From NCBI RefSeq assembly GCF_014251555.1, contig NZ_CP059190.1, forward strand, positions 571,308 to 635,307: a stretch of 64,000 nt of DNA, read 5' to 3'. Within the stretch, counting starts at the first letter, position 1, and each line of letters opens with the position of its first letter. A program made the position numbers and the translations under genes. Under the pieces are notes generated by a model. It did not search any database, had not been told where the DNA came from, and worked only from the letters and a program-made list of their open reading frames with translations. Below, piece by piece: positions 1-64,000 of the stretch. Source of the DNA: Blattabacterium cuenoti. GTDB lineage: Bacteria; Bacteroidota; Bacteroidia; Flavobacteriales; Blattabacteriaceae.

Positions 1-244
1 AAAAAAATCCATATCCCGGCAAATCGATCAAATACCATTGATCATTGATTAAAAAATGATTGATACATTGAGTTCTTCCAGGATAAGAAGAAACTTTAGC
101 TATTTTTTTTCTTCCAGATATGCAATTTATTAAACTAGATTTTCCAACATTAGAACGTCCTACAAAAGCACATTCAGGAAAATCATGAATCAACATGTTT
201 ACTTTTTTTGAACTTCCTTTAAATTTTACAGAAAAAATTTTCAT
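1..244 (-). CDS. engB: EngB/YsxC ribosome-biogenesis GTPase, 3' part cut by window edge
   Basis: Only the first 81 codons are inside the window; the gene runs off the left edge. The G1/P-loop GRSNVGKSS lies at residues 29-37 and the G3 motif DLPG at 74-77, followed by the EngB-typical GYGF. EngB is a TrmE-Era-Septin-type GTPase that helps mature the 50S ribosomal subunit in the cytoplasm. I chose the ATG at 244 over the internal ATG at 196, because the family has about 20 residues before the P-loop region and the sequence in between reads as a plausible EngB N-terminus. This start makes the gene overlap the 3' end of the upstream hydrolase gene by 26 bp, a typical compaction overlap here. Confidence 0.93.
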
Positions 245-1007
245 GATTAAAATCAAATTTAGAAAGCCATTTTTCTAATATTTCTATAAATTTTTTAGGA
301 TGTTCCATCATAGGAACATGTCCACATTTATCTATCCAATGTAATTCAGAATCAGGTAACAATCTATGAAATTCTTTCGCTACTCCTGGTGGAGTAACAT
401 GATCTTGTTTTCCCCAAATCAAACAAATAGGTTGTTGAATAACAGATAAATCTTTAGACATATTATATTTCATAGCACTTTTAGCAATATATAAAGTTTT
501 AATTCCCTTTTTTTTATCATTGACAATATGAAATACTTCATCAACTAATTCTTTAGTAGCTATTTTAGGATCATAAAATACTTCTTGTGATTTTTTTCTG
601 ATATATTCATAATCTTCTCTTTTAGGAAAAGCATCTCCAAAAGCTTTTTCAAACAATCCTGAACTTCCCGTAAGAACTACAGAATGGACTAAATCTATTC
701 TTTTTTTTGCTATAATTAAAGCAATATGTCCTCCAAGTGAATTTCCTACTAAAGTAGCTTTTTTAATTCCTATTTCCATTAAAAATTGGATAATATATTT
801 AGATAAACTAGAAATATTTGTAAGAAATAATGGCATCTTATAAAGAGGTAATGAAGGAATAATTACTTTGTAACCTTTTTTTGGAAAAAAATCTAAAAGA
901 GCTTTAAAATTGCTTAATCCTCCCATCAAACCATGAAGCAAGATCAAAGGGTGTCCTTTCCCCTCTTTTATATGAGGATATTTTCTTTCTTTATTATTAA
1001 GCAGCAT
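219..1007 (-). CDS. alpha/beta-fold hydrolase, substrate unknown
   Basis: A 262-residue single-domain alpha/beta hydrolase. The oxyanion region HGLMGG is at residues 25-30, the nucleophile elbow GNSLGG puts the catalytic serine at 90, the acid is probably Asp202 ([10 protein letters not shown]) and the base His230 ([11 protein letters not shown]). The complete triad argues that it is still an active enzyme. No signal peptide or membrane segment is visible, so it is probably cytoplasmic. It lies between rnc and engB in one minus-strand run, and this gives no clue to the substrate. Related proteins are esterases, lactonases or thioesterases; I do not assign one. Confidence 0.85.
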
Positions 1008-1018
1008 AAATCATACTA

Positions 1019-1759
1019 TTAAGTATTTTTTCTACATTGTTTTAGAACAAGAAAATAAGCTTCTTTTGCAGCCATCTCCTCAGATTTTTTTTTTGAAGGA
1101 CCTCTTCCTTCAGTTTGAATTTCACATTCTAATACGGTCAATTCAGATAAATAAGTAATTACGTTTTTATTTTCTCTTTCTCTAAAAGTTTTAAAATTTA
1201 TTATAAATTTATTTTTTTGAGACCATTCTATCATCCATACTTTGTAACTAAAAATTTCATTTTGTAACTTAGAAATATTTACATGAGCATGCAATATCTT
1301 TTGATGTACGAAATCTTTACAACCTTGATATCCTATTTCCAAATAAATAAATCCTATTAAAGCTTCAAGAGTATTTCCCAATATGTTATCAGATATAACA
1401 GATTTATTAAAAAAAATATCTGTAAGAGTTAATTTTTTTGAAATTTCATTTAAATTTCTTCTGCATACTATTTTAGATCGTATTTGAGTTAATTCTCCTT
1501 CTTTTTTATCAGGAAGTTTTTCACATAAAAAATGTGATATAATAGAATTTAACACAGCATCTCCTAAAAATTCGAGTCTTTGAAAATTAACAGAATAATT
1601 TTGATTCGAATTTTTTCTTTTTGTAGAAAAACTATAAATGAATACTTCCTTTAAAAATTTCGTATTTTTTGGACAAAATCCTAATATTTTTATTAATTTT
1701 CCGACTAAAATAGAATCTTCATCTTTTTCAAAATTTTCAAAAATAGTATTAGATAACAT
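1019..1759 (-). CDS. rnc: ribonuclease III
   Basis: A 246-residue double-strand-specific endoribonuclease that processes rRNA precursors. The signature RLEFLGDAVL is at residues 61-70, giving Glu63 and Asp67 as metal ligands. A second conserved site, GNTLEALIG (128-136), keeps Glu132 but has Asn129 where E. coli RNase III has Asp114. I believe an Asn here is common in Bacteroidetes, so I do not read it as inactivation. Residues about 168-240 form the double-stranded-RNA-binding domain, ending with the KKKSEEMAAKEA helix. The start overlaps the fabF stop by 11 bp, so rnc is probably cotranscribed after acpP-fabF, a common flavobacterial order. Confidence 0.95.
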   Translation of the reverse strand: MLSNTIFENFEKDEDSILVGKLIKILGFCPKNTKFLKEVFIYSFSTKRKNSNQNYSVNFQRLEFLGDAVLNSIISHFLCEKLPDKKEGELTQIRSKIVCRRNLNEISKKLTLTDIFFNKSVISDNILGNTLEALIGFIYLEIGYQGCKDFVHQKILHAHVNISKLQNEIFSYKVWMIEWSQKNKFIINFKTFRERENKNVITYLSELTVLECEIQTEGRGPSKKKSEEMAAKEAYFLVLKQCRKNT

Positions 1760-3008
1760 TTATTTTTTTGAATAAAATACAAACATTGTGTCCTCCAAAA
1801 CCAAAAGTATTACATATACTAATTTTTACTTCTTTTTTTATAGCTTGATTTGGAATAAAATTAATTTTTTGATCTATATTCCTATCTAGATGAAACAAAT
1901 TTATAGTTGGAGGTATTACTCCTTTTGTTAAAGGAAGTATAGAAGCTATTGCTTCTATTGCTCCTGCAGCACCTAATAAATGTCCTGTCATAGATTTTGT
2001 AGAATTAATATCTATATTATATATGTTTTTTTTAAAGACTTCTTGAATAGCTTTTACTTCTGCAAGATCTCCCAATTGAGTAGAAGTTCCATGAGAATTA
2101 ATATGATCAACATCTTCACATTTAATGCCTGCATCTTGAATAGCCGTTTTCATAGCCAAAACGATTCCTTTTCCTTCTGGATGAGGTGCCGTAATATGAT
2201 AAGCATCTCCAGACATTCCCACTCCTCCTATTTCAGCATATATATTAGCTCCTCTTTCTTGAGCATGTTTATATTCTTCAAGTATAAGACATCCGCCCCC
2301 CTCTCCTAATACAAAACCATCTCTATCTTCATCAAAAGGACGTGATGCTGTTTGATAATCTTCATTTCTAGTAGACAAGGCATGTAGGGCATTAAACCCC
2401 CCTACTCCACTTTGGGTAATAGCTGCTTCCGATCCACCTGCAATCATTATATCTGCTTTTCCTAAACAGATTAAATGATAAGCATCTGCAATTGCATTAG
2501 AAGAAGATGCACAAGCAGATACAGTCGCGTAATTTGGACCATGAAGACCATAATTCATAGAAATAAAACCAGCAGTGATATCTATGAGCATTTTAGGAAT
2601 AAAAAATGGGCTAAATCTAGGATATCTTCCTCCATTTACATAATCAGAAATAGATTCTTCTAAATTGAGAAGGCCTCCAATTCCTGAAGCCCAAATCACT
2701 CCAACTCTTTCTCTTTTTTCTTTGAAAAAATTAATGCCACTATTTTTTATGGCTTCTTCAGAAGCAACAATTCCATATTGTGCACAGGGATCTAATTTTC
2801 GTCTTTCTTTTTTATTGAAAAAAAGACTTGGATCATAATTTTTTAATTCACAAGCAAATTTAGTCTTGTATTTTTTTGTATTGAAATAAGTGATAGGAGC
2901 ACATCCACTTTTTCCGTTAATAAGAGAAATCCAATATTCTTCTACATTATTTCCTATCGGATTAATAGAACCAATACCAGTAACTACTACTTTTTTTAAT
3001 TTCTCCAT
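1749..3008 (-). CDS. fabF: 3-oxoacyl-ACP synthase II (KAS II)
   Basis: A 419-residue condensing enzyme of type II fatty acid elongation. The active-site Cys166 sits in SACASSSNA, and the two histidines are His306 (NSHGTSTQLGD) and His343 (GHLLGAAGA), giving the Cys-His-His triad of KAS I/II. I placed the start at the ATG at 3008 (MEKLKKVVVTGIG), not at an upstream in-frame ATG at 3053, because family members begin just before the VVVTGIG strand and the extension would run into acpP. The gene follows acpP by 10 bp and overlaps rnc by 11 bp. With acpP here, fabG (27.3 kb) and fabZ (47.5 kb), it forms part of the elongation cycle. Confidence 0.96.
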   Translation of the reverse strand: MEKLKKVVVTGIGSINPIGNNVEEYWISLINGKSGCAPITYFNTKKYKTKFACELKNYDPSLFFNKKERRKLDPCAQYGIVASEEAIKNSGINFFKEKRERVGVIWASGIGGLLNLEESISDYVNGGRYPRFSPFFIPKMLIDITAGFISMNYGLHGPNYATVSACASSSNAIADAYHLICLGKADIMIAGGSEAAITQSGVGGFNALHALSTRNEDYQTASRPFDEDRDGFVLGEGGGCLILEEYKHAQERGANIYAEIGGVGMSGDAYHITAPHPEGKGIVLAMKTAIQDAGIKCEDVDHINSHGTSTQLGDLAEVKAIQEVFKKNIYNIDINSTKSMTGHLLGAAGAIEAIASILPLTKGVIPPTINLFHLDRNIDQKINFIPNQAIKKEVKISICNTFGFGGHNVCILFKKINVI

Positions 3009-3018
3009 ACATAAAATG

Positions 3019-3285
3019 CTAATCAGATTTTTTATCAATATTTTTCTTCTCAATTAAAAGATCTTCTATAGCCTGTATGGCTTCGCCTACTGTTGTTATT
3101 TTTTCTGCTTTTTCATCAGATATACTAATATTAAATTCTTTTTCAAATTCCATAATAAGTTCTACTATATCTAAGGAATCTGCTCCTAAATCATTAGTGA
3201 AACTAGCAGTAGGAACAATTTCACTTTCATCTACACTTAATTTATCTACAATAAGAGCATTGACTCTGGATGCAATGTCAGACAT
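3019..3285 (-). CDS. acpP: acyl carrier protein
   Basis: An 88-residue acidic helical protein carrying the fatty acid chain on a phosphopantetheine arm. The attachment site DSL puts the modified serine at 37 ([11 protein letters not shown]). I chose the ATG at 3285 ([10 protein letters not shown]), which gives the usual ACP length; an in-frame upstream ATG at 3369 would add 28 residues unlike any ACP and run across the divergent intergenic region. It is the first gene of the acpP-fabF-rnc run. The C-terminus is slightly extended and lysine-rich ([10 protein letters not shown]). Confidence 0.97.
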
Positions 3286-3382
3286 AGGATCATAATTTTT
3301 TTTTTCTTGTACAAAATTAGTAAACTTTTGTAAATCATATATAAATTTGCTTAATGCAGAAATATACAAAAATAACAGAAGA
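3286..3382. promoter_or_regulatory. divergent promoter region acpP / pckA
   Basis: This 97 bp gap separates divergent acpP and pckA. On the plus strand TAAATTTG at 3342-3349 matches the Bacteroidetes -7 consensus TAnnTTTG and lies 34 bp before the pckA start. On the minus strand TAATTTTG (complement of 3312-3319) matches the same consensus and lies 27 bp before acpP. I see no good TTTG -33 element at the usual 19-21 bp spacing for either, so both calls rest on the -7 box alone. Confidence 0.4.
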
Positions 3383-4963
3383 ATGCCTTTTTCTCTAGAA
3401 AATTACGGAATATTTAATTCTTATGACAATTGTCAGTTAAATCCTTATGAATTACAAAACATAATAATTCAAAAAGGAATGGGTGTAGAAACTAAATCAG
3501 GAGTTTTAGCAATAAATACTGGCTCATTCACTGGAAGATCTCCTGAAGATAGATTTATTGTAAAGGACAGTGTTACAGAAAAAAAAGTTTGGTGGGATGA
3601 TAAATTCAATCTATCTTTTGATTCGGAAAAATTTGATCATTTATATCGAAAAGTACTTAGATACTTATCTGGAAAAACATTATACATTAGAGATGGATAT
3701 CTTTGTTCTGATAAACGTTATCAGTTTAATGTTCGTTCTATTAGTGAATATCCATGGTCCGATTTATTTATTCATAATCTTTTTCTAAGGTTTCCAAAAA
3801 TTGGTCAAATTTTACCAGATTGGTTATTATTTTGTGCGCCTGGATTTCAAGCTGAACCCATGAAAGATGGAACACGAAGAAAAAATTTTTCTATATTAAA
3901 TTTTTCTAAAAAAATAGTTTTGATTGGAGGATCAGGATATACAGGAGAAATAAAAAAATCTATTTTTTCTGTCCTAAATTTCATACTTCCTGTATATAAA
4001 AATGTATTTCCCATGCATTGTGCTGCAAATGTAGGAAAACACAAAAAAGATACAGCCCTTTTTTTTGGCTTATCTGGAACAGGAAAAACGACTATATCCA
4101 ATGATCTTAACAGAAATTTGGTGGGAGATGATGAACATGGATGGACTTGTGATAACATCATTTTTAATTTCGAAGGAGGATGTTATGCAAAAATATTAGG
4201 TATTTCTAGTGAAAAAGAACCTATGATTTATCATGCTATAAAAAAAGGAGCTATGTTAGAAAATGTCATTTTAAAAAATAAAACCAAAGAAGTTGATTTT
4301 TTAGATGATTCTATTACTCAAAATATGAGAATTAGCTATCCTATTTATTTTGTAAATAATATTGAAAAAGAATTATTGTCTTCTAATATCAAAAACATTT
4401 TTTTTCTTACATATGATGCTTTTGGGGTTTTACCTCCCATAGCTAAATTAAATAGAGCACAATCTTCTTATTATTTTTTATTAGGATATACTTCTAAAGT
4501 AGCTGGAACCGAATTAAATATAGTTAAACCAAAAGCTACATTTTCTTCTTGTTTTGGTGCTCCATTCATGCCTTTGCATCCTGTTCAATACACAAATATG
4601 CTAATGAAAAAATTAGATAATACTGAAATAAATGTTTGGATGGTTAATACAGGATTAATATCAGGAGGATATTCATCTGGATATCGTATCAAATTAAATG
4701 ATACTCGAAAAATTGTGAAAAGCGTTTTAGATGGTTTTTTATCAGAGGTTCCTTACGAAAAATATCCAATTTTTAATTTTAAGATCCCAAAATATTGTCC
4801 AGGGATATCTTCTCATATATTAAATCCAAAAAATTCATGGAAAAATGAAAATATGTATCAAAATCAAGTCAAAATACTTGCTCAAAAATTTATTAACCAT
4901 TTTGATATGTACAGAAAATATACAGACAAAAATATTTCATCTGGAGAACCTATTTTGAAATAA
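3383..4963 (+). CDS. pckA: phosphoenolpyruvate carboxykinase (ATP)
   Basis: A 526-residue enzyme interconverting oxaloacetate + ATP and phosphoenolpyruvate + CO2 + ADP, linking the TCA cycle to gluconeogenesis or to anaplerosis. The substrate site [13 protein letters not shown] is at residues 46-58, the phosphate-binding kinase motif GLSGTGKTT at 229-237, and the metal/kinase-2 region GDDEHGW at 248-254. I preferred the ATG at 3383 ([10 protein letters not shown]) to an in-frame ATG at 3347, because relatives start with a short segment ending in NYGI. The 3' end overlaps convergent ribE by 14 bp. Confidence 0.95.
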
Positions 4964-5561
4964 ACATATCATCATAATTCCTAAGATATTTACTAACATA
5001 TTTACCCAAAATATCAAATTCCACATTAACAACATCTCCTACTTTCATAAGGTGAAGATTTGTTTTCTTATAAGTATAAGGAATAATGGAAACGCTAAAT
5101 ATATAGTGATTACATGTTATAATAGTAAGACTTATTCCATTGATAGCAATAGATCCTTTTTCTACAACTGTGTGATTTAATTTTTTTTTAGCCCGAAAAA
5201 AAAATAGCCAACTTCCATTATTTCTATTTTCTATTTGAATAATTTCAGCAGTTGTATCTACATGTCCTTGTACTACGTGTCCATTTAATCTTTCAAACAT
5301 CATTAATCCTCTTTCTAAATTAACTTCATCTTTAATTTTTAAAAAATTTAAGTTAGTGCAGAACAAAGTTTCTTCAGAAGCTATGACTGAATAAGTTTTT
5401 TCATTAATATCTATAATGGTAAAACATATTCCATTATGACAAATGCTTTGATTTATTTTAATTTCATCTGAAAATGGATTAATGAAAGTAATACAAAGAT
5501 TATTTTTATCACGATTGAATTGATATACTTTTGTTGTACATTCTACAATGCCAGTAAACAT
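4950..5561 (-). CDS. ribE: riboflavin synthase alpha chain
   Basis: A 203-residue protein starting with the family hallmark MFTGIVE. It contains two tandem lumazine-binding barrels; the repeat units are recognisable by NGICFTI (about 44-50) and NGISLTI (about 141-147), and by GHVVQGHVD (93-101) in the first. It dismutates two 6,7-dimethyl-8-ribityllumazine molecules to riboflavin and a pyrimidine. With ribF at 8.5 kb it indicates flavin supply. The 3' end overlaps pckA by 14 bp, and the 5' end faces pdxA across 37 bp. Confidence 0.95.
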   Translation of the reverse strand: MFTGIVECTTKVYQFNRDKNNLCITFINPFSDEIKINQSICHNGICFTIIDINEKTYSVIASEETLFCTNLNFLKIKDEVNLERGLMMFERLNGHVVQGHVDTTAEIIQIENRNNGSWLFFFRAKKKLNHTVVEKGSIAINGISLTIITCNHYIFSVSIIPYTYKKTNLHLMKVGDVVNVEFDILGKYVSKYLRNYDDMFISK

Positions 5562-5598
5562 AATAATTATTGATAATTTTAATCAAATTAAATATTAA

Positions 5599-6648
5599 AT
5601 GAATTATAGAAAAAAAAAAATTAGAGTGGGATTTACCACAGGTGATATTAACGGAATAGGAATAGAAATTTTTTTAAAAGTATGTCGGAAAAAAAGACTT
5701 TTAGATTTTTTTACTCCAATATTATTTGGATCTACTAAATTATGTTCTTATTATAAGAAAATCTTAAATCTTGAGATCAATCATATCCGAGAAGTAAAAA
5801 ATTTTAAAGAAATCATTGATTACAAAATCAATGTACTCAATATATGGAAAGAAGATATCAAATTTGAATCTATAAAAATCAATAATCCAGATTCAGGTAA
5901 ATATCCTATTTTATCTTTAAAAAAAGCTGTAAAAGCTTTAAAAGAAGGAAAAATTGACGTACTTGTGACAGCTCCAGTCAACAAAAAATATATGAATTTG
6001 AAAGGTTTCTCATTTTTTGGACATACTGAATATTTACAAAATGTTTTGGAAGGAGAATCACTAATGATAATGATTCATGATATTTTAAAAATAGCTTTAG
6101 TAACTAATCATTTGCCTTTAAAAAAAGTCACTTCGGAATTAAACATAAAAAAAATAATAAAATCGATAAAAATTCTACATCAATCCCTTATTATTGATTT
6201 TTCTATAGAAAAACCAAAAATCGCTGTTTTAGGATGTAATCCTCACTCAAGTGATAATGGATTAATAGGAGATGAAGAAAAAACAAAAATCAAACCTGCT
6301 ATTGATTGTTTATTTCAAAAACAAGGATGGACGGTTTTTGGACCTTATTCTTCAGACAGTTTTTTTGGAAATCAAGTCTATCGTAATTTTGATGCTGTTT
6401 TAGCCATGTATCATGATCAAGGTTTAATTCCTTTTAAAACATTAACTTTTAATCACGGAGTGAATTTTACAGCAGGTCTTTCTCACATACGAACTTCTCC
6501 AGATCACGGGGTTGCCTATGATATAGCTAAAAAAGGAATTGCTAATGAAAATTCTTTTGAAGAAGCTATTTTTAGCGCTATAAAAATATTTAAAAATAGA
6601 AAAGAATATATGAAACTTAGTTCTTACAGAACTTCCAAATCGTTATAA
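5599..6648 (+). CDS. pdxA: 4-hydroxythreonine-4-phosphate dehydrogenase
   Basis: A 349-residue enzyme of the DXP-dependent PLP pathway, oxidising 4-phosphohydroxy-L-threonine to 3-amino-2-oxopropyl phosphate. The metal-binding histidines match the E. coli triad: His171 (VTNHLPL), His216 (NPHSSDNG) and His272 (YHDQGLIPFK). The substrate histidine is His142 (GHTEYL). PdxH is encoded at 35.4 kb, so PLP synthesis is at least partly kept. It uses at least one rare CGG arginine codon (near 5686). The stop overlaps the convergent atpC end by 6 bp. Confidence 0.95.
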   Translation: MNYRKKKIRVGFTTGDINGIGIEIFLKVCRKKRLLDFFTPILFGSTKLCSYYKKILNLEINHIREVKNFKEIIDYKINVLNIWKEDIKFESIKINNPDSGKYPILSLKKAVKALKEGKIDVLVTAPVNKKYMNLKGFSFFGHTEYLQNVLEGESLMIMIHDILKIALVTNHLPLKKVTSELNIKKIIKSIKILHQSLIIDFSIEKPKIAVLGCNPHSSDNGLIGDEEKTKIKPAIDCLFQKQGWTVFGPYSSDSFFGNQVYRNFDAVLAMYHDQGLIPFKTLTFNHGVNFTAGLSHIRTSPDHGVAYDIAKKGIANENSFEEAIFSAIKIFKNRKEYMKLSSYRTSKSL

Positions 6649-6873
6649 AATAACAATGATTGAATTATTTTTTATTTGCAAAATGCCGCTTTTTATTTTT
6701 ATTTTTTTTCTATTTTTTCCATCTTCTAATTTTATGATCCCATTTTTTAATATGGATATAAAATAAGCATGGTTTTCTAATACTTGAAAAGATCCACAAA
6801 ATCCAGGAGCTGTAATGGAAACTATATTTCCTTGATACAATATATTATCACAATCAATAATTTTGATTTTCAT
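6643..6873 (-). CDS. atpC: ATP synthase epsilon subunit, beta-sandwich domain only
   Basis: A 76-residue protein matching the N-terminal beta-sandwich domain of F1 epsilon (conserved pattern TAPGFCGSFQVLENHA at about residues 21-36). The C-terminal two-helix domain, which in full-length 130-140-residue homologues acts as an inhibitory latch on F1, is absent. Short epsilon subunits are frequent in Bacteroidetes, so this may be the lineage norm. It follows atpD by 3 bp. The other F1Fo genes are not in the window; a separate atpD-atpC pair is common in this phylum. Confidence 0.88.
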   Translation of the reverse strand: MKIKIIDCDNILYQGNIVSITAPGFCGSFQVLENHAYFISILKNGIIKLEDGKNRKKIKIKSGILQIKNNSIIVIL

Positions 6874-6876
6874 AAT

Positions 6877-9385
<2,509 letters not shown>

Positions 9386-9402
<17 letters not shown>

Positions 9403-12043
9403 TCAAATTATTCAAGACCTATTATTGTCACAAAAAACGGATTTGAATCAGAAATACATATTAATATCAAAAGGATATTCTATCATAGAATATATAAAAA
9501 ATAAATATAAATCAAAATTTAGCCCAGAGACTGAATTTTTTACAATCGAAAAATTTTTCGAAAAAATTTCTGGATTACAAATTTTAGATAATCATTCTAT
9601 TCTTCTCTATTTCTTTTCTCTATTAAAAGATGATTTTTTAGAGAAAAATTTCAATAGTTTTTTTAATTGGGGACCTAAAATATTAAACGATTTTCAAAAT
9701 ATAGACATCAATATGATTGATGTGGAAGGCTTTTTTTCTTCTATTATTTCTACAGAAAAAATAAAAAAGTGGAATTTGAATATTTTAGAACAAGAAAAAT
9801 TTCTTTTTTGGGAAAAAATTCATGAATATTATTATATTCTGCAATCTCAACTTTTAAAAAAAGGAATCACTTATCAAGGGATGCTTTTCAAAATAGCTCT
9901 TTCTCGTTTTGATTTTTTTTTATCTGAAAATTCAAGTACAAAAATTTTGTTGTTTATAGATTTTATATTGAATAAATGTGAAAAAATTTTTGTTCAAAAA
10001 ATCATTCAATATAGTCATGGCTCAGTCTATCACTTATATGAAAAGAAAATCAAAAAAAATATTTTTGAATCTAAAATTCATAATCAAAATACAACTTCTA
10101 AAACACATAAAAAATTTAATAATTTAAAAGTGATTGAAGTTTCAAAAGAAATAGAACAAGTAAAGACTGTAGAAAATATAGTATACAAATTGATTAAAAA
10201 AGGAAAAAAACCCTGCAATATACTCATAATACCAGGGGATAACTGCTTATTAATTCCGTTATTACATTCTATAAAAAAATTAGGAATCAACATGTCTATA
10301 AACATAGATTATTACTTCAAAAATATTCCTATTTATTATACTTTTTATTCCATATTTCAGTTATTATTAAGAAAAGATAAATTCAAAAAATTTACTAAGA
10401 AAGATGTCATTAGAGTTCTATCTGATGGATATATTCAGAAGTTTTTTATAAAAAAAAATTCTTTATTAAAAAAATTGAAAAATGAAAATGATTCAGATTT
10501 GATTTCCGAAGATTTCATAAAAAAATATTTACTAAAAAATGATTTATGGATTATTTTTCAAATTTCAACTCATAACACAAAAATTATTCTTCTAAGTCTT
10601 ATTAGTTTTATTAGAAAATTAAAAAAACTGCTTTTTGCAAATAGGAATAAACATTTTATAGAATTAAGATTTCTTTTTAAGTTAGAAGTTTATATAAACA
10701 AACTAAGAACAATAGTTAGAAAGAAGAAAAATTTATTGATCGGAATCAATGACATATTTAAGATATATGAACAATTTGTGAATACAAAAAGTATACGATA
10801 CATACGTAAAAACAAAAGAGGATTATATATAACAGGTTTTATGGATCTTTTCTTTAAAAATTTCGATGTGGTGATCATAACCTCTTTTAATGAAGGAATA
10901 ATCCCTCCAAAAAATCATGAAAAAAACTATTCTTTTATTCCTTTTGATCTGCGTCAAAGATTAAAAATGAAAGATTTTAATAATGATATTTATTTTCATC
11001 ATTTTATAAGAATTTTTCAATCTTCTACAGAAACATATTTAATATATAAAAATCAACCAGATGAAATTAACTCTGGAGAAAAAAGTCGTTTTATCCATCA
11101 AATGGAGATGAATTATAAAATATCAACAGAAAAAATAAACAATCCATTTATTTCTATCAACTTACTCAAAGTTCCCATTGTAATTGAAAAAACAAAATCT
11201 ATCATTCATCGTTTGCATGAATTAATTGCTCAAGGGCTATCTCCTTCTTCTATTCATTTATATAATTACAATCCTCTTTTATTCTACTATAAAAAAATAC
11301 TTCGTTTAGATGATCCAGAAGAAACTTCCTTTAAGAAGAAAGTAGGACAAGTCATTCACCAGATATTAAAAATTTTATATTCTCCTATAATAGAAAATTT
11401 TATAACTATTAATCGTATTCATGATATGAAAAAAATTTCTGAATCTATTGTTAAAAAAGTTCTTTTAGGAAAACAAAAAACTATTGAAGGAAAAAATATG
11501 TTGTTTTATTGTATAATAAAAACTTATATAGAAAATTTTATTTCATGGGATGAAAAATGCATTCAAAATGGACACAAAATTTTTGTGAAAGAAATAGAAT
11601 GTAAAGTTTCTACAATATTAAATGTAGGATCAAAAAAAGTGAATTTACATGGAATCATAGATCGTATCGATGAATACGATGGGATACCTCGTATTCTTGA
11701 TTACAAGATAGGATTTTCCAAAATTAAAGAAATGAATGTTTCTCTAAAAAATATCAAAAATATTTTTCAAGATCCAAATTATGCAAATACTATGCAATTA
11801 CTTATTTATGTTTATTTGTGGTTTAAATCTCCTATCTTTTTTGAAAAAAAGTCACCCACCATAGTAGAAATTCTTTCTCCTGAAAAAAACGGAGAAATCT
11901 TGCCAATTCCTATAAATTTTTTTCATCAAAAAAAAAGAAATATTACGTATGAAGATTACAGAAAAAATTTTCTTCCATTTCTTATTAAAAGGATCTCAGA
12001 AATATTAGATCCAAAAATACCAATTATAGAAAAAATTTATTGA
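9386..12043 (+). CDS. AddB-like PD-(D/E)XK nuclease with degenerate helicase region
   Basis: An 885-residue protein starting at GTG 9386. The C-terminal part is a RecB/AddB-type PD-(D/E)XK nuclease: GQVIHQILKILY precedes the catalytic core with Asp759 (GIIDRID) and Asp772-Tyr-Lys774 (ILDYKIG). The N-terminal 600 residues look like the inactive superfamily-I helicase scaffold of AddB; I see no Walker A. Such proteins usually pair with an AddA/RecB-like helicase in double-strand break repair; no partner is in this window. The protein is extremely lysine-, isoleucine- and phenylalanine-rich. It overlaps ribF by 17 bp and convergent leuB by 7 bp. Confidence 0.8.
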
Positions 12044-13095
12044 TTTTGAATATATCTTTCTATATAATTGCCTACTTCTTCAGTAGTTGAAGAAAACTCT
12101 GATTCGATAATATCTGGGGTACAGACTTTCACTTCAATAGACTTTCTCACGGCTTTTTCTAAAAGATTTTTTTCTTTATGCATTCCAAAATATTCTAACA
12201 TCATAGACCCTGAAAGAATACATCCCAAAGGATTCGCTATATTTTTTCCCTTCGCTTGTGGGTAAGATCCATGTATAGGTTCAAACATAGATTTATGATT
12301 TCCTATAGAAGCTGAAGGTAATAAACCTAAAGAACTTGTAATCACACTAGACTCATCTGAAAGAATATCTCCAAACATGTTATCTGTTAGAATAACATCA
12401 AATCTTTTGGGATTCATAATGATTTGCATAGCTGCATTATCTATGTACAAAAAATCCAGATTGACTCCTGGATAATCCAATGCTATTTCTTGAATGACTT
12501 CTCTCCATAATCTAGAAGTTTCTAATACATTTGCTTTATCCACCAGTGTTACTTTCTTTTTTCGGTAAAGAGCCGCTTTAAAAGCCATTTCTCCAATTCT
12601 TTCAATTTCTTTTTTGGAATAAAAACAATAATCATAAGCTTCTTCTCCATTTTTAGAACGACCTTTTTCTCCAAAATAAATTCCTCCTGTCAATTCACGG
12701 TATATTATAAAATCAACCCCATCCAATAATTCCTTTTTTATAGGTGATTTATTGACTTCTGAATAAACCATTATAGGACGAATATTGCAATATAAATTCA
12801 TTCTTTTTCTTAATTTTAATAATCCATCCTCAGGTCTTTTTCCTCTTAGATTATGATCATATTTAGCGTCTCCTATACACCCAAATAAAACAGCATCTGA
12901 TTTTAAACAAGTATTTATAGTTTCTTCTGGCATTGGATCTCCAAATTTTTCTATGGCCATAGATCCAGCTAGAGTTTTCTGATAATGAAAATCATGATTA
13001 TATTTTTTCGCTATAGAGTTTAAAACTTTTATTGTTTGTTTCATGATTTCAGGACCTATTCCATCTCCTTCTATTACAGAAATATTTTTTTTCAT
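12037..13095 (-). CDS. leuB: 3-isopropylmalate dehydrogenase
   Basis: A 352-residue NAD-dependent beta-decarboxylating dehydrogenase, third step of leucine synthesis, giving 2-oxoisocaproate. The N-terminus has VIEGDGIGPEI, the substrate loop is LRKRMNLYCNIRP, the catalytic Tyr is in YRELTGGIYFGEKG, and the cofactor side shows FEPIHGSYPQAKGKNIANP. It is the last gene of the leu operon: its ATG overlaps the leuD TGA stop as ATGA (4 bp). Its 3' end overlaps the convergent nuclease gene by 7 bp. Confidence 0.97.
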   Translation of the reverse strand: MKKNISVIEGDGIGPEIMKQTIKVLNSIAKKYNHDFHYQKTLAGSMAIEKFGDPMPEETINTCLKSDAVLFGCIGDAKYDHNLRGKRPEDGLLKLRKRMNLYCNIRPIMVYSEVNKSPIKKELLDGVDFIIYRELTGGIYFGEKGRSKNGEEAYDYCFYSKKEIERIGEMAFKAALYRKKKVTLVDKANVLETSRLWREVIQEIALDYPGVNLDFLYIDNAAMQIIMNPKRFDVILTDNMFGDILSDESSVITSSLGLLPSASIGNHKSMFEPIHGSYPQAKGKNIANPLGCILSGSMMLEYFGMHKEKNLLEKAVRKSIEVKVCTPDIIESEFSSTTEEVGNYIERYIQNQ

Positions 13096-13688
13096 AGAAC
13101 GTTTTTTCTATTTTTTTCAAAATTTTCTACATTTTTTTTGATGGAAACTAAAAAATCTATATCATCATAACCATTCAAAAAACAATTTTTTTTGTATGGA
13201 TGCATATAAAATTTATCAAATTCTCCTGTTTCCATTATTGTAACCTTTTGATTGATTAAATCAACTTTTATTTTAACTTTCGGATTTTTCCCAATTATGT
13301 AAAACAATTTTTGAAGAAAAGATTCAGAGAGTTCGATTGTCAGTAACCCATTATTCAATGCATTTTCTCTAAAAATATCAGCAAAAAAACTAGATATTAC
13401 AACTCTAAATCCATAATCGTAAATAGCCCATGCAGCATGTTCTCTACTAGAACCACAACCAAAATTTCTTCCTGATAAAAGAATTTCTCCACTAAAATTA
13501 GAATTATTTAATATAAAATCTTCATTTAAAGATTCATCTTTTCTATAACGCCAATCTATAAAAAGATTTTTTCCACATTCTTCACGTTTAATTTCTTTTA
13601 AAAAACGAGCTGGAATAATCTGATCAGTGTCTATATCCTCTATAGGTAATGGAATTGCTTGGCTAATTAACATCGTAAATTTTTTCAT
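13092..13688 (-). CDS. leuD: 3-isopropylmalate dehydratase small subunit
   Basis: A 198-residue swivel-domain subunit that pairs with LeuC to isomerise 2- to 3-isopropylmalate. Recognisable motifs are DTDQIIPARFLK near the N-terminus and GRNFGCGSSREHA in the middle, which forms part of the substrate pocket. The ATG at 13688 (MKKFTMLISQAIPLP) fits the family; Met6 is a less likely start. The start overlaps leuC by 26 bp, and the gene ends in TGA overlapping the leuB start, so translational coupling is likely. Confidence 0.97.
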   Translation of the reverse strand: MKKFTMLISQAIPLPIEDIDTDQIIPARFLKEIKREECGKNLFIDWRYRKDESLNEDFILNNSNFSGEILLSGRNFGCGSSREHAAWAIYDYGFRVVISSFFADIFRENALNNGLLTIELSESFLQKLFYIIGKNPKVKIKVDLINQKVTIMETGEFDKFYMHPYKKNCFLNGYDDIDFLVSIKKNVENFEKNRKNVL

Positions 13689-15057
13689 GAATATATTTAT
13701 TTACATCTACAATTTTTCCTTCAATAGCTATAACAGCAGCTGTTAAAGGACTTGCTAATAAAGTCCTAGCTCCTGGGCCTTGTCTTCCTTCAAAATTTCT
13801 ATTAGATGTAGAAACACAATATTCTCCTGAGGGAATTTTATCCTCATTCATCCCCAAACAAGCAGAACATCCTGGTTGACGAAATTCGAATCCACAATTT
13901 TTAAAAATTCTATCTAATCCTTCTTCTTTAGCTTGTTTGACTACCTGATTTGATCCAGGAACTATCATTACACGAACATGACTAGCTTTCTTTTTTCCTT
14001 TTACTATAGAAGCGACTAATCTTAAATCTTCTATTCTAGAATTAGTGCAACTTCCTATAAAAATATAATCAATTCTTTTTCCTATTAAAGATTCTCCTGG
14101 AGAGAACCCCATATAATTTAAAGATTTGTGATCTGTATCCAATTTTGGAATTGACTCAGAAATTTTTATTGCCATACCAGGATTTGTTCCATAAGTTATC
14201 ATAGGCTCAATTTCTTCAACATTGAAAACATACTCTTTATCAAATGTTGTTTTTTTATCTGTTATTAGAGATCTCCAATATTCTATTATTTTCTTCCCTT
14301 TTGATTCTTTGAAACCTTTACATTCTTTAATGTAATCAAAAGTAATTTGATCTGGAGCAATTAATCCACCTTTTGCTCCCATTTCAATACTCATATTACA
14401 AATAGTCATTCTTCCTTCCATGCTCATTTTTTGAATAGCAGATCCAGTGTATTCTATAAAATGGCCGATTCCCGCATCTACTCCCAATTTTGAAATAAGA
14501 TACAAGATAACATCTTTTGGCGTGACTCCTCTCTTTAAATTTCCATTTAATTGAATTCTCATTTGTTTAGGTTTGGATAATAATAAACATTGACTAGCCA
14601 TAACCATGGTTACTTGACTAGTTCCAATTCCAAAAGCTATACATCCAAAAGCACCATGTGTAGAAGTGTGACTGTCTCCACAAACTATTGTCATACCAGG
14701 TAAAGTATAACCTAATTCAGGACCAATCACATGAACAATTCCATTATTTTTATGACCTAGTTGATATAACGTGATTCCAAATTTTTGGCAATTATCTGTT
14801 AACAAATTTATTTGTTTTCTAGACAAAGAATCTAAAACAGGTAAATGTTGATTTATTGTAGGAACGTTATGATCCGCAGTTGCTATAATTTGTTTAGGTC
14901 TAAAAACAGAAAAATTTCTTTTTTCTAATTCTAGAAAAGCTTGAGGGCTCGTTACTTCATGTATATAATGTCTATCAATATAAATAACATATATACCGTC
15001 TTCTAATTCTTTAACTATATGAGATTCCCAAATTTTATCAAATAATGATTTTGACAT
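13663..15057 (-). CDS. leuC: 3-isopropylmalate dehydratase large subunit
   Basis: A 464-residue aconitase-family subunit with a [4Fe-4S] cluster. Cluster cysteines are visible in IGSCTNSR and in QPGCSACLG; substrate-binding segments include ATADHNVPT and CGDSHTSTHGAFG. With LeuD it interconverts 2- and 3-isopropylmalate. Cluster supply would come from the suf genes at 55-60 kb. It follows leuA by 2 bp and overlaps leuD by 26 bp. Confidence 0.97.
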   Translation of the reverse strand: MSKSLFDKIWESHIVKELEDGIYVIYIDRHYIHEVTSPQAFLELEKRNFSVFRPKQIIATADHNVPTINQHLPVLDSLSRKQINLLTDNCQKFGITLYQLGHKNNGIVHVIGPELGYTLPGMTIVCGDSHTSTHGAFGCIAFGIGTSQVTMVMASQCLLLSKPKQMRIQLNGNLKRGVTPKDVILYLISKLGVDAGIGHFIEYTGSAIQKMSMEGRMTICNMSIEMGAKGGLIAPDQITFDYIKECKGFKESKGKKIIEYWRSLITDKKTTFDKEYVFNVEEIEPMITYGTNPGMAIKISESIPKLDTDHKSLNYMGFSPGESLIGKRIDYIFIGSCTNSRIEDLRLVASIVKGKKKASHVRVMIVPGSNQVVKQAKEEGLDRIFKNCGFEFRQPGCSACLGMNEDKIPSGEYCVSTSNRNFEGRQGPGARTLLASPLTAAVIAIEGKIVDVNKYIHEKIYDVN

Positions 15058-15059
15058 TT

Positions 15060-16268
15060 TTACACAACATTTATTCTTCTGTTATTAGGAGTATGCAATA
15101 TTTTATTATTTGCATTCAAATTAGCTTTTTTCAATATAGTTTTTAATTCCCTATCAGTAATTTCTTTTTTTTCATCTGCATATTTTAAAAAAATAGAATA
15201 AACTAAATCTAAAGAATTTTTATTCAAAAAATGACCCAATTTTTTACAACGATAAGCCAAAGCTGCTCTTCCACTTCTAGCTGTTAGAACTATTGAAGAT
15301 TGATCTATTCCAACATCTTCTGGATTAATACTTTCATAAGTTTCCCTTTTTTTTATGACTCCATCTTGATGAATTCCTGATGAATGAGAAAATGCATTGA
15401 TTCCCACAATTGCTTTATTCGCTTGAACTCTCATTCCTGTACATTCAGACACCAGATGACTTGTGGAAGAAATAAGTTTTGTATTTATATTAGTAAACAA
15501 ATTCAAATGAGAATTTTGTTTAATAATCATAACTATTTCTTCCAAAGAAGTATTTCCAGCTCTTTCTCCAATTCCATTAATAGTACATTCCACTTGTTCT
15601 GCTCCATTCATAATTCCAGATAAAGAATTAGCCGTAGCCAATCCTAAATCATTGTGACAATGAGTAGATAACTTGATTTTATGAATTCCTTTAACATTTT
15701 CTTTTAAAAAGCGTATTTTATCTCCATATTCTTCTGGAAGACAAAAACCTGTAGTATCAGGGATATTAATAACCGTAGCTCCATATTTGATCACATTTTC
15801 ACAGACTTTTGCCAAGAATTCATTTTCTGTACGGCCCGCATCTTCCGCATAAAATTCAACATCTTCTACAAACCTTTTTGCATATTTTACTGCATGAATA
15901 GCTCTTTCTATAATTTTATCCGGGGTGCTATTGAATTTATAACGTATATGACAATTTGAAGTTCCTATTCCTGTATGAATTCTTGGTCTTTTAGCATATT
16001 GTAACGCTTGTCCTGCTATCTCTATATCTTTTTCTACTGCTCTAGATAATGCACAAACTGCAGTTTTTGAAACTGATCTACAGATTTCTTGAACAGATTG
16101 ATAATCTCCTGGACTAGAAGTGGGAAATCCAGCTTCAATAACATCCACTCCTAAAGCTTCTAATCTTTTAGCTATTTTTATTTTTTCTTTGGTATTTAAT
16201 TTGCATCCAGGAACCTGCTCTCCATCTCGCAAAGTTGTGTCAAAAATTTGTATTCTTTTCTTTTCCAT
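15060..16268 (-). CDS. leuA: 2-isopropylmalate synthase, short form without regulatory domain
   Basis: The first committed enzyme of leucine synthesis (acetyl-CoA + 2-oxoisovalerate). The N-terminal TIM barrel is clear: [25 protein letters not shown], and [18 protein letters not shown] for metal binding. I chose the ATG at 16268 ([17 protein letters not shown]) over one 14 codons upstream. At 402 residues it ends after the linker helices, so the roughly 110-residue C-terminal LeuA dimerisation and leucine-binding domain of 500+ residue homologues is missing. Short LeuA proteins exist in flavobacteria, so this is probably ancestral. It heads the leuACDB operon. Confidence 0.94.
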
Positions 16269-16292
16269 ACCATTGGTATTATTTGATAATAT

Positions 16293-16324
16293 CAAAACTA
16301 TTTTTTCCAAGAAAAAAATAGAAA
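16293..16324 (-). promoter_or_regulatory. putative leuA operon promoter
   Basis: On the minus strand TAGTTTTG (complement of 16293-16300) matches the Bacteroidetes -7 box TAnnTTTG. TTTC (complement of 16321-16324) sits 20 bp upstream where the TTTG -33 box is expected. Transcription would begin near 16286, about 18 nt before the leuA start, leaving no room for a leader peptide or attenuator. Confidence 0.42.
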
Positions 16325-16412
16325 TGAATTACTTTAATACTTACAATATCCAATTAATAAAATTATTTTATATTTTTCTATTTATCAAACTAAATATTAT
16401 TATACAATTACA

Positions 16413-17969
16413 ATGTCTAACTACAATAAATCAGATCATCTTCTTTTATTAATTCAAACTTTATCAAAATCAGAAAAAAGAAATTTTAAACTTTATGCTA
16501 GTCGCATAAAAAGGAATAAATGTGCCAAGTTTATGAAACTTTTTGAAATCATGAGCAAAATAAATTCTTATGATGAAAAAAAAATATTAAAAAATGCACC
16601 TATAAGCAAAATGCAACTTTCTAATGTAAAAGCTAATTTATATAAACAAATTTTAATTAGTCTTAAGTTGCAACACACTGAAGAAAATCATGATATACAA
16701 ATACGTGAATATTTAGATTTTGCTAAAATTTTATATAATAAAGGTTTATATATACAAAGCTTGAAATTATTAGGAAAAGCGAAAGTCATTGCTAGATGTT
16801 ATGAACATAATACTATTCTTTTAGAATTAGTAGAGTTTGAAAAAATGATAGAATCTCAGCATATAACTAGAAGTCTTTATTCTAGATCCGGAGAACTATC
16901 AGCAGAATCTAAAGAATTAATTGAAAGAATACAATGTAATAATGCTTTATCTAGTCTTTCTCTGGAATTGTATGGTTTATATTTAAAAGTAGGATATGTA
17001 AGAAATGAAAAGGACAAAATATTTATAGAAACATATTTTCGTACAAATCTTCCGAAATTTGATATTGATAAACTTAGTTTTTACGAAAAATTGTTTCTAT
17101 ATCAGGCTCAAGTATGGTATCATTATATCCGACAGGATTTCATTATGTGCTATAGATCATCTTATAAATGGGTGGAATTGTTTCAAAATCATACAAAAGA
17201 AAAAAAAATAGCTCCTGTCAGTTACTTGAAAGGATATCATTATTTATTAGATACTTTGTTTTATTTGAATCATTACTCAAAGTTTACTAATGTATTAAAA
17301 AAATTTGAAAAGGAAGTCAAAAATGGAGAAATACTTATCAATGGAAATACCAGAATATTAATTTTTATGTATACATATACTAATCGTATTAACAAACATT
17401 ATATGGAAGGAAGTTTTTCAGAAGGGGTGAAAAAAGTTATTCCATCATTATTTATGGATTTCAAAAAAATCTCTAATCGTTTAGACTCTCATTATATTAT
17501 GGTTCTTTATTACAAAATTGCTTGTTTGTATTTCGGAAGTGGAGATCATGAAAAAGCCATTCTATATTTATCAAAAATCATGGAAAATAAAAAAAAAAAT
17601 TTACGACAAGATTTACAATGTATTGCCAGGCTTCTACATTTAATTGCTTGTTATGAGAGTGGATTAGATGAAAATATGGATCAAAAGATTCAGTCCGCAT
17701 ACAGATTTTTTATTCAAATGGATGATTGGTATATCGTGCAAAAAAAAATAATTTATTTTTTTAAAAATCTGGGAAATGTATATCCACATCAAATCAAAGG
17801 TCAGTTTAAAAAATTAAGAGATAAATTAATTAAATATTATGATCATCCTTATGAAAAGAGAACCTTTCTATATTTAGATATTATTTCTTGGCTGAATTCT
17901 AAAATAGAGAATAAATCCGTAGAAGTCATTATAAAAGAAAAGTTTATAAAAACTAATCCACAAAAATAA
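16413..17969 (+). CDS. conserved Bacteroidetes TPR-like protein of unknown function
   Basis: A 518-residue soluble, alpha-helical protein. The N-terminus (LLIQTLSKSEKRNFKLYASR) resembles a conserved flavobacterial family of unknown function that has the same SKSEKR opening. The rest is a series of helical pairs resembling tetratricopeptide repeats (for example ILYNKGLYIQSLKLLGKAK and YLKGYHYLLDTLFYLNHYSK), which suggests a protein-binding scaffold. No signal peptide, transmembrane segment or enzyme motif is visible. Its retention at full length in a reduced genome argues that it matters. Neighbours give no functional hint. Confidence 0.75.
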   Translation: MSNYNKSDHLLLLIQTLSKSEKRNFKLYASRIKRNKCAKFMKLFEIMSKINSYDEKKILKNAPISKMQLSNVKANLYKQILISLKLQHTEENHDIQIREYLDFAKILYNKGLYIQSLKLLGKAKVIARCYEHNTILLELVEFEKMIESQHITRSLYSRSGELSAESKELIERIQCNNALSSLSLELYGLYLKVGYVRNEKDKIFIETYFRTNLPKFDIDKLSFYEKLFLYQAQVWYHYIRQDFIMCYRSSYKWVELFQNHTKEKKIAPVSYLKGYHYLLDTLFYLNHYSKFTNVLKKFEKEVKNGEILINGNTRILIFMYTYTNRINKHYMEGSFSEGVKKVIPSLFMDFKKISNRLDSHYIMVLYYKIACLYFGSGDHEKAILYLSKIMENKKKNLRQDLQCIARLLHLIACYESGLDENMDQKIQSAYRFFIQMDDWYIVQKKIIYFFKNLGNVYPHQIKGQFKKLRDKLIKYYDHPYEKRTFLYLDIISWLNSKIENKSVEVIIKEKFIKTNPQK

Positions 17970-17985
17970 ATTTTTTTATATCAAT

Positions 17986-18339
17986 TTATATCAATAAAAA
18001 CACAATTCTAAAAAAGAGAATCATAAAATATGAAAAAATAAAATTAGCAAAAGCTCTTAATGAATTAGAAAAATAATCATATTCAATCATTAAGTAGACA
18101 AAAACAAAAACACCAAAAAATAACTTAATTATACTACATAATACATAAACAGTTAGTTTATATTTTTTTATACTTGCAAGCAAACAAAGAAAAAACAAAA
18201 AACTGCTGAAAGGCAACAAAAAAATATATATTCTTAATATGACAAGAAAATCTATTCTAAAAAAAAAGGCACTGAAAATGACGTGTATTAAACTAAAAAA
18301 GAAAGTGAAAAAATTGTATCCTATAATCTTTTTTCTCAT
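17986..18339 (-). CDS. small integral membrane protein, function unknown
   Basis: A 117-residue, very hydrophobic protein with four predicted membrane segments (about residues 8-28, 34-54, 63-85 and 93-115) separated by short basic or polar turns. I do not recognise it with confidence; its size and topology resemble small four-helix proteins that accompany ATP synthase genes in flavobacteria, but no ATP synthase gene is adjacent. It lies in a small gap between the TPR-like gene (convergent, 16 bp) and tyrS (divergent, 19 bp). High A/T content makes spurious hydrophobic ORFs possible, so I keep moderate confidence. Confidence 0.55.
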   Translation of the reverse strand: MRKKIIGYNFFTFFFSLIHVIFSAFFFRIDFLVILRIYIFLLPFSSFLFFLCLLASIKKYKLTVYVLCSIIKLFFGVFVFVYLMIEYDYFSNSLRAFANFIFSYFMILFFRIVFLLI

Positions 18340-18358
18340 TAAATATCACTTTTAATAC

Positions 18359-19636
18359 ATGCAACAAAATATTATTGATGAACTCTCATGGAGAGGTTTA
18401 ATAAAAAATAAAGTTTCTGGCATAGAAAATCAATTAAAAAAACCTACCACGATGTACATCGGCTTTGACCCTACATCTGATTCTCTTCACTTAGGTAGTT
18501 TGCTTCCTCTTATTATTCTCATTCATTTTCAAAAAATGGGACATAAATCCTTAGTATTGATTGGAGGAGCAACTGGTTTTATAGGAGATCCTTCTGGAAG
18601 AAAAGATAACAGGATTTTTCTTAGTCAAGAAATTTTACGAAAAAATACAGAATCTATAAGAAATCAAATCTTAAAACTTTTGAAGTTTCACTCAGAAAAA
18701 ACAGAATTATTAAATAATTTAGATTGGATTCAAAATGTTTCTTTTTTAGAATTTATTCGTGATATTGGAAAATATTTTACTGTAAACTATATGATCTCTA
18801 AAGATTCTGTGAAGAAAAGAATTAATGATGAAAAAAACGGAATTTCCTTCACTGAATTTTCTTATTCCCTGATACAGGGATACGATTTTTTATATTTAAA
18901 TCAAATGAAAAATTGTCTGTTACAAATAGGTGGATCTGATCAATGGGGAAATATCACAACAGGCATAGAACTGATCAGAAAAAAAACAGGTAAAAAAGCA
19001 TATGGAGTTACTTTTCCTTTAATAACAAAAGCGAATGGAATAAAATTTGGAAAAAGTGAAAAAGGAGAAAATATATGGTTAGATAAAAAAAAAACTTCTC
19101 CATACAAATTCTATCAGTTTTGGATCAACATTTCTGATTTTGAAATTGAAAAATATATAAAAATATATACTTTTTTTTCTAAGAAGGAAATCGATCAATT
19201 AATTGGTCAACACAGAAAAAATCCAAATAAAAGATTTTTACAAAAAAAATTAGCTCATGAAATCACTAAATGGGTTCATGGGAATGAAATTTCCGAAAAA
19301 ATCATAAAAATCACACATATATTATTTGATAAAAATAATGAAACTTTACAATTTTTAAATGAAGAAACACTCATTTCTATATACAATCACATTCCACATA
19401 TGGAACTCTCTTGTGAAGAATTTGAAAAAGGAATTTTTTTATTAGATCTTTTAAAGAAAAGTGGCTTTTTTTATTCTAAAAGTGAAGCTAGTCGAGCTCT
19501 AAAAGCAAATTCAATTTATTTAAATAAAATTTTAACAAAAGAAAATATATTGCTACAAAAAAATAATATTATAGGAGAAAAGTACATTTTACTCCAATTT
19601 GGAAAAAAAGAATTTTTCATCATAAAAATTAAATAA
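18359..19636 (+). CDS. tyrS: tyrosyl-tRNA synthetase
   Basis: A 425-residue class I synthetase charging tRNA-Tyr. The HIGH-equivalent is HLGS at 44-47 after YIGFDPTSDSL; the KMSKS-equivalent is KFGKS at 229-233; the tyrosine pocket shows GGSDQWGNITTG. The C-terminal 70 residues form an S4 RNA-binding domain (KSEASRALKANSIYLNK), so this is the full bacterial TyrRS architecture. The stop is 2 bp from the convergent era stop. Confidence 0.97.
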   Translation: MQQNIIDELSWRGLIKNKVSGIENQLKKPTTMYIGFDPTSDSLHLGSLLPLIILIHFQKMGHKSLVLIGGATGFIGDPSGRKDNRIFLSQEILRKNTESIRNQILKLLKFHSEKTELLNNLDWIQNVSFLEFIRDIGKYFTVNYMISKDSVKKRINDEKNGISFTEFSYSLIQGYDFLYLNQMKNCLLQIGGSDQWGNITTGIELIRKKTGKKAYGVTFPLITKANGIKFGKSEKGENIWLDKKKTSPYKFYQFWINISDFEIEKYIKIYTFFSKKEIDQLIGQHRKNPNKRFLQKKLAHEITKWVHGNEISEKIIKITHILFDKNNETLQFLNEETLISIYNHIPHMELSCEEFEKGIFLLDLLKKSGFFYSKSEASRALKANSIYLNKILTKENILLQKNNIIGEKYILLQFGKKEFFIIKIK

Positions 19637-19638
19637 AT

Positions 19639-20520
19639 TCAGTATCCAAAAAATTTCAATTTTTTATAGTCATATCGCCAATTTGGACAAATTTTCACAT
19701 GAAGCTTTAATTTGATTTTTTTTCTCAAAAAAGACTCTATGCTTCTTATAGAAAAAAATTTCAATTTTTTAAGAGTTTCTCCTCTATTTCCGATTAAAAT
19801 TCCTTTTTGAGAGCTTCGTTCTACATAGATATAAGATAATATATCTATGAAAGTTTTTTCTTTTTTAAAAAGCACTGTATTTATTTCTACGGAGTAAGGG
19901 ATTTCTTTTTTGTATAGAAAAAATATTTTCTCTCTAATTATTTCATTTACAAAAAAACGTTTAGATCTGTTACTTAAAAATTCTTTGGGATAATAAGGAG
20001 GATGTTCAGATAATAAGGCTATAATTTTGTTCATTAAAAGATCTTGATTCGTTTTTTTTAATGCAGATATTGGTAATATTTCTGAATTAGGAAATAATTT
20101 ATGCCAATAATCAATTCCATGATATAATATATTCTCTCTACATTTTATTCCTATTTTATCTATTTTATTAATTAATATAATAATGGGTACATTTTTTTTT
20201 TTAAGTTCATTGAATATTGGAAGATATTCTAGTTTCCCAATTTCTGTTATTAACAAAATAATATCTGCATCTTCCAATGATTTTTCCACATATTGCATCA
20301 TAATTTTTTGCATAGGGTAAAGAGGATTAATTATTCCTGGAGTATCAGAAAATATAATCTGAAAATTAGATTCATTAATAATTCCCAATATTCTATGACG
20401 AGTAGTTTGTGGTTTATATGTTATTATGGAAAGCCTTTCTCCTACTAAAGAATTCATTAAGGTAGACTTTCCGGTATTAGGAAATCCTATAATATTAACA
20501 AAACCAGATTTATGAATCAC
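19639..20520 (-). CDS. era: GTPase Era
   Basis: A 293-residue GTPase that binds 16S rRNA near the 3' end during 30S maturation. G1 is GFPNTGKST at 12-20, G3 DTPG (about 58-61), and G4 NKID. The C-terminal KH domain contains GILIGNRGETLKK, the RNA-binding loop. It lies 9 bp downstream of clpB on the same strand, and converges with tyrS. Confidence 0.97.
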   Translation of the reverse strand: MIHKSGFVNIIGFPNTGKSTLMNSLVGERLSIITYKPQTTRHRILGIINESNFQIIFSDTPGIINPLYPMQKIMMQYVEKSLEDADIILLITEIGKLEYLPIFNELKKKNVPIIILINKIDKIGIKCRENILYHGIDYWHKLFPNSEILPISALKKTNQDLLMNKIIALLSEHPPYYPKEFLSNRSKRFFVNEIIREKIFFLYKKEIPYSVEINTVLFKKEKTFIDILSYIYVERSSQKGILIGNRGETLKKLKFFSIRSIESFLRKKIKLKLHVKICPNWRYDYKKLKFFGY

Positions 20521-20529
20521 TATTCTTCA

Positions 20530-23157
20530 TTATTGAATATTCACATTTTCTAATTTTTCTGACTGACGAAATACAATTCCTTGTTCTTTGAAAAAGTCTA
20601 TCAATATTTTATGATTTTTCTGTATATTTCCTCCAATAATTTCTTTGGAAAGATTATTTAAAATGTCATGTTGTATAACTCTTTTTAAAGGTCTAGCTCC
20701 AAAATGAGGATCGTATCCTTTTTCTGATAAATATTCTATAGCTTCATGAGTAGATTCTATACGAATATTCTTTTTATTTAATAATAAATCACCTAATTTT
20801 TTCATTTGCAATTTAACAATCCCTTTAATTTCTTTTCTAGAAAGAGGTTTAAACAAAATAATTTCATCAATACGATTAATAAATTCAGGTTTTACAATAT
20901 TTTTTAACAAATCTATCAAAGCTTTTTTTGTAGCTTCCATTCGATTAGAAGATATTTCTTGATCTAAATTTTCCTGAATGATATCCGCTCCTATATTGGA
21001 AGTCATAATGATAATGGTATTTGTGAAATTAACTGTTCTTCCTTTATTATCTGTCAATCTTCCATCATCCAAAACCTGTAAGAGAATATTAAAAACATCT
21101 GAATGTGCTTTTTCTATTTCGTCTAATAAAATAACACTATAAGGACGTCTTCGTATAGCTTCTGTTAATTGTCCACTTTCATCATAACCTATATATCCAG
21201 GTGGAGCTCCTATCAGTCTGCTGACAGAATGACGTTCTTGATATTCGCTCATATCTATACGAACCATATTGTTTTCATCATCAAACAGATACTCTGCCAA
21301 TGTTTTAGCAAGTTCTGTTTTTCCTACTCCTGTACTACCCATAAAAAGAAAAGATCCTATAGGTCTTTTTTCATCTTGTAATCCAGCTCTAGAACGTCGT
21401 ATCGCATCTGCTACAGATTGAATTGCCTCATTTTGTCCGATCACTCTTCTGTGTAATTCTTTCTCCAAAAATAATAATTTTTCTCTTTCACTTTGCAACA
21501 TTTTAGTAACTGGAATCCCAGTCCATTTGGATATTATTTGAGCTATCTCTTCTCTGGAGACTTCTTCTTGTATCATTTTTTTCCCTTTATCTTTCTGTTT
21601 TTTGAATTCATCTTCAAATGCTTTTACTTTATTTTCTTCTTCTTTTATCTTTCCATATCTTAATTCTGCCACTTTACCGTAATCTCCTGATCTTTCGGCT
21701 TGTTCTGCTTCAAATCTATAATTTTCTATTTTATCTTTAGCTTTTTGTATTCCTTCAACTAAATCTTTTTCACTTTGCCATTGAGCTTGTAGTTGCATTT
21801 TTTTTTCATTTAATTTAGACAGTTCCTTTTTTAAAGGAATCAACTGTTTTTCATCATTTTCTCTTTTCAAAGCTTCCATTTGTATTTCCATATGCATGAT
21901 TTTTCTGTGCAATGCATCTAATTCTTCTGGTTTTGAATTAATTTCCATTCTTAACTTTGAAGCAGCTTCGTCTACAAGATCTATAGCTTTGTCAGGCAAA
22001 AAACGTTCATTAATATAACGTTTTGACAACTCTACAGCTGCTATAATAGACTCATCTTTAATTCTTACTTTATGATGGCTTTCATATTTTTCTTTAATTC
22101 CACGCAATATAGATACAGCGTCAGTAACAGAAGGTTCATCAACGTAGACTTGTTGAAATCTTCTTTCTAAAGCTTTATCTACTCTAAAATATTTTTGATA
22201 TTCATTTAAAGTTGTAGCTCCTATAGCCCTAAGCTCTCCTCTTGCTAATGCTGGTTTTAAAATATTTGCTGCATCCATAGAACCCTCTCCTCCTCCTGCA
22301 CCAACCAAGGTATGGATCTCATCAATAAACAAAATAATTTCTCCATCTGAAGATGTGACTTCTTTGACGACAGCTTTGAGCCGTTCTTCAAACTCTCCTT
22401 TATATTTTGCTCCTGCAATTAAAGAAGCCATATCTAAAGAAAAAACTTGTTTATTTCTTAAGTTATCCGGAATGTCTCCACTAATGATACGATGAGCTAA
22501 TCCTTCAGCAATAGCTGTCTTTCCCACTCCTGGCTCACCAATCAAAATTGGATTATTTTTTGTTCTTCTAGACAATATTTGCAAAACTCTGCGTATTTCT
22601 TCATCACGTCCAATAACGGGATCTAATTTCCCTTTATAAGCCCATTCATTAAGATTTTTTGCGTATTTTTCCAAAGCATTATAGGTATTTTCAGGTGTAG
22701 TAGAAATCACATTTCCGCTTTTTTTTCTAATACTTTCAATTATTTCTTTAATTTTTTCTTCTGTTACTCCTTGATCTTTAATAATTTGAGAGGTTTGATC
22801 TAAACTCATAAAAATTCCGTAGAAAATATGTTCTATAGAAATGAATTTATCTTTTAATGTTTTGGCATAATTTTCCGCTATATTTAACATTTTTGTTACA
22901 TGTGAACTCAAATGTTGAGTGAAAGATCCACTTATTATTTTTGGGTAAGAAGAAATAATACGGTCTAATCCTGTTATTATTAATTGATGATTTATTTTTA
23001 ATTTTTTCAAAAGAAAAGGGATTATGTTTTCCTCAATCTTGAAAATGGATTTCAAAATATGTGCATTTTCAATAGACTGTTGATGATTCTTTCGTGCAAT
23101 CCGTTGTGCTTCCTGTATTACTTCTTGAGATTTTATAGTAAACTTATTAGAATTCAT
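20530..23157 (-). CDS. clpB: ClpB disaggregase
   Basis: An 875-residue hexameric AAA+ chaperone that resolves protein aggregates together with DnaK. The N-terminal Clp repeat domain spans about 1-150; NBD1 has Walker A GEPGVGKT at 207-214 and Walker [10 protein letters not shown]; a coiled-coil middle domain (about 400-540) follows; NBD2 has GSTGVGKT near residue 610 and [11 protein letters not shown]. The C-terminal extension is short. Aggregation control is commonly kept in endosymbionts that accumulate mildly destabilising mutations. It is divergent from prfB across about 95 bp and upstream of era. Confidence 0.97.
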
Positions 23158-23253
23158 AATGAATTTTTTGTTCCAGTTTGCTTATATTCTGAATTGTAAT
23201 ATAAAAAAAATTTATGATCAGCATAGTTTTTGAAAAATATTTATTTTCGTACT

Positions 23254-24351
23254 ATGATAAAAAAAGAAGAGGTTGAATCTATTTCAGAAAGAATTCATAA
23301 AATTCATGATATTCTAAAAATTGATCAAATCAAAGCATTTTTTGAAAAAGAGCAAAAAAAAATATCAAATCCTAGTTTTTGGAAGAATTATAAAAAATAC
23401 AAAGATTCTATAAAATCTATACATTATCTAAAAACATGCATCAATGATTTCACGGAATTGAAAAATGCTTTAGAAGAATTAGAGATCATATTTTCTCTTT
23501 CTAAAGAAGAAAATTTAGAAAAGGAATTTGAAATTCAATTGCATAAAACTAAAAAATTGCTTTCAAATATAGAATTTAAGAATCTTCTATCAGAAAAAGA
23601 AGATTCATTCAATGCTATTTTGCAAATTTCTTCTGGAGCAGGAGGAACTGAAAGTTGTGATTGGACTTCCATGTTAATGAGAATGTATTTTATGTGGGCT
23701 GAAAGACACAATTATTCCGTTAAGAAAATCAATTCCATATCTGGAGACATTACTGGAATCAAATCTGTTACTCTAGAAATCGATGGAATTTATGCTTTTG
23801 GATATTTAAAAGGAGAAAATGGAGTCCATAGATTAATACGTCTATCCCCATTTGATAGCAATTCAAAACGTCATACTTCTTTTTCTTCCGTTTATGTTTA
23901 CCCTATGATAGATGACAATATAGATATAGATATTAAAATTTCTGATATTCAATGGGAGACTTTTCGTTCTAGTGGAGCAGGAGGACAAAATGTAAATAAA
24001 GTAGAAACAGGAGTTAGGTTACGTCATCATCCAACAGGAATTACAATAGAAAATACAGAAACCCGTTCTCAAATACAAAACAGACAAAAAGCTTTACAAC
24101 TTTTGAAATCTAGGTTATTTGAGATAGAAATGATTAAAAAAAATGAAAAAAAAGAGAAAATAGAATCGGAAAAAAAAAAGATAGAATGGGGTTCTCAAAT
24201 TCGTAATTATATTATGCATCCTTACAAATTAGTAAAAGATTTAAGAACAGGTTATGAAACCACACAAATTCAATCCGTCATGGATGGGAAAATAGACGTT
24301 TTTTTAAAAAAATTCTTGATGTATAAAAAAAACAAAGAAAATCAAATTTAA
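23254..24351 (+). CDS. prfB: peptide chain release factor 2, no programmed frameshift
   Basis: A 365-residue class I release factor recognising UAA and UGA. The catalytic GGQ lies in [17 protein letters not shown]; the typical [11 protein letters not shown] and [14 protein letters not shown] segments are present. I prefer the ATG at 23254 ([10 protein letters not shown]); an in-frame TTG at 23230 would add 8 residues. The frame is continuous through the point where many bacteria have an in-frame UGA needing a +1 frameshift for autoregulation; here that region reads HDILKIDQI with no stop. RF2 must still act, because UGA is used as a stop in the window (leuD, speA). Confidence 0.95.
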
Positions 24352-24358
24352 CTTTAAA

Positions 24359-25750
24359 ATGAAAATTCGTTATGCTGATCTTATCGATCAAACTTTTGAT
24401 TTTCCTACTGAGGAATTTTCTATTAAAAATAATCTTCTAGAATTTCATGGAATTCCATTAATGGATCTGATCAAAAAATATGGAACTCCATTAAAATTTA
24501 CATATTTACCAAAAATATCTCAAAACATAAAAAAAGCTAGAAGATGGTTTGAAAAAGCTATTCGTTCAAATCAATATAATAACAAATATACCTACTGTTA
24601 TTGCACGAAAAGTTCTCATTTTTCTTTTATATTAGAAGAAGCTTTGAAAAATCATATTAGCATTGAAACTTCATATGCTTATGATATAGAAATTGTCAAA
24701 AATCTTTATTATAAAGGAAAAACTAATAAAAACATTGAAGTAATATGCAATGGATTTAAAACAAAAAATTATATTAAAAATATATCTGAATTGATAAATA
24801 ACGGTTTTTATAATACAATTCCTATATTAGATAATTCAAATGAATTAGAAAAACTAAATTTAGTTATCAATTATCCTTTTAAATTAGGTATACGTATTGC
24901 TTCTGAAGAAGAACCAAAATTTGAATTTTATACATCTCGATTAGGAATAGGATATAAGGATATTATTGTTTTTTATTTAAACAAAATAAAAAACAATCCT
25001 AAAGTGGAATTAAAAATGTTGCATTTTTTCATTAATACAGGAATAAAAGATACTGCTTATTATTGGAATGAACTCTTTAAATGTTTACATATTTATGCTA
25101 GTTTGAAAAAAATAGCACCGGAATTAGATATCCTGAATATAGGAGGTGGTTTTCCGATTAAAACATCTATGTCTTTCAATTATGATTATGAATATATGGC
25201 TAATGAAATTGTTTATCAAATAAAGAAATTTTGTCAAGAAGAAAATGTTTCAGAACCACATATATATACGGAATTTGGCGCTTATACGGTAGGAGAAAGT
25301 GGAGGAATTTTATATAAGATTCTTAGTCAAAAACGTCAAAATGACAGAGAAAAATGGAATATGATAGATAGTTCTTTTATGACTACACTTCCTGATACTT
25401 GGGCGATCAGTCGAAGATTTATTATGATGGCTATTAATCGTTGGAATGATTGTTACGAAAGAGTTTTTTTGGGAGGATTAACATGTGATAGTGATGATTA
25501 TTATAACTCAGAACAACATATGAACGCTATATATCTACCTTGTTTTCGTGAAAAAGCTCCACTTTATATCGGTTTTTTCAATACTGGAGCTTATCAAGAT
25601 ACAATTAGTGGATATGGTGGCGTCCATCATTGTTTAATTCCACAACCTATTCATGTATTAATAAATCATGATGAAAAAAACAATTTGGTATATAAAATAT
25701 TTCGTCAATCACAGAGTCCTGAAGAAATATTAAAAATATTAGGTTATTGA
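24359..25750 (+). CDS. speA: arginine decarboxylase (PLP, fold type III, flavobacterial type)
   Basis: A 463-residue PLP-dependent decarboxylase. The cofactor lysine is Lys84 in YCTKSSHFSF; the glycine loop is LNIGGGFPIKTS; GLTCDSDD carries the cysteine region and FGAYTVGESGG the phosphate side. It would convert arginine to agmatine and CO2. The family is shared with diaminopimelate and ornithine decarboxylases, so the substrate is inferred from length, the flavobacterial sequence style and the agmatinase gene directly downstream, which overlaps it by 4 bp. Confidence 0.85.
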   Translation: MKIRYADLIDQTFDFPTEEFSIKNNLLEFHGIPLMDLIKKYGTPLKFTYLPKISQNIKKARRWFEKAIRSNQYNNKYTYCYCTKSSHFSFILEEALKNHISIETSYAYDIEIVKNLYYKGKTNKNIEVICNGFKTKNYIKNISELINNGFYNTIPILDNSNELEKLNLVINYPFKLGIRIASEEEPKFEFYTSRLGIGYKDIIVFYLNKIKNNPKVELKMLHFFINTGIKDTAYYWNELFKCLHIYASLKKIAPELDILNIGGGFPIKTSMSFNYDYEYMANEIVYQIKKFCQEENVSEPHIYTEFGAYTVGESGGILYKILSQKRQNDREKWNMIDSSFMTTLPDTWAISRRFIMMAINRWNDCYERVFLGGLTCDSDDYYNSEQHMNAIYLPCFREKAPLYIGFFNTGAYQDTISGYGGVHHCLIPQPIHVLINHDEKNNLVYKIFRQSQSPEEILKILGY

Positions 25751-26613
25751 AAATTTCTTATGAAAAAAAAACTTTTGCAGGAATATCTAAAAAATATGCG
25801 ACTATTGAAAAATCTAAAACGGTACTGATTCCTGTTCCATATGATTCCACTCAAACATGGAAAAAAGGTTCGAGAAAAGGACCTAAAGCTTTTTTATCTG
25901 CAGCTGAACATATAGAATTGTATGATATTGAAACTGATTCAGAAGTATATAGAAGAGGAATTTTTCTTGTTCCTCCTATTGCAAACAATTCAATTTCCTC
26001 TAAAGAAATGGTTCAAAAAGTGTACAATGTGACAAAAAAATACCTTCTTAAAGAAAAATTTGTAACTCTTATAGGAGGAGATCATTCTATATCAATAGGA
26101 AGCATTAGAGCTTTTGGAGAAAAATATCCAAATTTAAGTATTCTTCACATGGATGCACACATAGATTTACGTCCTGCTTACAAAGGGAATCCGTATAATC
26201 ATGCTTGTTCTATGCATGAAGCTTCTAAAAAATATCCTTTAATACAAATAGGGATCCGTAGCATGGATATACTTGAAAAAAAATTTCTTCAAAAAGGAAA
26301 CGTCTTTTATATGCATGAAATTTATAAAAACGATTTATGGATGCAAAAAGCCATTCAAAAAATGTCAAAATATGTATTTATTAGTATAGATATCGATGTT
26401 TTTGACCCTAGTATAGCTCCTTCTACTGGGACTCCAGAACCAGGCGGATTGGATTGGTATACAACTTTGAAATTTTTTAAAAAAGTTTTTGAAAAAAAAG
26501 AAATCATAGGCTTTGATATTGTTGAACTTTTACCTAATGAAAAAGAATCTTCTACAGATTTTTTAGCTGTCAAACTTTACTATAAATTACTGTCATATAA
26601 ATATGAATCATAA
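25747..26613 (+). CDS. speB: agmatinase (ureohydrolase family)
   Basis: A 288-residue binuclear manganese hydrolase. Metal ligands are in GGDHS (110-114), DAHID (136-140) and the SIDIDVFDPSIAPSTGTPEPGG segment. Agmatinase gives putrescine and urea; arginase would give ornithine and urea. The overlap with the arginine decarboxylase gene favours agmatinase. The start is TTG at 25747, sharing TTGA with the upstream TGA stop, which suggests translational coupling. It overlaps cmk by 11 bp. Confidence 0.85.
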   Translation: MKISYEKKTFAGISKKYATIEKSKTVLIPVPYDSTQTWKKGSRKGPKAFLSAAEHIELYDIETDSEVYRRGIFLVPPIANNSISSKEMVQKVYNVTKKYLLKEKFVTLIGGDHSISIGSIRAFGEKYPNLSILHMDAHIDLRPAYKGNPYNHACSMHEASKKYPLIQIGIRSMDILEKKFLQKGNVFYMHEIYKNDLWMQKAIQKMSKYVFISIDIDVFDPSIAPSTGTPEPGGLDWYTTLKFFKKVFEKKEIIGFDIVELLPNEKESSTDFLAVKLYYKLLSYKYES

Positions 26614-27310
26614 GATCATTATAGCTATAGATGGATATTCTTCATCTGGAAAAAGTACTTTGGCAAAAGAAATTTCTAAAAAATTGAAATATAAATACAT
26701 AGACACCGGAGCCATGTATAGAGGCATAACTTTATTAGCTATTAGAAAAAAAATTTTTAATAGTGATTTGTGGAATATACAAAATTTTATGCCTGTTTTA
26801 AGAGATATTAATTTTAAATTAAGATGGAACAAAAAACTCAATGGAACAGACATTTTTTTAAATGAAGAAAACATACAATCTGAGATCAGATCATTAAAAA
26901 TTACAAAAAAAGTTAGCTTAATAGCTCAGATTCCCGAAATTCGTGAAAAATTAACTCTTATACAGAAAAATTTTGGAGAAAAAAAAGGAATTGTTATGGA
27001 TGGAAGAGATATTGGTCATTCTGTTTTTCCTAAATCAGAATTAAAAATATTTATGAAAGGATCTATAGAAGTTCGTTCTTACAGAAGATATCAAGATCTT
27101 AAAAAAAGAGGAGAAGAAGTTTCTTATGAAGAAGTCAAAAAAAATATTATTCATAGAGATATTATGGATACTTCCAGAAAAATTTCTCCACTCAAAAAAT
27201 CCATAGATTCCATAGAAATAGATAATACATTTCTAAGCATAGAAGAACAATTAAATTTGATCTTTCAATTAATAAATAAAATCAAAAAAAATAACCATAT
27301 TATTGTATGA
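26603..27310 (+). CDS. cmk: cytidylate kinase
   Basis: A 235-residue kinase phosphorylating CMP and dCMP. The P-loop GYSSSGKST is at 11-19, followed by YIDTGAMYRG for nucleotide monophosphate binding and MDGRDIGHSVFP (about 132-143). The start ATG at 26603 overlaps agmatinase by 11 bp, and the stop overlaps fabG as ATGA. The position in a tightly overlapping six-gene run from prfB to menD suggests cotranscription. Confidence 0.96.
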   Translation: MNHKIIIAIDGYSSSGKSTLAKEISKKLKYKYIDTGAMYRGITLLAIRKKIFNSDLWNIQNFMPVLRDINFKLRWNKKLNGTDIFLNEENIQSEIRSLKITKKVSLIAQIPEIREKLTLIQKNFGEKKGIVMDGRDIGHSVFPKSELKIFMKGSIEVRSYRRYQDLKKRGEEVSYEEVKKNIIHRDIMDTSRKISPLKKSIDSIEIDNTFLSIEEQLNLIFQLINKIKKNNHIIV

Positions 27311-28041
27311 AATTATTAAATGGAAAAATAGCTATAGTTACAGGAGGTTCAGGAGATATAGGAAAATCTATTGTAAAAACTTTTGCAAAACATGGAGCTA
27401 ATGTTATTTTTACATTTTTTTCCTCAATAAAAGAAGCAAATAAATTGGTTTTAGAACTCAAAAATTCGGTAGAAGCATATCAAATTGATCTTTCAGATTT
27501 GAATTCTTCAGAAGATTTAGTAAAAAAAGTAATAAAAAAATACGGAAACATAGATATATTAGTAAATAATGCAGGAGTCATCAAAGATAATTTTTTACTT
27601 AAAATATCGAAAGAAGATTGGGATTATGTGATAAAAACCAATCTTTATTCTGTTTTTAATTTAACTAAATATGCCATTTATCCTATGATGAAACAAAAAA
27701 AAGGAAGTATTATTAATATGAGTTCTGTTATAGGATTAACAGGAAATATTGGACAATCCAATTATGCAGCATCTAAAGCAGGAATTATTGGATTCACTAA
27801 ATCGATAGCTAGAGAATTAGGAAAAAAAAATATTCGTTGTAATGCTATAGCTCCTGGATATATTACTACAAAAATGAATTCTCATTTTCGATCTAAAATA
27901 AAAGAAAATTGGATAAAGAATATCCCATTAAAAAGACCAGGAACTCCTCAAGATATAGCTAATTGCACTTTATTTCTTGCTTCAGATTTATCTAATTATA
28001 TTACTGGTTCTGTATTCAATGTAAATGGAGGATTAATTTAA
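27307..28041 (+). CDS. fabG: 3-oxoacyl-ACP reductase
   Basis: A 244-residue short-chain dehydrogenase. The NADPH loop TGGSGDIGKS is at 12-21, NNAG at 87-90, and the catalytic Ser140, Tyr153 and Lys157 are in MSSVIG and YAASKAG. It reduces 3-oxoacyl-ACP in fatty acid elongation. SDR paralogues are many, but this length and sequence style, with acpP, fabF and fabZ elsewhere in the window, favour FabG. It starts in a 4 bp overlap with cmk. Confidence 0.93.
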   Translation: MKLLNGKIAIVTGGSGDIGKSIVKTFAKHGANVIFTFFSSIKEANKLVLELKNSVEAYQIDLSDLNSSEDLVKKVIKKYGNIDILVNNAGVIKDNFLLKISKEDWDYVIKTNLYSVFNLTKYAIYPMMKQKKGSIINMSSVIGLTGNIGQSNYAASKAGIIGFTKSIARELGKKNIRCNAIAPGYITTKMNSHFRSKIKENWIKNIPLKRPGTPQDIANCTLFLASDLSNYITGSVFNVNGGLI

Positions 28042-28050
28042 ATCATCTTA

Positions 28051-29736
28051 ATGTATTCAAATAAAAAAGTTGTGCAAAGTTTAGGTGAGATCTTAAAAAA
28101 AAAATCCATATTCAATATCATCATATCTCCAGGATCTCGAAATGCTCCTATTATCATCCATTTTACACAATATAAAGATTTTCAAACTTACAGCATTGTA
28201 GATGAACGTTGTGCAGGTTTTTTTGCTTTAGGAATAGCACAACAAATCAGAAAACCTGTAGTTATTAGTTGTACTTCTGGATCTGCTGTTGTCAACTATT
28301 ATCCTGCAGTCACAGAAGCTTTTTATCAGAAAATTCCACTAATTTTGGTTACTGCAGATCGTCCGAAAGAAATTATAGATATTTTTGAAGGCCAATCAAT
28401 TCACCAGGAAAATATTTTTCAAAAACATGTAGAAACATCTGTTCAACTAACAGAAGATGAATCTCAATCAGGCATATGGTACAATGAAAAATTAATGAAT
28501 GAATCTATAAACAAATGCATTTTAAAAAATAAACCTATACATATTAACATTCCTTTTTCAGAACCACTTTATAAAACAACAAATCAATTACAGGTCAAAC
28601 CTAAAATTATAAAAACTATTCCTGTAAGGAATTGTTGTATTGAAACATCTAAATCTTATAAAAAAGAACAATATATATGGAAAAAATATAAAAGAAAAAT
28701 GATTTTATTAGGACTACATTATCCAGAAAAAAATATGGAAAAGATTTTGAGAGAATTAAGCTTAGATCCATCTATTGTTATTTTGACAGAAACAACATCT
28801 CATGTATACGGTAAATTATTCTTCTCAAATATAGATCAACTTATTTTTAATATGAATGTTAAAGAGTGGATAAGTTTAAAACCTCATATTCTATTAACTA
28901 CTGGAATAAATATAATATCCAAAAAAATAAAGTTTTTTTTGAGAAAATATCCTCCAATATATCATTGGCATATAGGAGAAAATTATGATAATTACCCAGA
29001 TACTTATTATAAATTAACTACTTATTGGCCTATAACTTCAGAATTATTTTTTAAAATTTTTAAAAATTCTAATCTATCTACTTCAGATTACAGATATAAG
29101 TGGGAAAAATTAAGAAAAAAAAGAATCAAAAAACATAAATTCTTTTTAAAAAAAGAAAAAAGTTTTTCTGATTTAAAAGTTCTTTTTTTTGTATTTAAAG
29201 CTATTCCTAATAATTCAATTCTACAATTAGGAAATAGTATGATTATTAGATATTATGAACTTTTAAATCAAAAAAAATGTTCTGTTCAATCTTATTGTAA
29301 TCGTGGAACCTCAGGAATAGACGGATGTGTTTCAACCGCTATAGGTTCTGCAGTAAGCAGCAAAAAAGTTGTCACATTAATCATTGGAGACATAAGTTTT
29401 TTTTATGATAGTAATGCATTATGGAATAATTATGTTCCAAAAAGTTTTCGTATTATACTCATTAACAATAGAGGTGGAAATATTTTTAGATTTATTTCAA
29501 AAATTAAATTCCCTAAAAAAATTGAAAATTTTTTTGAAACAAAACATATTTTTTCTGCAGAAAAAATATGTGAAATGTATAATTGGAAATACGAAAAGGT
29601 GTCTAATCAACACACTTTTAAAAATAGTTTGTCTTCTTTTTGGAAAAAATCAGATAGTCCTTGTTTGCTAGAGATAGATACTCATAAATATAAAAATGCA
29701 GAAATTTTGAAAAAGTACTTATCTTATCTATCCTGA
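28051..29736 (+). CDS. menD: MenD, SEPHCHC synthase (menaquinone synthesis)
   Basis: A 561-residue thiamine-diphosphate enzyme adding the succinyl-semialdehyde unit from 2-oxoglutarate to isochorismate. The N-terminus IISPGSRNAP and DERCAGFFALGIAQ are MenD hallmarks (conserved glutamate in DER); GTSGIDGCVSTAIG, GDISFFYDSNAL and INNRGGNIFRF form the ThDP/Mg site in the C-terminal third. This indicates menaquinone-based respiration; no other men gene is present here. The end overlaps the convergent SanA-like gene by 9 bp. Confidence 0.95.
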   Translation: MYSNKKVVQSLGEILKKKSIFNIIISPGSRNAPIIIHFTQYKDFQTYSIVDERCAGFFALGIAQQIRKPVVISCTSGSAVVNYYPAVTEAFYQKIPLILVTADRPKEIIDIFEGQSIHQENIFQKHVETSVQLTEDESQSGIWYNEKLMNESINKCILKNKPIHINIPFSEPLYKTTNQLQVKPKIIKTIPVRNCCIETSKSYKKEQYIWKKYKRKMILLGLHYPEKNMEKILRELSLDPSIVILTETTSHVYGKLFFSNIDQLIFNMNVKEWISLKPHILLTTGINIISKKIKFFLRKYPPIYHWHIGENYDNYPDTYYKLTTYWPITSELFFKIFKNSNLSTSDYRYKWEKLRKKRIKKHKFFLKKEKSFSDLKVLFFVFKAIPNNSILQLGNSMIIRYYELLNQKKCSVQSYCNRGTSGIDGCVSTAIGSAVSSKKVVTLIIGDISFFYDSNALWNNYVPKSFRIILINNRGGNIFRFISKIKFPKKIENFFETKHIFSAEKICEMYNWKYEKVSNQHTFKNSLSSFWKKSDSPCLLEIDTHKYKNAEILKKYLSYLS

Positions 29737-30270
29737 TTTTTTATATCCTGATTTTTTAAAGATCAAAAAAATATCCCATAAAACTTTAATTCTAGCAAAA
29801 ATTTCTCTAATTTGTATTTTACTGTCAAATGAAAGACTTTGAGCATTAAAACCAACAACATCTAATCCTAAACAATTTCCAATAAAAATAGCTCTTTCAT
29901 TGTGAAATTTTTGAGATATAATTGTAAACCTTTTTTGATTAAAAATTTTATAAACCCTTAAAACAGAATGAAAAGTATTAATTCCATGAAAATCTTCATA
30001 TATAAAATGAGAAGGAATACCTTTTCTTATTAATTCCTTTTTCATCATTTTGGGCTCATTGTAATTTTTTTCTCTATTATCTCCACTTACAATGATATAA
30101 CGTATTTTTTTATGATGAAAAAGAGAAAAAGCCGCATCAATTCTATACTTGAAATAAGCATTGACTCCTCCTCCATGCAAATATTTAGAAGTTCCTAAAA
30201 CTACACCAAATGTATTATATGGGACATAATCTATACAATCATAACTTTTCCTTGTTGACCATAAACTCAT
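29728..30270 (-). CDS. sanA: SanA/DUF218-family protein, start unclear
   Basis: The 180-residue stretch from the ATG at 30270 is a DUF218 (SanA/YdcF-like) domain: VVLGTSKYLHGGG, YIIVSGDNREKNYNEPKMM, and FTIISQKFHNERA. SanA proteins are membrane-anchored and linked to envelope integrity. Directly upstream and in frame, 20 more codons encode a hydrophobic anchor-like stretch (KIKHIFFIIISFIFSCYLG) after a TAA, but with no ATG, GTG or TTG. Either a rare ATA/ATT start is used or the anchor has been lost. The 3' end overlaps menD by 9 bp. Confidence 0.8.
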   Translation of the reverse strand: MSLWSTRKSYDCIDYVPYNTFGVVLGTSKYLHGGGVNAYFKYRIDAAFSLFHHKKIRYIIVSGDNREKNYNEPKMMKKELIRKGIPSHFIYEDFHGINTFHSVLRVYKIFNQKRFTIISQKFHNERAIFIGNCLGLDVVGFNAQSLSFDSKIQIREIFARIKVLWDIFLIFKKSGYKKSG

Positions 30271-30349
30271 TCCAAGATAACAAGAAAAAATAAATGAAAT
30301 TATGATAAAAAATATATGTTTTATTTTTGATTAATACAATCGTATTGTT

Positions 30350-33300
30350 CTAAAAAGAATCATCTTCTATTATCCATTCTCCCTGTTCTAAAAAAAACTC
30401 TGCTTGTTTAAATTTAATATTCTTCGTTTCTCCTGTAATTAAATGACGAATATTAATTCTATTATTTCTTCCCAATTTTTTTCCACTTTTTCCTTTCATT
30501 AAAAAATCCATTTTTATATTATTTTTTGGAATACATAAAATGTCACCAATCATTATGGTAGATTTAAGCAAAAAAGAAACAATTTTTTTGTTAATATCAT
30601 AAACTCTTTCTTGAAATAAATTAAAAGCATTTTGTTTATAAACAATCAGAGGATCTTTTTGTTCAAAAACTGCATTTTGCACAGAATGTCGCAAACTATC
30701 CATCTCACGCAAATGTTCCTTCCATTTTTCATCCATAAAACATAATATAGTCTTTTTTTCAAATATTGATAATAAAGATCTTCCTTGGAAATTATAAAAT
30801 TCCTTCAAATCTGATACAGAAACTATATTTTGCAGGCCATCAGTGAAAATAACTTGTATTTGATAAAATTCCTGATTTTTGACAACGATATTAGATATAA
30901 TTGGCATGATATCTAGATCAATCATTTTTTTCTTTTTTTTCTCATAAAAGTTGAGAATGATATCATGAAGTTGATTCACACAATCACGTTCTTTATAAGA
31001 TAAAAATTCTCTCTCCTGAAACGGAAATTTCAAATTAAAAATTTGAATAAATTCATATTCTAAATTTTTAAAATCGTTTAGAGATTTATTGACTGAGATC
31101 ATCACATCTAGTAAAACATAAACCATATTAGAAATATCTAAACTCAATTCGTTCCCACATAATGCATTTTTGCGCTTTTTATAAATAAATTCTCTTTGTT
31201 TATTAATCACATCATCATAGTCCAACAAACGCTTTCGCATACTAAAATTATTATCTTCTATTTTTTTTTGTGCTTTTTCAATAGATTTTGTTAACAAAGG
31301 ATGTTGGATAATATCACCTTCTTTATGACCAAACCTATCCATAAGTTTTGAAAGTCTTTCTGAATCAATAAATAAACGAATTAAATTATCTTCTAATGAA
31401 ACATAAAATTGAGAACTTCCTGGATCTCCCTGACGTCCAGATCTACCTCTTAACTGATTGTCTACTCTTCTAGAATCATGCCTTTCTGTACCTAAAACTG
31501 CTAATCCTCCATTTTTAATGACCTCTTTTGATAGTTTAATATCTGTTCCACGACCAGCCATATTAGTCGCTATAGTAACAGATCCAGGAAATCCTGCTTT
31601 TGCTATAATTTCTGCTTCTTTTTCATGCAATTTTGCATTTAAAACATTATGCTGTATTTTTCTGAATTTTAAAGCTCTACTTAAAAATTCTGAAATTTCA
31701 ACAGAGGTTGTTCCAACAAGAACTGGACGTTTCTTCTGTCTAGATAAATGAATAATTTTTTCTATGATCGCATTATATTTTTCTCGTTTCGTTTTGAAAA
31801 CAAGATCCTGCAAATCTTTTCTTTGTACAATTTTGTGTGTAGGAATTACGACCACATCCAGTTTGTAAATATGCCAAAATTCTCCGGATTCCGTTTCTGC
31901 TGTTCCCGTCATACCAGATATTTTTCTATACATTCTAAAATAATTTTGCAAAGTAATTGTTGCAAAAGTTTGACTGGAAGATTCTACTTGTACATTCTCT
32001 TTCGCTTCTATAGCTTGATGCAAACCATCAGAATAACGTCTTCCTTCCATAATACGACCAGTTTGTTCATCTACTATTTTGACTTTCCCTCCTAAAACAA
32101 CATAATCCACATCTCTTTCAAATAAAGTAAAAGCTTTAAGAAGTTGATTGATAGTATGTATTCTTTGTGATTTAATAGAAAAATTTTTCAAAAGTTTTTC
32201 TTTTTCTTTGATTTCATTTTCTTTAGAAAGTTTCTTTTTCTCTAAATCAGTAAGTTCTACATTCACATCTGGTAATACAAAAAAACCTATATCTTCCACA
32301 TTTCTAGACAAAAATTCAATTCCTTTATCTGTTAATTCGACTGTGTTATTTTTTTCATCAATCACAAAATAAAGATCTTTGTCTACTTTATACATTTCTC
32401 TTCCATAGTCTTGTAAATACTGACTTTCAGTTCTTTGTAAAATCAAACGGATATTTTCTTCACTTAAAAATTTAATTAATGACTTTTTCTTTGGTAATCC
32501 ACGATGAGCCTGAAATAATTTAAATCCGCCTAATTTTTTATCTCCATTTTTTATCAAATTTTTTGCTTCCTGCAAAAAATTATTAACTATTCTATTTTGT
32601 TTATTAACAAGATCTTCTACTTTTCCTTTAAATAATTCAAACTCCTCTTTATTGTCTTTTTTAGGATCTACAGGTCCAGATATAATCAAAGGAGTACGTG
32701 CTTCATCTATCAATACAGAATCAATTTCATCAATAATGGCATAATTTAATTCTCTTTGAACTAATTCTTCTTGAGAAGAAGCCATATTATCTCTCAAATA
32801 ATCAAAACCAAATTCATTATTTGTTCCATAAGTAATATCTGCCTGATATGCTATTTTACGTTTTTGTACATCAGAAGATGAATAATTATCAATGCAATCA
32901 ACTTTTAACCCATGAAATTCCATTAAAGGAGCCATCCACCCCATATCTCTTCTAGATAAATAATTATTGACTGTAACAATATGCACACCTCTTCCAGATA
33001 AAGCATTTAAATAAGCAGATAAAGTAGCTACAAAAGTTTTTCCCTCTCCTGTTGCCATTTCAGCTATTTTACCTTGATGTAATACGACTCCTCCCATCAA
33101 TTGAACATCATAATGGACCATATCCCAAACTATTGATTTCCCATATGCATCCCACTTATTTTTCCAAATTGCTTTATTTTCATCCAAAAAAACATAAGAC
33201 TTTGTTTTTGATAATTCTTGGTCAAAAGAGGTAGATTCTACTACAAGATTCTCTTTTTCTTTTAAACGTTTAGCCGTTTCCCTAATTAAAGCAAAAGCTT

Positions 33301-33634
33301 GAGGTAAAAGATTTATCAATTCTTTTTGTTCTGTCCTATAACGTTTTTCTTTAATTTCTTCTACACTAAAGTATATTTTTTGCAAAACATTAATAGAACA
33401 AAATTTTTCTTGTATTGTTTTTAACAACTTTTTTTCCTCTTCGTCAAATTTTTTTGTAGACTCTTTTATAACTTTTTTAAAGTTATGAGTTTTATTTCTC
33501 AATTCATCATTAGATAATAAAGAGATCTTCTTCTCCTCTTCTTTGATTCGAATCAAAAAATTTCTCACTTCTTTAAGATCCCTTTCATTTTTATTAACTA
33601 ATAATTTATTTAATATCCTTCTGATAAAACTCAT
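30350..33634 (-). CDS. secA: preprotein translocase ATPase SecA
   Basis: A 1,094-residue motor driving Sec-dependent export at the inner membrane, in the large Bacteroidetes size class. Walker A ATGEGKT is at 194-200, Walker B region VIDEIDSVLIDEARTPL further on, and helicase motifs include GRGTDI and QLRGRSGRQGDPG. A lysine-rich insertion (about 320-520) separates the nucleotide-binding half. The C-terminus ends EQGEWIIEDDSF, without the CxCxSG...C zinc motif that binds SecB in proteobacteria. Next upstream gene is the DUF2795 protein, 16 bp away. Confidence 0.97.
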   Translation of the reverse strand: MSFIRRILNKLLVNKNERDLKEVRNFLIRIKEEEKKISLLSNDELRNKTHNFKKVIKESTKKFDEEEKKLLKTIQEKFCSINVLQKIYFSVEEIKEKRYRTEQKELINLLPQAFALIRETAKRLKEKENLVVESTSFDQELSKTKSYVFLDENKAIWKNKWDAYGKSIVWDMVHYDVQLMGGVVLHQGKIAEMATGEGKTFVATLSAYLNALSGRGVHIVTVNNYLSRRDMGWMAPLMEFHGLKVDCIDNYSSSDVQKRKIAYQADITYGTNNEFGFDYLRDNMASSQEELVQRELNYAIIDEIDSVLIDEARTPLIISGPVDPKKDNKEEFELFKGKVEDLVNKQNRIVNNFLQEAKNLIKNGDKKLGGFKLFQAHRGLPKKKSLIKFLSEENIRLILQRTESQYLQDYGREMYKVDKDLYFVIDEKNNTVELTDKGIEFLSRNVEDIGFFVLPDVNVELTDLEKKKLSKENEIKEKEKLLKNFSIKSQRIHTINQLLKAFTLFERDVDYVVLGGKVKIVDEQTGRIMEGRRYSDGLHQAIEAKENVQVESSSQTFATITLQNYFRMYRKISGMTGTAETESGEFWHIYKLDVVVIPTHKIVQRKDLQDLVFKTKREKYNAIIEKIIHLSRQKKRPVLVGTTSVEISEFLSRALKFRKIQHNVLNAKLHEKEAEIIAKAGFPGSVTIATNMAGRGTDIKLSKEVIKNGGLAVLGTERHDSRRVDNQLRGRSGRQGDPGSSQFYVSLEDNLIRLFIDSERLSKLMDRFGHKEGDIIQHPLLTKSIEKAQKKIEDNNFSMRKRLLDYDDVINKQREFIYKKRKNALCGNELSLDISNMVYVLLDVMISVNKSLNDFKNLEYEFIQIFNLKFPFQEREFLSYKERDCVNQLHDIILNFYEKKKKKMIDLDIMPIISNIVVKNQEFYQIQVIFTDGLQNIVSVSDLKEFYNFQGRSLLSIFEKKTILCFMDEKWKEHLREMDSLRHSVQNAVFEQKDPLIVYKQNAFNLFQERVYDINKKIVSFLLKSTIMIGDILCIPKNNIKMDFLMKGKSGKKLGRNNRINIRHLITGETKNIKFKQAEFFLEQGEWIIEDDSF

Positions 33635-33650
33635 TCAAATCAAAAATAAT

Positions 33651-33884
33651 TTAAAGTTCATATTCATCTCTGTTCCAATAAAAATCTTCATCGTCACGTG
33701 GATAATCTGCCCAGATATCTTCTATAGATTCAAAAACCTCCCCTTCTCCATTTTCTAATTGTTGAAGATTTTCAACTACTTCCAAAGGGGCTCCAGTACG
33801 AATAGCAAAATCAATCAATTCTTCCTTTGTTGCAGGCCATGGTGCATCTTCTAAATGAGAAGCTAATTCTAAAGTCCAATACAT
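33651..33884 (-). CDS. DUF2795 protein
   Basis: A 77-residue acidic protein (many Glu and Asp, ending DDEDFYWNRDEYEL). The core LEDAPWPATKEELIDFAIRTG is the DUF2795 pattern, a small helical domain well conserved in Bacteroidetes with unknown function. Its codon use looks less A-rich than neighbouring genes, consistent with strong constraint. It lies just upstream of secA in the same direction and is divergent from fmt. Confidence 0.85.
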   Translation of the reverse strand: MYWTLELASHLEDAPWPATKEELIDFAIRTGAPLEVVENLQQLENGEGEVFESIEDIWADYPRDDEDFYWNRDEYEL

Positions 33885-33938
33885 ATATTGATATTTTCTA
33901 TATTTAATATTAAAAAAATCAAAAAAATGATATTTTTA

Positions 33939-33946
33939 TATATTTG
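33939..33946 (+). promoter_or_regulatory. putative -7 box for fmt
   Basis: TATATTTG matches the Bacteroidetes -7 consensus. A start near 33953 would give a roughly 70 nt leader before the fmt ATG at 34021. No clear -33 TTTG at the right spacing. Confidence 0.35.
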
Positions 33947-34020
33947 ATTTTCAAAAATCAATGAACTTTTTCATAAAATTACAAGATAAAATTAGTGAAT
34001 TTAAATTACAAATAAATTAC

Positions 34021-34983
34021 ATGAAAAAGTTTCCCAAAATTGTATTCATAGGTTCAACACATTTTTCACTCTTCTCTCTAAAAGAATTAGATATGAAACA
34101 ATATAATATTGTAGGTATAATTACAAGCCCTGACAATCCCTTTCCCAAAAAAGGGAAAGGGAAATTTTCTCCTGTAAAAAAATATGCGTTGGAGAATAAT
34201 ATTCCTTTTTTACAACCTGTAAATCTTCTTGATGATTCCTTTTTAAAAAATATAAAAGCATGGAATGCAGATATACAAATTGTTGTTTCTTTCAAAATTT
34301 TACCTAAAAAAGTATGGAATTTACCTAAAATGGGATCTTTTAATTTACATGCATCTCTTCTTCCACAATATAGAGGACCAGCTCCTATCAATTGGGTCAT
34401 TATCAATGGAGAAAATAAAACTGGATTAACTACTTTTTTCATAGAAGAAAAAATAGATTCTGGAAAAATTCTTTTCCAAAAAGAAATAGAAATAGGAAAA
34501 GAGGAAACTGCAGGAGAGTTAGAAAATAAACTAAAAAAAATGAGTGGATCTATGATCATAAAAACTTTAGAAGGAATTATGAAAAATAAAATAAAACCTA
34601 CTGATCAAAAAAAAAATATTACTTCTTTCAAGTATGCCCCAAAAATATCTACTAAAGATTGTAGAATTCAATGGAATGATCCTTCTATTGAATCCATTTA
34701 TAATAAAATAAGAGGATTAAGCCCTCATCCTGCAGCATGGACTTTATTATTTTTTAATAAAAAAAAATTTGTGAGATTCAAAATTTTTCTCGTTAAGAAA
34801 ATACTAAAAAAACATTCTTTTCCTATTGGATTAATATTCATTATATCATCATATGAAATGCAAATATCCGTCAAAGAAGGTTTTCTATCTATTGTAGAAG
34901 GACAAATAGAAGGGAAAAAAAAAATGAATATCAAAAACTTAATTAATGGAATAAAAATAAGGAAAAATCTTTTTGTTCGGTAA
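34021..34983 (+). CDS. fmt: methionyl-tRNA formyltransferase
   Basis: A 320-residue enzyme that formylates initiator Met-tRNA. The folate/catalytic segment is FNLHASLLPQYRGPAPINW (Asn and His of the active site, SLLP loop), and an Asp-containing segment near EEKIDSGKIL follows. The C-terminal OB-like domain is present but diverged. I placed the start at the ATG at 34021 (MKKFPKIVFIGS); an in-frame ATG at 33961 would add 20 residues with no family counterpart. A tRNA with CAU anticodon and a weak 1-72 pair, a likely substrate, is at 36.2 kb. Confidence 0.94.
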   Translation: MKKFPKIVFIGSTHFSLFSLKELDMKQYNIVGIITSPDNPFPKKGKGKFSPVKKYALENNIPFLQPVNLLDDSFLKNIKAWNADIQIVVSFKILPKKVWNLPKMGSFNLHASLLPQYRGPAPINWVIINGENKTGLTTFFIEEKIDSGKILFQKEIEIGKEETAGELENKLKKMSGSMIIKTLEGIMKNKIKPTDQKKNITSFKYAPKISTKDCRIQWNDPSIESIYNKIRGLSPHPAAWTLLFFNKKKFVRFKIFLVKKILKKHSFPIGLIFIISSYEMQISVKEGFLSIVEGQIEGKKKMNIKNLINGIKIRKNLFVR

Positions 34984-35030
34984 AACAAGATTTTTATTAG
35001 TTTGTAGCTATTTTTCCTTCATAAATATTT

Positions 35031-35038
35031 TATATTTG
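35031..35038 (+). promoter_or_regulatory. putative -7 box for hup
   Basis: TATATTTG matches TAnnTTTG 62 bp before the hup start, with a TTTG at 35001-35004 that is farther upstream (26 bp) than the usual 19-21 bp. The 117 bp between fmt and hup is long for this window, consistent with an independent promoter. Confidence 0.38.
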
Positions 35039-35100
35039 CTATCATTAATTATAAGATTGTTTCATAGTTAATTAAAATTAAATTAATTATATATAAATTC

Positions 35101-35367
35101 ATGAATAAAACAGAATTGGTTAATTCAATAGCTGAAAAAACTGGAATAACAAAAATAAAAGCTAAAAATGTCACAGATGCATTTATTGAAACAGTAATTG
35201 AATCTTTAAAAAAAGGAGATAAGGTAACCCTCGTTGGATTCGGAACCTTTTCTGTTGTAGAAAGACATCCTAGAAACGGAGTGAATCCTAGAACAGGAAA
35301 AAAAATACATATTCCAGGAAAAAAAGTGGCTAAATTCAAAATAGGAGCAGAATTAACAAAATTGTAA
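35101..35367 (+). CDS. hup: HU-family DNA-binding protein
   Basis: An 88-residue nucleoid protein binding DNA as a dimer. The N-terminal helices (MNKTELVNSIAEKTGI) are followed by the core GFGTFSVVERHPRNGVNPRTGKK and the DNA-intercalating arm with NPRTGK and IPGKKVAKFK. It stands alone, with its own probable promoter upstream and a strong hairpin just after the stop. Confidence 0.97.
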   Translation: MNKTELVNSIAEKTGITKIKAKNVTDAFIETVIESLKKGDKVTLVGFGTFSVVERHPRNGVNPRTGKKIHIPGKKVAKFKIGAELTKL

Positions 35368-35380
35368 GTAAATTTCTTAG

Positions 35381-35417
35381 AAGATAAAGTTTGTTTTCTA
35401 CATACAAACTTTATCTT
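35381..35417. terminator. bidirectional intrinsic terminator between hup and pdxH
   Basis: A perfect 14 bp inverted repeat: left arm AAGATAAAGTTTGT (35381-35394), 9 nt loop, right arm ACAAACTTTATCTT (35404-35417). It lies exactly between the stops of convergent hup (35367) and pdxH (35424) and is flanked by T-rich sequence on the hup side. It is the clearest hairpin I found in the window's intergenic space. Confidence 0.8.
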
Positions 35418-35423
35418 GTTTAT

Positions 35424-36080
35424 TTACGGAGATAGTCTATACAAAATCCATTTTTTTTCTTTTTCTAGACTGTAAACTAATCTGTCATGAAGTCTATTGG
35501 GTTGTCCCTGCCAAAATTCCATCTTGTAAGGTTTTATAATATATCCTCCCCAATCAAAAGGACGGTTTATCGTTTTATCATTAAAAAAATAATTCCATTT
35601 TTTATATTGTTTTAACAAATATTCTTTAGATGAAATAGTGGAACTTTGTTTAGAAGCCCAACATCCTATTTGATTTTCTTTAGGTCTTTTGTGAAAATAT
35701 TCATCCGATTTTTCTTTTTTTATCTTAGATGTTATTCCTTTAATGAGAATTTGTCTTTCTGTATTTTTCCAATAAAAAGAAATACATACTTTAGGAATAT
35801 TTTGAATGGATCTTCCTTTAGAACTATAATAATTTGTATAAAAAATAAATCCTTTTTCAGAATATTCTTTAAGCAAAACAACTCTGGTTTCTGGCCCTCC
35901 GTCTTCTCCTATAGTGGAAATAGACATGGCATTAATTTCCTCATTATTTTCTTCTTTATGGAAAAGTTTCTCTTGTTGAAACCAATCATGAAACAATTGA
36001 AAAGGTTCTTTTGGAACTTCAGATTCTAGTAAAGAATTTTGATGATAATTTTTTCTATAATTACTTAAATCAAAAGTCAT
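35424..36080 (-). CDS. pdxH: pyridoxamine 5'-phosphate oxidase
   Basis: A 218-residue FMN-dependent oxidase making PLP from PNP or PMP. Family signatures are ETRVVLLKEYSEKGFIFYTNY (FMN and phosphate binding), SKGRSIQNIPK, and the C-terminal EFWQGQPNRLHDR...ILYRLSP. The N-terminus NYRKNYHQNSLLESEVPKEPFQLF is also typical. With pdxA it shows that PLP is made or salvaged here; several PLP enzymes in the window (SpeA, SufS) need it. Confidence 0.96.
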   Translation of the reverse strand: MTFDLSNYRKNYHQNSLLESEVPKEPFQLFHDWFQQEKLFHKEENNEEINAMSISTIGEDGGPETRVVLLKEYSEKGFIFYTNYYSSKGRSIQNIPKVCISFYWKNTERQILIKGITSKIKKEKSDEYFHKRPKENQIGCWASKQSSTISSKEYLLKQYKKWNYFFNDKTINRPFDWGGYIIKPYKMEFWQGQPNRLHDRLVYSLEKEKKWILYRLSP

Positions 36081-36166
36081 AATTTTTTTATTTTTAAAAA
36101 TGTATAAAACAAAAATATATTAACTTTATTATGGTGTTATGTGTTTTATTTTAAAAAATAATATCA

Positions 36167-36240
36167 GGCGTGATAGCTCAGTTGGTTAGAGCGTTGGATT
36201 CATAACCCAGAGGTCGGGGGTTCAAATCCCCCTCACGCTA
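36167..36240 (+). tRNA. tRNA with CAU anticodon, probably Met (likely initiator)
   Basis: A full cloverleaf: acceptor GGCGTGA pairs with TCACGCT, D stem GCTC/GAGC, anticodon loop TTCATAA, T arm GGGGG-TTCAAAT-CCCCC, discriminator A. CCA is not encoded. Pair 1-72 is a G-U wobble, and the anticodon arm keeps CATAACCC with G29-C41 and G30-C40, resembling the initiator GGG/CCC arm but with an A31-C39 mismatch. The D stem is elongator-like. I favour initiator Met but cannot exclude another CAU tRNA. Confidence 0.9.
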
Positions 36241-36270
36241 TTATATATATTTAGTAAAAACACAAAAAAT

Positions 36271-36741
36271 ATGTATTTCTTTGTTTCTAGTCATTCTCTA
36301 TTACAAAAATTACATACTTTATATCAAATTGTAAATTCTCATAACTCAAGTTCAAGATATTTTATTTTTGAAATCATAGAAAATCAATTAAAAATTATTG
36401 CTTTATGTGATTCTGAAAATGTAGTGAACACATCTATCAAGGTTAATGTAAAAAAATATACAAAAGAAAAAGTAGTTGTATCCACCAAGTTCATGATAGA
36501 TATTTTGACCACATTTCCGAATGAAACACTTTTTTTTAAGAAAAAAAAAAATGTACTTAATATTTTTTCTGAACAAGGATCTTATAAAATACCTATCTTT
36601 TTTCATAAAGATTCAATTTATTTTTTTAATAAAAAAAAAAAAATGTACTTAATATTTTTTCTGAACAAGGATCTTATAAAATACCTATCTTTTTTCATAA
36701 AGATTCAATTGATTTTTTTAAGAAAAAAAAATCCATATTGA
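36271..36741 (+). CDS. dnaN: DNA polymerase III sliding clamp, N-terminal fragment (frame broken)
   Basis: A 156-codon frame starting MYFFVSSHSLLQKL, matching the start of flavobacterial beta clamps (domain I; FMIDILTTFPNETLFF fits the LLDTLKTFP segment). The first 120 residues read as clamp; the last 36 are an out-of-frame translation of the second copy of a tandem duplication. The frame then ends at TGA 36739-36741, overlapping a TTG start of the downstream fragment. The intact clamp would be a homodimeric ring tethering the replicase, so it is expected to be essential. Without the duplication the two pieces would join into about 386 residues, close to normal clamp length. Confidence 0.88.
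   Translation: MYFFVSSHSLLQKLHTLYQIVNSHNSSSRYFIFEIIENQLKIIALCDSENVVNTSIKVNVKKYTKEKVVVSTKFMIDILTTFPNETLFFKKKKNVLNIFSEQGSYKIPIFFHKDSIYFFNKKKKMYLIFFLNKDLIKYLSFFIKIQLIFLRKKNPY
36541..36731 (+). repeat. tandem duplication inside dnaN with poly-A junction
   Basis: Positions 36541-36639 align with 36633-36731 at a 92 bp offset with only two mismatches (36619/36711 and 36630/36722); 78 consecutive bases are identical. Each boundary is a T7-8/AA/(G or T)/A-run block: A11 at 36541-36551, A13 at 36631-36643, A9 at 36723-36731. The distance between the first two T-run blocks is 90 bp, between the second and third 92 bp. So the copies differ by two A residues in the tract, and this shifts the reading frame. 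Confidence 0.95.
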
Positions 36742-37523
36742 GATCATCTACTATGAAAATAACTTTATTTTCAAATATTCTTTCAAAAATATTAAATCAA
36801 ACGTTATTCGCTGTTGGAGATAAAAAATTTCAAACAATACTGAATGGAGTTTTTTTTCAATTTTCTCCTAATGAAGCAAATTTTATAGCTACAGATACTT
36901 TTCGTCTTGTGAAGTATACTATCAAAAATTTGAAACTTGATAGATCTATTGAATTTACTATTCCAAAAAAATCTCTTGATATAATTAGAAAAATTTTAAA
37001 AAAGGAAAAAAATACCAATGTTGTTATTGAATATAACAATAAGATTAATATAGTATTTCATTTTCAAAATCATATTTTTTCATGTAGATTAATCAATGAA
37101 AAATATCCAGATTACAATTCTGTTATTCCTAATAATAATTGTGATGTTTCATTTGTTATCAATAGACTTTTATTATTAAATACCATCAGAAGAATTTCTT
37201 TTTTTTCTAAAAATAGAAAGAATTTTATCCACTTACACTTAAATCATAATAAATTGAAAATCTGTGAACAAAACACTATTAACAATGATAATTTTGAGTC
37301 TAAAATTAAATGTAAACCCATTTTTGATGATTTGAAAAAAACAGAAAGTATAAAAATGGGGTTCAACTCCAAATTTTTAATTGAGATTTTGTCTTCTTTA
37401 AATGAAAATTTTATTTGTTTCGAACTGTATCATTCAAATAAAATAGGTATTTTGAGACCCTTTTCTAATGAAAAGAAAAAAAAAGAAGAATCTATTTCTA
37501 TATTGATTATGTCCACAATATGA
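36738..37523 (+). CDS. dnaN: DNA polymerase III sliding clamp, C-terminal fragment
   Basis: A 261-residue frame carrying clamp domains II and III: LNQTLFAVGDKKFQTILNGVFFQF, TDTFRLVKYT, CRLINEKYPDYNSVIP and GFNSKFLIEILSSL all match flavobacterial DnaN. The frame opens upstream at 36633, so the second repeat copy is in frame with it; inside the fragment the first start codons are TTG 36738 and ATG 36753. The TTGA overlap with the upstream stop could allow coupled translation as a separate polypeptide. The stop overlaps pheT as ATGA. The C-terminal tail ends IMSTI. Confidence 0.88.
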   Translation: MRSSTMKITLFSNILSKILNQTLFAVGDKKFQTILNGVFFQFSPNEANFIATDTFRLVKYTIKNLKLDRSIEFTIPKKSLDIIRKILKKEKNTNVVIEYNNKINIVFHFQNHIFSCRLINEKYPDYNSVIPNNNCDVSFVINRLLLLNTIRRISFFSKNRKNFIHLHLNHNKLKICEQNTINNDNFESKIKCKPIFDDLKKTESIKMGFNSKFLIEILSSLNENFICFELYHSNKIGILRPFSNEKKKKEESISILIMSTI

Positions 37524-39592
37524 AAATATCATACAATTGGTTGAAAAAATATATATCTATTGATATTAATGCGGAAAAAGTATCTGTGATTTTGACTGAT
37601 ATTGGATTACCAGTAAAGAGTATAAAAAAAATAATATTGGATGAGGTAGAGGACTCTATTTTGGATGTGGAAGTAACTCCCAATCGTACGGATGCTATGA
37701 GCCATTATGGAATAGCACGTGATTTGTATGCTTTTTTAAAATTTCGGGGAGACACGGTTCATTTATCCAAACCTGTAATTATAAATGAAGAAACAAATCA
37801 TCATAATCATGTTCAAGTTTTTATACAAGAAAATATAAAATGTATCAGATATTCCGGAATGTCAATTTCTGAAATAAGAATAGAACCTTCACCCCATTGG
37901 TTAGTTTCTAGACTAAAATCTATAGGTATAAAATCGATCAACAATATAATGGATGTTATAAGTTTTGTGATGTATGAATTAGGGCAACCAATCCATGTTT
38001 TTGACATAGATCAAATAGAAGAAAAAAAAATTATAATAAAAAATGCAGAAAAAAATACGTATTTTCAATCTTCAGATCGCATTACACGAAAACTTGATGA
38101 AGAAGATTTAATCATCTGTGATGCAAAAAAACCATTATCTATAGCTGGAATTATTAATAGTATTCAGTCTAATCTACATGTAGATACTAAAAGAATTTTT
38201 CTTGGAAGTGCTTGTTTTAGTCCTGTTGTTATCCGTATAATTGGAAAAAAACACTTAATAAAAACAGAATCACAATATCTTTTTGAAAGAGGAATAGATC
38301 CTAATCAAACTGCATACGCTTTGCAAAGAACTGCTTTTCTTATAAAAAGCATAACAAAAAGAAAAACATATTTTCATATTACTGATGTTTATCCTAGTCC
38401 GATCTATCCTTCAATAATCAAACTCAGATATAATAAAATTAGAAATGTTCTAGGAAAAGAAATATCCAAAAATAAAATTAAAAAGATTTTATCATTATTA
38501 GAAATCGTAATTCATTCTGAAAATAACAAATATTTATTTGTGTGTGTTCCACTTTACAGAATAGATGTTAAAAGAGAAATCGATTTGATCGAAGAAATAT
38601 TGCGTATTTATGGCATCAATAAAATTAAAATATCTGATCGAGTCAAAATATCCCCACTTCCTAACTTCTTTTACAAAACAGAACATCAAATACAAAAAAT
38701 ACTTTTAGAACAATTAATTTGTTATGGATTTCAAGAAATTATTTCTTCCACTATGAGAAATGAAAATAAATATTCTACTTTACTCAATTCTTTTTTTAAT
38801 AGAGAAGAAATTAGGATTATTAATCCAATTAATCAAAATTATAAATTGATGCGTTCCAGTTTATTATTCGGTATGATAGATTGTATAGAATATAATTGTA
38901 ACAGAATCAATTATTATAATAATTCCAATATCAAATTTTTTGAAATAGGAAAAATATATTATAAGCAGAATGATAAATTTTTAGAAAAAACATATCTCGG
39001 AATTGTTATTTTACAACAAATAGAAAAAAAACATGTTGAATTTCAACCTTTTTTTTATTTAAAAGGAATTGTTGAACAAATTTTTCAAAAAAGCGGAATT
39101 AACAATTATACTCAAATATTTTCTAAACATCCTTTATTAGAAAATAGTATTTCTATGTTGTATAACAATAAAAATCTAGTTGAACTAGGAAAATTAAAAA
39201 ACAATATTTTGAAAAAAAAAGAGATTGTCTATGCAGAAATTGATTGGGAATATTTGATTTCTATTATTCAAGAAAAAAAAATAACTTATGTTCCGTTTTC
39301 TAAATATCCTACTTCAAGAAGAGATTTATCTTTATTAATTGATAATACTATTTCTTTTGAAAAGATCAATCAGTTAATAAGAAAAAAAGAAAATCATGTG
39401 ATCAAGAAAATTCAAATATATGATTTTTATGAAGGAGAAAATTTGCCAAAATCAAAAAAATCCTATACTGTTAGTTTCTTTTTTGAAAGTCAAAAAGAAA
39501 CATTGACTGACAAAATTATTAAGAATTCCATGAAAGAAATTGAATTTTTCTTAAAAAAAGAATTGAAAGCTGAAATTAGAGAAAAAAAATAG
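37520..39592 (+). CDS. pheT: phenylalanyl-tRNA synthetase beta chain lacking the OB-fold tRNA-binding domain
   Basis: A 690-residue beta subunit of the (alpha-beta)2 synthetase. The start MKISYNWLKKYISID and the DVEVTPNRTDAMSHYGIARDL segment are typical, but they are separated by only about 40 residues instead of about 150. The missing stretch is the EMAPII-like OB fold. The B3/B4 editing core (residues about 105-290), the B5 region, the catalytic-like core and the C-terminal FDX-ACB domain (FSKYPTSRRDLSLLID to the end) are present. Full-length homologues are about 800 residues. It is translationally coupled to dnaN (4 bp overlap). pheS is not in the window. Confidence 0.95.
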   Translation: MKISYNWLKKYISIDINAEKVSVILTDIGLPVKSIKKIILDEVEDSILDVEVTPNRTDAMSHYGIARDLYAFLKFRGDTVHLSKPVIINEETNHHNHVQVFIQENIKCIRYSGMSISEIRIEPSPHWLVSRLKSIGIKSINNIMDVISFVMYELGQPIHVFDIDQIEEKKIIIKNAEKNTYFQSSDRITRKLDEEDLIICDAKKPLSIAGIINSIQSNLHVDTKRIFLGSACFSPVVIRIIGKKHLIKTESQYLFERGIDPNQTAYALQRTAFLIKSITKRKTYFHITDVYPSPIYPSIIKLRYNKIRNVLGKEISKNKIKKILSLLEIVIHSENNKYLFVCVPLYRIDVKREIDLIEEILRIYGINKIKISDRVKISPLPNFFYKTEHQIQKILLEQLICYGFQEIISSTMRNENKYSTLLNSFFNREEIRIINPINQNYKLMRSSLLFGMIDCIEYNCNRINYYNNSNIKFFEIGKIYYKQNDKFLEKTYLGIVILQQIEKKHVEFQPFFYLKGIVEQIFQKSGINNYTQIFSKHPLLENSISMLYNNKNLVELGKLKNNILKKKEIVYAEIDWEYLISIIQEKKITYVPFSKYPTSRRDLSLLIDNTISFEKINQLIRKKENHVIKKIQIYDFYEGENLPKSKKSYTVSFFFESQKETLTDKIIKNSMKEIEFFLKKELKAEIREKK

Positions 39593-39594
39593 AA

Positions 39595-41040
39595 TTATAT
39601 AAAATCAGATAGTTTTTTGAAAATTTTTTCTAATCCAGTTTCTTTTTCGATTATTCTGGATATATTTTTGATATGAATTCTTTTTTGTAACATGCTGTCT
39701 CTATATCTCATAGTAACTGTATCTGTTTCTATGGTTTTATAATCCACAGTAAAACATAGAGGGGTACCTATTGCATCTTGTCTTCGATATAATTTACCAA
39801 TAGATTCTTTTTGATCGTAAATCAATTTATGATTCATTTTCAAATTATCAAATATTTTTTTTGCAATCTCTGGTAATCCATCTTTTCTAACTAATGGAAG
39901 AATGGCACCTTTCACAGGTGATAAATAAGAAGGAAATTTAAGGACTATACGTTTATTTCCATTTTCTAATTCTTCTTTCTTAAGAGAAGAAGAAAATATA
40001 GCTAAAAAAAGACGATCTAACCCTAGAGACGTTTCTATCACATAAGGAATATAGTTTTTTTTTGATTCGAAGACTCTTAATTTTTTTTTTGAAAAAAATT
40101 CATGTTTTTTCAAATCAAAATCTCTTCGAGAATGTATCCCTTCTATTTCTTTAAATCCAAAAGGAAAATGATATTCAATATCTGCACCTGCACTAGCATA
40201 ATGTGCTAAATGATCATGATTCCGTAATTTATAGCTCTTTTGATCTCCCAAAGTTAAGTGCCATTTTAAACGGAGATCTTTCCAATATTCGTACCATCTT
40301 TTTTCTTCTTCAGGAAGAATAAAAAATTGCATTTCCATTTGCTCGAATTCTCGCATTCTAAACAAAAATTTTCTTGCAAAGACTTCATTTCTAAATGATT
40401 TTCCTATTTGAGCTATTCCAAATGGAATTTTCATCCGACTAGATTTTTTTACATTATGAAAATTGCAAAATATTCCCTGAGCTGTTTCTGGACGAAGAAA
40501 TAAATCTTTTTTATCTTCATTTTTCATTTTAAACATCATATTAAAATGACGAATTTCTGTCCAATTTTTTGTTTTAGAAATAGGATCACAAATGTTTAAT
40601 TCGTCAACTAAAATCCTGAGATCTAATAAATCCTTTTTTTTTAAAGATTGAGATAAACGAAATAATATATCTTCTTTTTTTTTAGGATGATTTGAAAAAT
40701 TCTTTTCTACATGTTCTTTAATCAAAATATCAGGACGATATCTTTTTTTGGAATCCTTATTATCAATTAATAACTCATTAAACTCATTTACGTGTCCTGA
40801 TGCATTCCAAATATCAGAACTCATTAATATAGAGGAATCTATTCCCACTATATTTTCATGAAGAAGAGTCATTGATTTCCACCAAAATTCCTTTATATTA
40901 TTTTTTAATTCAATTCCATACGGTCCATAATCATAAACAGCATTTAATCCACCGTAAATTTCACTAGAAGGAAAAATAAAACCATAAATTTTTGCGTGAG
41001 AAACTAAAAAATCAAAGAAATGACTATTCCATTTTTTCAT
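39595..41040 (-). CDS. glyS: glycyl-tRNA synthetase, single-chain type
   Basis: A 481-residue class II synthetase of the homodimeric type found in Bacteroidetes and eukaryotes, not the alpha2beta2 type. Motifs: SSEIYGGLNAVYDYGPYG at the N-terminus, RPETAQGIFCNF (substrate recognition), GIAQIGKSFRNEV (motif 2), and ETSLGLDRLFLAIF (motif 3). The C-terminal anticodon-binding domain ends after TVTMRYRDS. I chose the ATG at 41040 (MKKWNSHFFDF); an upstream in-frame ATG at 41139 would extend 33 residues into trxB. The start overlaps trxB by 17 bp. Confidence 0.95.
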   Translation of the reverse strand: MKKWNSHFFDFLVSHAKIYGFIFPSSEIYGGLNAVYDYGPYGIELKNNIKEFWWKSMTLLHENIVGIDSSILMSSDIWNASGHVNEFNELLIDNKDSKKRYRPDILIKEHVEKNFSNHPKKKEDILFRLSQSLKKKDLLDLRILVDELNICDPISKTKNWTEIRHFNMMFKMKNEDKKDLFLRPETAQGIFCNFHNVKKSSRMKIPFGIAQIGKSFRNEVFARKFLFRMREFEQMEMQFFILPEEEKRWYEYWKDLRLKWHLTLGDQKSYKLRNHDHLAHYASAGADIEYHFPFGFKEIEGIHSRRDFDLKKHEFFSKKKLRVFESKKNYIPYVIETSLGLDRLFLAIFSSSLKKEELENGNKRIVLKFPSYLSPVKGAILPLVRKDGLPEIAKKIFDNLKMNHKLIYDQKESIGKLYRRQDAIGTPLCFTVDYKTIETDTVTMRYRDSMLQKRIHIKNISRIIEKETGLEKIFKKLSDFI

Positions 41041-41974
41041 GATATAAATATCTTTCCAAATCCAATGCCGCCATGCATCCAGTCCCAGCAGAAGTAATAG
41101 CTTGCCTATAATTTGGATCTTGTACATCTCCTGCAGCAAATACTCCTGGTTTATTAGTCATGGTGCTTCCTTTTTTAACAATAACATATCCTCTATCATC
41201 TAAATCTAATTTGTTTTTAAAAATTTCTGTATTAGGAATATGACCTATTGCAATGAACAATCCGCTAATTAAAAGAGTAGTGATCGTTTTATTTTCATGA
41301 TTAAATATCTTAATTCCTTCCAAAAAATCATTTCCAATAATTTTTGTGATATTAGAACAAAATAAGACATTTACATTATTTCTTTTTGAAATATGAGATT
41401 GTAATATTTTGGATGCTCTCAAATAATTTTTTCTAACTATCAAATATACTTTTTTACAAATTTTTGATAAATAATTTGCTTCTTCTAAAGCAGTATCTCC
41501 TCCTCCTATCACAGCAACTTCTTTTCCTTTGTGAAAAAACCCATCACAAGTAGCACAAAAAGAAACTCCTAATCCGATTAATTCCTTTTCCCTATCTATT
41601 CCTAAAAATTTAGGACTAGAACCTGTAGCTATAATGACCCCTCTGCTCTTGAGACATTCTTTTTCTTTTTCAAAAAAAATACGATGTATTCCTCCCTTCT
41701 GATTGGATAAAAAGACATTTGTTACGGATTGATCTATGATTAGAGTATTAAAACGTTCTGCTTGTTTTTTGCAATTTTCCATAAAATCTATTCCACTTAT
41801 TCCTGCAGGAAATCCAAGATAATTATCAATGCTAGTTGTAGTAGTTAATTGTCCACCTGGCTGAAATCCTACAAATAAAATCGGATGGAGATCAGCTCTT
41901 GACGCATAAATAGCAGCAGAATAACCAGCAGGTCCAGATCCAATAATAACACAGTCTTGTATTTTTTTTAGCAT
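41024..41974 (-). CDS. trxB: thioredoxin reductase
   Basis: A 316-residue FAD/NADPH enzyme that reduces thioredoxin. The FAD loop GSGPAG is at 12-17, the redox pair Cys140-Ala-Thr-Cys143 lies in SFCATCDGFF, the NADPH loop is GGGDTALEEA, and GVFAAGDVQDPNYRQ is the second FAD signature. Full length for the low-molecular-weight class. It precedes glyS with a 17 bp overlap and is divergent from the HsdR-N-like gene. Confidence 0.97.
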   Translation of the reverse strand: MLKKIQDCVIIGSGPAGYSAAIYASRADLHPILFVGFQPGGQLTTTTSIDNYLGFPAGISGIDFMENCKKQAERFNTLIIDQSVTNVFLSNQKGGIHRIFFEKEKECLKSRGVIIATGSSPKFLGIDREKELIGLGVSFCATCDGFFHKGKEVAVIGGGDTALEEANYLSKICKKVYLIVRKNYLRASKILQSHISKRNNVNVLFCSNITKIIGNDFLEGIKIFNHENKTITTLLISGLFIAIGHIPNTEIFKNKLDLDDRGYVIVKKGSTMTNKPGVFAAGDVQDPNYRQAITSAGTGCMAALDLERYLYHEKME

Positions 41975-42034
41975 TTTTTTTCTTGAAATTTATTTTTTGA
42001 ACTAATTTTAATTTTTTTGTTCAATATAATTGTT

Positions 42035-42469
42035 ATGCGTTTTTTCAATTTGTTTATTAAAAAACATTTACATTTAAATCGAATCAAAAACAAAATCTAT
42101 ATATTTTGTTCGATTAGAAAAAAATTTTATTCATTTACTCAGGAAGAAGTTACACGTCAATATATAATTTTTTTGTTAAAACAAGTAAAAAATTACAAAA
42201 ACTCGAATATATGGATCGAATTTCCTTTACAAATAAATCGACTAAATAAAAGAATAGATATTCTAGTTCAATTGAATGAAAGACCACACATACTTATTGA
42301 ATGTAAAGCTCCTAAAATTCCTATAACACAAAAGGTTTTCGACCAAATTTCCATATATAACAGTGTAGTACAAGCTCCTTTTTTGATGATAAGTAATGGA
42401 ATAAAAAATTTTATTTTTCAAGTTGATAAATATGAAAAAAAGTTTTCATTTTTAAAACACATTCCATAA
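42035..42469 (+). CDS. HsdR N-terminal-like PD-(D/E)XK protein, stand-alone
   Basis: A 144-residue protein corresponding to the type I restriction enzyme R-protein N-terminal domain (HSDR_N_2 type). The nuclease-like core is RIDILVQLNERPHILIECKAP (Asp, then Glu-Cys-Lys), with FDQISIYNSVVQAPFLMISNG after it. Flavobacteria have very similar single-domain proteins without any restriction-modification partners, so this is not evidence of a restriction system. Function unknown; a nucleic-acid role is only inferred from the fold. I used the ATG at 42035; an in-frame TTG at 42017 is possible. Confidence 0.8.
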   Translation: MRFFNLFIKKHLHLNRIKNKIYIFCSIRKKFYSFTQEEVTRQYIIFLLKQVKNYKNSNIWIEFPLQINRLNKRIDILVQLNERPHILIECKAPKIPITQKVFDQISIYNSVVQAPFLMISNGIKNFIFQVDKYEKKFSFLKHIP

Positions 42470-42478
42470 ATGATAAGA

Positions 42479-43483
42479 TCAGATGGAAGACATGTAATGA
42501 ATAAGATCCACTAATTTTGTGGAATAACCAACCTCATTATCATACCAAGAAACTATTTTTAAAAAATTTGGACTCAACATCATGCTAGAATTAGCATCAA
42601 AAATAGAAATTCTATCATCTCCTATAAAATCTGATGAAACAACAGCTTCTTCTGTATATCCTAATATTCCTCTTAATGTTGTTTCAGAAGCTTTCTTCAT
42701 ACAGTGTTTAACTTGATTATAATTGGTTCTATTCTTTAGACAAACTGTAAAATCCAGGACAGATACGTCTGTAACAGGAACCCTAAAAGCCATTCCAGTT
42801 AATTTTCCATTTAAATTTGGTATAATTTTTCCGACTGCATTAGCGGCCCCCGTAGATGCAGGAATAATATTAGTTAATGAAGATCTTCCTCCTCTCCAAT
42901 CTCTAGCAGAAACAGAATCAACAACTTTTTGAGTAGCAGTGGAAGCATGTATAGTGGTCATTAATCCCTCTAACACTCCAAAATTATCATTTAACACTTT
43001 GACAATTGGGGATAAACAATTCGTTGTGCAGGAAGCATTTGATACAATGTTTTCATTTGGTTTCATTTTTGTATGATTAACCCCCATTACAAACATAGGA
43101 ATATCATCTTTAGGAGGAGCTGATAAAATAACTTTTTTAGCTCCTGATTTCAAATGAGCATTAGCTAAATCTCTTGTTAAAAAAAGGCCAGTGGATTCAA
43201 CAACATATTCTACATTTAAATTTCTCCAATTGAGTTGATTAGGATCACTTTGATTAGTTACTTTTATTCGTTTTTCATTTAGCACTAAATAATTTTCATC
43301 CTCTATCCGAAGATTCCCTTTAAAAGAACCATGAACCGAATCATATTTTAATATATAAGCTAAATACTCTATAGTAACTAAATCATTTACAGATACTACT
43401 TCAATGTTTTTTCTATTTAAAGCAGATAATAAAACTAATTTTCCTATTCTTCCAATACCATTGATTCCTATTTTAATAGACAT
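42479..43483 (-). CDS. gap: glyceraldehyde-3-phosphate dehydrogenase
   Basis: A 334-residue glycolytic/gluconeogenic enzyme. NAD-binding GINGIGRIGKL is at 6-16, the catalytic Cys152 lies in SNASCTTNCL, and His179 (TTIHAST) is its partner. The S-loop region RGGRSSLTNIIPASTGAA is present. With pckA it supports gluconeogenic flow; whether the pathway is complete cannot be seen here. It is followed on the same strand by nothing closely spaced and lies 31 bp from lepA. Confidence 0.97.
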   Translation of the reverse strand: MSIKIGINGIGRIGKLVLLSALNRKNIEVVSVNDLVTIEYLAYILKYDSVHGSFKGNLRIEDENYLVLNEKRIKVTNQSDPNQLNWRNLNVEYVVESTGLFLTRDLANAHLKSGAKKVILSAPPKDDIPMFVMGVNHTKMKPNENIVSNASCTTNCLSPIVKVLNDNFGVLEGLMTTIHASTATQKVVDSVSARDWRGGRSSLTNIIPASTGAANAVGKIIPNLNGKLTGMAFRVPVTDVSVLDFTVCLKNRTNYNQVKHCMKKASETTLRGILGYTEEAVVSSDFIGDDRISIFDANSSMMLSPNFLKIVSWYDNEVGYSTKLVDLIHYMSSI

Positions 43484-43514
43484 ATTAAATAATTTTTTGA
43501 TTTTTTTTGTAAAA

Positions 43515-45305
43515 TTAATTTTTCACTTTCAAAAAAGTCATAAAAGCAGATGATGGAATTTCAACTTTTCCTATTTGTCGCATTTTTTTCTTTCCTTTTT
43601 TTTGTTTTTCTATGAGTTTTCTCTTACGAGAAACATCTCCTCCATAACATTTATCAGTTACATTTTTTCTCAAAGCTTTAATAGTTTCTCTTGCTATAAT
43701 TTTTCCAGATACAGAAACTTGAATAGGAATACAAAATTGATGTTTTGGAATTAATACAGCTAATTCTTGACATATTTTTTTTGCCAAAGAGAAAGCTTTA
43801 TTTTTATGAACCAAAAGAGATAAGGGCTCTATTTTTTTATGATTAATCAATACAGTAATTTTTTTTAAATCTGAATTTCTATAACCAATAAAATTATAAT
43901 CAAAAGAAGCATATCCTCTTGAAACTGTTTTCAATTTATCATAAAAATCAAATACAATTTCAGATAAAGGCATTTCAAATGTAATTTTTATTCTTTCAGA
44001 TGTCAAATAATTTTGATTTTCAATCATGATTCCTCGTTTTCCAATACATAAAGATATTATACTTCCTATATAAACATCTTTAGTAAAGATAGAAACTAAA
44101 ACGTAAGGTTCTTCTACTTTTTTAAAGTTTTCCATTTCTGGAAAATCTGAAGGATTATTAACTAAAATAACTTGATTATTTTTCATATAAACTTTATAAG
44201 AAACATTAGGAATGGTAAGAATTACAGAAATACCATATTCTCGTTCTAAACGATCTTTAACCACTTCCATATGAAGTAATCCTAAAAAACCGCAGTGAAA
44301 ACCGAATCCTAAAGCAGGAGATGATTCACTACTAAAAGAAAGAGCCGCATCATTTAAATGTAATTTTTCTATAGAAGAATGTAATTCTTCATACTTATCG
44401 GAATCAACTGGATAAATACTTGCGAAAACCATAGGTTTAACCTCTTCAAATTTTTCTATATCTTTAATAGATGGATTATTAGCATCTGTTATTGTATCCC
44501 CTACTTTGACTTCACAAGTATTTTTTATTCCAGAAACGACATATCCAACATCTCCTGTATTAATTCTATTTTTAGAAACACGTTTCAATTTAAGCGTCCC
44601 TATTTCATAAGCATAATAAACTTTTCCTGTGGAAACAAACCGTAATTTCTGTCCTTTTCGAATAGAACCATTTTTGACTCTAAAAAAAGCTTCAACTCCT
44701 GTAAATGGATTATATAAAGAATCAAAAATCCTAGCTTGTAAAGGAGCTTTAGGATCTCCTTTTGGAGCAGGAATGGATGTCACTATTCTTTCCAAGATAT
44801 TATTAATTCCTAGTCCATTTTTAGCACTAACAGGAATAATATCTTCCATTTTACATTGAACTAACTCCATAATTTCTTCCATCACTTCTTCAGAAATAGA
44901 ATCAGACAAATCAATTTTATTCAAAATTGGAATAATGACAAGATTTTTTTTCAAGGCTAAAGAAAGATTAGATATAGTTTGAGCTTGTACGCTTTTAGTA
45001 CAATCCACTACAAGTAAAGCTCCTTCACATGCAGCAATAGAACGTGATACTTCATAAGAAAAGTCTACATGACCAGGTGTATCTATTAGATTCAGAATGT
45101 ATACTTGATCATTATATTTATATTCCATTTGAACAGCGTGACTTTTAATAGTTATTCCACGCTCTCTCTCCAAATCCATATCATCTAATAACTGATTTTG
45201 TTTTCTTTCCGAAACAGTTTTTGTAAACTCTAATAAACGATCGGCTAATGTACTTTTCCCGTGATCTATATGTGCAATAATACAGAAATTGCGAATATGA
45301 TGCAT
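43515..45305 (-). CDS. lepA: elongation factor 4 (LepA)
   Basis: A 596-residue translational GTPase, full length. G1 is AHIDHGKST at 11-19, the switch region has RERGITIKSHAVQMEY, G3 DTPGHVDF, G4 NKIDL. The characteristic C-terminal domain ends after KCYGGDVSRKRKLIEKQKKGKKKMR, a strong LepA signature. It acts on stalled or mistranslocated ribosomes. A tRNA-Arg lies 26 bp upstream on the same strand. Confidence 0.97.
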   Translation of the reverse strand: MHHIRNFCIIAHIDHGKSTLADRLLEFTKTVSERKQNQLLDDMDLERERGITIKSHAVQMEYKYNDQVYILNLIDTPGHVDFSYEVSRSIAACEGALLVVDCTKSVQAQTISNLSLALKKNLVIIPILNKIDLSDSISEEVMEEIMELVQCKMEDIIPVSAKNGLGINNILERIVTSIPAPKGDPKAPLQARIFDSLYNPFTGVEAFFRVKNGSIRKGQKLRFVSTGKVYYAYEIGTLKLKRVSKNRINTGDVGYVVSGIKNTCEVKVGDTITDANNPSIKDIEKFEEVKPMVFASIYPVDSDKYEELHSSIEKLHLNDAALSFSSESSPALGFGFHCGFLGLLHMEVVKDRLEREYGISVILTIPNVSYKVYMKNNQVILVNNPSDFPEMENFKKVEEPYVLVSIFTKDVYIGSIISLCIGKRGIMIENQNYLTSERIKITFEMPLSEIVFDFYDKLKTVSRGYASFDYNFIGYRNSDLKKITVLINHKKIEPLSLLVHKNKAFSLAKKICQELAVLIPKHQFCIPIQVSVSGKIIARETIKALRKNVTDKCYGGDVSRKRKLIEKQKKGKKKMRQIGKVEIPSSAFMTFLKVKN

Positions 45306-45331
45306 AATGACAATTAGGTTAAAAAATCAAA

Positions 45332-45404
45332 TAACCTTGAAGGGATTCGAACCCATACCGTAGGAATCGGAGTCCTATATTCTATCCTATTAAACTACAA
45401 GGTT
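45332..45404 (-). tRNA. tRNA-Arg (CCG)
   Basis: Minus-strand cloverleaf: acceptor AACCTTG/CAAGGTT, D stem GTTT/GAAT, anticodon stem TAGGA/TCCTA with loop CTCCGAT (anticodon CCG), T arm ATGGG-TTCGAAT-CCCTT with a U50-U64 mismatch, discriminator A, no encoded CCA. It reads only CGG, a rare codon here, though CGG occurs in pdxA and pheT. It shares D-loop, T-arm and the same mismatch with the tRNA-Arg(CCU) at 54.7 kb, suggesting common origin. It sits 2 bp downstream of the pth start... that is, between pth and lepA. Confidence 0.92.
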
Positions 45405-45406
45405 AA

Positions 45407-45973
45407 CTAAGAATTATTATTGAATAAATTCATCGTTTTTTGCAGTCCATTTGTTACAAATGAAAATACTATTTTCCTTCCTATATCTAACTTAGAAAAT
45501 AAACAATTTATTTCTTCATTTTTCCAATTTTCTAATACATAATCATCTACTTTTTTTTTCAAATGATTTTTAATCCCAAAACGAAGACGTGAATAATGTG
45601 ATGTCCCTATTTCTTTTTCTATGCTTTTTAATCCATTATGTCCTCCACTTCCACCCTTTTCTCTTAAACGAAAACTACCGAAATTAAGATAAATATCATC
45701 AGATATTATAAGAACATTTCTTAAAAGAATTTTTTCTTTTATCATCCAATATTTAACAGCTAGACCACTATGATTAACGTAAGTAGAAGGTTTTAAAAGA
45801 AAAAGTAATTTTTTTTGATAACTGAATTCTGAAATGAATCCGAATTTTTTCTTTGAAAAAGAAAGAAAATGTTTCTTAGCAATTTGATCTAAAATTAAAA
45901 ATCCAAGATTGTGTCTTGTTTTTTCATACAAAGATCCAGGATTCCCTAATCCAGTTATCAAAAATTTATCCAT
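45407..45973 (-). CDS. pth: peptidyl-tRNA hydrolase
   Basis: A 188-residue enzyme recycling tRNA from prematurely released peptidyl-tRNA. The active-site residues lie in GLGNPGSLYEKTRHNLGF (Asn11 and His21) and ISDDIYL (Asp); KPSTYVNHSG and GGSGGHNGLKSIE complete the signature. The gene ends 2 bp before the tRNA-Arg(CCG) gene, so the two are probably transcribed together. Confidence 0.96.
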   Translation of the reverse strand: MDKFLITGLGNPGSLYEKTRHNLGFLILDQIAKKHFLSFSKKKFGFISEFSYQKKLLFLLKPSTYVNHSGLAVKYWMIKEKILLRNVLIISDDIYLNFGSFRLREKGGSGGHNGLKSIEKEIGTSHYSRLRFGIKNHLKKKVDDYVLENWKNEEINCLFSKLDIGRKIVFSFVTNGLQKTMNLFNNNS

Positions 45974-46027
45974 TTCAAATTTTTTCAGAAAATTTTACTG
46001 ATGAACACAACCCCATTAACTAAAAAA

Positions 46028-46903
46028 TTAATGAAGAACTTCGTATACAGTCATGCCTATATTTGCTGGAGATTTAACTATATGTATTCCATTTTTTTCC
46101 ATTATATTCATTTTTGCTTGTGCTGTTTCTATTTTTTTTTCTATAATAGCACCAGCGTGTCCCATCGTTCTTCCTTTCGGAGCTGTTTGTCCTGCTATAA
46201 AACCTATTATTGGCTTTTTATTTTTCAATTTTTTTATCCATTCTGCAGCTTCAATTTCCAATCTTCCCCCTATTTCTCCAATCATAACAATACATTCAGT
46301 TTCTTGATCCTCTAAAAATAGTTTCATAATTTCTTTGATACTCATTCCAATAACAGAATCTCCTCCTATTCCAATAGCTGTTGAAATTCCATAACCAAAT
46401 TTTACAATTTGATCTGCCGCTTCATAAGTAAGAGTTCCGGATCTAGAAATTATTCCTATTTTACCTTTTTTTCTAAAAACTGAATTAGGCATAATCCCCA
46501 CTTTAGATTCTTCTGGAGAAATAATTCCAGGACAATTTGGACCGATTAAACAAGACCTTTTTTGTTTTAATAAATGTTTGACTTTAATCATATCTAAAAC
46601 AGGAATTCCTTCTGTAATACATACAATCACTTCAACATTCGCATAAATTGATTCAAAGATAGCATCTGAAGCAAAAGCAGAAGGGACAAAAATAACACTT
46701 ACATTTCCTCCTGTATTTTTCACCGCTTCTTCAACAGTATTAAAAATAGGGACTCCTAAATAAACCTTTCCTCCTTTTCCTGGAGTAATCCCCCCTACTA
46801 TAGGGGTACCATAATTCATCATTTGTTCAGTATGAAATAAACCCTCTTTTCCAGTTAATCCTTGTACAAGAACTTTAATGTTTTTATCTATCAAAATACT
46901 CAT
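46028..46903 (-). CDS. sucD: succinyl-CoA synthetase alpha subunit
   Basis: A 291-residue subunit binding CoA and carrying the phosphohistidine. The CoA-binding start is KVLVQGLTGKEG; IGPNCPGIISPEESKVGIMP and the active-site histidine in MGHAGAIIEKK are present. I chose the ATG at 46903 (MSILIDKNIKVLVQG); an in-frame ATG at 46924 adds seven residues. The beta subunit sucC is not in the window. With aconitase at the right edge it shows part of a TCA cycle. Confidence 0.96.
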   Translation of the reverse strand: MSILIDKNIKVLVQGLTGKEGLFHTEQMMNYGTPIVGGITPGKGGKVYLGVPIFNTVEEAVKNTGGNVSVIFVPSAFASDAIFESIYANVEVIVCITEGIPVLDMIKVKHLLKQKRSCLIGPNCPGIISPEESKVGIMPNSVFRKKGKIGIISRSGTLTYEAADQIVKFGYGISTAIGIGGDSVIGMSIKEIMKLFLEDQETECIVMIGEIGGRLEIEAAEWIKKLKNKKPIIGFIAGQTAPKGRTMGHAGAIIEKKIETAQAKMNIMEKNGIHIVKSPANIGMTVYEVLH

Positions 46904-46929
46904 AATCTTTTCTAATTTATGCAAAATTT

Positions 46930-47493
46930 TTACTTCTTAATTCTTTCTATATAAGATCTATGTTCTGTATTGATCTTAACAAGTTCTCCTATATCTATAA
47001 AAGAAGGGACCAATAATCTAGTTCCTGTTTCTAAAACAGCAATTTTATTGGTGTTATTAATGGTATCTCCTTTTTTAACAATTTCTGTGTGTTTCACTTT
47101 TAAAATAACTGTAGAAGGCATCTTTAAAAAGAGAAAAGTCTTTTCTTTTTCATTTTTAATATGAAAAAAAATCGTAATTCTCATTCCTTCTTTTAAAAAC
47201 TCTATATTTTTTATCAGTTTTTCTTCTATTTGTATTTGATCATAATTTATTTCATTCATGAAATAAAAAAAATCCTTTTCCTTGTATAAATACCAATAAA
47301 AATTAGATTTTACTTTAACCTCTTTAAGTTTATGTTTCGCTGAAAAGTTATTTTCTAGAATATGACCTGTAACCAGATTTTTTAATTTAGTTCTGACAAA
47401 AGCATATCCTTTTCCTGGTTTTACATGAAGAAAATCAATTATTTTATATACTTCTTTATTCCATTGTATATGTAATCCTTTTCTAATATTCAT
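46930..47493 (-). CDS. efp: translation elongation factor P
   Basis: A 187-residue three-domain factor that relieves ribosome stalling at proline runs. The loop carrying the modifiable residue is VKPGKGYAFVRTK (Lys at about 33), with Tyr where many EF-Ps have Ala or Pro after the GKG. Domain III ends ERIKK. The central domain is noticeably diverged and rich in Phe, Lys and Ile. It lies between lpxC-fabZ and sucD on the same strand. Confidence 0.95.
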   Translation of the reverse strand: MNIRKGLHIQWNKEVYKIIDFLHVKPGKGYAFVRTKLKNLVTGHILENNFSAKHKLKEVKVKSNFYWYLYKEKDFFYFMNEINYDQIQIEEKLIKNIEFLKEGMRITIFFHIKNEKEKTFLFLKMPSTVILKVKHTEIVKKGDTINNTNKIAVLETGTRLLVPSFIDIGELVKINTEHRSYIERIKK

Positions 47494-47515
47494 TTTTTTT
47501 AAATTAAAATTTTTG

Positions 47516-48844
47516 TCAAGATTCGTTATAACTTTTAACTACTTTTGCCATAACTTCTGCCTCTACCACGAGTTTATTATTTACGTAACCTTTTCCTTGC
47601 ATATGAACTATTCCTCTTTTCATGGATTCCAATAAATCAACTTTAAAGATAATTATGTCTCCAGGTACTATTTTATGTTTAAATTTAACTTTATCTATTT
47701 TTAGAAAATAAGTAGAATACAATTCAGGATTGTTCAATTTATTTAACACAAGTATTCCTCCTACTTGTGCTATAGCTTCTATTTGCAATACACCAGGCAT
47801 GATCGGTTCTTTTGGAAAATGACCTATGAAAAAAGATTCATTTATAGTTACATTTTTAACTCCTGTGACACTGTCTTCCGTTAAATCTATAATTTTATCT
47901 ACCATAAGAAATGGAGGTTTATGAGGCAAAATTTTCATGATTTTTTTTATATCTAAGATGGGTTTCTTTGCTAAATCAAATTGAGGAATATCATTTTTTT
48001 TAAAGATTTTAACTTTTTTAATTAACTCTTTTAGAAATTGCATAATAATATAATTATCAGGCTTATAAAAAATCAATTTTACTTTTAATTTAGCTCCTGT
48101 TAAAGTCAAAAAACCTATAATATCTAAAAGAATATGTTTAGCTATTTCATTAGATTCTTGATAGGAAAAAGGGAAAAAATAAGATATAGGTTTTTTTTTC
48201 TTTTTTTTAAGTTGATTGATTGAAAATAAGTTATTCTCTGATTTTTTGGTTCTTTTTTCACGAAGAATACAAAAATTTTTTGAACTAGCTATTTTTTGTT
48301 TAAATTGATTCAAATTTTTCAATACTGCATTTTGTCCAAATTTTGAATCAAAATCTATCATGGTCATGATTTCAAATTTTTTAGCAGGGAAAGCTATAAT
48401 CTCTGCTCCTGTTTTTGTATTTTCATAAGAAATAATTTCTGTTATCGAATAATATCTTCTGCTTGCATCTTGTTCTATTACTCCAACTTTTTCAATTGCG
48501 TCTACAAAAAATTTTGAAGAACCGTCCATAATAGGAATTTCTATGTTATCTAATTCTATAATAACATTATCTAAATCCATTCCTGTAAGAGCCGCTAGAA
48601 TATGTTCAATCGTATAAATTTTTAATCCATTTTTTTCCAAAATAATACCTTGATCTATTCTTTCTTTTAACAAGAAAGAAAAATGTGCCTTTATGCAAGG
48701 CTTTTCTTTGATATCTGTTCTAATAAAAATAAACCCTGTATGTTCTGGAGCTGGTTTAAAAGTAATAGTCACTTTTTTTTCAGTATATAAACCGAATCCT
48801 TGTAAAGAAATTTTTTTTGCAATAGTTTTTTGCTTTTCAAGCAT
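47516..48844 (-). CDS. lpxC/fabZ: LpxC-FabZ fusion with degraded LpxC half and intact FabZ half
   Basis: A 442-residue fusion typical of Bacteroidetes. The FabZ half (about 300-442) keeps the active residues His342 (GHFP) and Glu356 (LQIEA), so 3-hydroxyacyl-ACP dehydration for fatty acid synthesis should work. The LpxC half (1 to about 295) keeps TIEHILAAL (Glu80, His81) and His237/Asp241, but positions equivalent to E. coli His19, Thr191, Asp246 and His265 are Tyr20, Asn190, Phe245 and Asn264. The middle (about 196-225) is shortened and replaced by a lysine run. The LpxC domain is probably inactive. Confidence 0.93.
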   Translation of the reverse strand: MLEKQKTIAKKISLQGFGLYTEKKVTITFKPAPEHTGFIFIRTDIKEKPCIKAHFSFLLKERIDQGIILEKNGLKIYTIEHILAALTGMDLDNVIIELDNIEIPIMDGSSKFFVDAIEKVGVIEQDASRRYYSITEIISYENTKTGAEIIAFPAKKFEIMTMIDFDSKFGQNAVLKNLNQFKQKIASSKNFCILREKRTKKSENNLFSINQLKKKKKKPISYFFPFSYQESNEIAKHILLDIIGFLTLTGAKLKVKLIFYKPDNYIIMQFLKELIKKVKIFKKNDIPQFDLAKKPILDIKKIMKILPHKPPFLMVDKIIDLTEDSVTGVKNVTINESFFIGHFPKEPIMPGVLQIEAIAQVGGILVLNKLNNPELYSTYFLKIDKVKFKHKIVPGDIIIFKVDLLESMKRGIVHMQGKGYVNNKLVVEAEVMAKVVKSYNES

Positions 48845-48931
48845 ATAATATATATATTAGATTTTTATTGAAAACAATATCATCTCTAGGATATGAATTT
48901 TTCATAAAAAAAATATTAGAAAATAAAAAAC

Positions 48932-48964
48932 TTTATGTAATTTATTGTTGATTGTCTATGTTTG
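48932..48964 (+). promoter_or_regulatory. putative promoter upstream of rpmH
   Basis: TATGTTTG at 48957-48964 matches the -7 box TAnnTTTG, and TTTA at 48932-48935 stands 21 bp upstream at the -33 position (consensus TTTG). The predicted start is near 48971, about 125 nt before rpmH but just inside the small membrane ORF that begins at 48968, so the promoter would serve rpmH better than that ORF. Confidence 0.42.
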
Positions 48965-48967
48965 TAT

Positions 48968-49120
48968 ATGAGTTTTCCAAAACGTGTTACTTTTTTTTTT
49001 GTAGGTTTTGTTATTGGCCTTTTGATTCTTTTGTTTTTTTCTCACACTTTTCGAAAAAGATTGAATATAAAAAAGAAATCTAATCTTAGAAAATATGAAA
49101 AGAACTTATCAGCCTTCTAA
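48968..49120 (+). CDS. short single-span membrane ORF, probable remnant
   Basis: A 50-codon frame: short basic N-terminus (MSFPKRV), one hydrophobic helix (about residues 8-25), then a lysine/arginine-rich tail ending at TAA inside rpmH (26 bp overlap). The [17 protein letters not shown] anchor resembles the N-terminus of a longer flavobacterial membrane-anchored family of unknown function, so this may be a truncated remnant. It could also be a chance hydrophobic frame in A/T-rich DNA. Confidence 0.42.
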
Positions 49121-49244
49121 CAGAAAAAAAGTAAATGTTCATGGATTTATAAAACGAATGAATACAAAAGCAGGTCGTATAATTATATCTAGAAGAAGAA
49201 AAAAAGGAAGAACAAAATTAGCAGTTTCTAATTTCAAAAAATAA
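49095..49244 (+). CDS. rpmH: 50S ribosomal protein L34
   Basis: A 49-residue, strongly basic protein ([19 protein letters not shown]...), with the family core [23 protein letters not shown]. It is complete although easily missed because of its size. The stop lies 2 bp from the convergent M14 peptidase stop. It overlaps a small membrane ORF in another frame. It is not next to rnpA here, although yidD, often a neighbour, is at 62 kb. Confidence 0.96.
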
Positions 49245-49246
49245 AA

Positions 49247-50413
49247 TTAAAAAATTTTAAAAGATTCTACATCTCCAATTTCTGGATACCTTTTTCCATG
49301 AAAAAGTTGACCTGGAATAATAAATTCTTCATAAGCAAAAAAATTGGATAAATCTCCTATGTCAACGATTTTAGAAACAAAAGAAAGATTTTTTCTTTCA
49401 AAATCAAATTTTTCAAATTTCATTAATCCTATATCAATTATAAATTGATTATCGCCTTTTTGTATTTTAACTTTTCGATATATTTTGTCTAATAAAACAT
49501 TTTTGTTTTCTGGAATGGAAAGATAACATTTATAATCTTTTTCAAGATTTTCTTTGTGAGAAGAAATAAAATAGAATCCTGCAAGAATGGATAAAGTATT
49601 ATATTTTCTAATCCTATCCTTATGATTATCTTTAGGATAATTTCCTGCTTCAAACAGGACACAAGGATAACCTAATTTTTGCAGATTATCTCCAGTTGCT
49701 GTAGGATAAAATTCATCAGAAAATCTACCCACTGATCCAACATCAGGTAATATCTTTTGAATCTCTTTCGCAATAAAATGTATAATTCCCATAGATCTTT
49801 TTTTATGAATAGTATGAATAGAATGAATATCTTTAGAATCTACAGAAGGGGATAAAAAAGATAAAATGGCAGGATTAAAATATTTATTTCCAACATTATA
49901 AATACTTCTTTGATCATGTAAATTAAATAAAATATGAGGTTTTTCTTTGTAAATTTCCTGAAAAAGAGCTTGTATTTCTGGAGATTGTAAACGAACCGCA
50001 TCTCGGTTTAAATCAATGTTTATAGCATTTCTTCTTTGAAATTTTTCAGATCCATCAGGATTCAACATGGGAATATATAAAATGGTTAAATTTTTTTTTA
50101 AAAATTGAACTAAATCATGATTTTCTTGTTTTGAAAAAAAATGAAAAATATCAAACATAGATTTTGTTCCCGTCGTTTCATTTCCATGCATTTGAGACCA
50201 AATAAATACTTTAATTTTTCCAATTCCCCATTTTATTTTAAAAATTTTTCTTCTTTCTACAGAAAATCCTATAGGAGTAATAGAGCATGTATCATTATGT
50301 TTTTTTATAATTTCCAATAAATTATAATGTCTAAAAATTTTTGAAGGGCTAATGCTTCTATCTTTAAAGGATTCATAACTATGAAATATAGATTTAATAT
50401 CAAATAATGACAT
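49247..50413 (-). CDS. M14-family zinc carboxypeptidase-like protein
   Basis: A 388-residue M14 metallopeptidase domain. Zinc ligands His76 and Glu79 are in QMHGNETTG and His166 in NLHDQRS; the catalytic glutamate is probably Glu255 (LFEAGNYPKD). Substrate-carboxylate residues are suggested by LNRDA. No signal peptide is visible. Homologues in flavobacteria are annotated as zinc carboxypeptidases; the substrate may be a peptide or a cell-wall-derived peptide. C-terminal 100 residues form an extra beta-rich part. All active-site residues are kept. Confidence 0.85.
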   Translation of the reverse strand: MSLFDIKSIFHSYESFKDRSISPSKIFRHYNLLEIIKKHNDTCSITPIGFSVERRKIFKIKWGIGKIKVFIWSQMHGNETTGTKSMFDIFHFFSKQENHDLVQFLKKNLTILYIPMLNPDGSEKFQRRNAINIDLNRDAVRLQSPEIQALFQEIYKEKPHILFNLHDQRSIYNVGNKYFNPAILSFLSPSVDSKDIHSIHTIHKKRSMGIIHFIAKEIQKILPDVGSVGRFSDEFYPTATGDNLQKLGYPCVLFEAGNYPKDNHKDRIRKYNTLSILAGFYFISSHKENLEKDYKCYLSIPENKNVLLDKIYRKVKIQKGDNQFIIDIGLMKFEKFDFERKNLSFVSKIVDIGDLSNFFAYEEFIIPGQLFHGKRYPEIGDVESFKIF

Positions 50414-50633
50414 AATAATTTTCTAATTTTTATATTAAAAGAGTTCTATATTTATTTTAATTGTTTTATCTTTCAATAGCACAAAAAAAATGGAAAGATG
50501 ATGAAAATTATCAATAAACTTTTACTACTAAATTAAACGATTTTGTGAATTATTGATGAAAAATTGTATTTTCAATCTAAGAGAGATCATATTTCATCAG
50601 TAAATACATATTTTTTTTTGAAAACAGGACAAG

Positions 50634-51443
50634 ATGAACTTTTTGATTATGAAGAATTATTTTAAAATAAATTACATAGAGTCTATTTTATTAATAGTTG
50701 CATTTACTGCTTTAAATTTTTTCAATGTACTTTTTAGAAAGTTATTAATTTCTATCAATTTACCTGAAAGTATGATATTTTCAATATCATATACTCTTCC
50801 TTTCATATTTTTATTTATTTTCATTTCTCATCAAGCTCAAAAAAAAAATCTTATCATAGACTTATCTATGAAATTTTCACCATGGTATATTTATTTTATT
50901 ATTTTTTGTATGATGTTTTGTATGATGATTATCAACGAATATATTTCTTCATTCGTACCGAAAGAAGGTCCTATATTAGGCAATATGTATAAAGAAATTG
51001 AAGAATTTTTAAAAGAAGAAATTAAAAATCCAATTCCTTTTTTTTCCACTACAATCTTATTGGCTCCTATATGTGAAGAAGTTCTTTTTAGAGGAATCAT
51101 TTTAAATGGAATGTTAAAAAATAAAATTCATCCAATCAAAGCCATTTTATTTTCTTCATTTTTATTTGGCTTAACTCATATGAACCCATGGCAATTTGTA
51201 GGTGGTCTTATTATTGGAAGTTTTATAGGATTCATTTATTTTGTCACATCTTCTCTTATAAACTGTATATTATTACATATCTTTAATAATTCTTTTGCTA
51301 TATTTAGCGTGTTTTTTTTCATGAAAAATGAAGAGTTTTTTTCACAAAAAATAGACCCAAATTTTTGGTTAATTTTGACGGTGGCCTTCACTATAATAGT
51401 TACAGGTTGTATTTTTCTCTTAAAAAAAAGAAGAAAAATATGA
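50634..51443 (+). CDS. CPBP-family intramembrane metalloprotease
   Basis: A 269-residue membrane protein with about six to seven hydrophobic segments. The CPBP (Abi/CAAX-type) motifs are EEVLFRG (Glu148, Glu149, Arg153) and FGLTHM (His182), the presumed active-site residues. These families cleave or process membrane or prenylated peptides; the substrate here is unknown. The stop overlaps the rdgB start as ATGA. Upstream 220 bp contains no gene that I can support. Confidence 0.85.
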   Translation: MNFLIMKNYFKINYIESILLIVAFTALNFFNVLFRKLLISINLPESMIFSISYTLPFIFLFIFISHQAQKKNLIIDLSMKFSPWYIYFIIFCMMFCMMIINEYISSFVPKEGPILGNMYKEIEEFLKEEIKNPIPFFSTTILLAPICEEVLFRGIILNGMLKNKIHPIKAILFSSFLFGLTHMNPWQFVGGLIIGSFIGFIYFVTSSLINCILLHIFNNSFAIFSVFFFMKNEEFFSQKIDPNFWLILTVAFTIIVTGCIFLLKKRRKI

Positions 51444-52036
51444 AAAAAATTTTTTTTGTCACGAACAACATTTTTAAAGAACAAGAAATCAGAAATTTTT
51501 TTCTATCTAATCAATCTCAAAAATTTAATCTTTTATCTTTGAAAGATATTGATTTTCGGGATTCAATTCCTGAATTGGGAAATTCTTTTGAAGAAAATGC
51601 TTTATTAAAAGCAGAATTTTTTTTTGAAAAAACAAACTTTCCCTGTTTTTCTGAAGATTCTGGATTGAAAGTAGAATATTTAAATGGAGAACCTGGTATT
51701 TACTCATCAAGATATTCTAAAACAAGAAAAAACATGGACAATATGAAAAAATTATTATCAAATATGATAAAAGACTCTTCCAGAAAAGCAGAGTTTTTTT
51801 GTGTTTTTTGTTTAAAAATCAATGAAAAAGAAATTTATTTTTTTAAAGGAAAATTATCTGGAACAATTTCAAAAAAAATTATTAAAACCCAAGGTTTTGG
51901 GTATGATCCTATATTCATTCCAAATGATCACAAACATACTTTATCTGAAATGAATATTGATCAGAAAAATCAAATCAGTCATAGAATCAAAGCTTTTAAG
52001 AAATTAATTCAATTTATAAATAATAGAAATTTTTAA
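51440..52036 (+). CDS. rdgB: XTP/dITP pyrophosphatase
   Basis: A 198-residue HAM1-family enzyme that removes deaminated purine nucleotides (ITP, dITP, XTP). Signatures are FVTNNIFKEQEI near the N-terminus, FSEDSGLKVEYLNGEPGIYSSRYS, and GFGYDPIFIPN...SEMN...ISHR at the end. I used the ATG at 51440, overlapping the previous stop (ATGA); an in-frame ATG at 51365 would start inside the protease gene. rnz follows 2 bp later. Confidence 0.95.
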   Translation: MKKIFFVTNNIFKEQEIRNFFLSNQSQKFNLLSLKDIDFRDSIPELGNSFEENALLKAEFFFEKTNFPCFSEDSGLKVEYLNGEPGIYSSRYSKTRKNMDNMKKLLSNMIKDSSRKAEFFCVFCLKINEKEIYFFKGKLSGTISKKIIKTQGFGYDPIFIPNDHKHTLSEMNIDQKNQISHRIKAFKKLIQFINNRNF

Positions 52037-52038
52037 TA

Positions 52039-52956
52039 ATGAAAAAGCCTTCATTAACTATTTTGGGGTGCCACTCTTCCATACCAACAAATCAATTTCA
52101 TCCCACCGCTCAAATATTGGAAATGAAAGGTTTTTCCTTTCTTATTGATTGTGGTGAAGGAACACAACTTCAATTAAGAAAAGCAAAAATAAAGTTTAAC
52201 AGAATAATACATATATTTATATCTCATTTACATGGAGACCACTTTTTTGGATTAATTGGATTGTTATCTACATTTCATTTATTAGGAAGAGAAAAATCTG
52301 TCAGCATTTATGCTCCAAAAGGATTAAAAGAAATTATAGATGTTCATTTTAAATGGTCTTACACTAGACTAAAATACTGTATAGATCACATAGAATTATC
52401 ATCTAAAAAATTAGAAAAAATTATGGAGAATGAAAAAATAGAAGTTTTTTCTATTCCATTAAAACACAGAATTTATGCTAATGGATTTCTCTTTAAAGAA
52501 AAACCTAGTAATAGAAAATTAAACATGGAAGAAATTAATAAAATTCCGGATATCAAAATCGTAGATTACAAAAATCTAAAACTAGGAAAAGATTTTAAAA
52601 CAAATGATGGAAGAATAATCCCAAATGAAAAATTAACGTTTGATCCTCCCAAAAGATTGTCTTACGCTTTTTGTTCAGATACTTCTTTTTATCTTCCTAT
52701 AATTGAACACATAAAATATGTAGATTTATTATACCACGAATCTACTTTTTTAAAAACAGAAGAAAATAGAGCTATCAATACAGGACATTCCACAGCTAAT
52801 CAGGCTGCTTATATAGCGAAAAAAGCTAAAGTCAAAAAATTGTTATTAGGACACTATTCAAATCGATTTCCTAATATAAAAGCATTTGAAAAAGAAGCAA
52901 AAGAAATTTTCTTTAATGTAGAAGCATCAGAACCCTTAAAAACGTATCATTTATAA
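52039..52956 (+). CDS. rnz: ribonuclease Z
   Basis: A 305-residue zinc endonuclease that trims tRNA 3' trailers. The metallo-beta-lactamase motif HLHGDHFFG gives His63, His65, Asp67 and His68; further ligands are in FCSDTSF and in LLGHYSNRF. Because none of the tRNA genes in the window encodes CCA, 3' cleavage at the discriminator by this enzyme plus CCA addition is the expected route. It overlaps the convergent permease gene by 10 bp. Confidence 0.95.
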   Translation: MKKPSLTILGCHSSIPTNQFHPTAQILEMKGFSFLIDCGEGTQLQLRKAKIKFNRIIHIFISHLHGDHFFGLIGLLSTFHLLGREKSVSIYAPKGLKEIIDVHFKWSYTRLKYCIDHIELSSKKLEKIMENEKIEVFSIPLKHRIYANGFLFKEKPSNRKLNMEEINKIPDIKIVDYKNLKLGKDFKTNDGRIIPNEKLTFDPPKRLSYAFCSDTSFYLPIIEHIKYVDLLYHESTFLKTEENRAINTGHSTANQAAYIAKKAKVKKLLLGHYSNRFPNIKAFEKEAKEIFFNVEASEPLKTYHL

Positions 52957-54149
52957 TCTGAAATTATTCCATTTATTCTTCTTGAAGAAAAAAAAGATAT
53001 AATTGCCCCTATTGTAAGAATAATACTTATAACTATACAAGAATCTACCATTGTTACTTTTACAGGCAAAGGTATTTTTCCTATCACTTTAATAATTTGA
53101 TATTGATTTTGGATGAAGTACGTTATATATGCCATAAATAATCCACTCAAACATCCAAAAATAGTAATTAAAAAACCTATATATAAAAAAATAGTTTTGA
53201 TTTTGCATAAAGAAAAACCAATGTTCCATAATGTAAAAAGTTCTTTTATTTTATCTAATTGCAAAATAAAAATGGCATTAAATAAATTGAATCCAGTGAT
53301 CAATGTCATTAAACTAAATAAAAAATAGACAAATATTTTTTCTGTGTTCAGAACTTTGTAAAAAGCTTTTTCTTTTTCTATTCGTGTTATTATATTAAAT
53401 TTGGATCCAAATTTTTCTATCAAATTTTTTTTTATTTTTTGAATGTCAGCTTCTTTATGAATTTTTATCTCTAATGTTTGAATCCCCTTTTCTTTTATTA
53501 TATTCTGAAGTTCAGATAAATTACAAAACAAATATTCTATATCCATTTTTTGACTGAATTGAAAAATCCCTTTTATAAAAATTTTTCTTTGTATAAAAAA
53601 TGGAATAAAAGTATTATGATTCTTTTTGTAAGAAAAAAATAGGATTTTAGAAGGATTTTTAATCTGATTTCTAAATATTATTGGAAAATAAAATCCCATA
53701 GATGACCATCCTAGATATACATTTAAATAACCAGGAGATAAAGTATTTTTTAAATCTATTTTTTTAAATTTTTTCATAACTTTTTCATATTCTGTATCCA
53801 CTCCTTTTAAAGAAATAAAATATTTTTGATTGTTATAATGCAAAAAAACTTTTTTTTCCATAGTTTTAGAAAAAGCGATGATCCCTTTTATAGATTTTAT
53901 TTTTTTTTTTATGGTTCCGTCATCAACAAATAAATCTCCTTTGTTAGAAGAAAGGATGATGTCCGGATAATGAATCTGATAGTATTTTTCATTCAAGTTT
54001 TCTAATCCAGAAAAAACAAATAAAATTATAGATAGAGAAAGAGTGGAAACATTAAGAGATAAAACAGATAAAAAAACAATAACATTTACAATGTTCATTT
54101 TTTTTTTAGAAAAAAAATAGCGTACAGCTATATAAAATTCTGTTTTCAA
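52947..54149 (-). CDS. ABC transporter permease of the LolC/LolE (MacB/FtsX-like) type
   Basis: A 400-residue permease: one membrane helix near residues 20-45, a periplasmic domain of about 220 residues, then three helices (about 270-295, 315-345, 365-390). This is the LolC/LolE layout, releasing lipoproteins for transport to the outer membrane, but FtsX-like permeases share it. No ATPase (LolD) gene is adjacent. Together with lgt at 61 kb it would fit kept lipoprotein handling. It is strongly diverged and rich in Lys, Phe and Ile. It ends in a 10 bp overlap with rnz. Confidence 0.78.
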   Translation of the reverse strand: MKTEFYIAVRYFFSKKKMNIVNVIVFLSVLSLNVSTLSLSIILFVFSGLENLNEKYYQIHYPDIILSSNKGDLFVDDGTIKKKIKSIKGIIAFSKTMEKKVFLHYNNQKYFISLKGVDTEYEKVMKKFKKIDLKNTLSPGYLNVYLGWSSMGFYFPIIFRNQIKNPSKILFFSYKKNHNTFIPFFIQRKIFIKGIFQFSQKMDIEYLFCNLSELQNIIKEKGIQTLEIKIHKEADIQKIKKNLIEKFGSKFNIITRIEKEKAFYKVLNTEKIFVYFLFSLMTLITGFNLFNAIFILQLDKIKELFTLWNIGFSLCKIKTIFLYIGFLITIFGCLSGLFMAYITYFIQNQYQIIKVIGKIPLPVKVTMVDSCIVISIILTIGAIISFFSSRRINGIISDYK

Positions 54150-54153
54150 AAAC

Positions 54154-54465
54154 TTAATCTTTTATTGAAACACGAAAATCTAATTTCGGTATTTTTTTCA
54201 CACGATATCTAAGTCTTTTAGAAAGTAATTTTCTATAAAATCTAGATTTAGAACGTATAAATTCTAAAATTTTCTTATTCAAAGAAGGATAAATACTGAT
54301 ATAAACTTTTATCAAATTCATATCGGGGGTTAGACATACTTTAATCAAAGTGACTAAAAAATTTTCGTTATTTTTATTTCTAATTTCTTCATTAAGAATT
54401 TCTGCTATTTCTATAGAAAATATTGAAGACAATTTTTCATTTCTAATGAAACTCATTTCTTTCAT
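54154..54465 (-). CDS. rbfA: ribosome-binding factor A, C-terminally short
   Basis: A 103-residue KH-like protein that helps 30S maturation by binding 16S rRNA helix 1. The helix IAEILNEEIRNKN, the strand ITPDMNLIKVYISIYP-like segment (CLTPDMNLIKVYISIYP) and RLRYRVKKIPKLDFRV match RbfA. Relatives extend about 15-25 residues past the final strand; here the protein stops at VSIKD. It precedes the permease gene by 4 bp, an arrangement that fits a flavobacterial gene order. ATG at 54465 used; Met4 is an alternative. Confidence 0.88.
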   Translation of the reverse strand: MKEMSFIRNEKLSSIFSIEIAEILNEEIRNKNNENFLVTLIKVCLTPDMNLIKVYISIYPSLNKKILEFIRSKSRFYRKLLSKRLRYRVKKIPKLDFRVSIKD

Positions 54466-54580
54466 AATTTCTTAAAAGTTTTGATGAAAATTATAGATGA
54501 GATGAAAAAAAATTACAAAAAATTTGTAACAGGAAAAATAATGTTGTAAAATTGCAACTATTCCATTCTTTTCTTTCACA

Positions 54581-54654
54581 GGTCCCATAGCTCAGTTGGT
54601 TAGAGCACCTGACTCATAATCAGGGCGTCGCTGGTTCAAATCCAGCTGGGACCA
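54581..54654 (+). tRNA. tRNA with CAU anticodon, elongator Met or Ile2
   Basis: A strong cloverleaf: GGTCCCA/TGGGACC acceptor, GCTC/GAGC D stem, CCTGA/TCAGG anticodon stem with loop CTCATAA, T arm GCTGG-TTCAAAT-CCAGC, discriminator A, no further CCA after A73. The G1-C72 pair rules against an initiator. The T stem matches the E. coli tRNA-Ile2 (lysidine) T stem, but elongator tRNA-Met looks similar, so I leave the amino acid open. Confidence 0.92.
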
Positions 54655-54666
54655 TTTCGTAATTTG

Positions 54667-54741
54667 TAACCGGGGAGGGATTCGAACCCACAACTTACAG
54701 TTTAGGAAACTGTTGTTCTATCCTATTTGAACTACCCAGTC
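54667..54741 (-). tRNA. tRNA-Arg (CCU), overlapping the rpmA stop
   Basis: Minus-strand cloverleaf: acceptor GACTGGG/CCCGGTT (with wobble pairs at 1-72 and 4-69), D stem GTTC/GAAC, anticodon stem ACAGT/ACTGT with loop TTCCTAA (anticodon CCU), T arm GTGGG-TTCGAAT-CCCTC with a U50-U64 mismatch, discriminator A. It reads AGG. Its first 10 nt are also the last codons and TAG stop of rpmA. It is convergent with the CAU tRNA, whose 3' end is 12 bp away. Confidence 0.92.
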
Positions 54742-55004
54742 TTATTTTTTTTACTTGATATAATAGAAACAACTGATCTATTTTTTTTCATTTTTTTAAA
54801 ATAAACATATCCACTTTTTATAGCATATAAAGTGTGATCTTTTCCTATTCCTACATTTCTTCCAGGATGATGTTTAGTTCCACGCTGGCGAACGATTATG
54901 TTTCCGGAATTAGCATATTGATTTCCATATATTTTAACACCTAATCTTCTTCCGATTGAATCTCTTCCATTTTTAGAACTTCCTGAACCTTTTTTATGAG
55001 CCAT
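54732..55004 (-). CDS. rpmA: 50S ribosomal protein L27
   Basis: A 90-residue basic protein near the peptidyl-transferase centre. [41 protein letters not shown] and [16 protein letters not shown] are unmistakable. The C-terminus ([11 protein letters not shown]) reads into the tRNA-Arg(CCU) gene and uses a TAG formed by tRNA positions 8-10. It is 2 bp after rplU, the normal rplU-rpmA order. Confidence 0.96.
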
Positions 55005-55006
55005 TT

Positions 55007-55333
55007 TTAATTGTTGTTTTTTTCTAAAAAAGAAATTACTTTAATTTTTGAAAAAATAGGTCTAAATCCATTTTTTACTTTATATCCTTTTCTTCTCTTT
55101 TTTTTGAAAATAATGATTTTGTTGCCTTTTATATGTTGTAATATTTCTACTTGAACACTTATATTTTCTAAAAAAGGATCTCCTAAAAGAGGAATTCCTT
55201 TTTTAGAAAACAAAAAAACTTGGTTTAAAAATATTCTATCCCCTAAATTCATAGAAATATGAGGAACATAAACATATTTATTTTCAAAAAGTTTGAATTG
55301 CTTTCCTTGTATATTTACAATAGCGTAAGTCAT
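55007..55333 (-). CDS. rplU: 50S ribosomal protein L21
   Basis: A 108-residue 23S rRNA-binding protein. [15 protein letters not shown] is the canonical start, and the basic [20 protein letters not shown] segment is the RNA-binding signature of L21. It is followed by rpmA 2 bp later, and sufS lies 7 bp upstream on the same strand, so the suf run may be cotranscribed with these ribosomal genes. Confidence 0.96.
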
Positions 55334-55340
55334 AAAATTT

Positions 55341-56579
55341 TTAATACTTTAATAATAATTTTTTTGCTTTTAAAAGACCTTCAAATAAACAATCTATTTC
55401 TTTAAAAGTATTATACACAGAAAAACTAGCACGAATCATCCCTGAAACTTTAAAAAAGTTCATTAATGGTTGTGCACACAAATGTCCTGTACGAACAGAA
55501 ATACCTAAACGATCTAAAACACTTCCTACATCAAAACAATGTAATTTATTCAAATTAAAAGAAATAATACTGGATTTTTGAGAAAAATCTTTGACTTTTC
55601 CATATAATAGAATTCCATCTATGGAACTTAAACGTTGAATGGCATATGACAAAAGTTTTTCTTTATAAGATTGTATATTTTGTATTCCAATCTTTTCCAC
55701 AAAATCTATAGCGGAACCCCATACTATAATTCCTTCTATATTTGGAGTTCCTGCTTCGAATTTAAAAGGTAAATCTGAATAAGTTGTTTTTTCAAAACTA
55801 ACATTTTTAATCATCTCTCCTCCAAATTGATAAGGAGAAATAGTTTCCAATATTTCTTTTTTACCATATAATACTCCAATTCCAGTAGGTCCATACATTT
55901 TATGTGCAGAAAAAACATAAAAATCCGCATTTAAATCTTGCATATCCAAATCTAAATTAGAAGGAACTTGAGCTCCATCGATCAAAACTAATGCACCATA
56001 TTCATGAGATTTATCAATAATATATTTAATAGGATTAATTATTCCTAAAACATTAGATATATGACTAACAGATACTATTTTTGTTTTTCTTGAAATTAGA
56101 AATTCAAAATCTTTTAATTTTAAAAAACCATTTTCGTAAATGGGGATTATTTTTAAAACAGCGCCTCTTTTTTCACAAATAATTTGCCATGGAACAATAT
56201 TTGAGTGATGTTCAGAACACGAAATAATAATTTCGTCTCCTTTTCCTATCAAAGAACTGATACTAGAAGCGACTAAATTAATGGATTCGGTAGCCCCTTT
56301 TGTAAAAACAATTTCTGAAGAATATTTTGCATGAATAAATTTCTGAATTTTTTTTCTTGTATTTTCTACTTCTATTGTAGCTTTTTGACTCATATAATGC
56401 AATCCACGATGAACATTAGCATTCATTATAGAATAATAATTTTGAGAGGCTTGAATAACCTGTAAAGGTTTTTGAGTAGTAGCCGCATTATCTATATAAA
56501 TCAAAGGATTTGAATAAATTTTTTCTTTTAAAATTGGAAATTGATTTCTTATCTTCTGTATTTCTTCTTCTGAAAACAT
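55341..56579 (-). CDS. sufS: SufS cysteine desulfurase
   Basis: A 412-residue PLP enzyme delivering sulfur from cysteine. Lys227 (SAHKMYGPTG) binds PLP, and Cys368 in RTGHLCAQPL is the persulfide cysteine. SEHHSNIVPWQ is the second family signature. It is the last gene of the suf cluster (sufA-B-C-D-S in transcription order) and lies 6 bp after sufD. Confidence 0.97.
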   Translation of the reverse strand: MFSEEEIQKIRNQFPILKEKIYSNPLIYIDNAATTQKPLQVIQASQNYYSIMNANVHRGLHYMSQKATIEVENTRKKIQKFIHAKYSSEIVFTKGATESINLVASSISSLIGKGDEIIISCSEHHSNIVPWQIICEKRGAVLKIIPIYENGFLKLKDFEFLISRKTKIVSVSHISNVLGIINPIKYIIDKSHEYGALVLIDGAQVPSNLDLDMQDLNADFYVFSAHKMYGPTGIGVLYGKKEILETISPYQFGGEMIKNVSFEKTTYSDLPFKFEAGTPNIEGIIVWGSAIDFVEKIGIQNIQSYKEKLLSYAIQRLSSIDGILLYGKVKDFSQKSSIISFNLNKLHCFDVGSVLDRLGISVRTGHLCAQPLMNFFKVSGMIRASFSVYNTFKEIDCLFEGLLKAKKLLLKY

Positions 56580-56585
56580 ATTAGA

Positions 56586-57896
56586 TTATAAGTGTTGATT
56601 TAATTTTTTCTTCATTTTTTGACAGACAAATTTTTTCAATTCAAAAATATGAATAAGGTTTAATATCTCTTCCAGAAAAGAAAACAATAATAACATTTTT
56701 CCATTTTTTTCAGAAATTCCTCTTGATTGAAGATAAAATAACTCTTTTTCTTGAAGATTTCCTATCGTGCAACCATGTGAACATTTCACATCTTCAGAAT
56801 AAATTTCTAATTGAGGTTTAGTATACATACACGCTTCATCAGAAAAAAGAATATTGCTATTTTTTTGAAAAGCGTTTATTCCTTTAATCCGTTCATTAAC
56901 AATTATTTTTCCATTAAAAATTCCCTTAGATTTATCAAATAAAATATTCTTGTATAATTGATAACTAGAAGCATTGGAATATAAATGATTTATCAAAGTA
57001 TGATGATCTACAAGTTGTTTTTCTGATAAAAGAGAAATTCCATATAAATAAGAATAAGTTTTTTCTCCATTGGAATAAAATTTCAAATTGTTTCTAATAA
57101 AATTTCCTTGAAAAGAAAAAGTGTAAACGGAACATTTGCTATACTTTTTTTGTTTTAAAAATGTATTATCTATTATGGATGTTTCACCAAAATTGTCTTG
57201 TATCTTATAATAATCGATTTGACTATGATTTGAAGCATAAACTTCACTGATTGAATTTATAAAAACTAAATGTTTTTTTAAACATTTATGATGTTCAATC
57301 ACTTTAACATAAGAATGTTCTCCTACTATAATTAAATTTCTAGTGTTCAAAAAAATTTTTCCGGATTCTAAACCAGTAGAAATATGTAATATTTCTACTG
57401 GTTTTTCTAAAACTATATTATCAGGTATATAAATATAGGCTCCATCTTTTGAAAAAAGAGTATTTAAAGTATAGAAAACATTATATTGATAAGAAAATTT
57501 TCCATAATAATTTTTAATTTGATTTTCTTTTTGTGAAGCTATATTTGATAATATAACATGATTTTTCACTCCACAGAGTCGAGAAAGAGAAGAATTATAT
57601 TTTCCATCTATAAAAATCAAAAGAAAAGATTTTTCTCTTTTTAAAAAGATTAATTTTTTAATTTTTTGGTATTCTATATGTTCTATTTCTTTCTTTCCAC
57701 AAAGAACATGATAATCCTGATTTATAATTGGATTAATATCTGTATTATTCCATTCTTCATTTCTGGTAAAAGAAGGAAATCCTTTTTTTTTAAAAAAATC
57801 AATGTGTTTTTTTTGTAGAAAGGAGATATAAGAATTTTCTTCTTTTTTGGAAGAGTATTTATCAATTAATAAAATTATTTTTTCTTTTAACTGCAT
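56586..57896 (-). CDS. sufD: SufD scaffold subunit
   Basis: A 436-residue protein with the beta-helix core of SufB/SufD. FNGKIIVNERIKGINAFQKNSN and CSHGCTIGNLQEKELFYLQSRGI in the C-terminal third are the family signatures. It forms the SufBCD complex with SufB and SufC for [Fe-S] assembly. The first 150 residues are poorly conserved, as in other SufD proteins. It follows sufC by 10 bp. Confidence 0.93.
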   Translation of the reverse strand: MQLKEKIILLIDKYSSKKEENSYISFLQKKHIDFFKKKGFPSFTRNEEWNNTDINPIINQDYHVLCGKKEIEHIEYQKIKKLIFLKREKSFLLIFIDGKYNSSLSRLCGVKNHVILSNIASQKENQIKNYYGKFSYQYNVFYTLNTLFSKDGAYIYIPDNIVLEKPVEILHISTGLESGKIFLNTRNLIIVGEHSYVKVIEHHKCLKKHLVFINSISEVYASNHSQIDYYKIQDNFGETSIIDNTFLKQKKYSKCSVYTFSFQGNFIRNNLKFYSNGEKTYSYLYGISLLSEKQLVDHHTLINHLYSNASSYQLYKNILFDKSKGIFNGKIIVNERIKGINAFQKNSNILFSDEACMYTKPQLEIYSEDVKCSHGCTIGNLQEKELFYLQSRGISEKNGKMLLLFSFLEEILNLIHIFELKKFVCQKMKKKLNQHL

Positions 57897-57906
57897 TAAA
57901 TTAAAA

Positions 57907-58668
57907 TTATAACGAACAATCTTTTTTTTTTACAACCCAGTCATATCCCTCTTTTTCTAGTTTTTCAGCTAATTTTTTATTTCCTGACTGAATAATTTTA
58001 CCATTATATAAAATATGGACGATATAATCTGAAAGAATATGATCTAATAATCTCTTATAATGAGTAATAATTAAAACAGAATTTTTTTTATTTCGAAAAG
58101 TATTAATCCCCTGAGAAACGATACGTAAAGCATCTATATCTAAACCTGAATCCACCTCATCTAAAATTGAGAATAAAGGATCTAACATCATCATTTGAAA
58201 TATTTCATTTCGTTTTTTTTCTCCTCCTGAAAATCCTTCATTCAGAAAACGATAAACAAAATCTTTTTCAAGATTTAATCTTGAAGATGTATCTTTTATT
58301 TTCAATAATATTTCTTTAGCAGATATTTTATTCAGATTTCTTGCTTTTCGGATAGAATTTATAGCTGTTTTAATAAAGTTAATAACGGAAATTCCTGGTA
58401 TTTCTATTGGATGTTGAAAAGAAAGAAAAATTCCCAAATGTGCACGTTCTTCTGGAGAAAAATTTTCTAAATTTTTATTCAAAAAATAAATATATCCTTC
58501 AGTTATCTTATACTCTTTTTTTCCGGCTATTATAGAAGCAAGAGTACTCTTTCCAGAACCATTAGGACCCATGATCACATGAGTCTCTCCTGCATTTATC
58601 TCTAAATTAATTCCTTTCAAAACTTTTTTATCTTCTATAGAAACATGTAAATTTTTTATACTTAACAT
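57907..58668 (-). CDS. sufC: SufC ATPase
   Basis: A 253-residue ABC-type ATPase of the SufBCD complex, soluble and not a transporter. Walker A GPNGSGKST is at 34-42; the ABC signature reads EGFSGGEKKRNEI, typical of SufC; Walker B FSILDEVDSGLD follows. I chose the ATG at 58668 (MLSIKNLHVS); an upstream TTG at 58689 would overlap sufB. It lies 13 bp after sufB. Confidence 0.96.
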   Translation of the reverse strand: MLSIKNLHVSIEDKKVLKGINLEINAGETHVIMGPNGSGKSTLASIIAGKKEYKITEGYIYFLNKNLENFSPEERAHLGIFLSFQHPIEIPGISVINFIKTAINSIRKARNLNKISAKEILLKIKDTSSRLNLEKDFVYRFLNEGFSGGEKKRNEIFQMMMLDPLFSILDEVDSGLDIDALRIVSQGINTFRNKKNSVLIITHYKRLLDHILSDYIVHILYNGKIIQSGNKKLAEKLEKEGYDWVVKKKDCSL

Positions 58669-58681
58669 AATTATTTGAACG

Positions 58682-60127
58682 TTATCCAACAGATCCCTCC
58701 AAAGAGATTTCTAAAAGTTTTTTGGCTTCTACTGCAAATTCCATAGGCAATTTTTTTAAAATTTCACTGCTAAAACCATGAACTATTAAAGAAATAGTTT
58801 TTTCAGTATCGATCCCTCTTTGATTGCAATAAAAAATTTGTTCTTCTCCTATCTTTGAGGTAGTAGCTTCATGTTCTACTTGAGAAGTAGAATTATTATA
58901 TACATGAATGTATGGAAAAGTATGCGCTCCACATTGATCTCCTATTAATAAAGAATCGCATTGAGAAAAATTTCGTGAATGAATGGCTTGAGAACCTATT
59001 TTCACCAATCCTCTATAACTATTCTGGGCTTTTCCTGTAGAAATCCCTTTTGATATAATTACACTTTTTGTCTGTTTCCCGATATGTATCATTTTGGTTC
59101 CCGTATCTGCTTGTTGAAAGTCTTTAGTCAAGGCTAAAGAATAAAATTTTCCCATAGAAAAATCTCCTTTCAGAATACAAGATGGATATTTCCAAGTGAT
59201 AGAGGAACCTGTTTCTACTTGTATCCAAGATATTTTTGCTTTTTTTTCACATAATCCACGTTTTGTAACAAAATTGAAAACACCTCCTTCTCCTTTTTTA
59301 TTTCCGGGAAACCAATTTTGAACGGTGGAATATTTGACTTCAGAATTTTCCAAAGCTATAATTTCCACTACAGCTGCATGTAATTGATTTTCTTTTCTTT
59401 GTGGAGCAGTACATCCTTCTAAATAACTCACATAAGAATCTTGATCTGCAATAATCAAAGTTCTTTCAAATTGACCTGTCCCATTTTCGTTAATTCGAAA
59501 ATATGTTGATAATTCCATAGGACAACGAATTCCTTTTGGAATATAACAAAAAGAACCATCTGAAAAAACAGCTGAATTAAGAGCTGCATAAAAATTATCC
59601 TTTTTTGAAACTACTGAACCTAAATATTTTCTAACAATTTCTGGACATTTCTTTAAAGCATCATTGATAGAACAAAATATAATACCTTTATCTCTCAATT
59701 TTTTCTGAAACGTAGTGGCTAAAGAAACAGAATCTAATACTATATCTGTAGCTACTCCCGAAAGGGTTTTTCTTTCTTCTATAGGAACTCCTAATTTTTC
59801 AAATGTCTTTATTAATTCTGGATCTACTTCTTCTAACTTATTTAAGTTTATTTTTTTTTTAGGAGCGGAGTAATAACTTATTTCTTGAAATTTTGGAACA
59901 TTATATTTGATATTCGCCCATTTTGGATATTTCATTTTTTTCCATAGATGATAGGAATCTAATCTCCATTCTAACATCCATGTTGGTTCATTTTTCTTTT
60001 TTGTTATCAGGCGAATAATATCCTCGTTTAATCCTACTGGGATTTTATCTGATTCTATTGGAGTGTAAAATCCATATTTATACTCAGATTCAGTAAATTT
60101 TTTTAGTATTTTGTTGTTTTCTTTCAT
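58682..60127 (-). CDS. sufB: SufB scaffold subunit
   Basis: A 481-residue [Fe-S] assembly scaffold. Conserved stretches: PEWMLEWR-like [28 protein letters not shown] (with the conserved cysteine), and [20 protein letters not shown] near the C-terminus. It builds clusters with SufC and SufD; aconitase and LeuC in this window need them. It is 6 bp downstream of sufA. Confidence 0.97.
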
Positions 60128-60133
60128 TATGAT

Positions 60134-60463
60134 TTATGATGAAAAACTTTTTCCACATCCACAAGTGTGTTTTGCATTAGGATTTTTGAAATAAAATCCT
60201 TTTCCATTTAATCCATCCGAATATTCCAACGTTGTTCCTTCCAAATAAGGAATACTATTTTGATCTATCAATATTTTCATTTCTTGATGCTGAAAAAGTC
60301 TGTCTCCTTTTTGTTTTTCTTGATCAAAAGTCAGTTCATATGACATTCCTGAACATCCTCCACTTTTAACACCAAACCTGACGAAAGAAACATTATGAGA
60401 AAACCCCTCCTCTTTCATAAGAGAAATCAATTTACTTTTAGCTTTTTCAGATATAAAAACCAT
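60134..60463 (-). CDS. sufA: A-type iron-sulfur carrier SufA/IscA
   Basis: A 109-residue carrier that passes clusters to apoproteins. The three ligand cysteines are Cys37 (SGGCSGMSYEL), Cys101 and Cys103 (HTCGCGKSF). It heads the five-gene suf run, with about 40 bp between it and the DUF192 gene. No regulator gene such as sufR/iscR is next to it. Confidence 0.95.
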   Translation of the reverse strand: MVFISEKAKSKLISLMKEEGFSHNVSFVRFGVKSGGCSGMSYELTFDQEKQKGDRLFQHQEMKILIDQNSIPYLEGTTLEYSDGLNGKGFYFKNPNAKHTCGCGKSFSS

Positions 60464-60502
60464 AATATTTACAATTTTAAAGTTAAAGACAAAGATATAT
60501 AA

Positions 60503-61036
60503 TCAATTTTCATTATTTTCATTTAAAAACCAAGCAATTTTTGTAATTCCTTCTTTTATTCCCCATTTTTCTGACATTCCAGCATTAATTTCTAAAACAT
60601 ATTTTATTGTCGAAGGAAAATCAATTTTTTCAATTTCTCTCATAGGACTGACATTCTTATTCACAAAAAAAACAGTATCAAATTGATTTATATAAATAAT
60701 ATCTAAAGGAATTCTCATATTTTTCATATCAATCTTCTTATATTCTTCTTGATGATTTAACAAAAACAACATTCCTCTATTCTCTTTCAAAAAAGATCTA
60801 TATTTTAATCCATTCCTTTTTTCTGTATCTCTATCGGCTAATTCTATATCTATTTTTTTGATAATAGAATTTTTGTTTTTCATATATAATTCTCCATGTT
60901 TAACGAATTTTATTTCCAATAGATCTCCTACAGCCATATTTGGGTCTAAAAAAAAATCATCATCACTTCTTTCAGAAGAAGAAATAAAAAAGAATAAAAC
61001 CACTATCAGTGTAAAAAAAACATGAATTTTTTTCAT
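60503..61036 (-). CDS. DUF192 exported protein without lipobox cysteine
   Basis: A 177-residue protein with an N-terminal hydrophobic segment (KKIHVFFTLIVVLFFFISSS) and a DUF192 domain: IDIELADRDTEKRNGLKYRSFL and MRIPLDIIYINQFDTVFFV...GMSEKWGIKEG. Several DUF192 proteins are lipoproteins; here the signal region contains no cysteine, so it is either a simple secreted/anchored protein or has lost its lipobox. Function of DUF192 is unknown. It starts in a 1 bp overlap with lgt (TAATG). Confidence 0.82.
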   Translation of the reverse strand: MKKIHVFFTLIVVLFFFISSSERSDDDFFLDPNMAVGDLLEIKFVKHGELYMKNKNSIIKKIDIELADRDTEKRNGLKYRSFLKENRGMLFLLNHQEEYKKIDMKNMRIPLDIIYINQFDTVFFVNKNVSPMREIEKIDFPSTIKYVLEINAGMSEKWGIKEGITKIAWFLNENNEN

Positions 61037-61908
61037 TATGAAAAAAAATATTCTTTGATTCTTAATTTAAGAAGAAATAACCCAAAAATAATACAAGGAA
61101 TGCTGAGCCATTGTCCTGTATTTAAATATAAAAAATTAAAAACTTCCTTTCCTTGTGGTTCTTTTAAAAATTCTAATATAAAACGTGCAGACCAAAGAAA
61201 AGTAAAAAATATTCCAGATAAAAATCCATTATCAACCTTTTTCCTATTATATAAATACCATAGCAATAAAAAAATAAATAGATAACTAATCGATTCATAT
61301 ATTTGTGCAGGATGTCTAGGTACTATTTCTCCATATTCTGTATCCATTTGGACAAATTTCACTGCCCAAGGTAATTTTGTGTTACATGGTTTTCCCACTA
61401 TTTCAGAATTAAAAAAATTTCCTATTCTAATAAAAGAAGCTGATATAGCTGCTGCTATGCATAATCTATCACATATCCAAATAAAAGATTTTTTAAGTAT
61501 TTTTTTACTATAAAAAAAACTGGATAAAATAATCCCTATAGTTGCTCCATGACTAGACAATCCTCTATAACCAATAAATTCATAACCTTTTATCAAACCT
61601 AATAAAGAGTGATGATTGTTTTCTCTGATAGGAAGTAATGCTTCTATCCAATGATCCGAAAAATAAGAAAAATCATAAAATAAAACTTGTCCTAATCTTG
61701 CACCGATAAGAGTTCCAAAGAAAGTGTATATTAACAAAGGATCCAAATATTTTTGATGTATATTTTCATTTTTATAAATAGACTTCATAATGCACCATCC
61801 TAACAAAAAAGAAATGATAAACATCAGACTATAAATGTGAATAGAAAAACCTTTCCATAAAGAAAATTTATGAATAGGATCCCAATTAATATATTCTAAC
61901 ATTTTCAT
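61036..61908 (-). CDS. lgt: prolipoprotein diacylglyceryl transferase
   Basis: A 290-residue inner-membrane enzyme attaching diacylglycerol to the lipobox cysteine of prolipoproteins. Family signatures are GARLGQVLFYDF (69-80), the catalytic-region His120 (SSHGATIG), and RIGNFFNSEIVG (161-172). About seven hydrophobic segments. Its retention means some lipoproteins are still made, consistent with the Lol-type permease. yidD is 5 bp upstream on the same strand. Confidence 0.95.
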   Translation of the reverse strand: MKMLEYINWDPIHKFSLWKGFSIHIYSLMFIISFLLGWCIMKSIYKNENIHQKYLDPLLIYTFFGTLIGARLGQVLFYDFSYFSDHWIEALLPIRENNHHSLLGLIKGYEFIGYRGLSSHGATIGIILSSFFYSKKILKKSFIWICDRLCIAAAISASFIRIGNFFNSEIVGKPCNTKLPWAVKFVQMDTEYGEIVPRHPAQIYESISYLFIFLLLWYLYNRKKVDNGFLSGIFFTFLWSARFILEFLKEPQGKEVFNFLYLNTGQWLSIPCIIFGLFLLKLRIKEYFFS

Positions 61909-61913
61909 AAAAA

Positions 61914-62135
61914 TTAAATCATAGGAGGATCAAAACCTGAATTCCCCCAAGGATAACATTTAATAATTCTCTTAAAACCCATGAAAATGGCTTTAAAAAT
62001 ATTCCATCTTTTCAGAGATAGAATCATATAATCTGAACAAGTGGGAATATATCTGCAGTTATTTCCTATCCATGGAGATAGACCTATTTGGTATAGCTGA
62101 ATACTTTTTATAAAAAAATTTTTTATAATTATCAT
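61914..62135 (-). CDS. yidD: membrane protein insertion efficiency factor YidD
   Basis: A 73-residue protein with an N-terminal amphipathic helix and the YidD core CRYIPTCSDY, then GFKRIIKCYPWGNSGFDP. It is thought to help YidC-mediated membrane insertion. In many bacteria it lies between rnpA and yidC; here it sits alone between aconitase and lgt, so the ancestral cluster has been broken. Confidence 0.93.
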   Translation of the reverse strand: MIIIKNFFIKSIQLYQIGLSPWIGNNCRYIPTCSDYMILSLKRWNIFKAIFMGFKRIIKCYPWGNSGFDPPMI

Positions 62136-62147
62136 ACAATATGAATT

Positions 62148-64000
62148 TTATTTTTTTTTAATGAAATTCAAAGAAGAACCAGCTTTAAACCATTGAATTT
62201 GCCTTTCATTATAAGAATGTTGAACTATGATTTTTTCTTTATCTCCATTATAATGAATTAATTCTACATCTACATTTTTTTTTGGTTGAATATCTCTTAT
62301 ATAAAAATGAAAAATATCTTCTTCTTGAATTTTCTGATAATCAGAAGAATTTAAAAAGGTTAAAGCTAAAACTCCTTGTTTTTTTAAATTAGTTTCATGT
62401 ATTCTGGAAAAGGATTTCACAAGAACAACACGAACTCCTAAAAAACGAGGTTGCATTGCTGCATGTTCTCTTGAAGAACCTTCTCCATAATTCTCCTCCC
62501 CTACAATCAGGGTGGGTATATTTTTTGATTTATAAAATTTAGCCATATCAGGAACCGTCCCATAATTTCCTGTTATAACATTTTTTATTTTGTTTCTTTT
62601 ATGATTAAAAGCATTAACCGCTCCAATTAATAAATTTTCAGAAATTTTTTCCAGATGACCTCTATATTTTAGCCAAGGTCCAGCCATTGAAATATGATCT
62701 GTTGTACATTTCCCTTTAATTTTCATTAAAAGTCTTACATTAAGCAAATGATCTCCATTCCATGCTGGAAATGGAGATAAAATTTGTAATCTTTTCGAAT
62801 TTTTTTTTATTATTACAGATAACTTTTTTTTGTCTTCTGAAGGGAATTCATATCCTAATTCTTCTGTTTCAAAATTCCTTTTAGGAAGTTCCATGGTCTT
62901 AGGTTCTTCAAATTTAACATATTCACCTATCTCATTTCTTAACGTGTCTTTTCTAGGATCAAAAGTTAAATCACCAGAGAAAACTAAAGCAGTAACAATT
63001 TCCGGAGAAGCAATAAAAGCATGTGTATTTGGATTTCCATCATTACGAGATGAAAAATTTCTATTAAAAGAGTGAATGATCGTATTTTTCACATTATTTT
63101 TACTACTCTTTCTAAACCATTGGCCAATACAAGGGCCACAAGCATTGGAAAATATTTTTGCTCCAATATCCTGAAAATCAGAAATAAATCCTTTTTCTTT
63201 TATCAAAGAGTAAACTTTTTTTGATCCTGGTGTTACTAAATATTCAGAAGAGATTTTTAACTTTTTATCTTTTGCTTGTTGAATAATAGATATTGCTTTT
63301 GATAAGTCTTCAAAAGAAGAATTTGCACATGAACCAATTAACCCAATCTCTATCCTAGTTGGCCAATGATTTTTTAGCGCTTCTTCTTTCATTTTAGAAA
63401 TAGGAGTTGCCTTGTCAGGGGTAAAAGGACCATTAATGTATGGTTCTAAAACATTTAAATCGATTTCTATTACTTTATCATAATAATTATATGGATTACG
63501 ATCAACTTCTATGTCTGCTTTCAAAAAATCTTTTATTTTTTCAGTCATGGTAGAAACTTTTTCTCTTCCATTTTTATCCAAATAATTTTTCATTCTAACA
63601 TCATAAGGAAATAAAGAAGCAGTAGCTCCTATCTCTGCTCCCATATTACATATCGTTGCTTTTCCTACACAAGAAATATGATTAGTTCCTTTTCCAAAAT
63701 ATTCAATAATATGATTTGTAGCTCCTGAAACTCCAATCATTCCAGATAATTTTAATATTATATCTTTGGGAGAAGTCCACCCATTCATCTTTCCTTTTAA
63801 ATGAACTCCAATTATTTTGGGAAATTTTAACTCTAAAAAATAACCAGACATAACCTCAGCAGCATCAGATCCTCCTACTCCTATTGCTAACATTCCTAAG
63901 CCTCCTGCATTAGGAGTGTGAGAGTCAGTTCCTATCATCATTCCTCCAGGAAAAGCATAATTTTCTAAAACAACTTGATGAATAATGCCTGATCCGGGCG
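62148..64000 (-). CDS. acnA: aconitate hydratase, 5' part cut by window edge
   Basis: About 617 C-terminal codons of a mitochondrial-type aconitase; the frame is open to the right edge, where the sequence PGSGIIHQVVLENYAFPGG precedes GTDSHTPNAGG. Cluster cysteines are in GSCANSSFEDL and NACGPCIGQW. The swivel domain carries GEENYGEGSSREHAAMQPR. It isomerises citrate to isocitrate via cis-aconitate. With sucD here it indicates at least part of the TCA cycle. The gene start lies beyond 64000, so do not use the internal ATG at 63941 as a start. Confidence 0.96.
   Translation of the reverse strand, partial: PGSGIIHQVVLENYAFPGGMMIGTDSHTPNAGGLGMLAIGVGGSDAAEVMSGYFLELKFPKIIGVHLKGKMNGWTSPKDIILKLSGMIGVSGATNHIIEYFGKGTNHISCVGKATICNMGAEIGATASLFPYDVRMKNYLDKNGREKVSTMTEKIKDFLKADIEVDRNPYNYYDKVIEIDLNVLEPYINGPFTPDKATPISKMKEEALKNHWPTRIEIGLIGSCANSSFEDLSKAISIIQQAKDKKLKISSEYLVTPGSKKVYSLIKEKGFISDFQDIGAKIFSNACGPCIGQWFRKSSKNNVKNTIIHSFNRNFSSRNDGNPNTHAFIASPEIVTALVFSGDLTFDPRKDTLRNEIGEYVKFEEPKTMELPKRNFETEELGYEFPSEDKKKLSVIIKKNSKRLQILSPFPAWNGDHLLNVRLLMKIKGKCTTDHISMAGPWLKYRGHLEKISENLLIGAVNAFNHKRNKIKNVITGNYGTVPDMAKFYKSKNIPTLIVGEENYGEGSSREHAAMQPRFLGVRVVLVKSFSRIHETNLKKQGVLALTFLNSSDYQKIQEEDIFHFYIRDIQPKKNVDVELIHYNGDKEKIIVQHSYNERQIQWFKAGSSLNFIKKK

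Follow-up and report, generated by a model that had tools for sequence, protein, structure and literature searches.

Does the split sliding-clamp gene (dnaN) of this Blattabacterium genome, here called G000, still serve its cell, or is it a gene on its way out? The locus lies within the window, by which we mean the whole stretch of 64,000 nucleotides that was analysed (positions 571308-635307 of G000:C1), in a genome assembled as a single contig of 638,736 bp. The case catches the gene for the replicative clamp on, or close to, the threshold where loss becomes possible, in a genus where 8/49 genomes are already without dnaN. Nature here provides a way to ask whether slippage on an A-run prolongs the life of an essential gene or only opens its decay. 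Poly-A frameshifts in symbiont replication genes have already been published, as has a dnaN pseudogene in Blattabacterium, and what is unusual here is the origin of the lesion in a duplication. On balance, we lean towards the reading that G000 dnaN is a selected clamp gene that would now depend on slippage at an A-run for its full-length product.

Two reading frames and a tandem duplication

dnaN is not one continuous reading frame. It is divided between two frames that are otherwise intact except for a single break, and every coordinate that the initial annotation gave for the gene holds. The split that it described stands, with the downstream frame open from 36633, but the upstream frame encodes 156 residues and not 120, residues 121-156 being off-frame. 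The features of the locus are the following.

36271..36741, + strand: 5' frame of dnaN, from ATG 36271 to TGA 36739-36741 (156 codons); residues 1-120 are clamp (the complete domain I, closing with repeat copy 1), followed by 36 off-frame residues and the TGA
36530..36551, + strand: left block, T8-AAG-A11, with the A11 at 36541-36551; in frame
36541..36630, + strand: repeat copy 1 (30 codons), covering the final strands of domain I and the first part of the linker, from the profile alignment to the solved clamp 8dt6
36621..36643, + strand: junction block, T7-AAT-A13, with the A13 at 36631-36643; frame break and proposed slippage site, where a -1 switch is required
36633..37523, + strand: 3' frame of dnaN, 296 aa; repeat copy 2, linker, domains II and III
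36644..36722, + strand: repeat copy 2, non-tract part; two bases differ from copy 1
36713..36731, + strand: right block, T7-AAG-A9, with the A9 at 36723-36731; second, weaker possible slippage site
36738..37523, + strand: longest 3' ORF with a start of its own (TTG 36738, with an ATG at 36753); domains II-III alone
37520..39592, + strand: pheT, the gene that follows, sharing bases with the stop of dnaN; used as anchor for the sites without dnaN in relatives

The downstream frame opens directly after the TAA at 36630-36632, and the probability of its 296 codons staying open by chance is about 4e-12. The two frames are simultaneously open solely across 36633-36738, an overlap that holds most of the A13 tract and also the A9 of the right block. 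At its end, TTG 36738 and the upstream TGA at 36739 overlap as TTGA, as had been described. No second dnaN was found in the one-contig assembly, so that the split gene is the sole clamp gene, and it is not a pseudogene by virtue of an intact copy elsewhere, a possibility that the initial annotation had raised.

All three clamp domains are present, and the dnaN alignment of the genus matches a solved clamp end to end in a profile comparison (E 2.5e-68). The downstream frame passes the Pfam cut-off for both DNA_pol3_beta_2 (E 1e-18) and DNA_pol3_beta_3 (E 6e-13), and DNA_pol3_beta falls just below it on residues 1-109 (E 8e-4, 20.1 bits against a cut-off of 24.4). Pfam, together with the profile match to solved clamps, maps the repeat unit to the final strands of domain I and the beginning of the domain I/II linker.

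The frame overlap is accounted for by a 92-bp tandem duplication whose junction is the A13 tract. Comparison of 36541-36639 with 36633-36731 gives two mismatches, as first reported, at 36619/36711 (T/G) and 36630/36722 (T/G). Three T-run/AA(G/T)/A-run blocks punctuate the region at spacings of 90 and then 92 bp, again in agreement with the first description. The tandem-repeat score of dnaN is 367, far beyond chance, and nothing else in the window scores above 62. The A13 is also the longest A/T run of the window, followed by five runs of 11, of which dnaN itself has one.

History of the lesion and selection after the break

The three nearest relatives in the pheT tree, G029, G005 and G042 (dnaN identity 93, 89 and 87%), have an intact dnaN of normal length with a single copy of the unit, so the duplication is private to the G000 lineage. 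The comparison with related strains that the initial annotation had recommended thus places the duplication and split in none of the three nearest genomes, and the lesion in no other genome. Nor is a frameshift shared across several lineages: these sisters are intact, and the two other genomes with a poly-A frameshift in dnaN, G032 and G016, belong to other clades of the pheT tree. Related T/A blocks occur at both ends of the single unit in G029 and G005. Such single-copy relatives fit the history first proposed for the locus, in which an in-frame duplication between blocks was followed by drift of the tract.

The order of events can be partly read from the copies. A GCA to GTA change common to both predates the duplication, and the two differences between them postdate it. 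The duplication is therefore not brand new; judged by branch rates, its age would be about 10-25% of the branch, though the interval is wide. The frameshift may date from the same time or be much more recent.

Downstream of the break, domains II-III have a dN of 0.009 and a dS of 0.129 on the G000 branch, a ratio of 0.07 where the median for window genes is 0.165. Changes unique to G000 in these domains are 11 synonymous and 4 nonsynonymous, as against 4 and 20 in G005 (Fisher p 0.0007), and the difference from the G029 branch (7 synonymous, 7 nonsynonymous) is not significant. G000 has both the lowest dN/dS and the lowest nonsynonymous proportion of the three close branches. Using the lowest, and so most cautious, background ratio, neutral evolution could take up at most about 8% of the G000 branch. 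We found no further disabling change in G000 dnaN, whether stops, extra indels or raised dN/dS, and the clamp-loader gene dnaX of the same genome is intact (499 aa). The delta subunit (PF06144) was considered as a marker of an intact loader, and is uninformative as it is undetectable in 49/49 genomes. A mutator lineage arising through loss of mismatch repair was also considered and rejected, MutS and MutL being present and open in 49/49 genomes.

The evolution of domains II-III thus fits continued function, or else a break so young that it does not yet show in the substitutions: if the frameshift is far younger than the duplication, the low dN/dS would say nothing on present function. Judged from the sequence, what we see is a real, lineage-specific lesion in a sliding-clamp gene that is still under selection.

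Proposed slippage at the A13 tract and its precedents

According to the scenario that we favour, the ancestral gene had two T-run/AAG/A-run blocks at a distance of 90 bp, and either slippage or unequal recombination between them would have doubled a unit of 90 bp (30 codons) where domain I ends. Later drift of the junction A tract to a length of 13 would have shifted domains II-III out of frame. RNA polymerase would add an A at A13 in a fraction of transcripts, both the addition and its yield being what we infer; alternatively, the ribosome would slip back one base (-1) in A13, which leads to the same frame. Because both frames are open across the tract, either slip would yield a full-length clamp, with domain I linked to domains II-III and the hinge between domains I and II longer by 30 residues. 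Messages without a slip would give domain I plus a 36-residue wrong tail. The enlarged clamp presumably works.

The break does lie in an A/T run of at least nine with both frames open, and the A9 of the right block may provide another slippage site, as it too falls within 36633-36738, where neither frame is closed. Rescue by slippage, which the initial annotation had brought forward, is consistent with the strong purifying selection seen in domains II-III. A slippery A-run is likewise present for -1 ribosomal frameshifting, at a site that is not conserved. A stimulatory RNA structure after A13 was considered and is not convincing: the local fold has a z of -2.0, and 3/200 shuffles are as good. 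Counting against slippage are the occurrence of the lesion in no other genome and the dispensability of dnaN in eight relatives. Persistence across lineages is not a required feature, however, as the published slippage cases are not all shared between lineages.

Our reading of G000 dnaN, itself drawn from sequence data, leans on precedents in Citrobacter, in aphid and ant symbionts and in Blochmannia vafer. Bacterial RNA polymerase slippage is efficient on runs of at least nine As (PMC1088944, PMC5009743). At the A11 of Citrobacter tssM, As are added and the frame is restored at about 20% (PMC4256274), and corrected transcripts amount to 12-50% in aphid and ant symbionts, as quoted in PMC5009743. 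In Blochmannia vafer, dnaX and dnaG are frameshifted in poly-A, and the genes newly frameshifted in this symbiont evolve no faster (PMC3017870). The rescue of poly(A)-frameshifted genes by transcriptional slippage in Buchnera and Blochmannia is attributed to Tamas et al. (2008) in the citing passage of PMC3971599.

Like the Buchnera and Blochmannia cases, G000 dnaN is an essential-type gene of an AT-rich endosymbiont in which nothing but an indel in a long A-run causes the split, with frames otherwise intact and no relaxed evolution. It differs from them in that its run lies at a new tandem-duplication junction, its product would carry 30 extra residues, and the lesion is private to one genome. 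As in Citrobacter rodentium tssM1 (PMC4256274), the A-run is just upstream of a premature stop and added As would join the frames; however, both tssM1 products are needed, as shown experimentally, whereas any role for the short product of G000 dnaN would be hypothetical. A further likeness is with dnaX of Thermus thermophilus, where slippage on an A9 gives tau and gamma (PMC1088944), for both are replisome genes with a long A-run and two products, real or potential. The templated frame encodes the full-length protein in Thermus thermophilus dnaX, in contrast to the truncated one in G000 dnaN.

Competing explanations and the fate of dnaN in the genus

An unlikely, though serious, alternative is that the duplication is real and that many or all chromosomes in the living cells have a tract of in-frame length, A13 being either a consensus error or one allele of a mixed population. 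The tract is one A off an in-frame length, runs this long are difficult for short reads and unstable in replication, and G032 is likewise one A short at a homologous run. Moreover, an A117 run bordering Ns, probably an assembly gap edge, occurs elsewhere (L126, G000:C1 at about 463241); the assembly is thus imperfect, which counts against the slippage reading. On the other side, among 55 window genes compared with G029, dnaN is the only one that is frameshifted, and the few in-frame stops seen in window genes are at mis-set gene starts. With 0/54 other genes shifted, a generally frameshifted assembly is rejected for the window. The whole G000 genome has 22 matches to a 12-A run; besides dnaN, 11 coding A12-A14 tracts lie within one open frame, runs of 13 and 14 included, and the remaining matches are at gene ends, intergenic or beside Ns. 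Since these 11 tracts are in frame and no other window gene is shifted, miscalled runs are not rampant in G000. The substitutions between its copies, which an assembler would not invent, argue that the duplication itself is no assembly product. As a separate observation on run content, the whole genome of G032 has 86 matches to a run of at least 12 As; the five further genomes searched have 13-24.

Early decay of the gene, with the G000 lineage in the course of losing its clamp and the A13 frameshift as the initial inactivating event on the way to a pseudogene, also strikes us as improbable, and has to be weighed against the record of dnaN in the genus. The initial annotation took dnaN to be essential and simple loss to be unlikely for that reason. 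This argument fails, and early decay is a real rival, because dnaN is missing or broken in other Blattabacterium and lost in Portiera. Domain/family, protein and profile searches did not detect it in the following genomes.

Loci L067-L073 and L075, genomes G009, G030, G011, G038, G023, G039, G010 and G015: sites without dnaN

In all eight, tRNA-Met is directly followed by pheT at the syntenic site, and their genomes are among the smallest in the genus (511-595 kb). The frameshift in G032 is in an A12 run whose homologue in G000 is that of the left block, and the one in G016 is in an A11. A count of independent dnaN losses on the pheT tree was dropped, as the tree is poorly resolved with long branches. 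The available text of PMC6039017 lists dnaN as a pseudogene in the Blattabacterium of Periplaneta japonica, the same gene annotated as broken in the same genus, and that text reports no duplication there, in contrast to G000 dnaN. In Portiera, dnaN, dnaX, holA and holB were lost on one branch (PMC5322561). Against decay in G000 itself stand the absence of a second lesion, the lowest dN/dS of the three close branches after the break, the intact dnaX, and the intact dnaN retained by all near relatives, because of which decay would need to be very recent. A further tandem repeat is seen in the dnaN of G003 (L034), where about 8 residues (DFIINKNY) are repeated in frame in several copies.

We find it quite doubtful that the cell combines a ring with the 30-residue hinge repeat, made only by slippage, with a useful truncated domain I, or that it has a clamp of separate chains (domain I; domains II-III). 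Least probable by far is a two-piece clamp in which the second piece is made by reinitiation at TTG 36738 or ATG 36753 and the ring assembles from both: the first ORF does hold a complete domain I and the second starts at the domain I/II linker, an anatomically neater split than initially noted, but the first carries a 36-residue off-frame tail, TTG 36738 is not a new start because it is an ordinary internal codon in relatives, and nothing positive speaks for it. We know of no split bacterial clamp.

The clamp-loader gene dnaX has a long A-run of its own in one Blattabacterium clade, A10-A16 at one site near residue 366-371, which resembles the slippage site of Thermus dnaX that makes tau and gamma. 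Three genomes (G022, G048 and G004) have it as an out-of-frame A11, and seven others as an A10, A11 or A16 in frame. The runs are located as follows.

L084, 1202-1212: dnaX A-run
L085, 1188-1198, reverse strand: dnaX A-run
L086, 1208-1218: dnaX A-run
L087, L090-L093, L096 and L097: further loci with the dnaX run

dnaX is broken in G009 and G038, and was not detected in G025 and G030, although G025 has an intact dnaN. In the dnaX of G017 (L093), a tandem repeat of about 13 residues (NEKSFLIEEEKK and similar) follows IEIYIIQLAYLF and adjoins the A-run, and is similar in kind to the duplication in dnaN.

Follow-up and report, generated by a model that had tools for sequence, protein, structure and literature searches.

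An LpxC half that has lost catalytic residues but stays under purifying selection in the LpxC–FabZ fusion of Blattabacterium

Blattabacterium is a genus of cockroach endosymbionts, and FabZ, the 3-hydroxyacyl-ACP dehydratase, is an essential fatty-acid enzyme. In the genome studied here (638.7 kb, a single contig), an open reading frame at 47516..48844 of the window, i.e., the 64-kb stretch of DNA that was analyzed, encodes an LpxC–FabZ fusion of 442 amino acids; it lies on the minus strand, as do its parts and the adjoining gap that are placed below by window coordinates. Pfam profiles matched LpxC (PF03331) at residues 5–275 (E = 2.7e-53) and a FabA-like domain at residues 306–430 (E = 4.9e-30). 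Profiles and alignment delimit an LpxC half (residues 1–285, 47990..48844) and a FabZ half (residues 294–442, 47516..47965). The fusion scored 560.8 against the LpxC–FabZ equivalog NF009667 (cut-off 465) and exceeded the FabZ profiles NF000582 (161.1 versus 113) and TIGR01750 (157.6 versus 155.15). Its score of 131.9 with the lpxC profile TIGR00325 falls below the cut-off of 187.25.

The fusion is separated from efp by a gap of 22 bases (47494..47515), the place occupied by lpxA in free-living Flavobacteriaceae. The gene order there is lpxD–lpxC/fabZ–lpxA–efp, as opposed to lpxC/fabZ–efp–sucD in the window; lpxA and lpxD of the free-living genomes were identified by position, in agreement with profile matches in other relatives. 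A promoter scan gave a signal no greater than in shuffled sequence. The fused lpxC/fabZ gene has been noted previously (PMC3087551), and the Blattabacterium protein shares with this Bacteroidota fusion (NF009667) the domain order, the place upstream of efp and a conserved FabZ half. Unlike it, the Blattabacterium protein has an LpxC half devoid of substrate-handling and catalytic residues and of the acyl-binding insert, and the adjoining lpxD and lpxA are gone.

A MAFFT alignment with E. coli LpxC (UDP-3-O-acyl-GlcNAc deacetylase, PF03331) revealed which sites have changed. As the preliminary description had stated, Tyr20 (48785..48787), Asn190 (48275..48277), Phe245 (48110..48112) and Asn264 stand at the places of His19, Thr191, Asp246 and His265, and further losses were found at Lys239 (now Ile238, 48131..48133) and Gly264 (now Asp263; the Asp263–Asn264 pair lies at 48053..48058). 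The same alignment bears out the conservation of Glu80–His81 (48602..48607), which correspond to the general base Glu78 and the zinc ligand His79, and of His237 (48134..48136) and Asp241 (48122..48124), which correspond to the zinc ligands His238 and Asp242. The fold, zinc ligands and Glu78 are thus common to both proteins, whereas His19, Thr191, Lys239, Asp246, Gly264 and His265 of the E. coli enzyme are replaced. The middle of the LpxC half is indeed short and lysine-rich, with 36 residues and 25% Lys (residues 196–231, 48152..48259) versus 60 residues and 10% Lys in free-living relatives. This loop takes the place of the acyl-binding insert, and the KGG(D/G) motif is missing from it. In the FabZ half, the catalytic residues His342 and Glu356 are intact. 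The residue numbers of the E. coli reference sequence were checked by script. All six replaced positions are invariant in 11/11 free-living relatives, so the assignments do not depend on the E. coli sequence alone, and the losses represent more than chance.

The same pattern extends across the genus, in which 37 genomes carry an open LpxC half. At the His19 position, Tyr is found in 36 of these and Lys in one; Lys239 is never retained, Asp246 is retained in three members of one clade, Thr191 in 11 and His265 in eight. Glu78 and His79 are kept in 37/37, His238 in 36/37 and Asp242 in 35/37. The zinc-ligand exchanges are always to other possible ligands, namely His238 to Cys in one genome (G023) and Asp242 to Glu in a sister pair (G066 and G071). 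As a yardstick of tolerated substitutions, the deep mutational scan of E. coli LpxC (PMC9842644, Table 1) was used. Each of the 37 LpxC halves carries three to eight changes disallowed by the scan, compared with none in the 11 free-living relatives. Two scored sites, G210 and A215, fall in the deleted insert, where the alignment is uncertain; when both are left out, no genome drops below two forbidden changes. None of Asn190, Ile238, Phe245 and Asn264 is allowed at its position. The roles of E78, T191, K239, D246 and H265 follow PMC6286764. Deacetylase catalysis by the Blattabacterium LpxC half is very probably gone.

The fold itself appears to have survived. AlphaFold2 modeling (36 sequences) gave a mean pLDDT of 81 for the fusion and mostly 82–96 for the LpxC half, except for residues 192–228, a loop with pLDDT below 50. 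Because the pTM is 0.60, the relative placing of the LpxC and FabZ domains in the model is uninformative. Glu80 and His81 start a helix (residues 80–88), and His237 and Asp241 lie within another (residues 233–247). The best Foldseek matches of the model were solved LpxC structures (E = 2e-23, target-based TM about 0.75–0.8). Together, sequence and model suggest that the LpxC fold remains and that the metal probably does as well.

To assess the pathway around this protein, profile searches were run across the genus. No match to lpxB, lpxK or waaA was found in 37/37 Blattabacterium genomes, and lpxA and lpxD yielded only weak hexapeptide matches far below the cut-off, whereas all five genes were present in 23/23 other Flavobacteriales under the same searches. 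Two of the lpxA/lpxD-like hits in the genome of the window were examined and rejected as a serine acetyltransferase-like protein and a sugar nucleotidyltransferase hexapeptide protein. An lpxB scan of 246 genomes of the order added no further reduced symbionts for comparison. The searches of the window's own genome detected neither a full lpx pathway nor a second LpxC, the fusion being the single match. These absences support the suggestion of the preliminary description that lipid A synthesis has been lost. They also weigh against the idea that the LpxC domain continues to produce a precursor of lipid A from a substrate supplied by the host or a co-symbiont: the pathway is missing both before and after the LpxC step, essential sites are substituted, and nothing was found in favor save the NF009667 equivalog, which names the fusion bifunctional. 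We regard this reading as exceedingly improbable.

A different hydrolase activity that retains zinc and Glu78 but is directed at some other molecule, perhaps an envelope glycolipid distinct from lipid A that the retained Lpt proteins transport, would account for the conserved ligands and general base, and it fits the presence of LptF/G in 43/49 genomes of the genus and of LptD- and OstA-like proteins in the genome of the window. However, Lys239, Asp246, His265, Gly264, Thr191 and the acyl-binding insert show decay that differs from strain to strain, unlike a site under selection to serve a shared substrate. Moreover, LptF/G is kept by most genomes without the LpxC half, while three genomes (G033, G036 and G017) keep LpxC without LptF/G. 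An altered hydrolase is therefore a very unlikely explanation.

Next, codon models were applied separately to the two halves of the 37 open fusions. Under MG+F1X4, omega was 0.224 for the LpxC half and 0.104 for FabZ; the corresponding values under GY+F3X4 were 0.114 and 0.048. Forcing omega to 1 costs 491 lnL units for the LpxC half and 600 for FabZ. The N-terminal subdomain of LpxC is the most constrained (omega 0.163). In three close genome pairs, pN/pS of the LpxC half ranked at the 71st, 89th and 69th percentile among 46–52 neighboring genes, and that of FabZ at the 4th–35th. The omega values and neighbor percentiles indicate that the LpxC half is under real, somewhat relaxed purifying selection. 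The preliminary description had viewed this half as structural ballast, or as a part with a new scaffolding role, that survives only through its fusion to FabZ. Its residue observations stand and its interpretation holds as regards lipid A loss and survival through the fusion, but ballast in the sense of free drift is contradicted by the omega of 0.22 and by zinc ligands and Glu78 kept across the whole radiation. Repeated loss of the half and its lysine-rich, variable middle loop would suit a domain that drifts freely and is open by happenstance. Against this, the frame is open in 37/49 genomes, and LpxC released from the fusion does show stops (G034 and G064). With omega so far below 1, the codon analysis refutes free drift unless the codon model was badly misled, and we consider it very unlikely.

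The distribution of the LpxC half was then followed over 49 Blattabacterium genomes. It is open in frame with FabZ in 37 and lost in 12, in which the FabZ frame begins anew close to where the former LpxC part ended. A full-length LpxC pseudogene with stops and gaps precedes an open FabZ in G034, its relative G064 retains N-terminal and C-terminal LpxC pieces with stops, and just the end of LpxC remains in G005. Because the outgroup fell inside the genus with weak support in the first outgroup tree, losses were counted on unrooted relations and several trial rootings. The 12 losses require eight Dollo events for most rootings tried and nine for one (FabZ+SucD tree); an earlier tree that grouped G019, G020 and G025 would reduce the count by one. 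FabZ residues His308, His342 and Glu356 are conserved in 49/49. The LpxC half has thus repeatedly proved dispensable, and survival through the FabZ fusion gains support, LpxC being the part shed about eight times to leave FabZ alone.

These losses bear on the possibility that the dead LpxC half has acquired a positive, non-catalytic role, as a zinc-binding domain serving FabZ in lipid-A-less cells: a scaffold for assembly of the FabZ oligomer, a holder of ACP or fatty-acid enzymes, or a zinc-dependent regulator of fatty-acid synthesis. Such a role would agree with purifying selection close to that on ordinary genes and strongest in the N-terminal subdomain, with the retained zinc site and Glu78, with the persistence of the half in 37/49 strongly reduced genomes, and with new genus-wide invariant residues including Tyr20, Lys144 and Thr145. 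It is harder to reconcile with about eight independent losses that left FabZ intact. Nor did FabZ accelerate significantly relative to SucD in lineages without the LpxC half (161:99 versus 258:199, p = 0.16), although the overlapping triplets make this a weak test. We deem a non-catalytic role doubtful but credible.

The account that we favor, as somewhat likelier to be right than wrong, is that lipid A was lost in an ancestor and that the dead LpxC half has since been kept foldable by being translated ahead of FabZ, until FabZ is freed. Lipid A synthesis would have disappeared in the Blattabacterium ancestor, a timing consistent with the absence of the genes in the members searched. Without substrate, His19 and Lys239, then Asp246, Gly264, Thr191 and His265 together with the acyl-binding insert would have decayed, as the sequences record, often to hydrophobic residues. 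LpxC comes first in the chain, so stops, frameshifts and misfolding in it would also cost FabZ. Because a broken LpxC in the shared chain carries this cost, selection would hold the half open and foldable, acting, we infer, on folding only, with the kept His/His/Asp probably binding zinc within the fold. A deletion or internal start would then yield a stand-alone FabZ, whereupon the LpxC half would fall apart and later be deleted, in a sequence of steps repeated about eight times according to the observed losses. The LpxC half thus appears, from its sequence, to be a constrained and probably zinc-binding pseudo-enzyme domain throughout the genus. On the other hand, an omega of 0.22 and pN/pS at the 69th–89th percentile can also occur in an ordinary functional gene. 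Conservation of Glu78 in 37/37 may go beyond what fold constraint alone demands, since E. coli LpxC tolerates E78V (PMC9842644). Because Glu78 is invariant and omega resembles that of an ordinary gene, some positive role is conceivable.

The same gene in Blattabacterium Bge, BLBBGE_037, is the sole assigned lipid IVA step in the metabolic model of 2013 and was re-annotated as the dehydratase in that work (PMC3819652). An additional study states that LPS is not fully made in Blattabacterium and removes it from the biomass (PMC3287516). In the accessible Blattabacterium literature, no account was found of the replaced residues, the conserved zinc ligands, the mode of selection or the recurrent shedding of the LpxC half, and a literature search found no paper treating LpxC together with the term pseudoenzyme. 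The locus offers a replicated natural experiment on a pathway-orphaned domain fused to an essential enzyme, in which the domain appears dead but constrained in 37 genomes and has been shed in 12, with one whole LpxC pseudogene. With such a system, what it costs to shed a fused domain can be told apart from any use that the domain has, and it would illustrate how a domain of no evident use can persist because of the partner with which it shares a protein. It also carries a warning: automatic annotation through NF009667, and metabolic models too, will assign to these symbionts without lipid A a deacetylase that is almost certainly absent.

Several further observations concern the envelope and the gene neighborhood. 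Despite the missing lipid A genes, LPS export proteins are kept in the genome of the window, comprising LptD_2, an OstA/LptA-like protein and two LptF/G proteins; the export genes lie at 17138–19381 and 19761–21446 (locus L131), 334272–335381 and 259221–260273 of contig C1. The LptD profile PF04453 misses Bacteroidota LptD in nearly all genomes, whereas PF19838 finds it (e.g., at L130:794–3115 in G026), so calls of LptD absence based on PF04453 are unsafe in Bacteroidota. A BamA-type Omp85 protein occurs in 44/49 genomes of the genus, and Blattabacterium therefore likely possesses an outer membrane without lipid A. The EF-P gene adjoining the fusion (46930–47493 in the window) is missing or reduced to a short piece beside FabZ in 18 of 37 loci, and it too seems to have been lost repeatedly in the genus.
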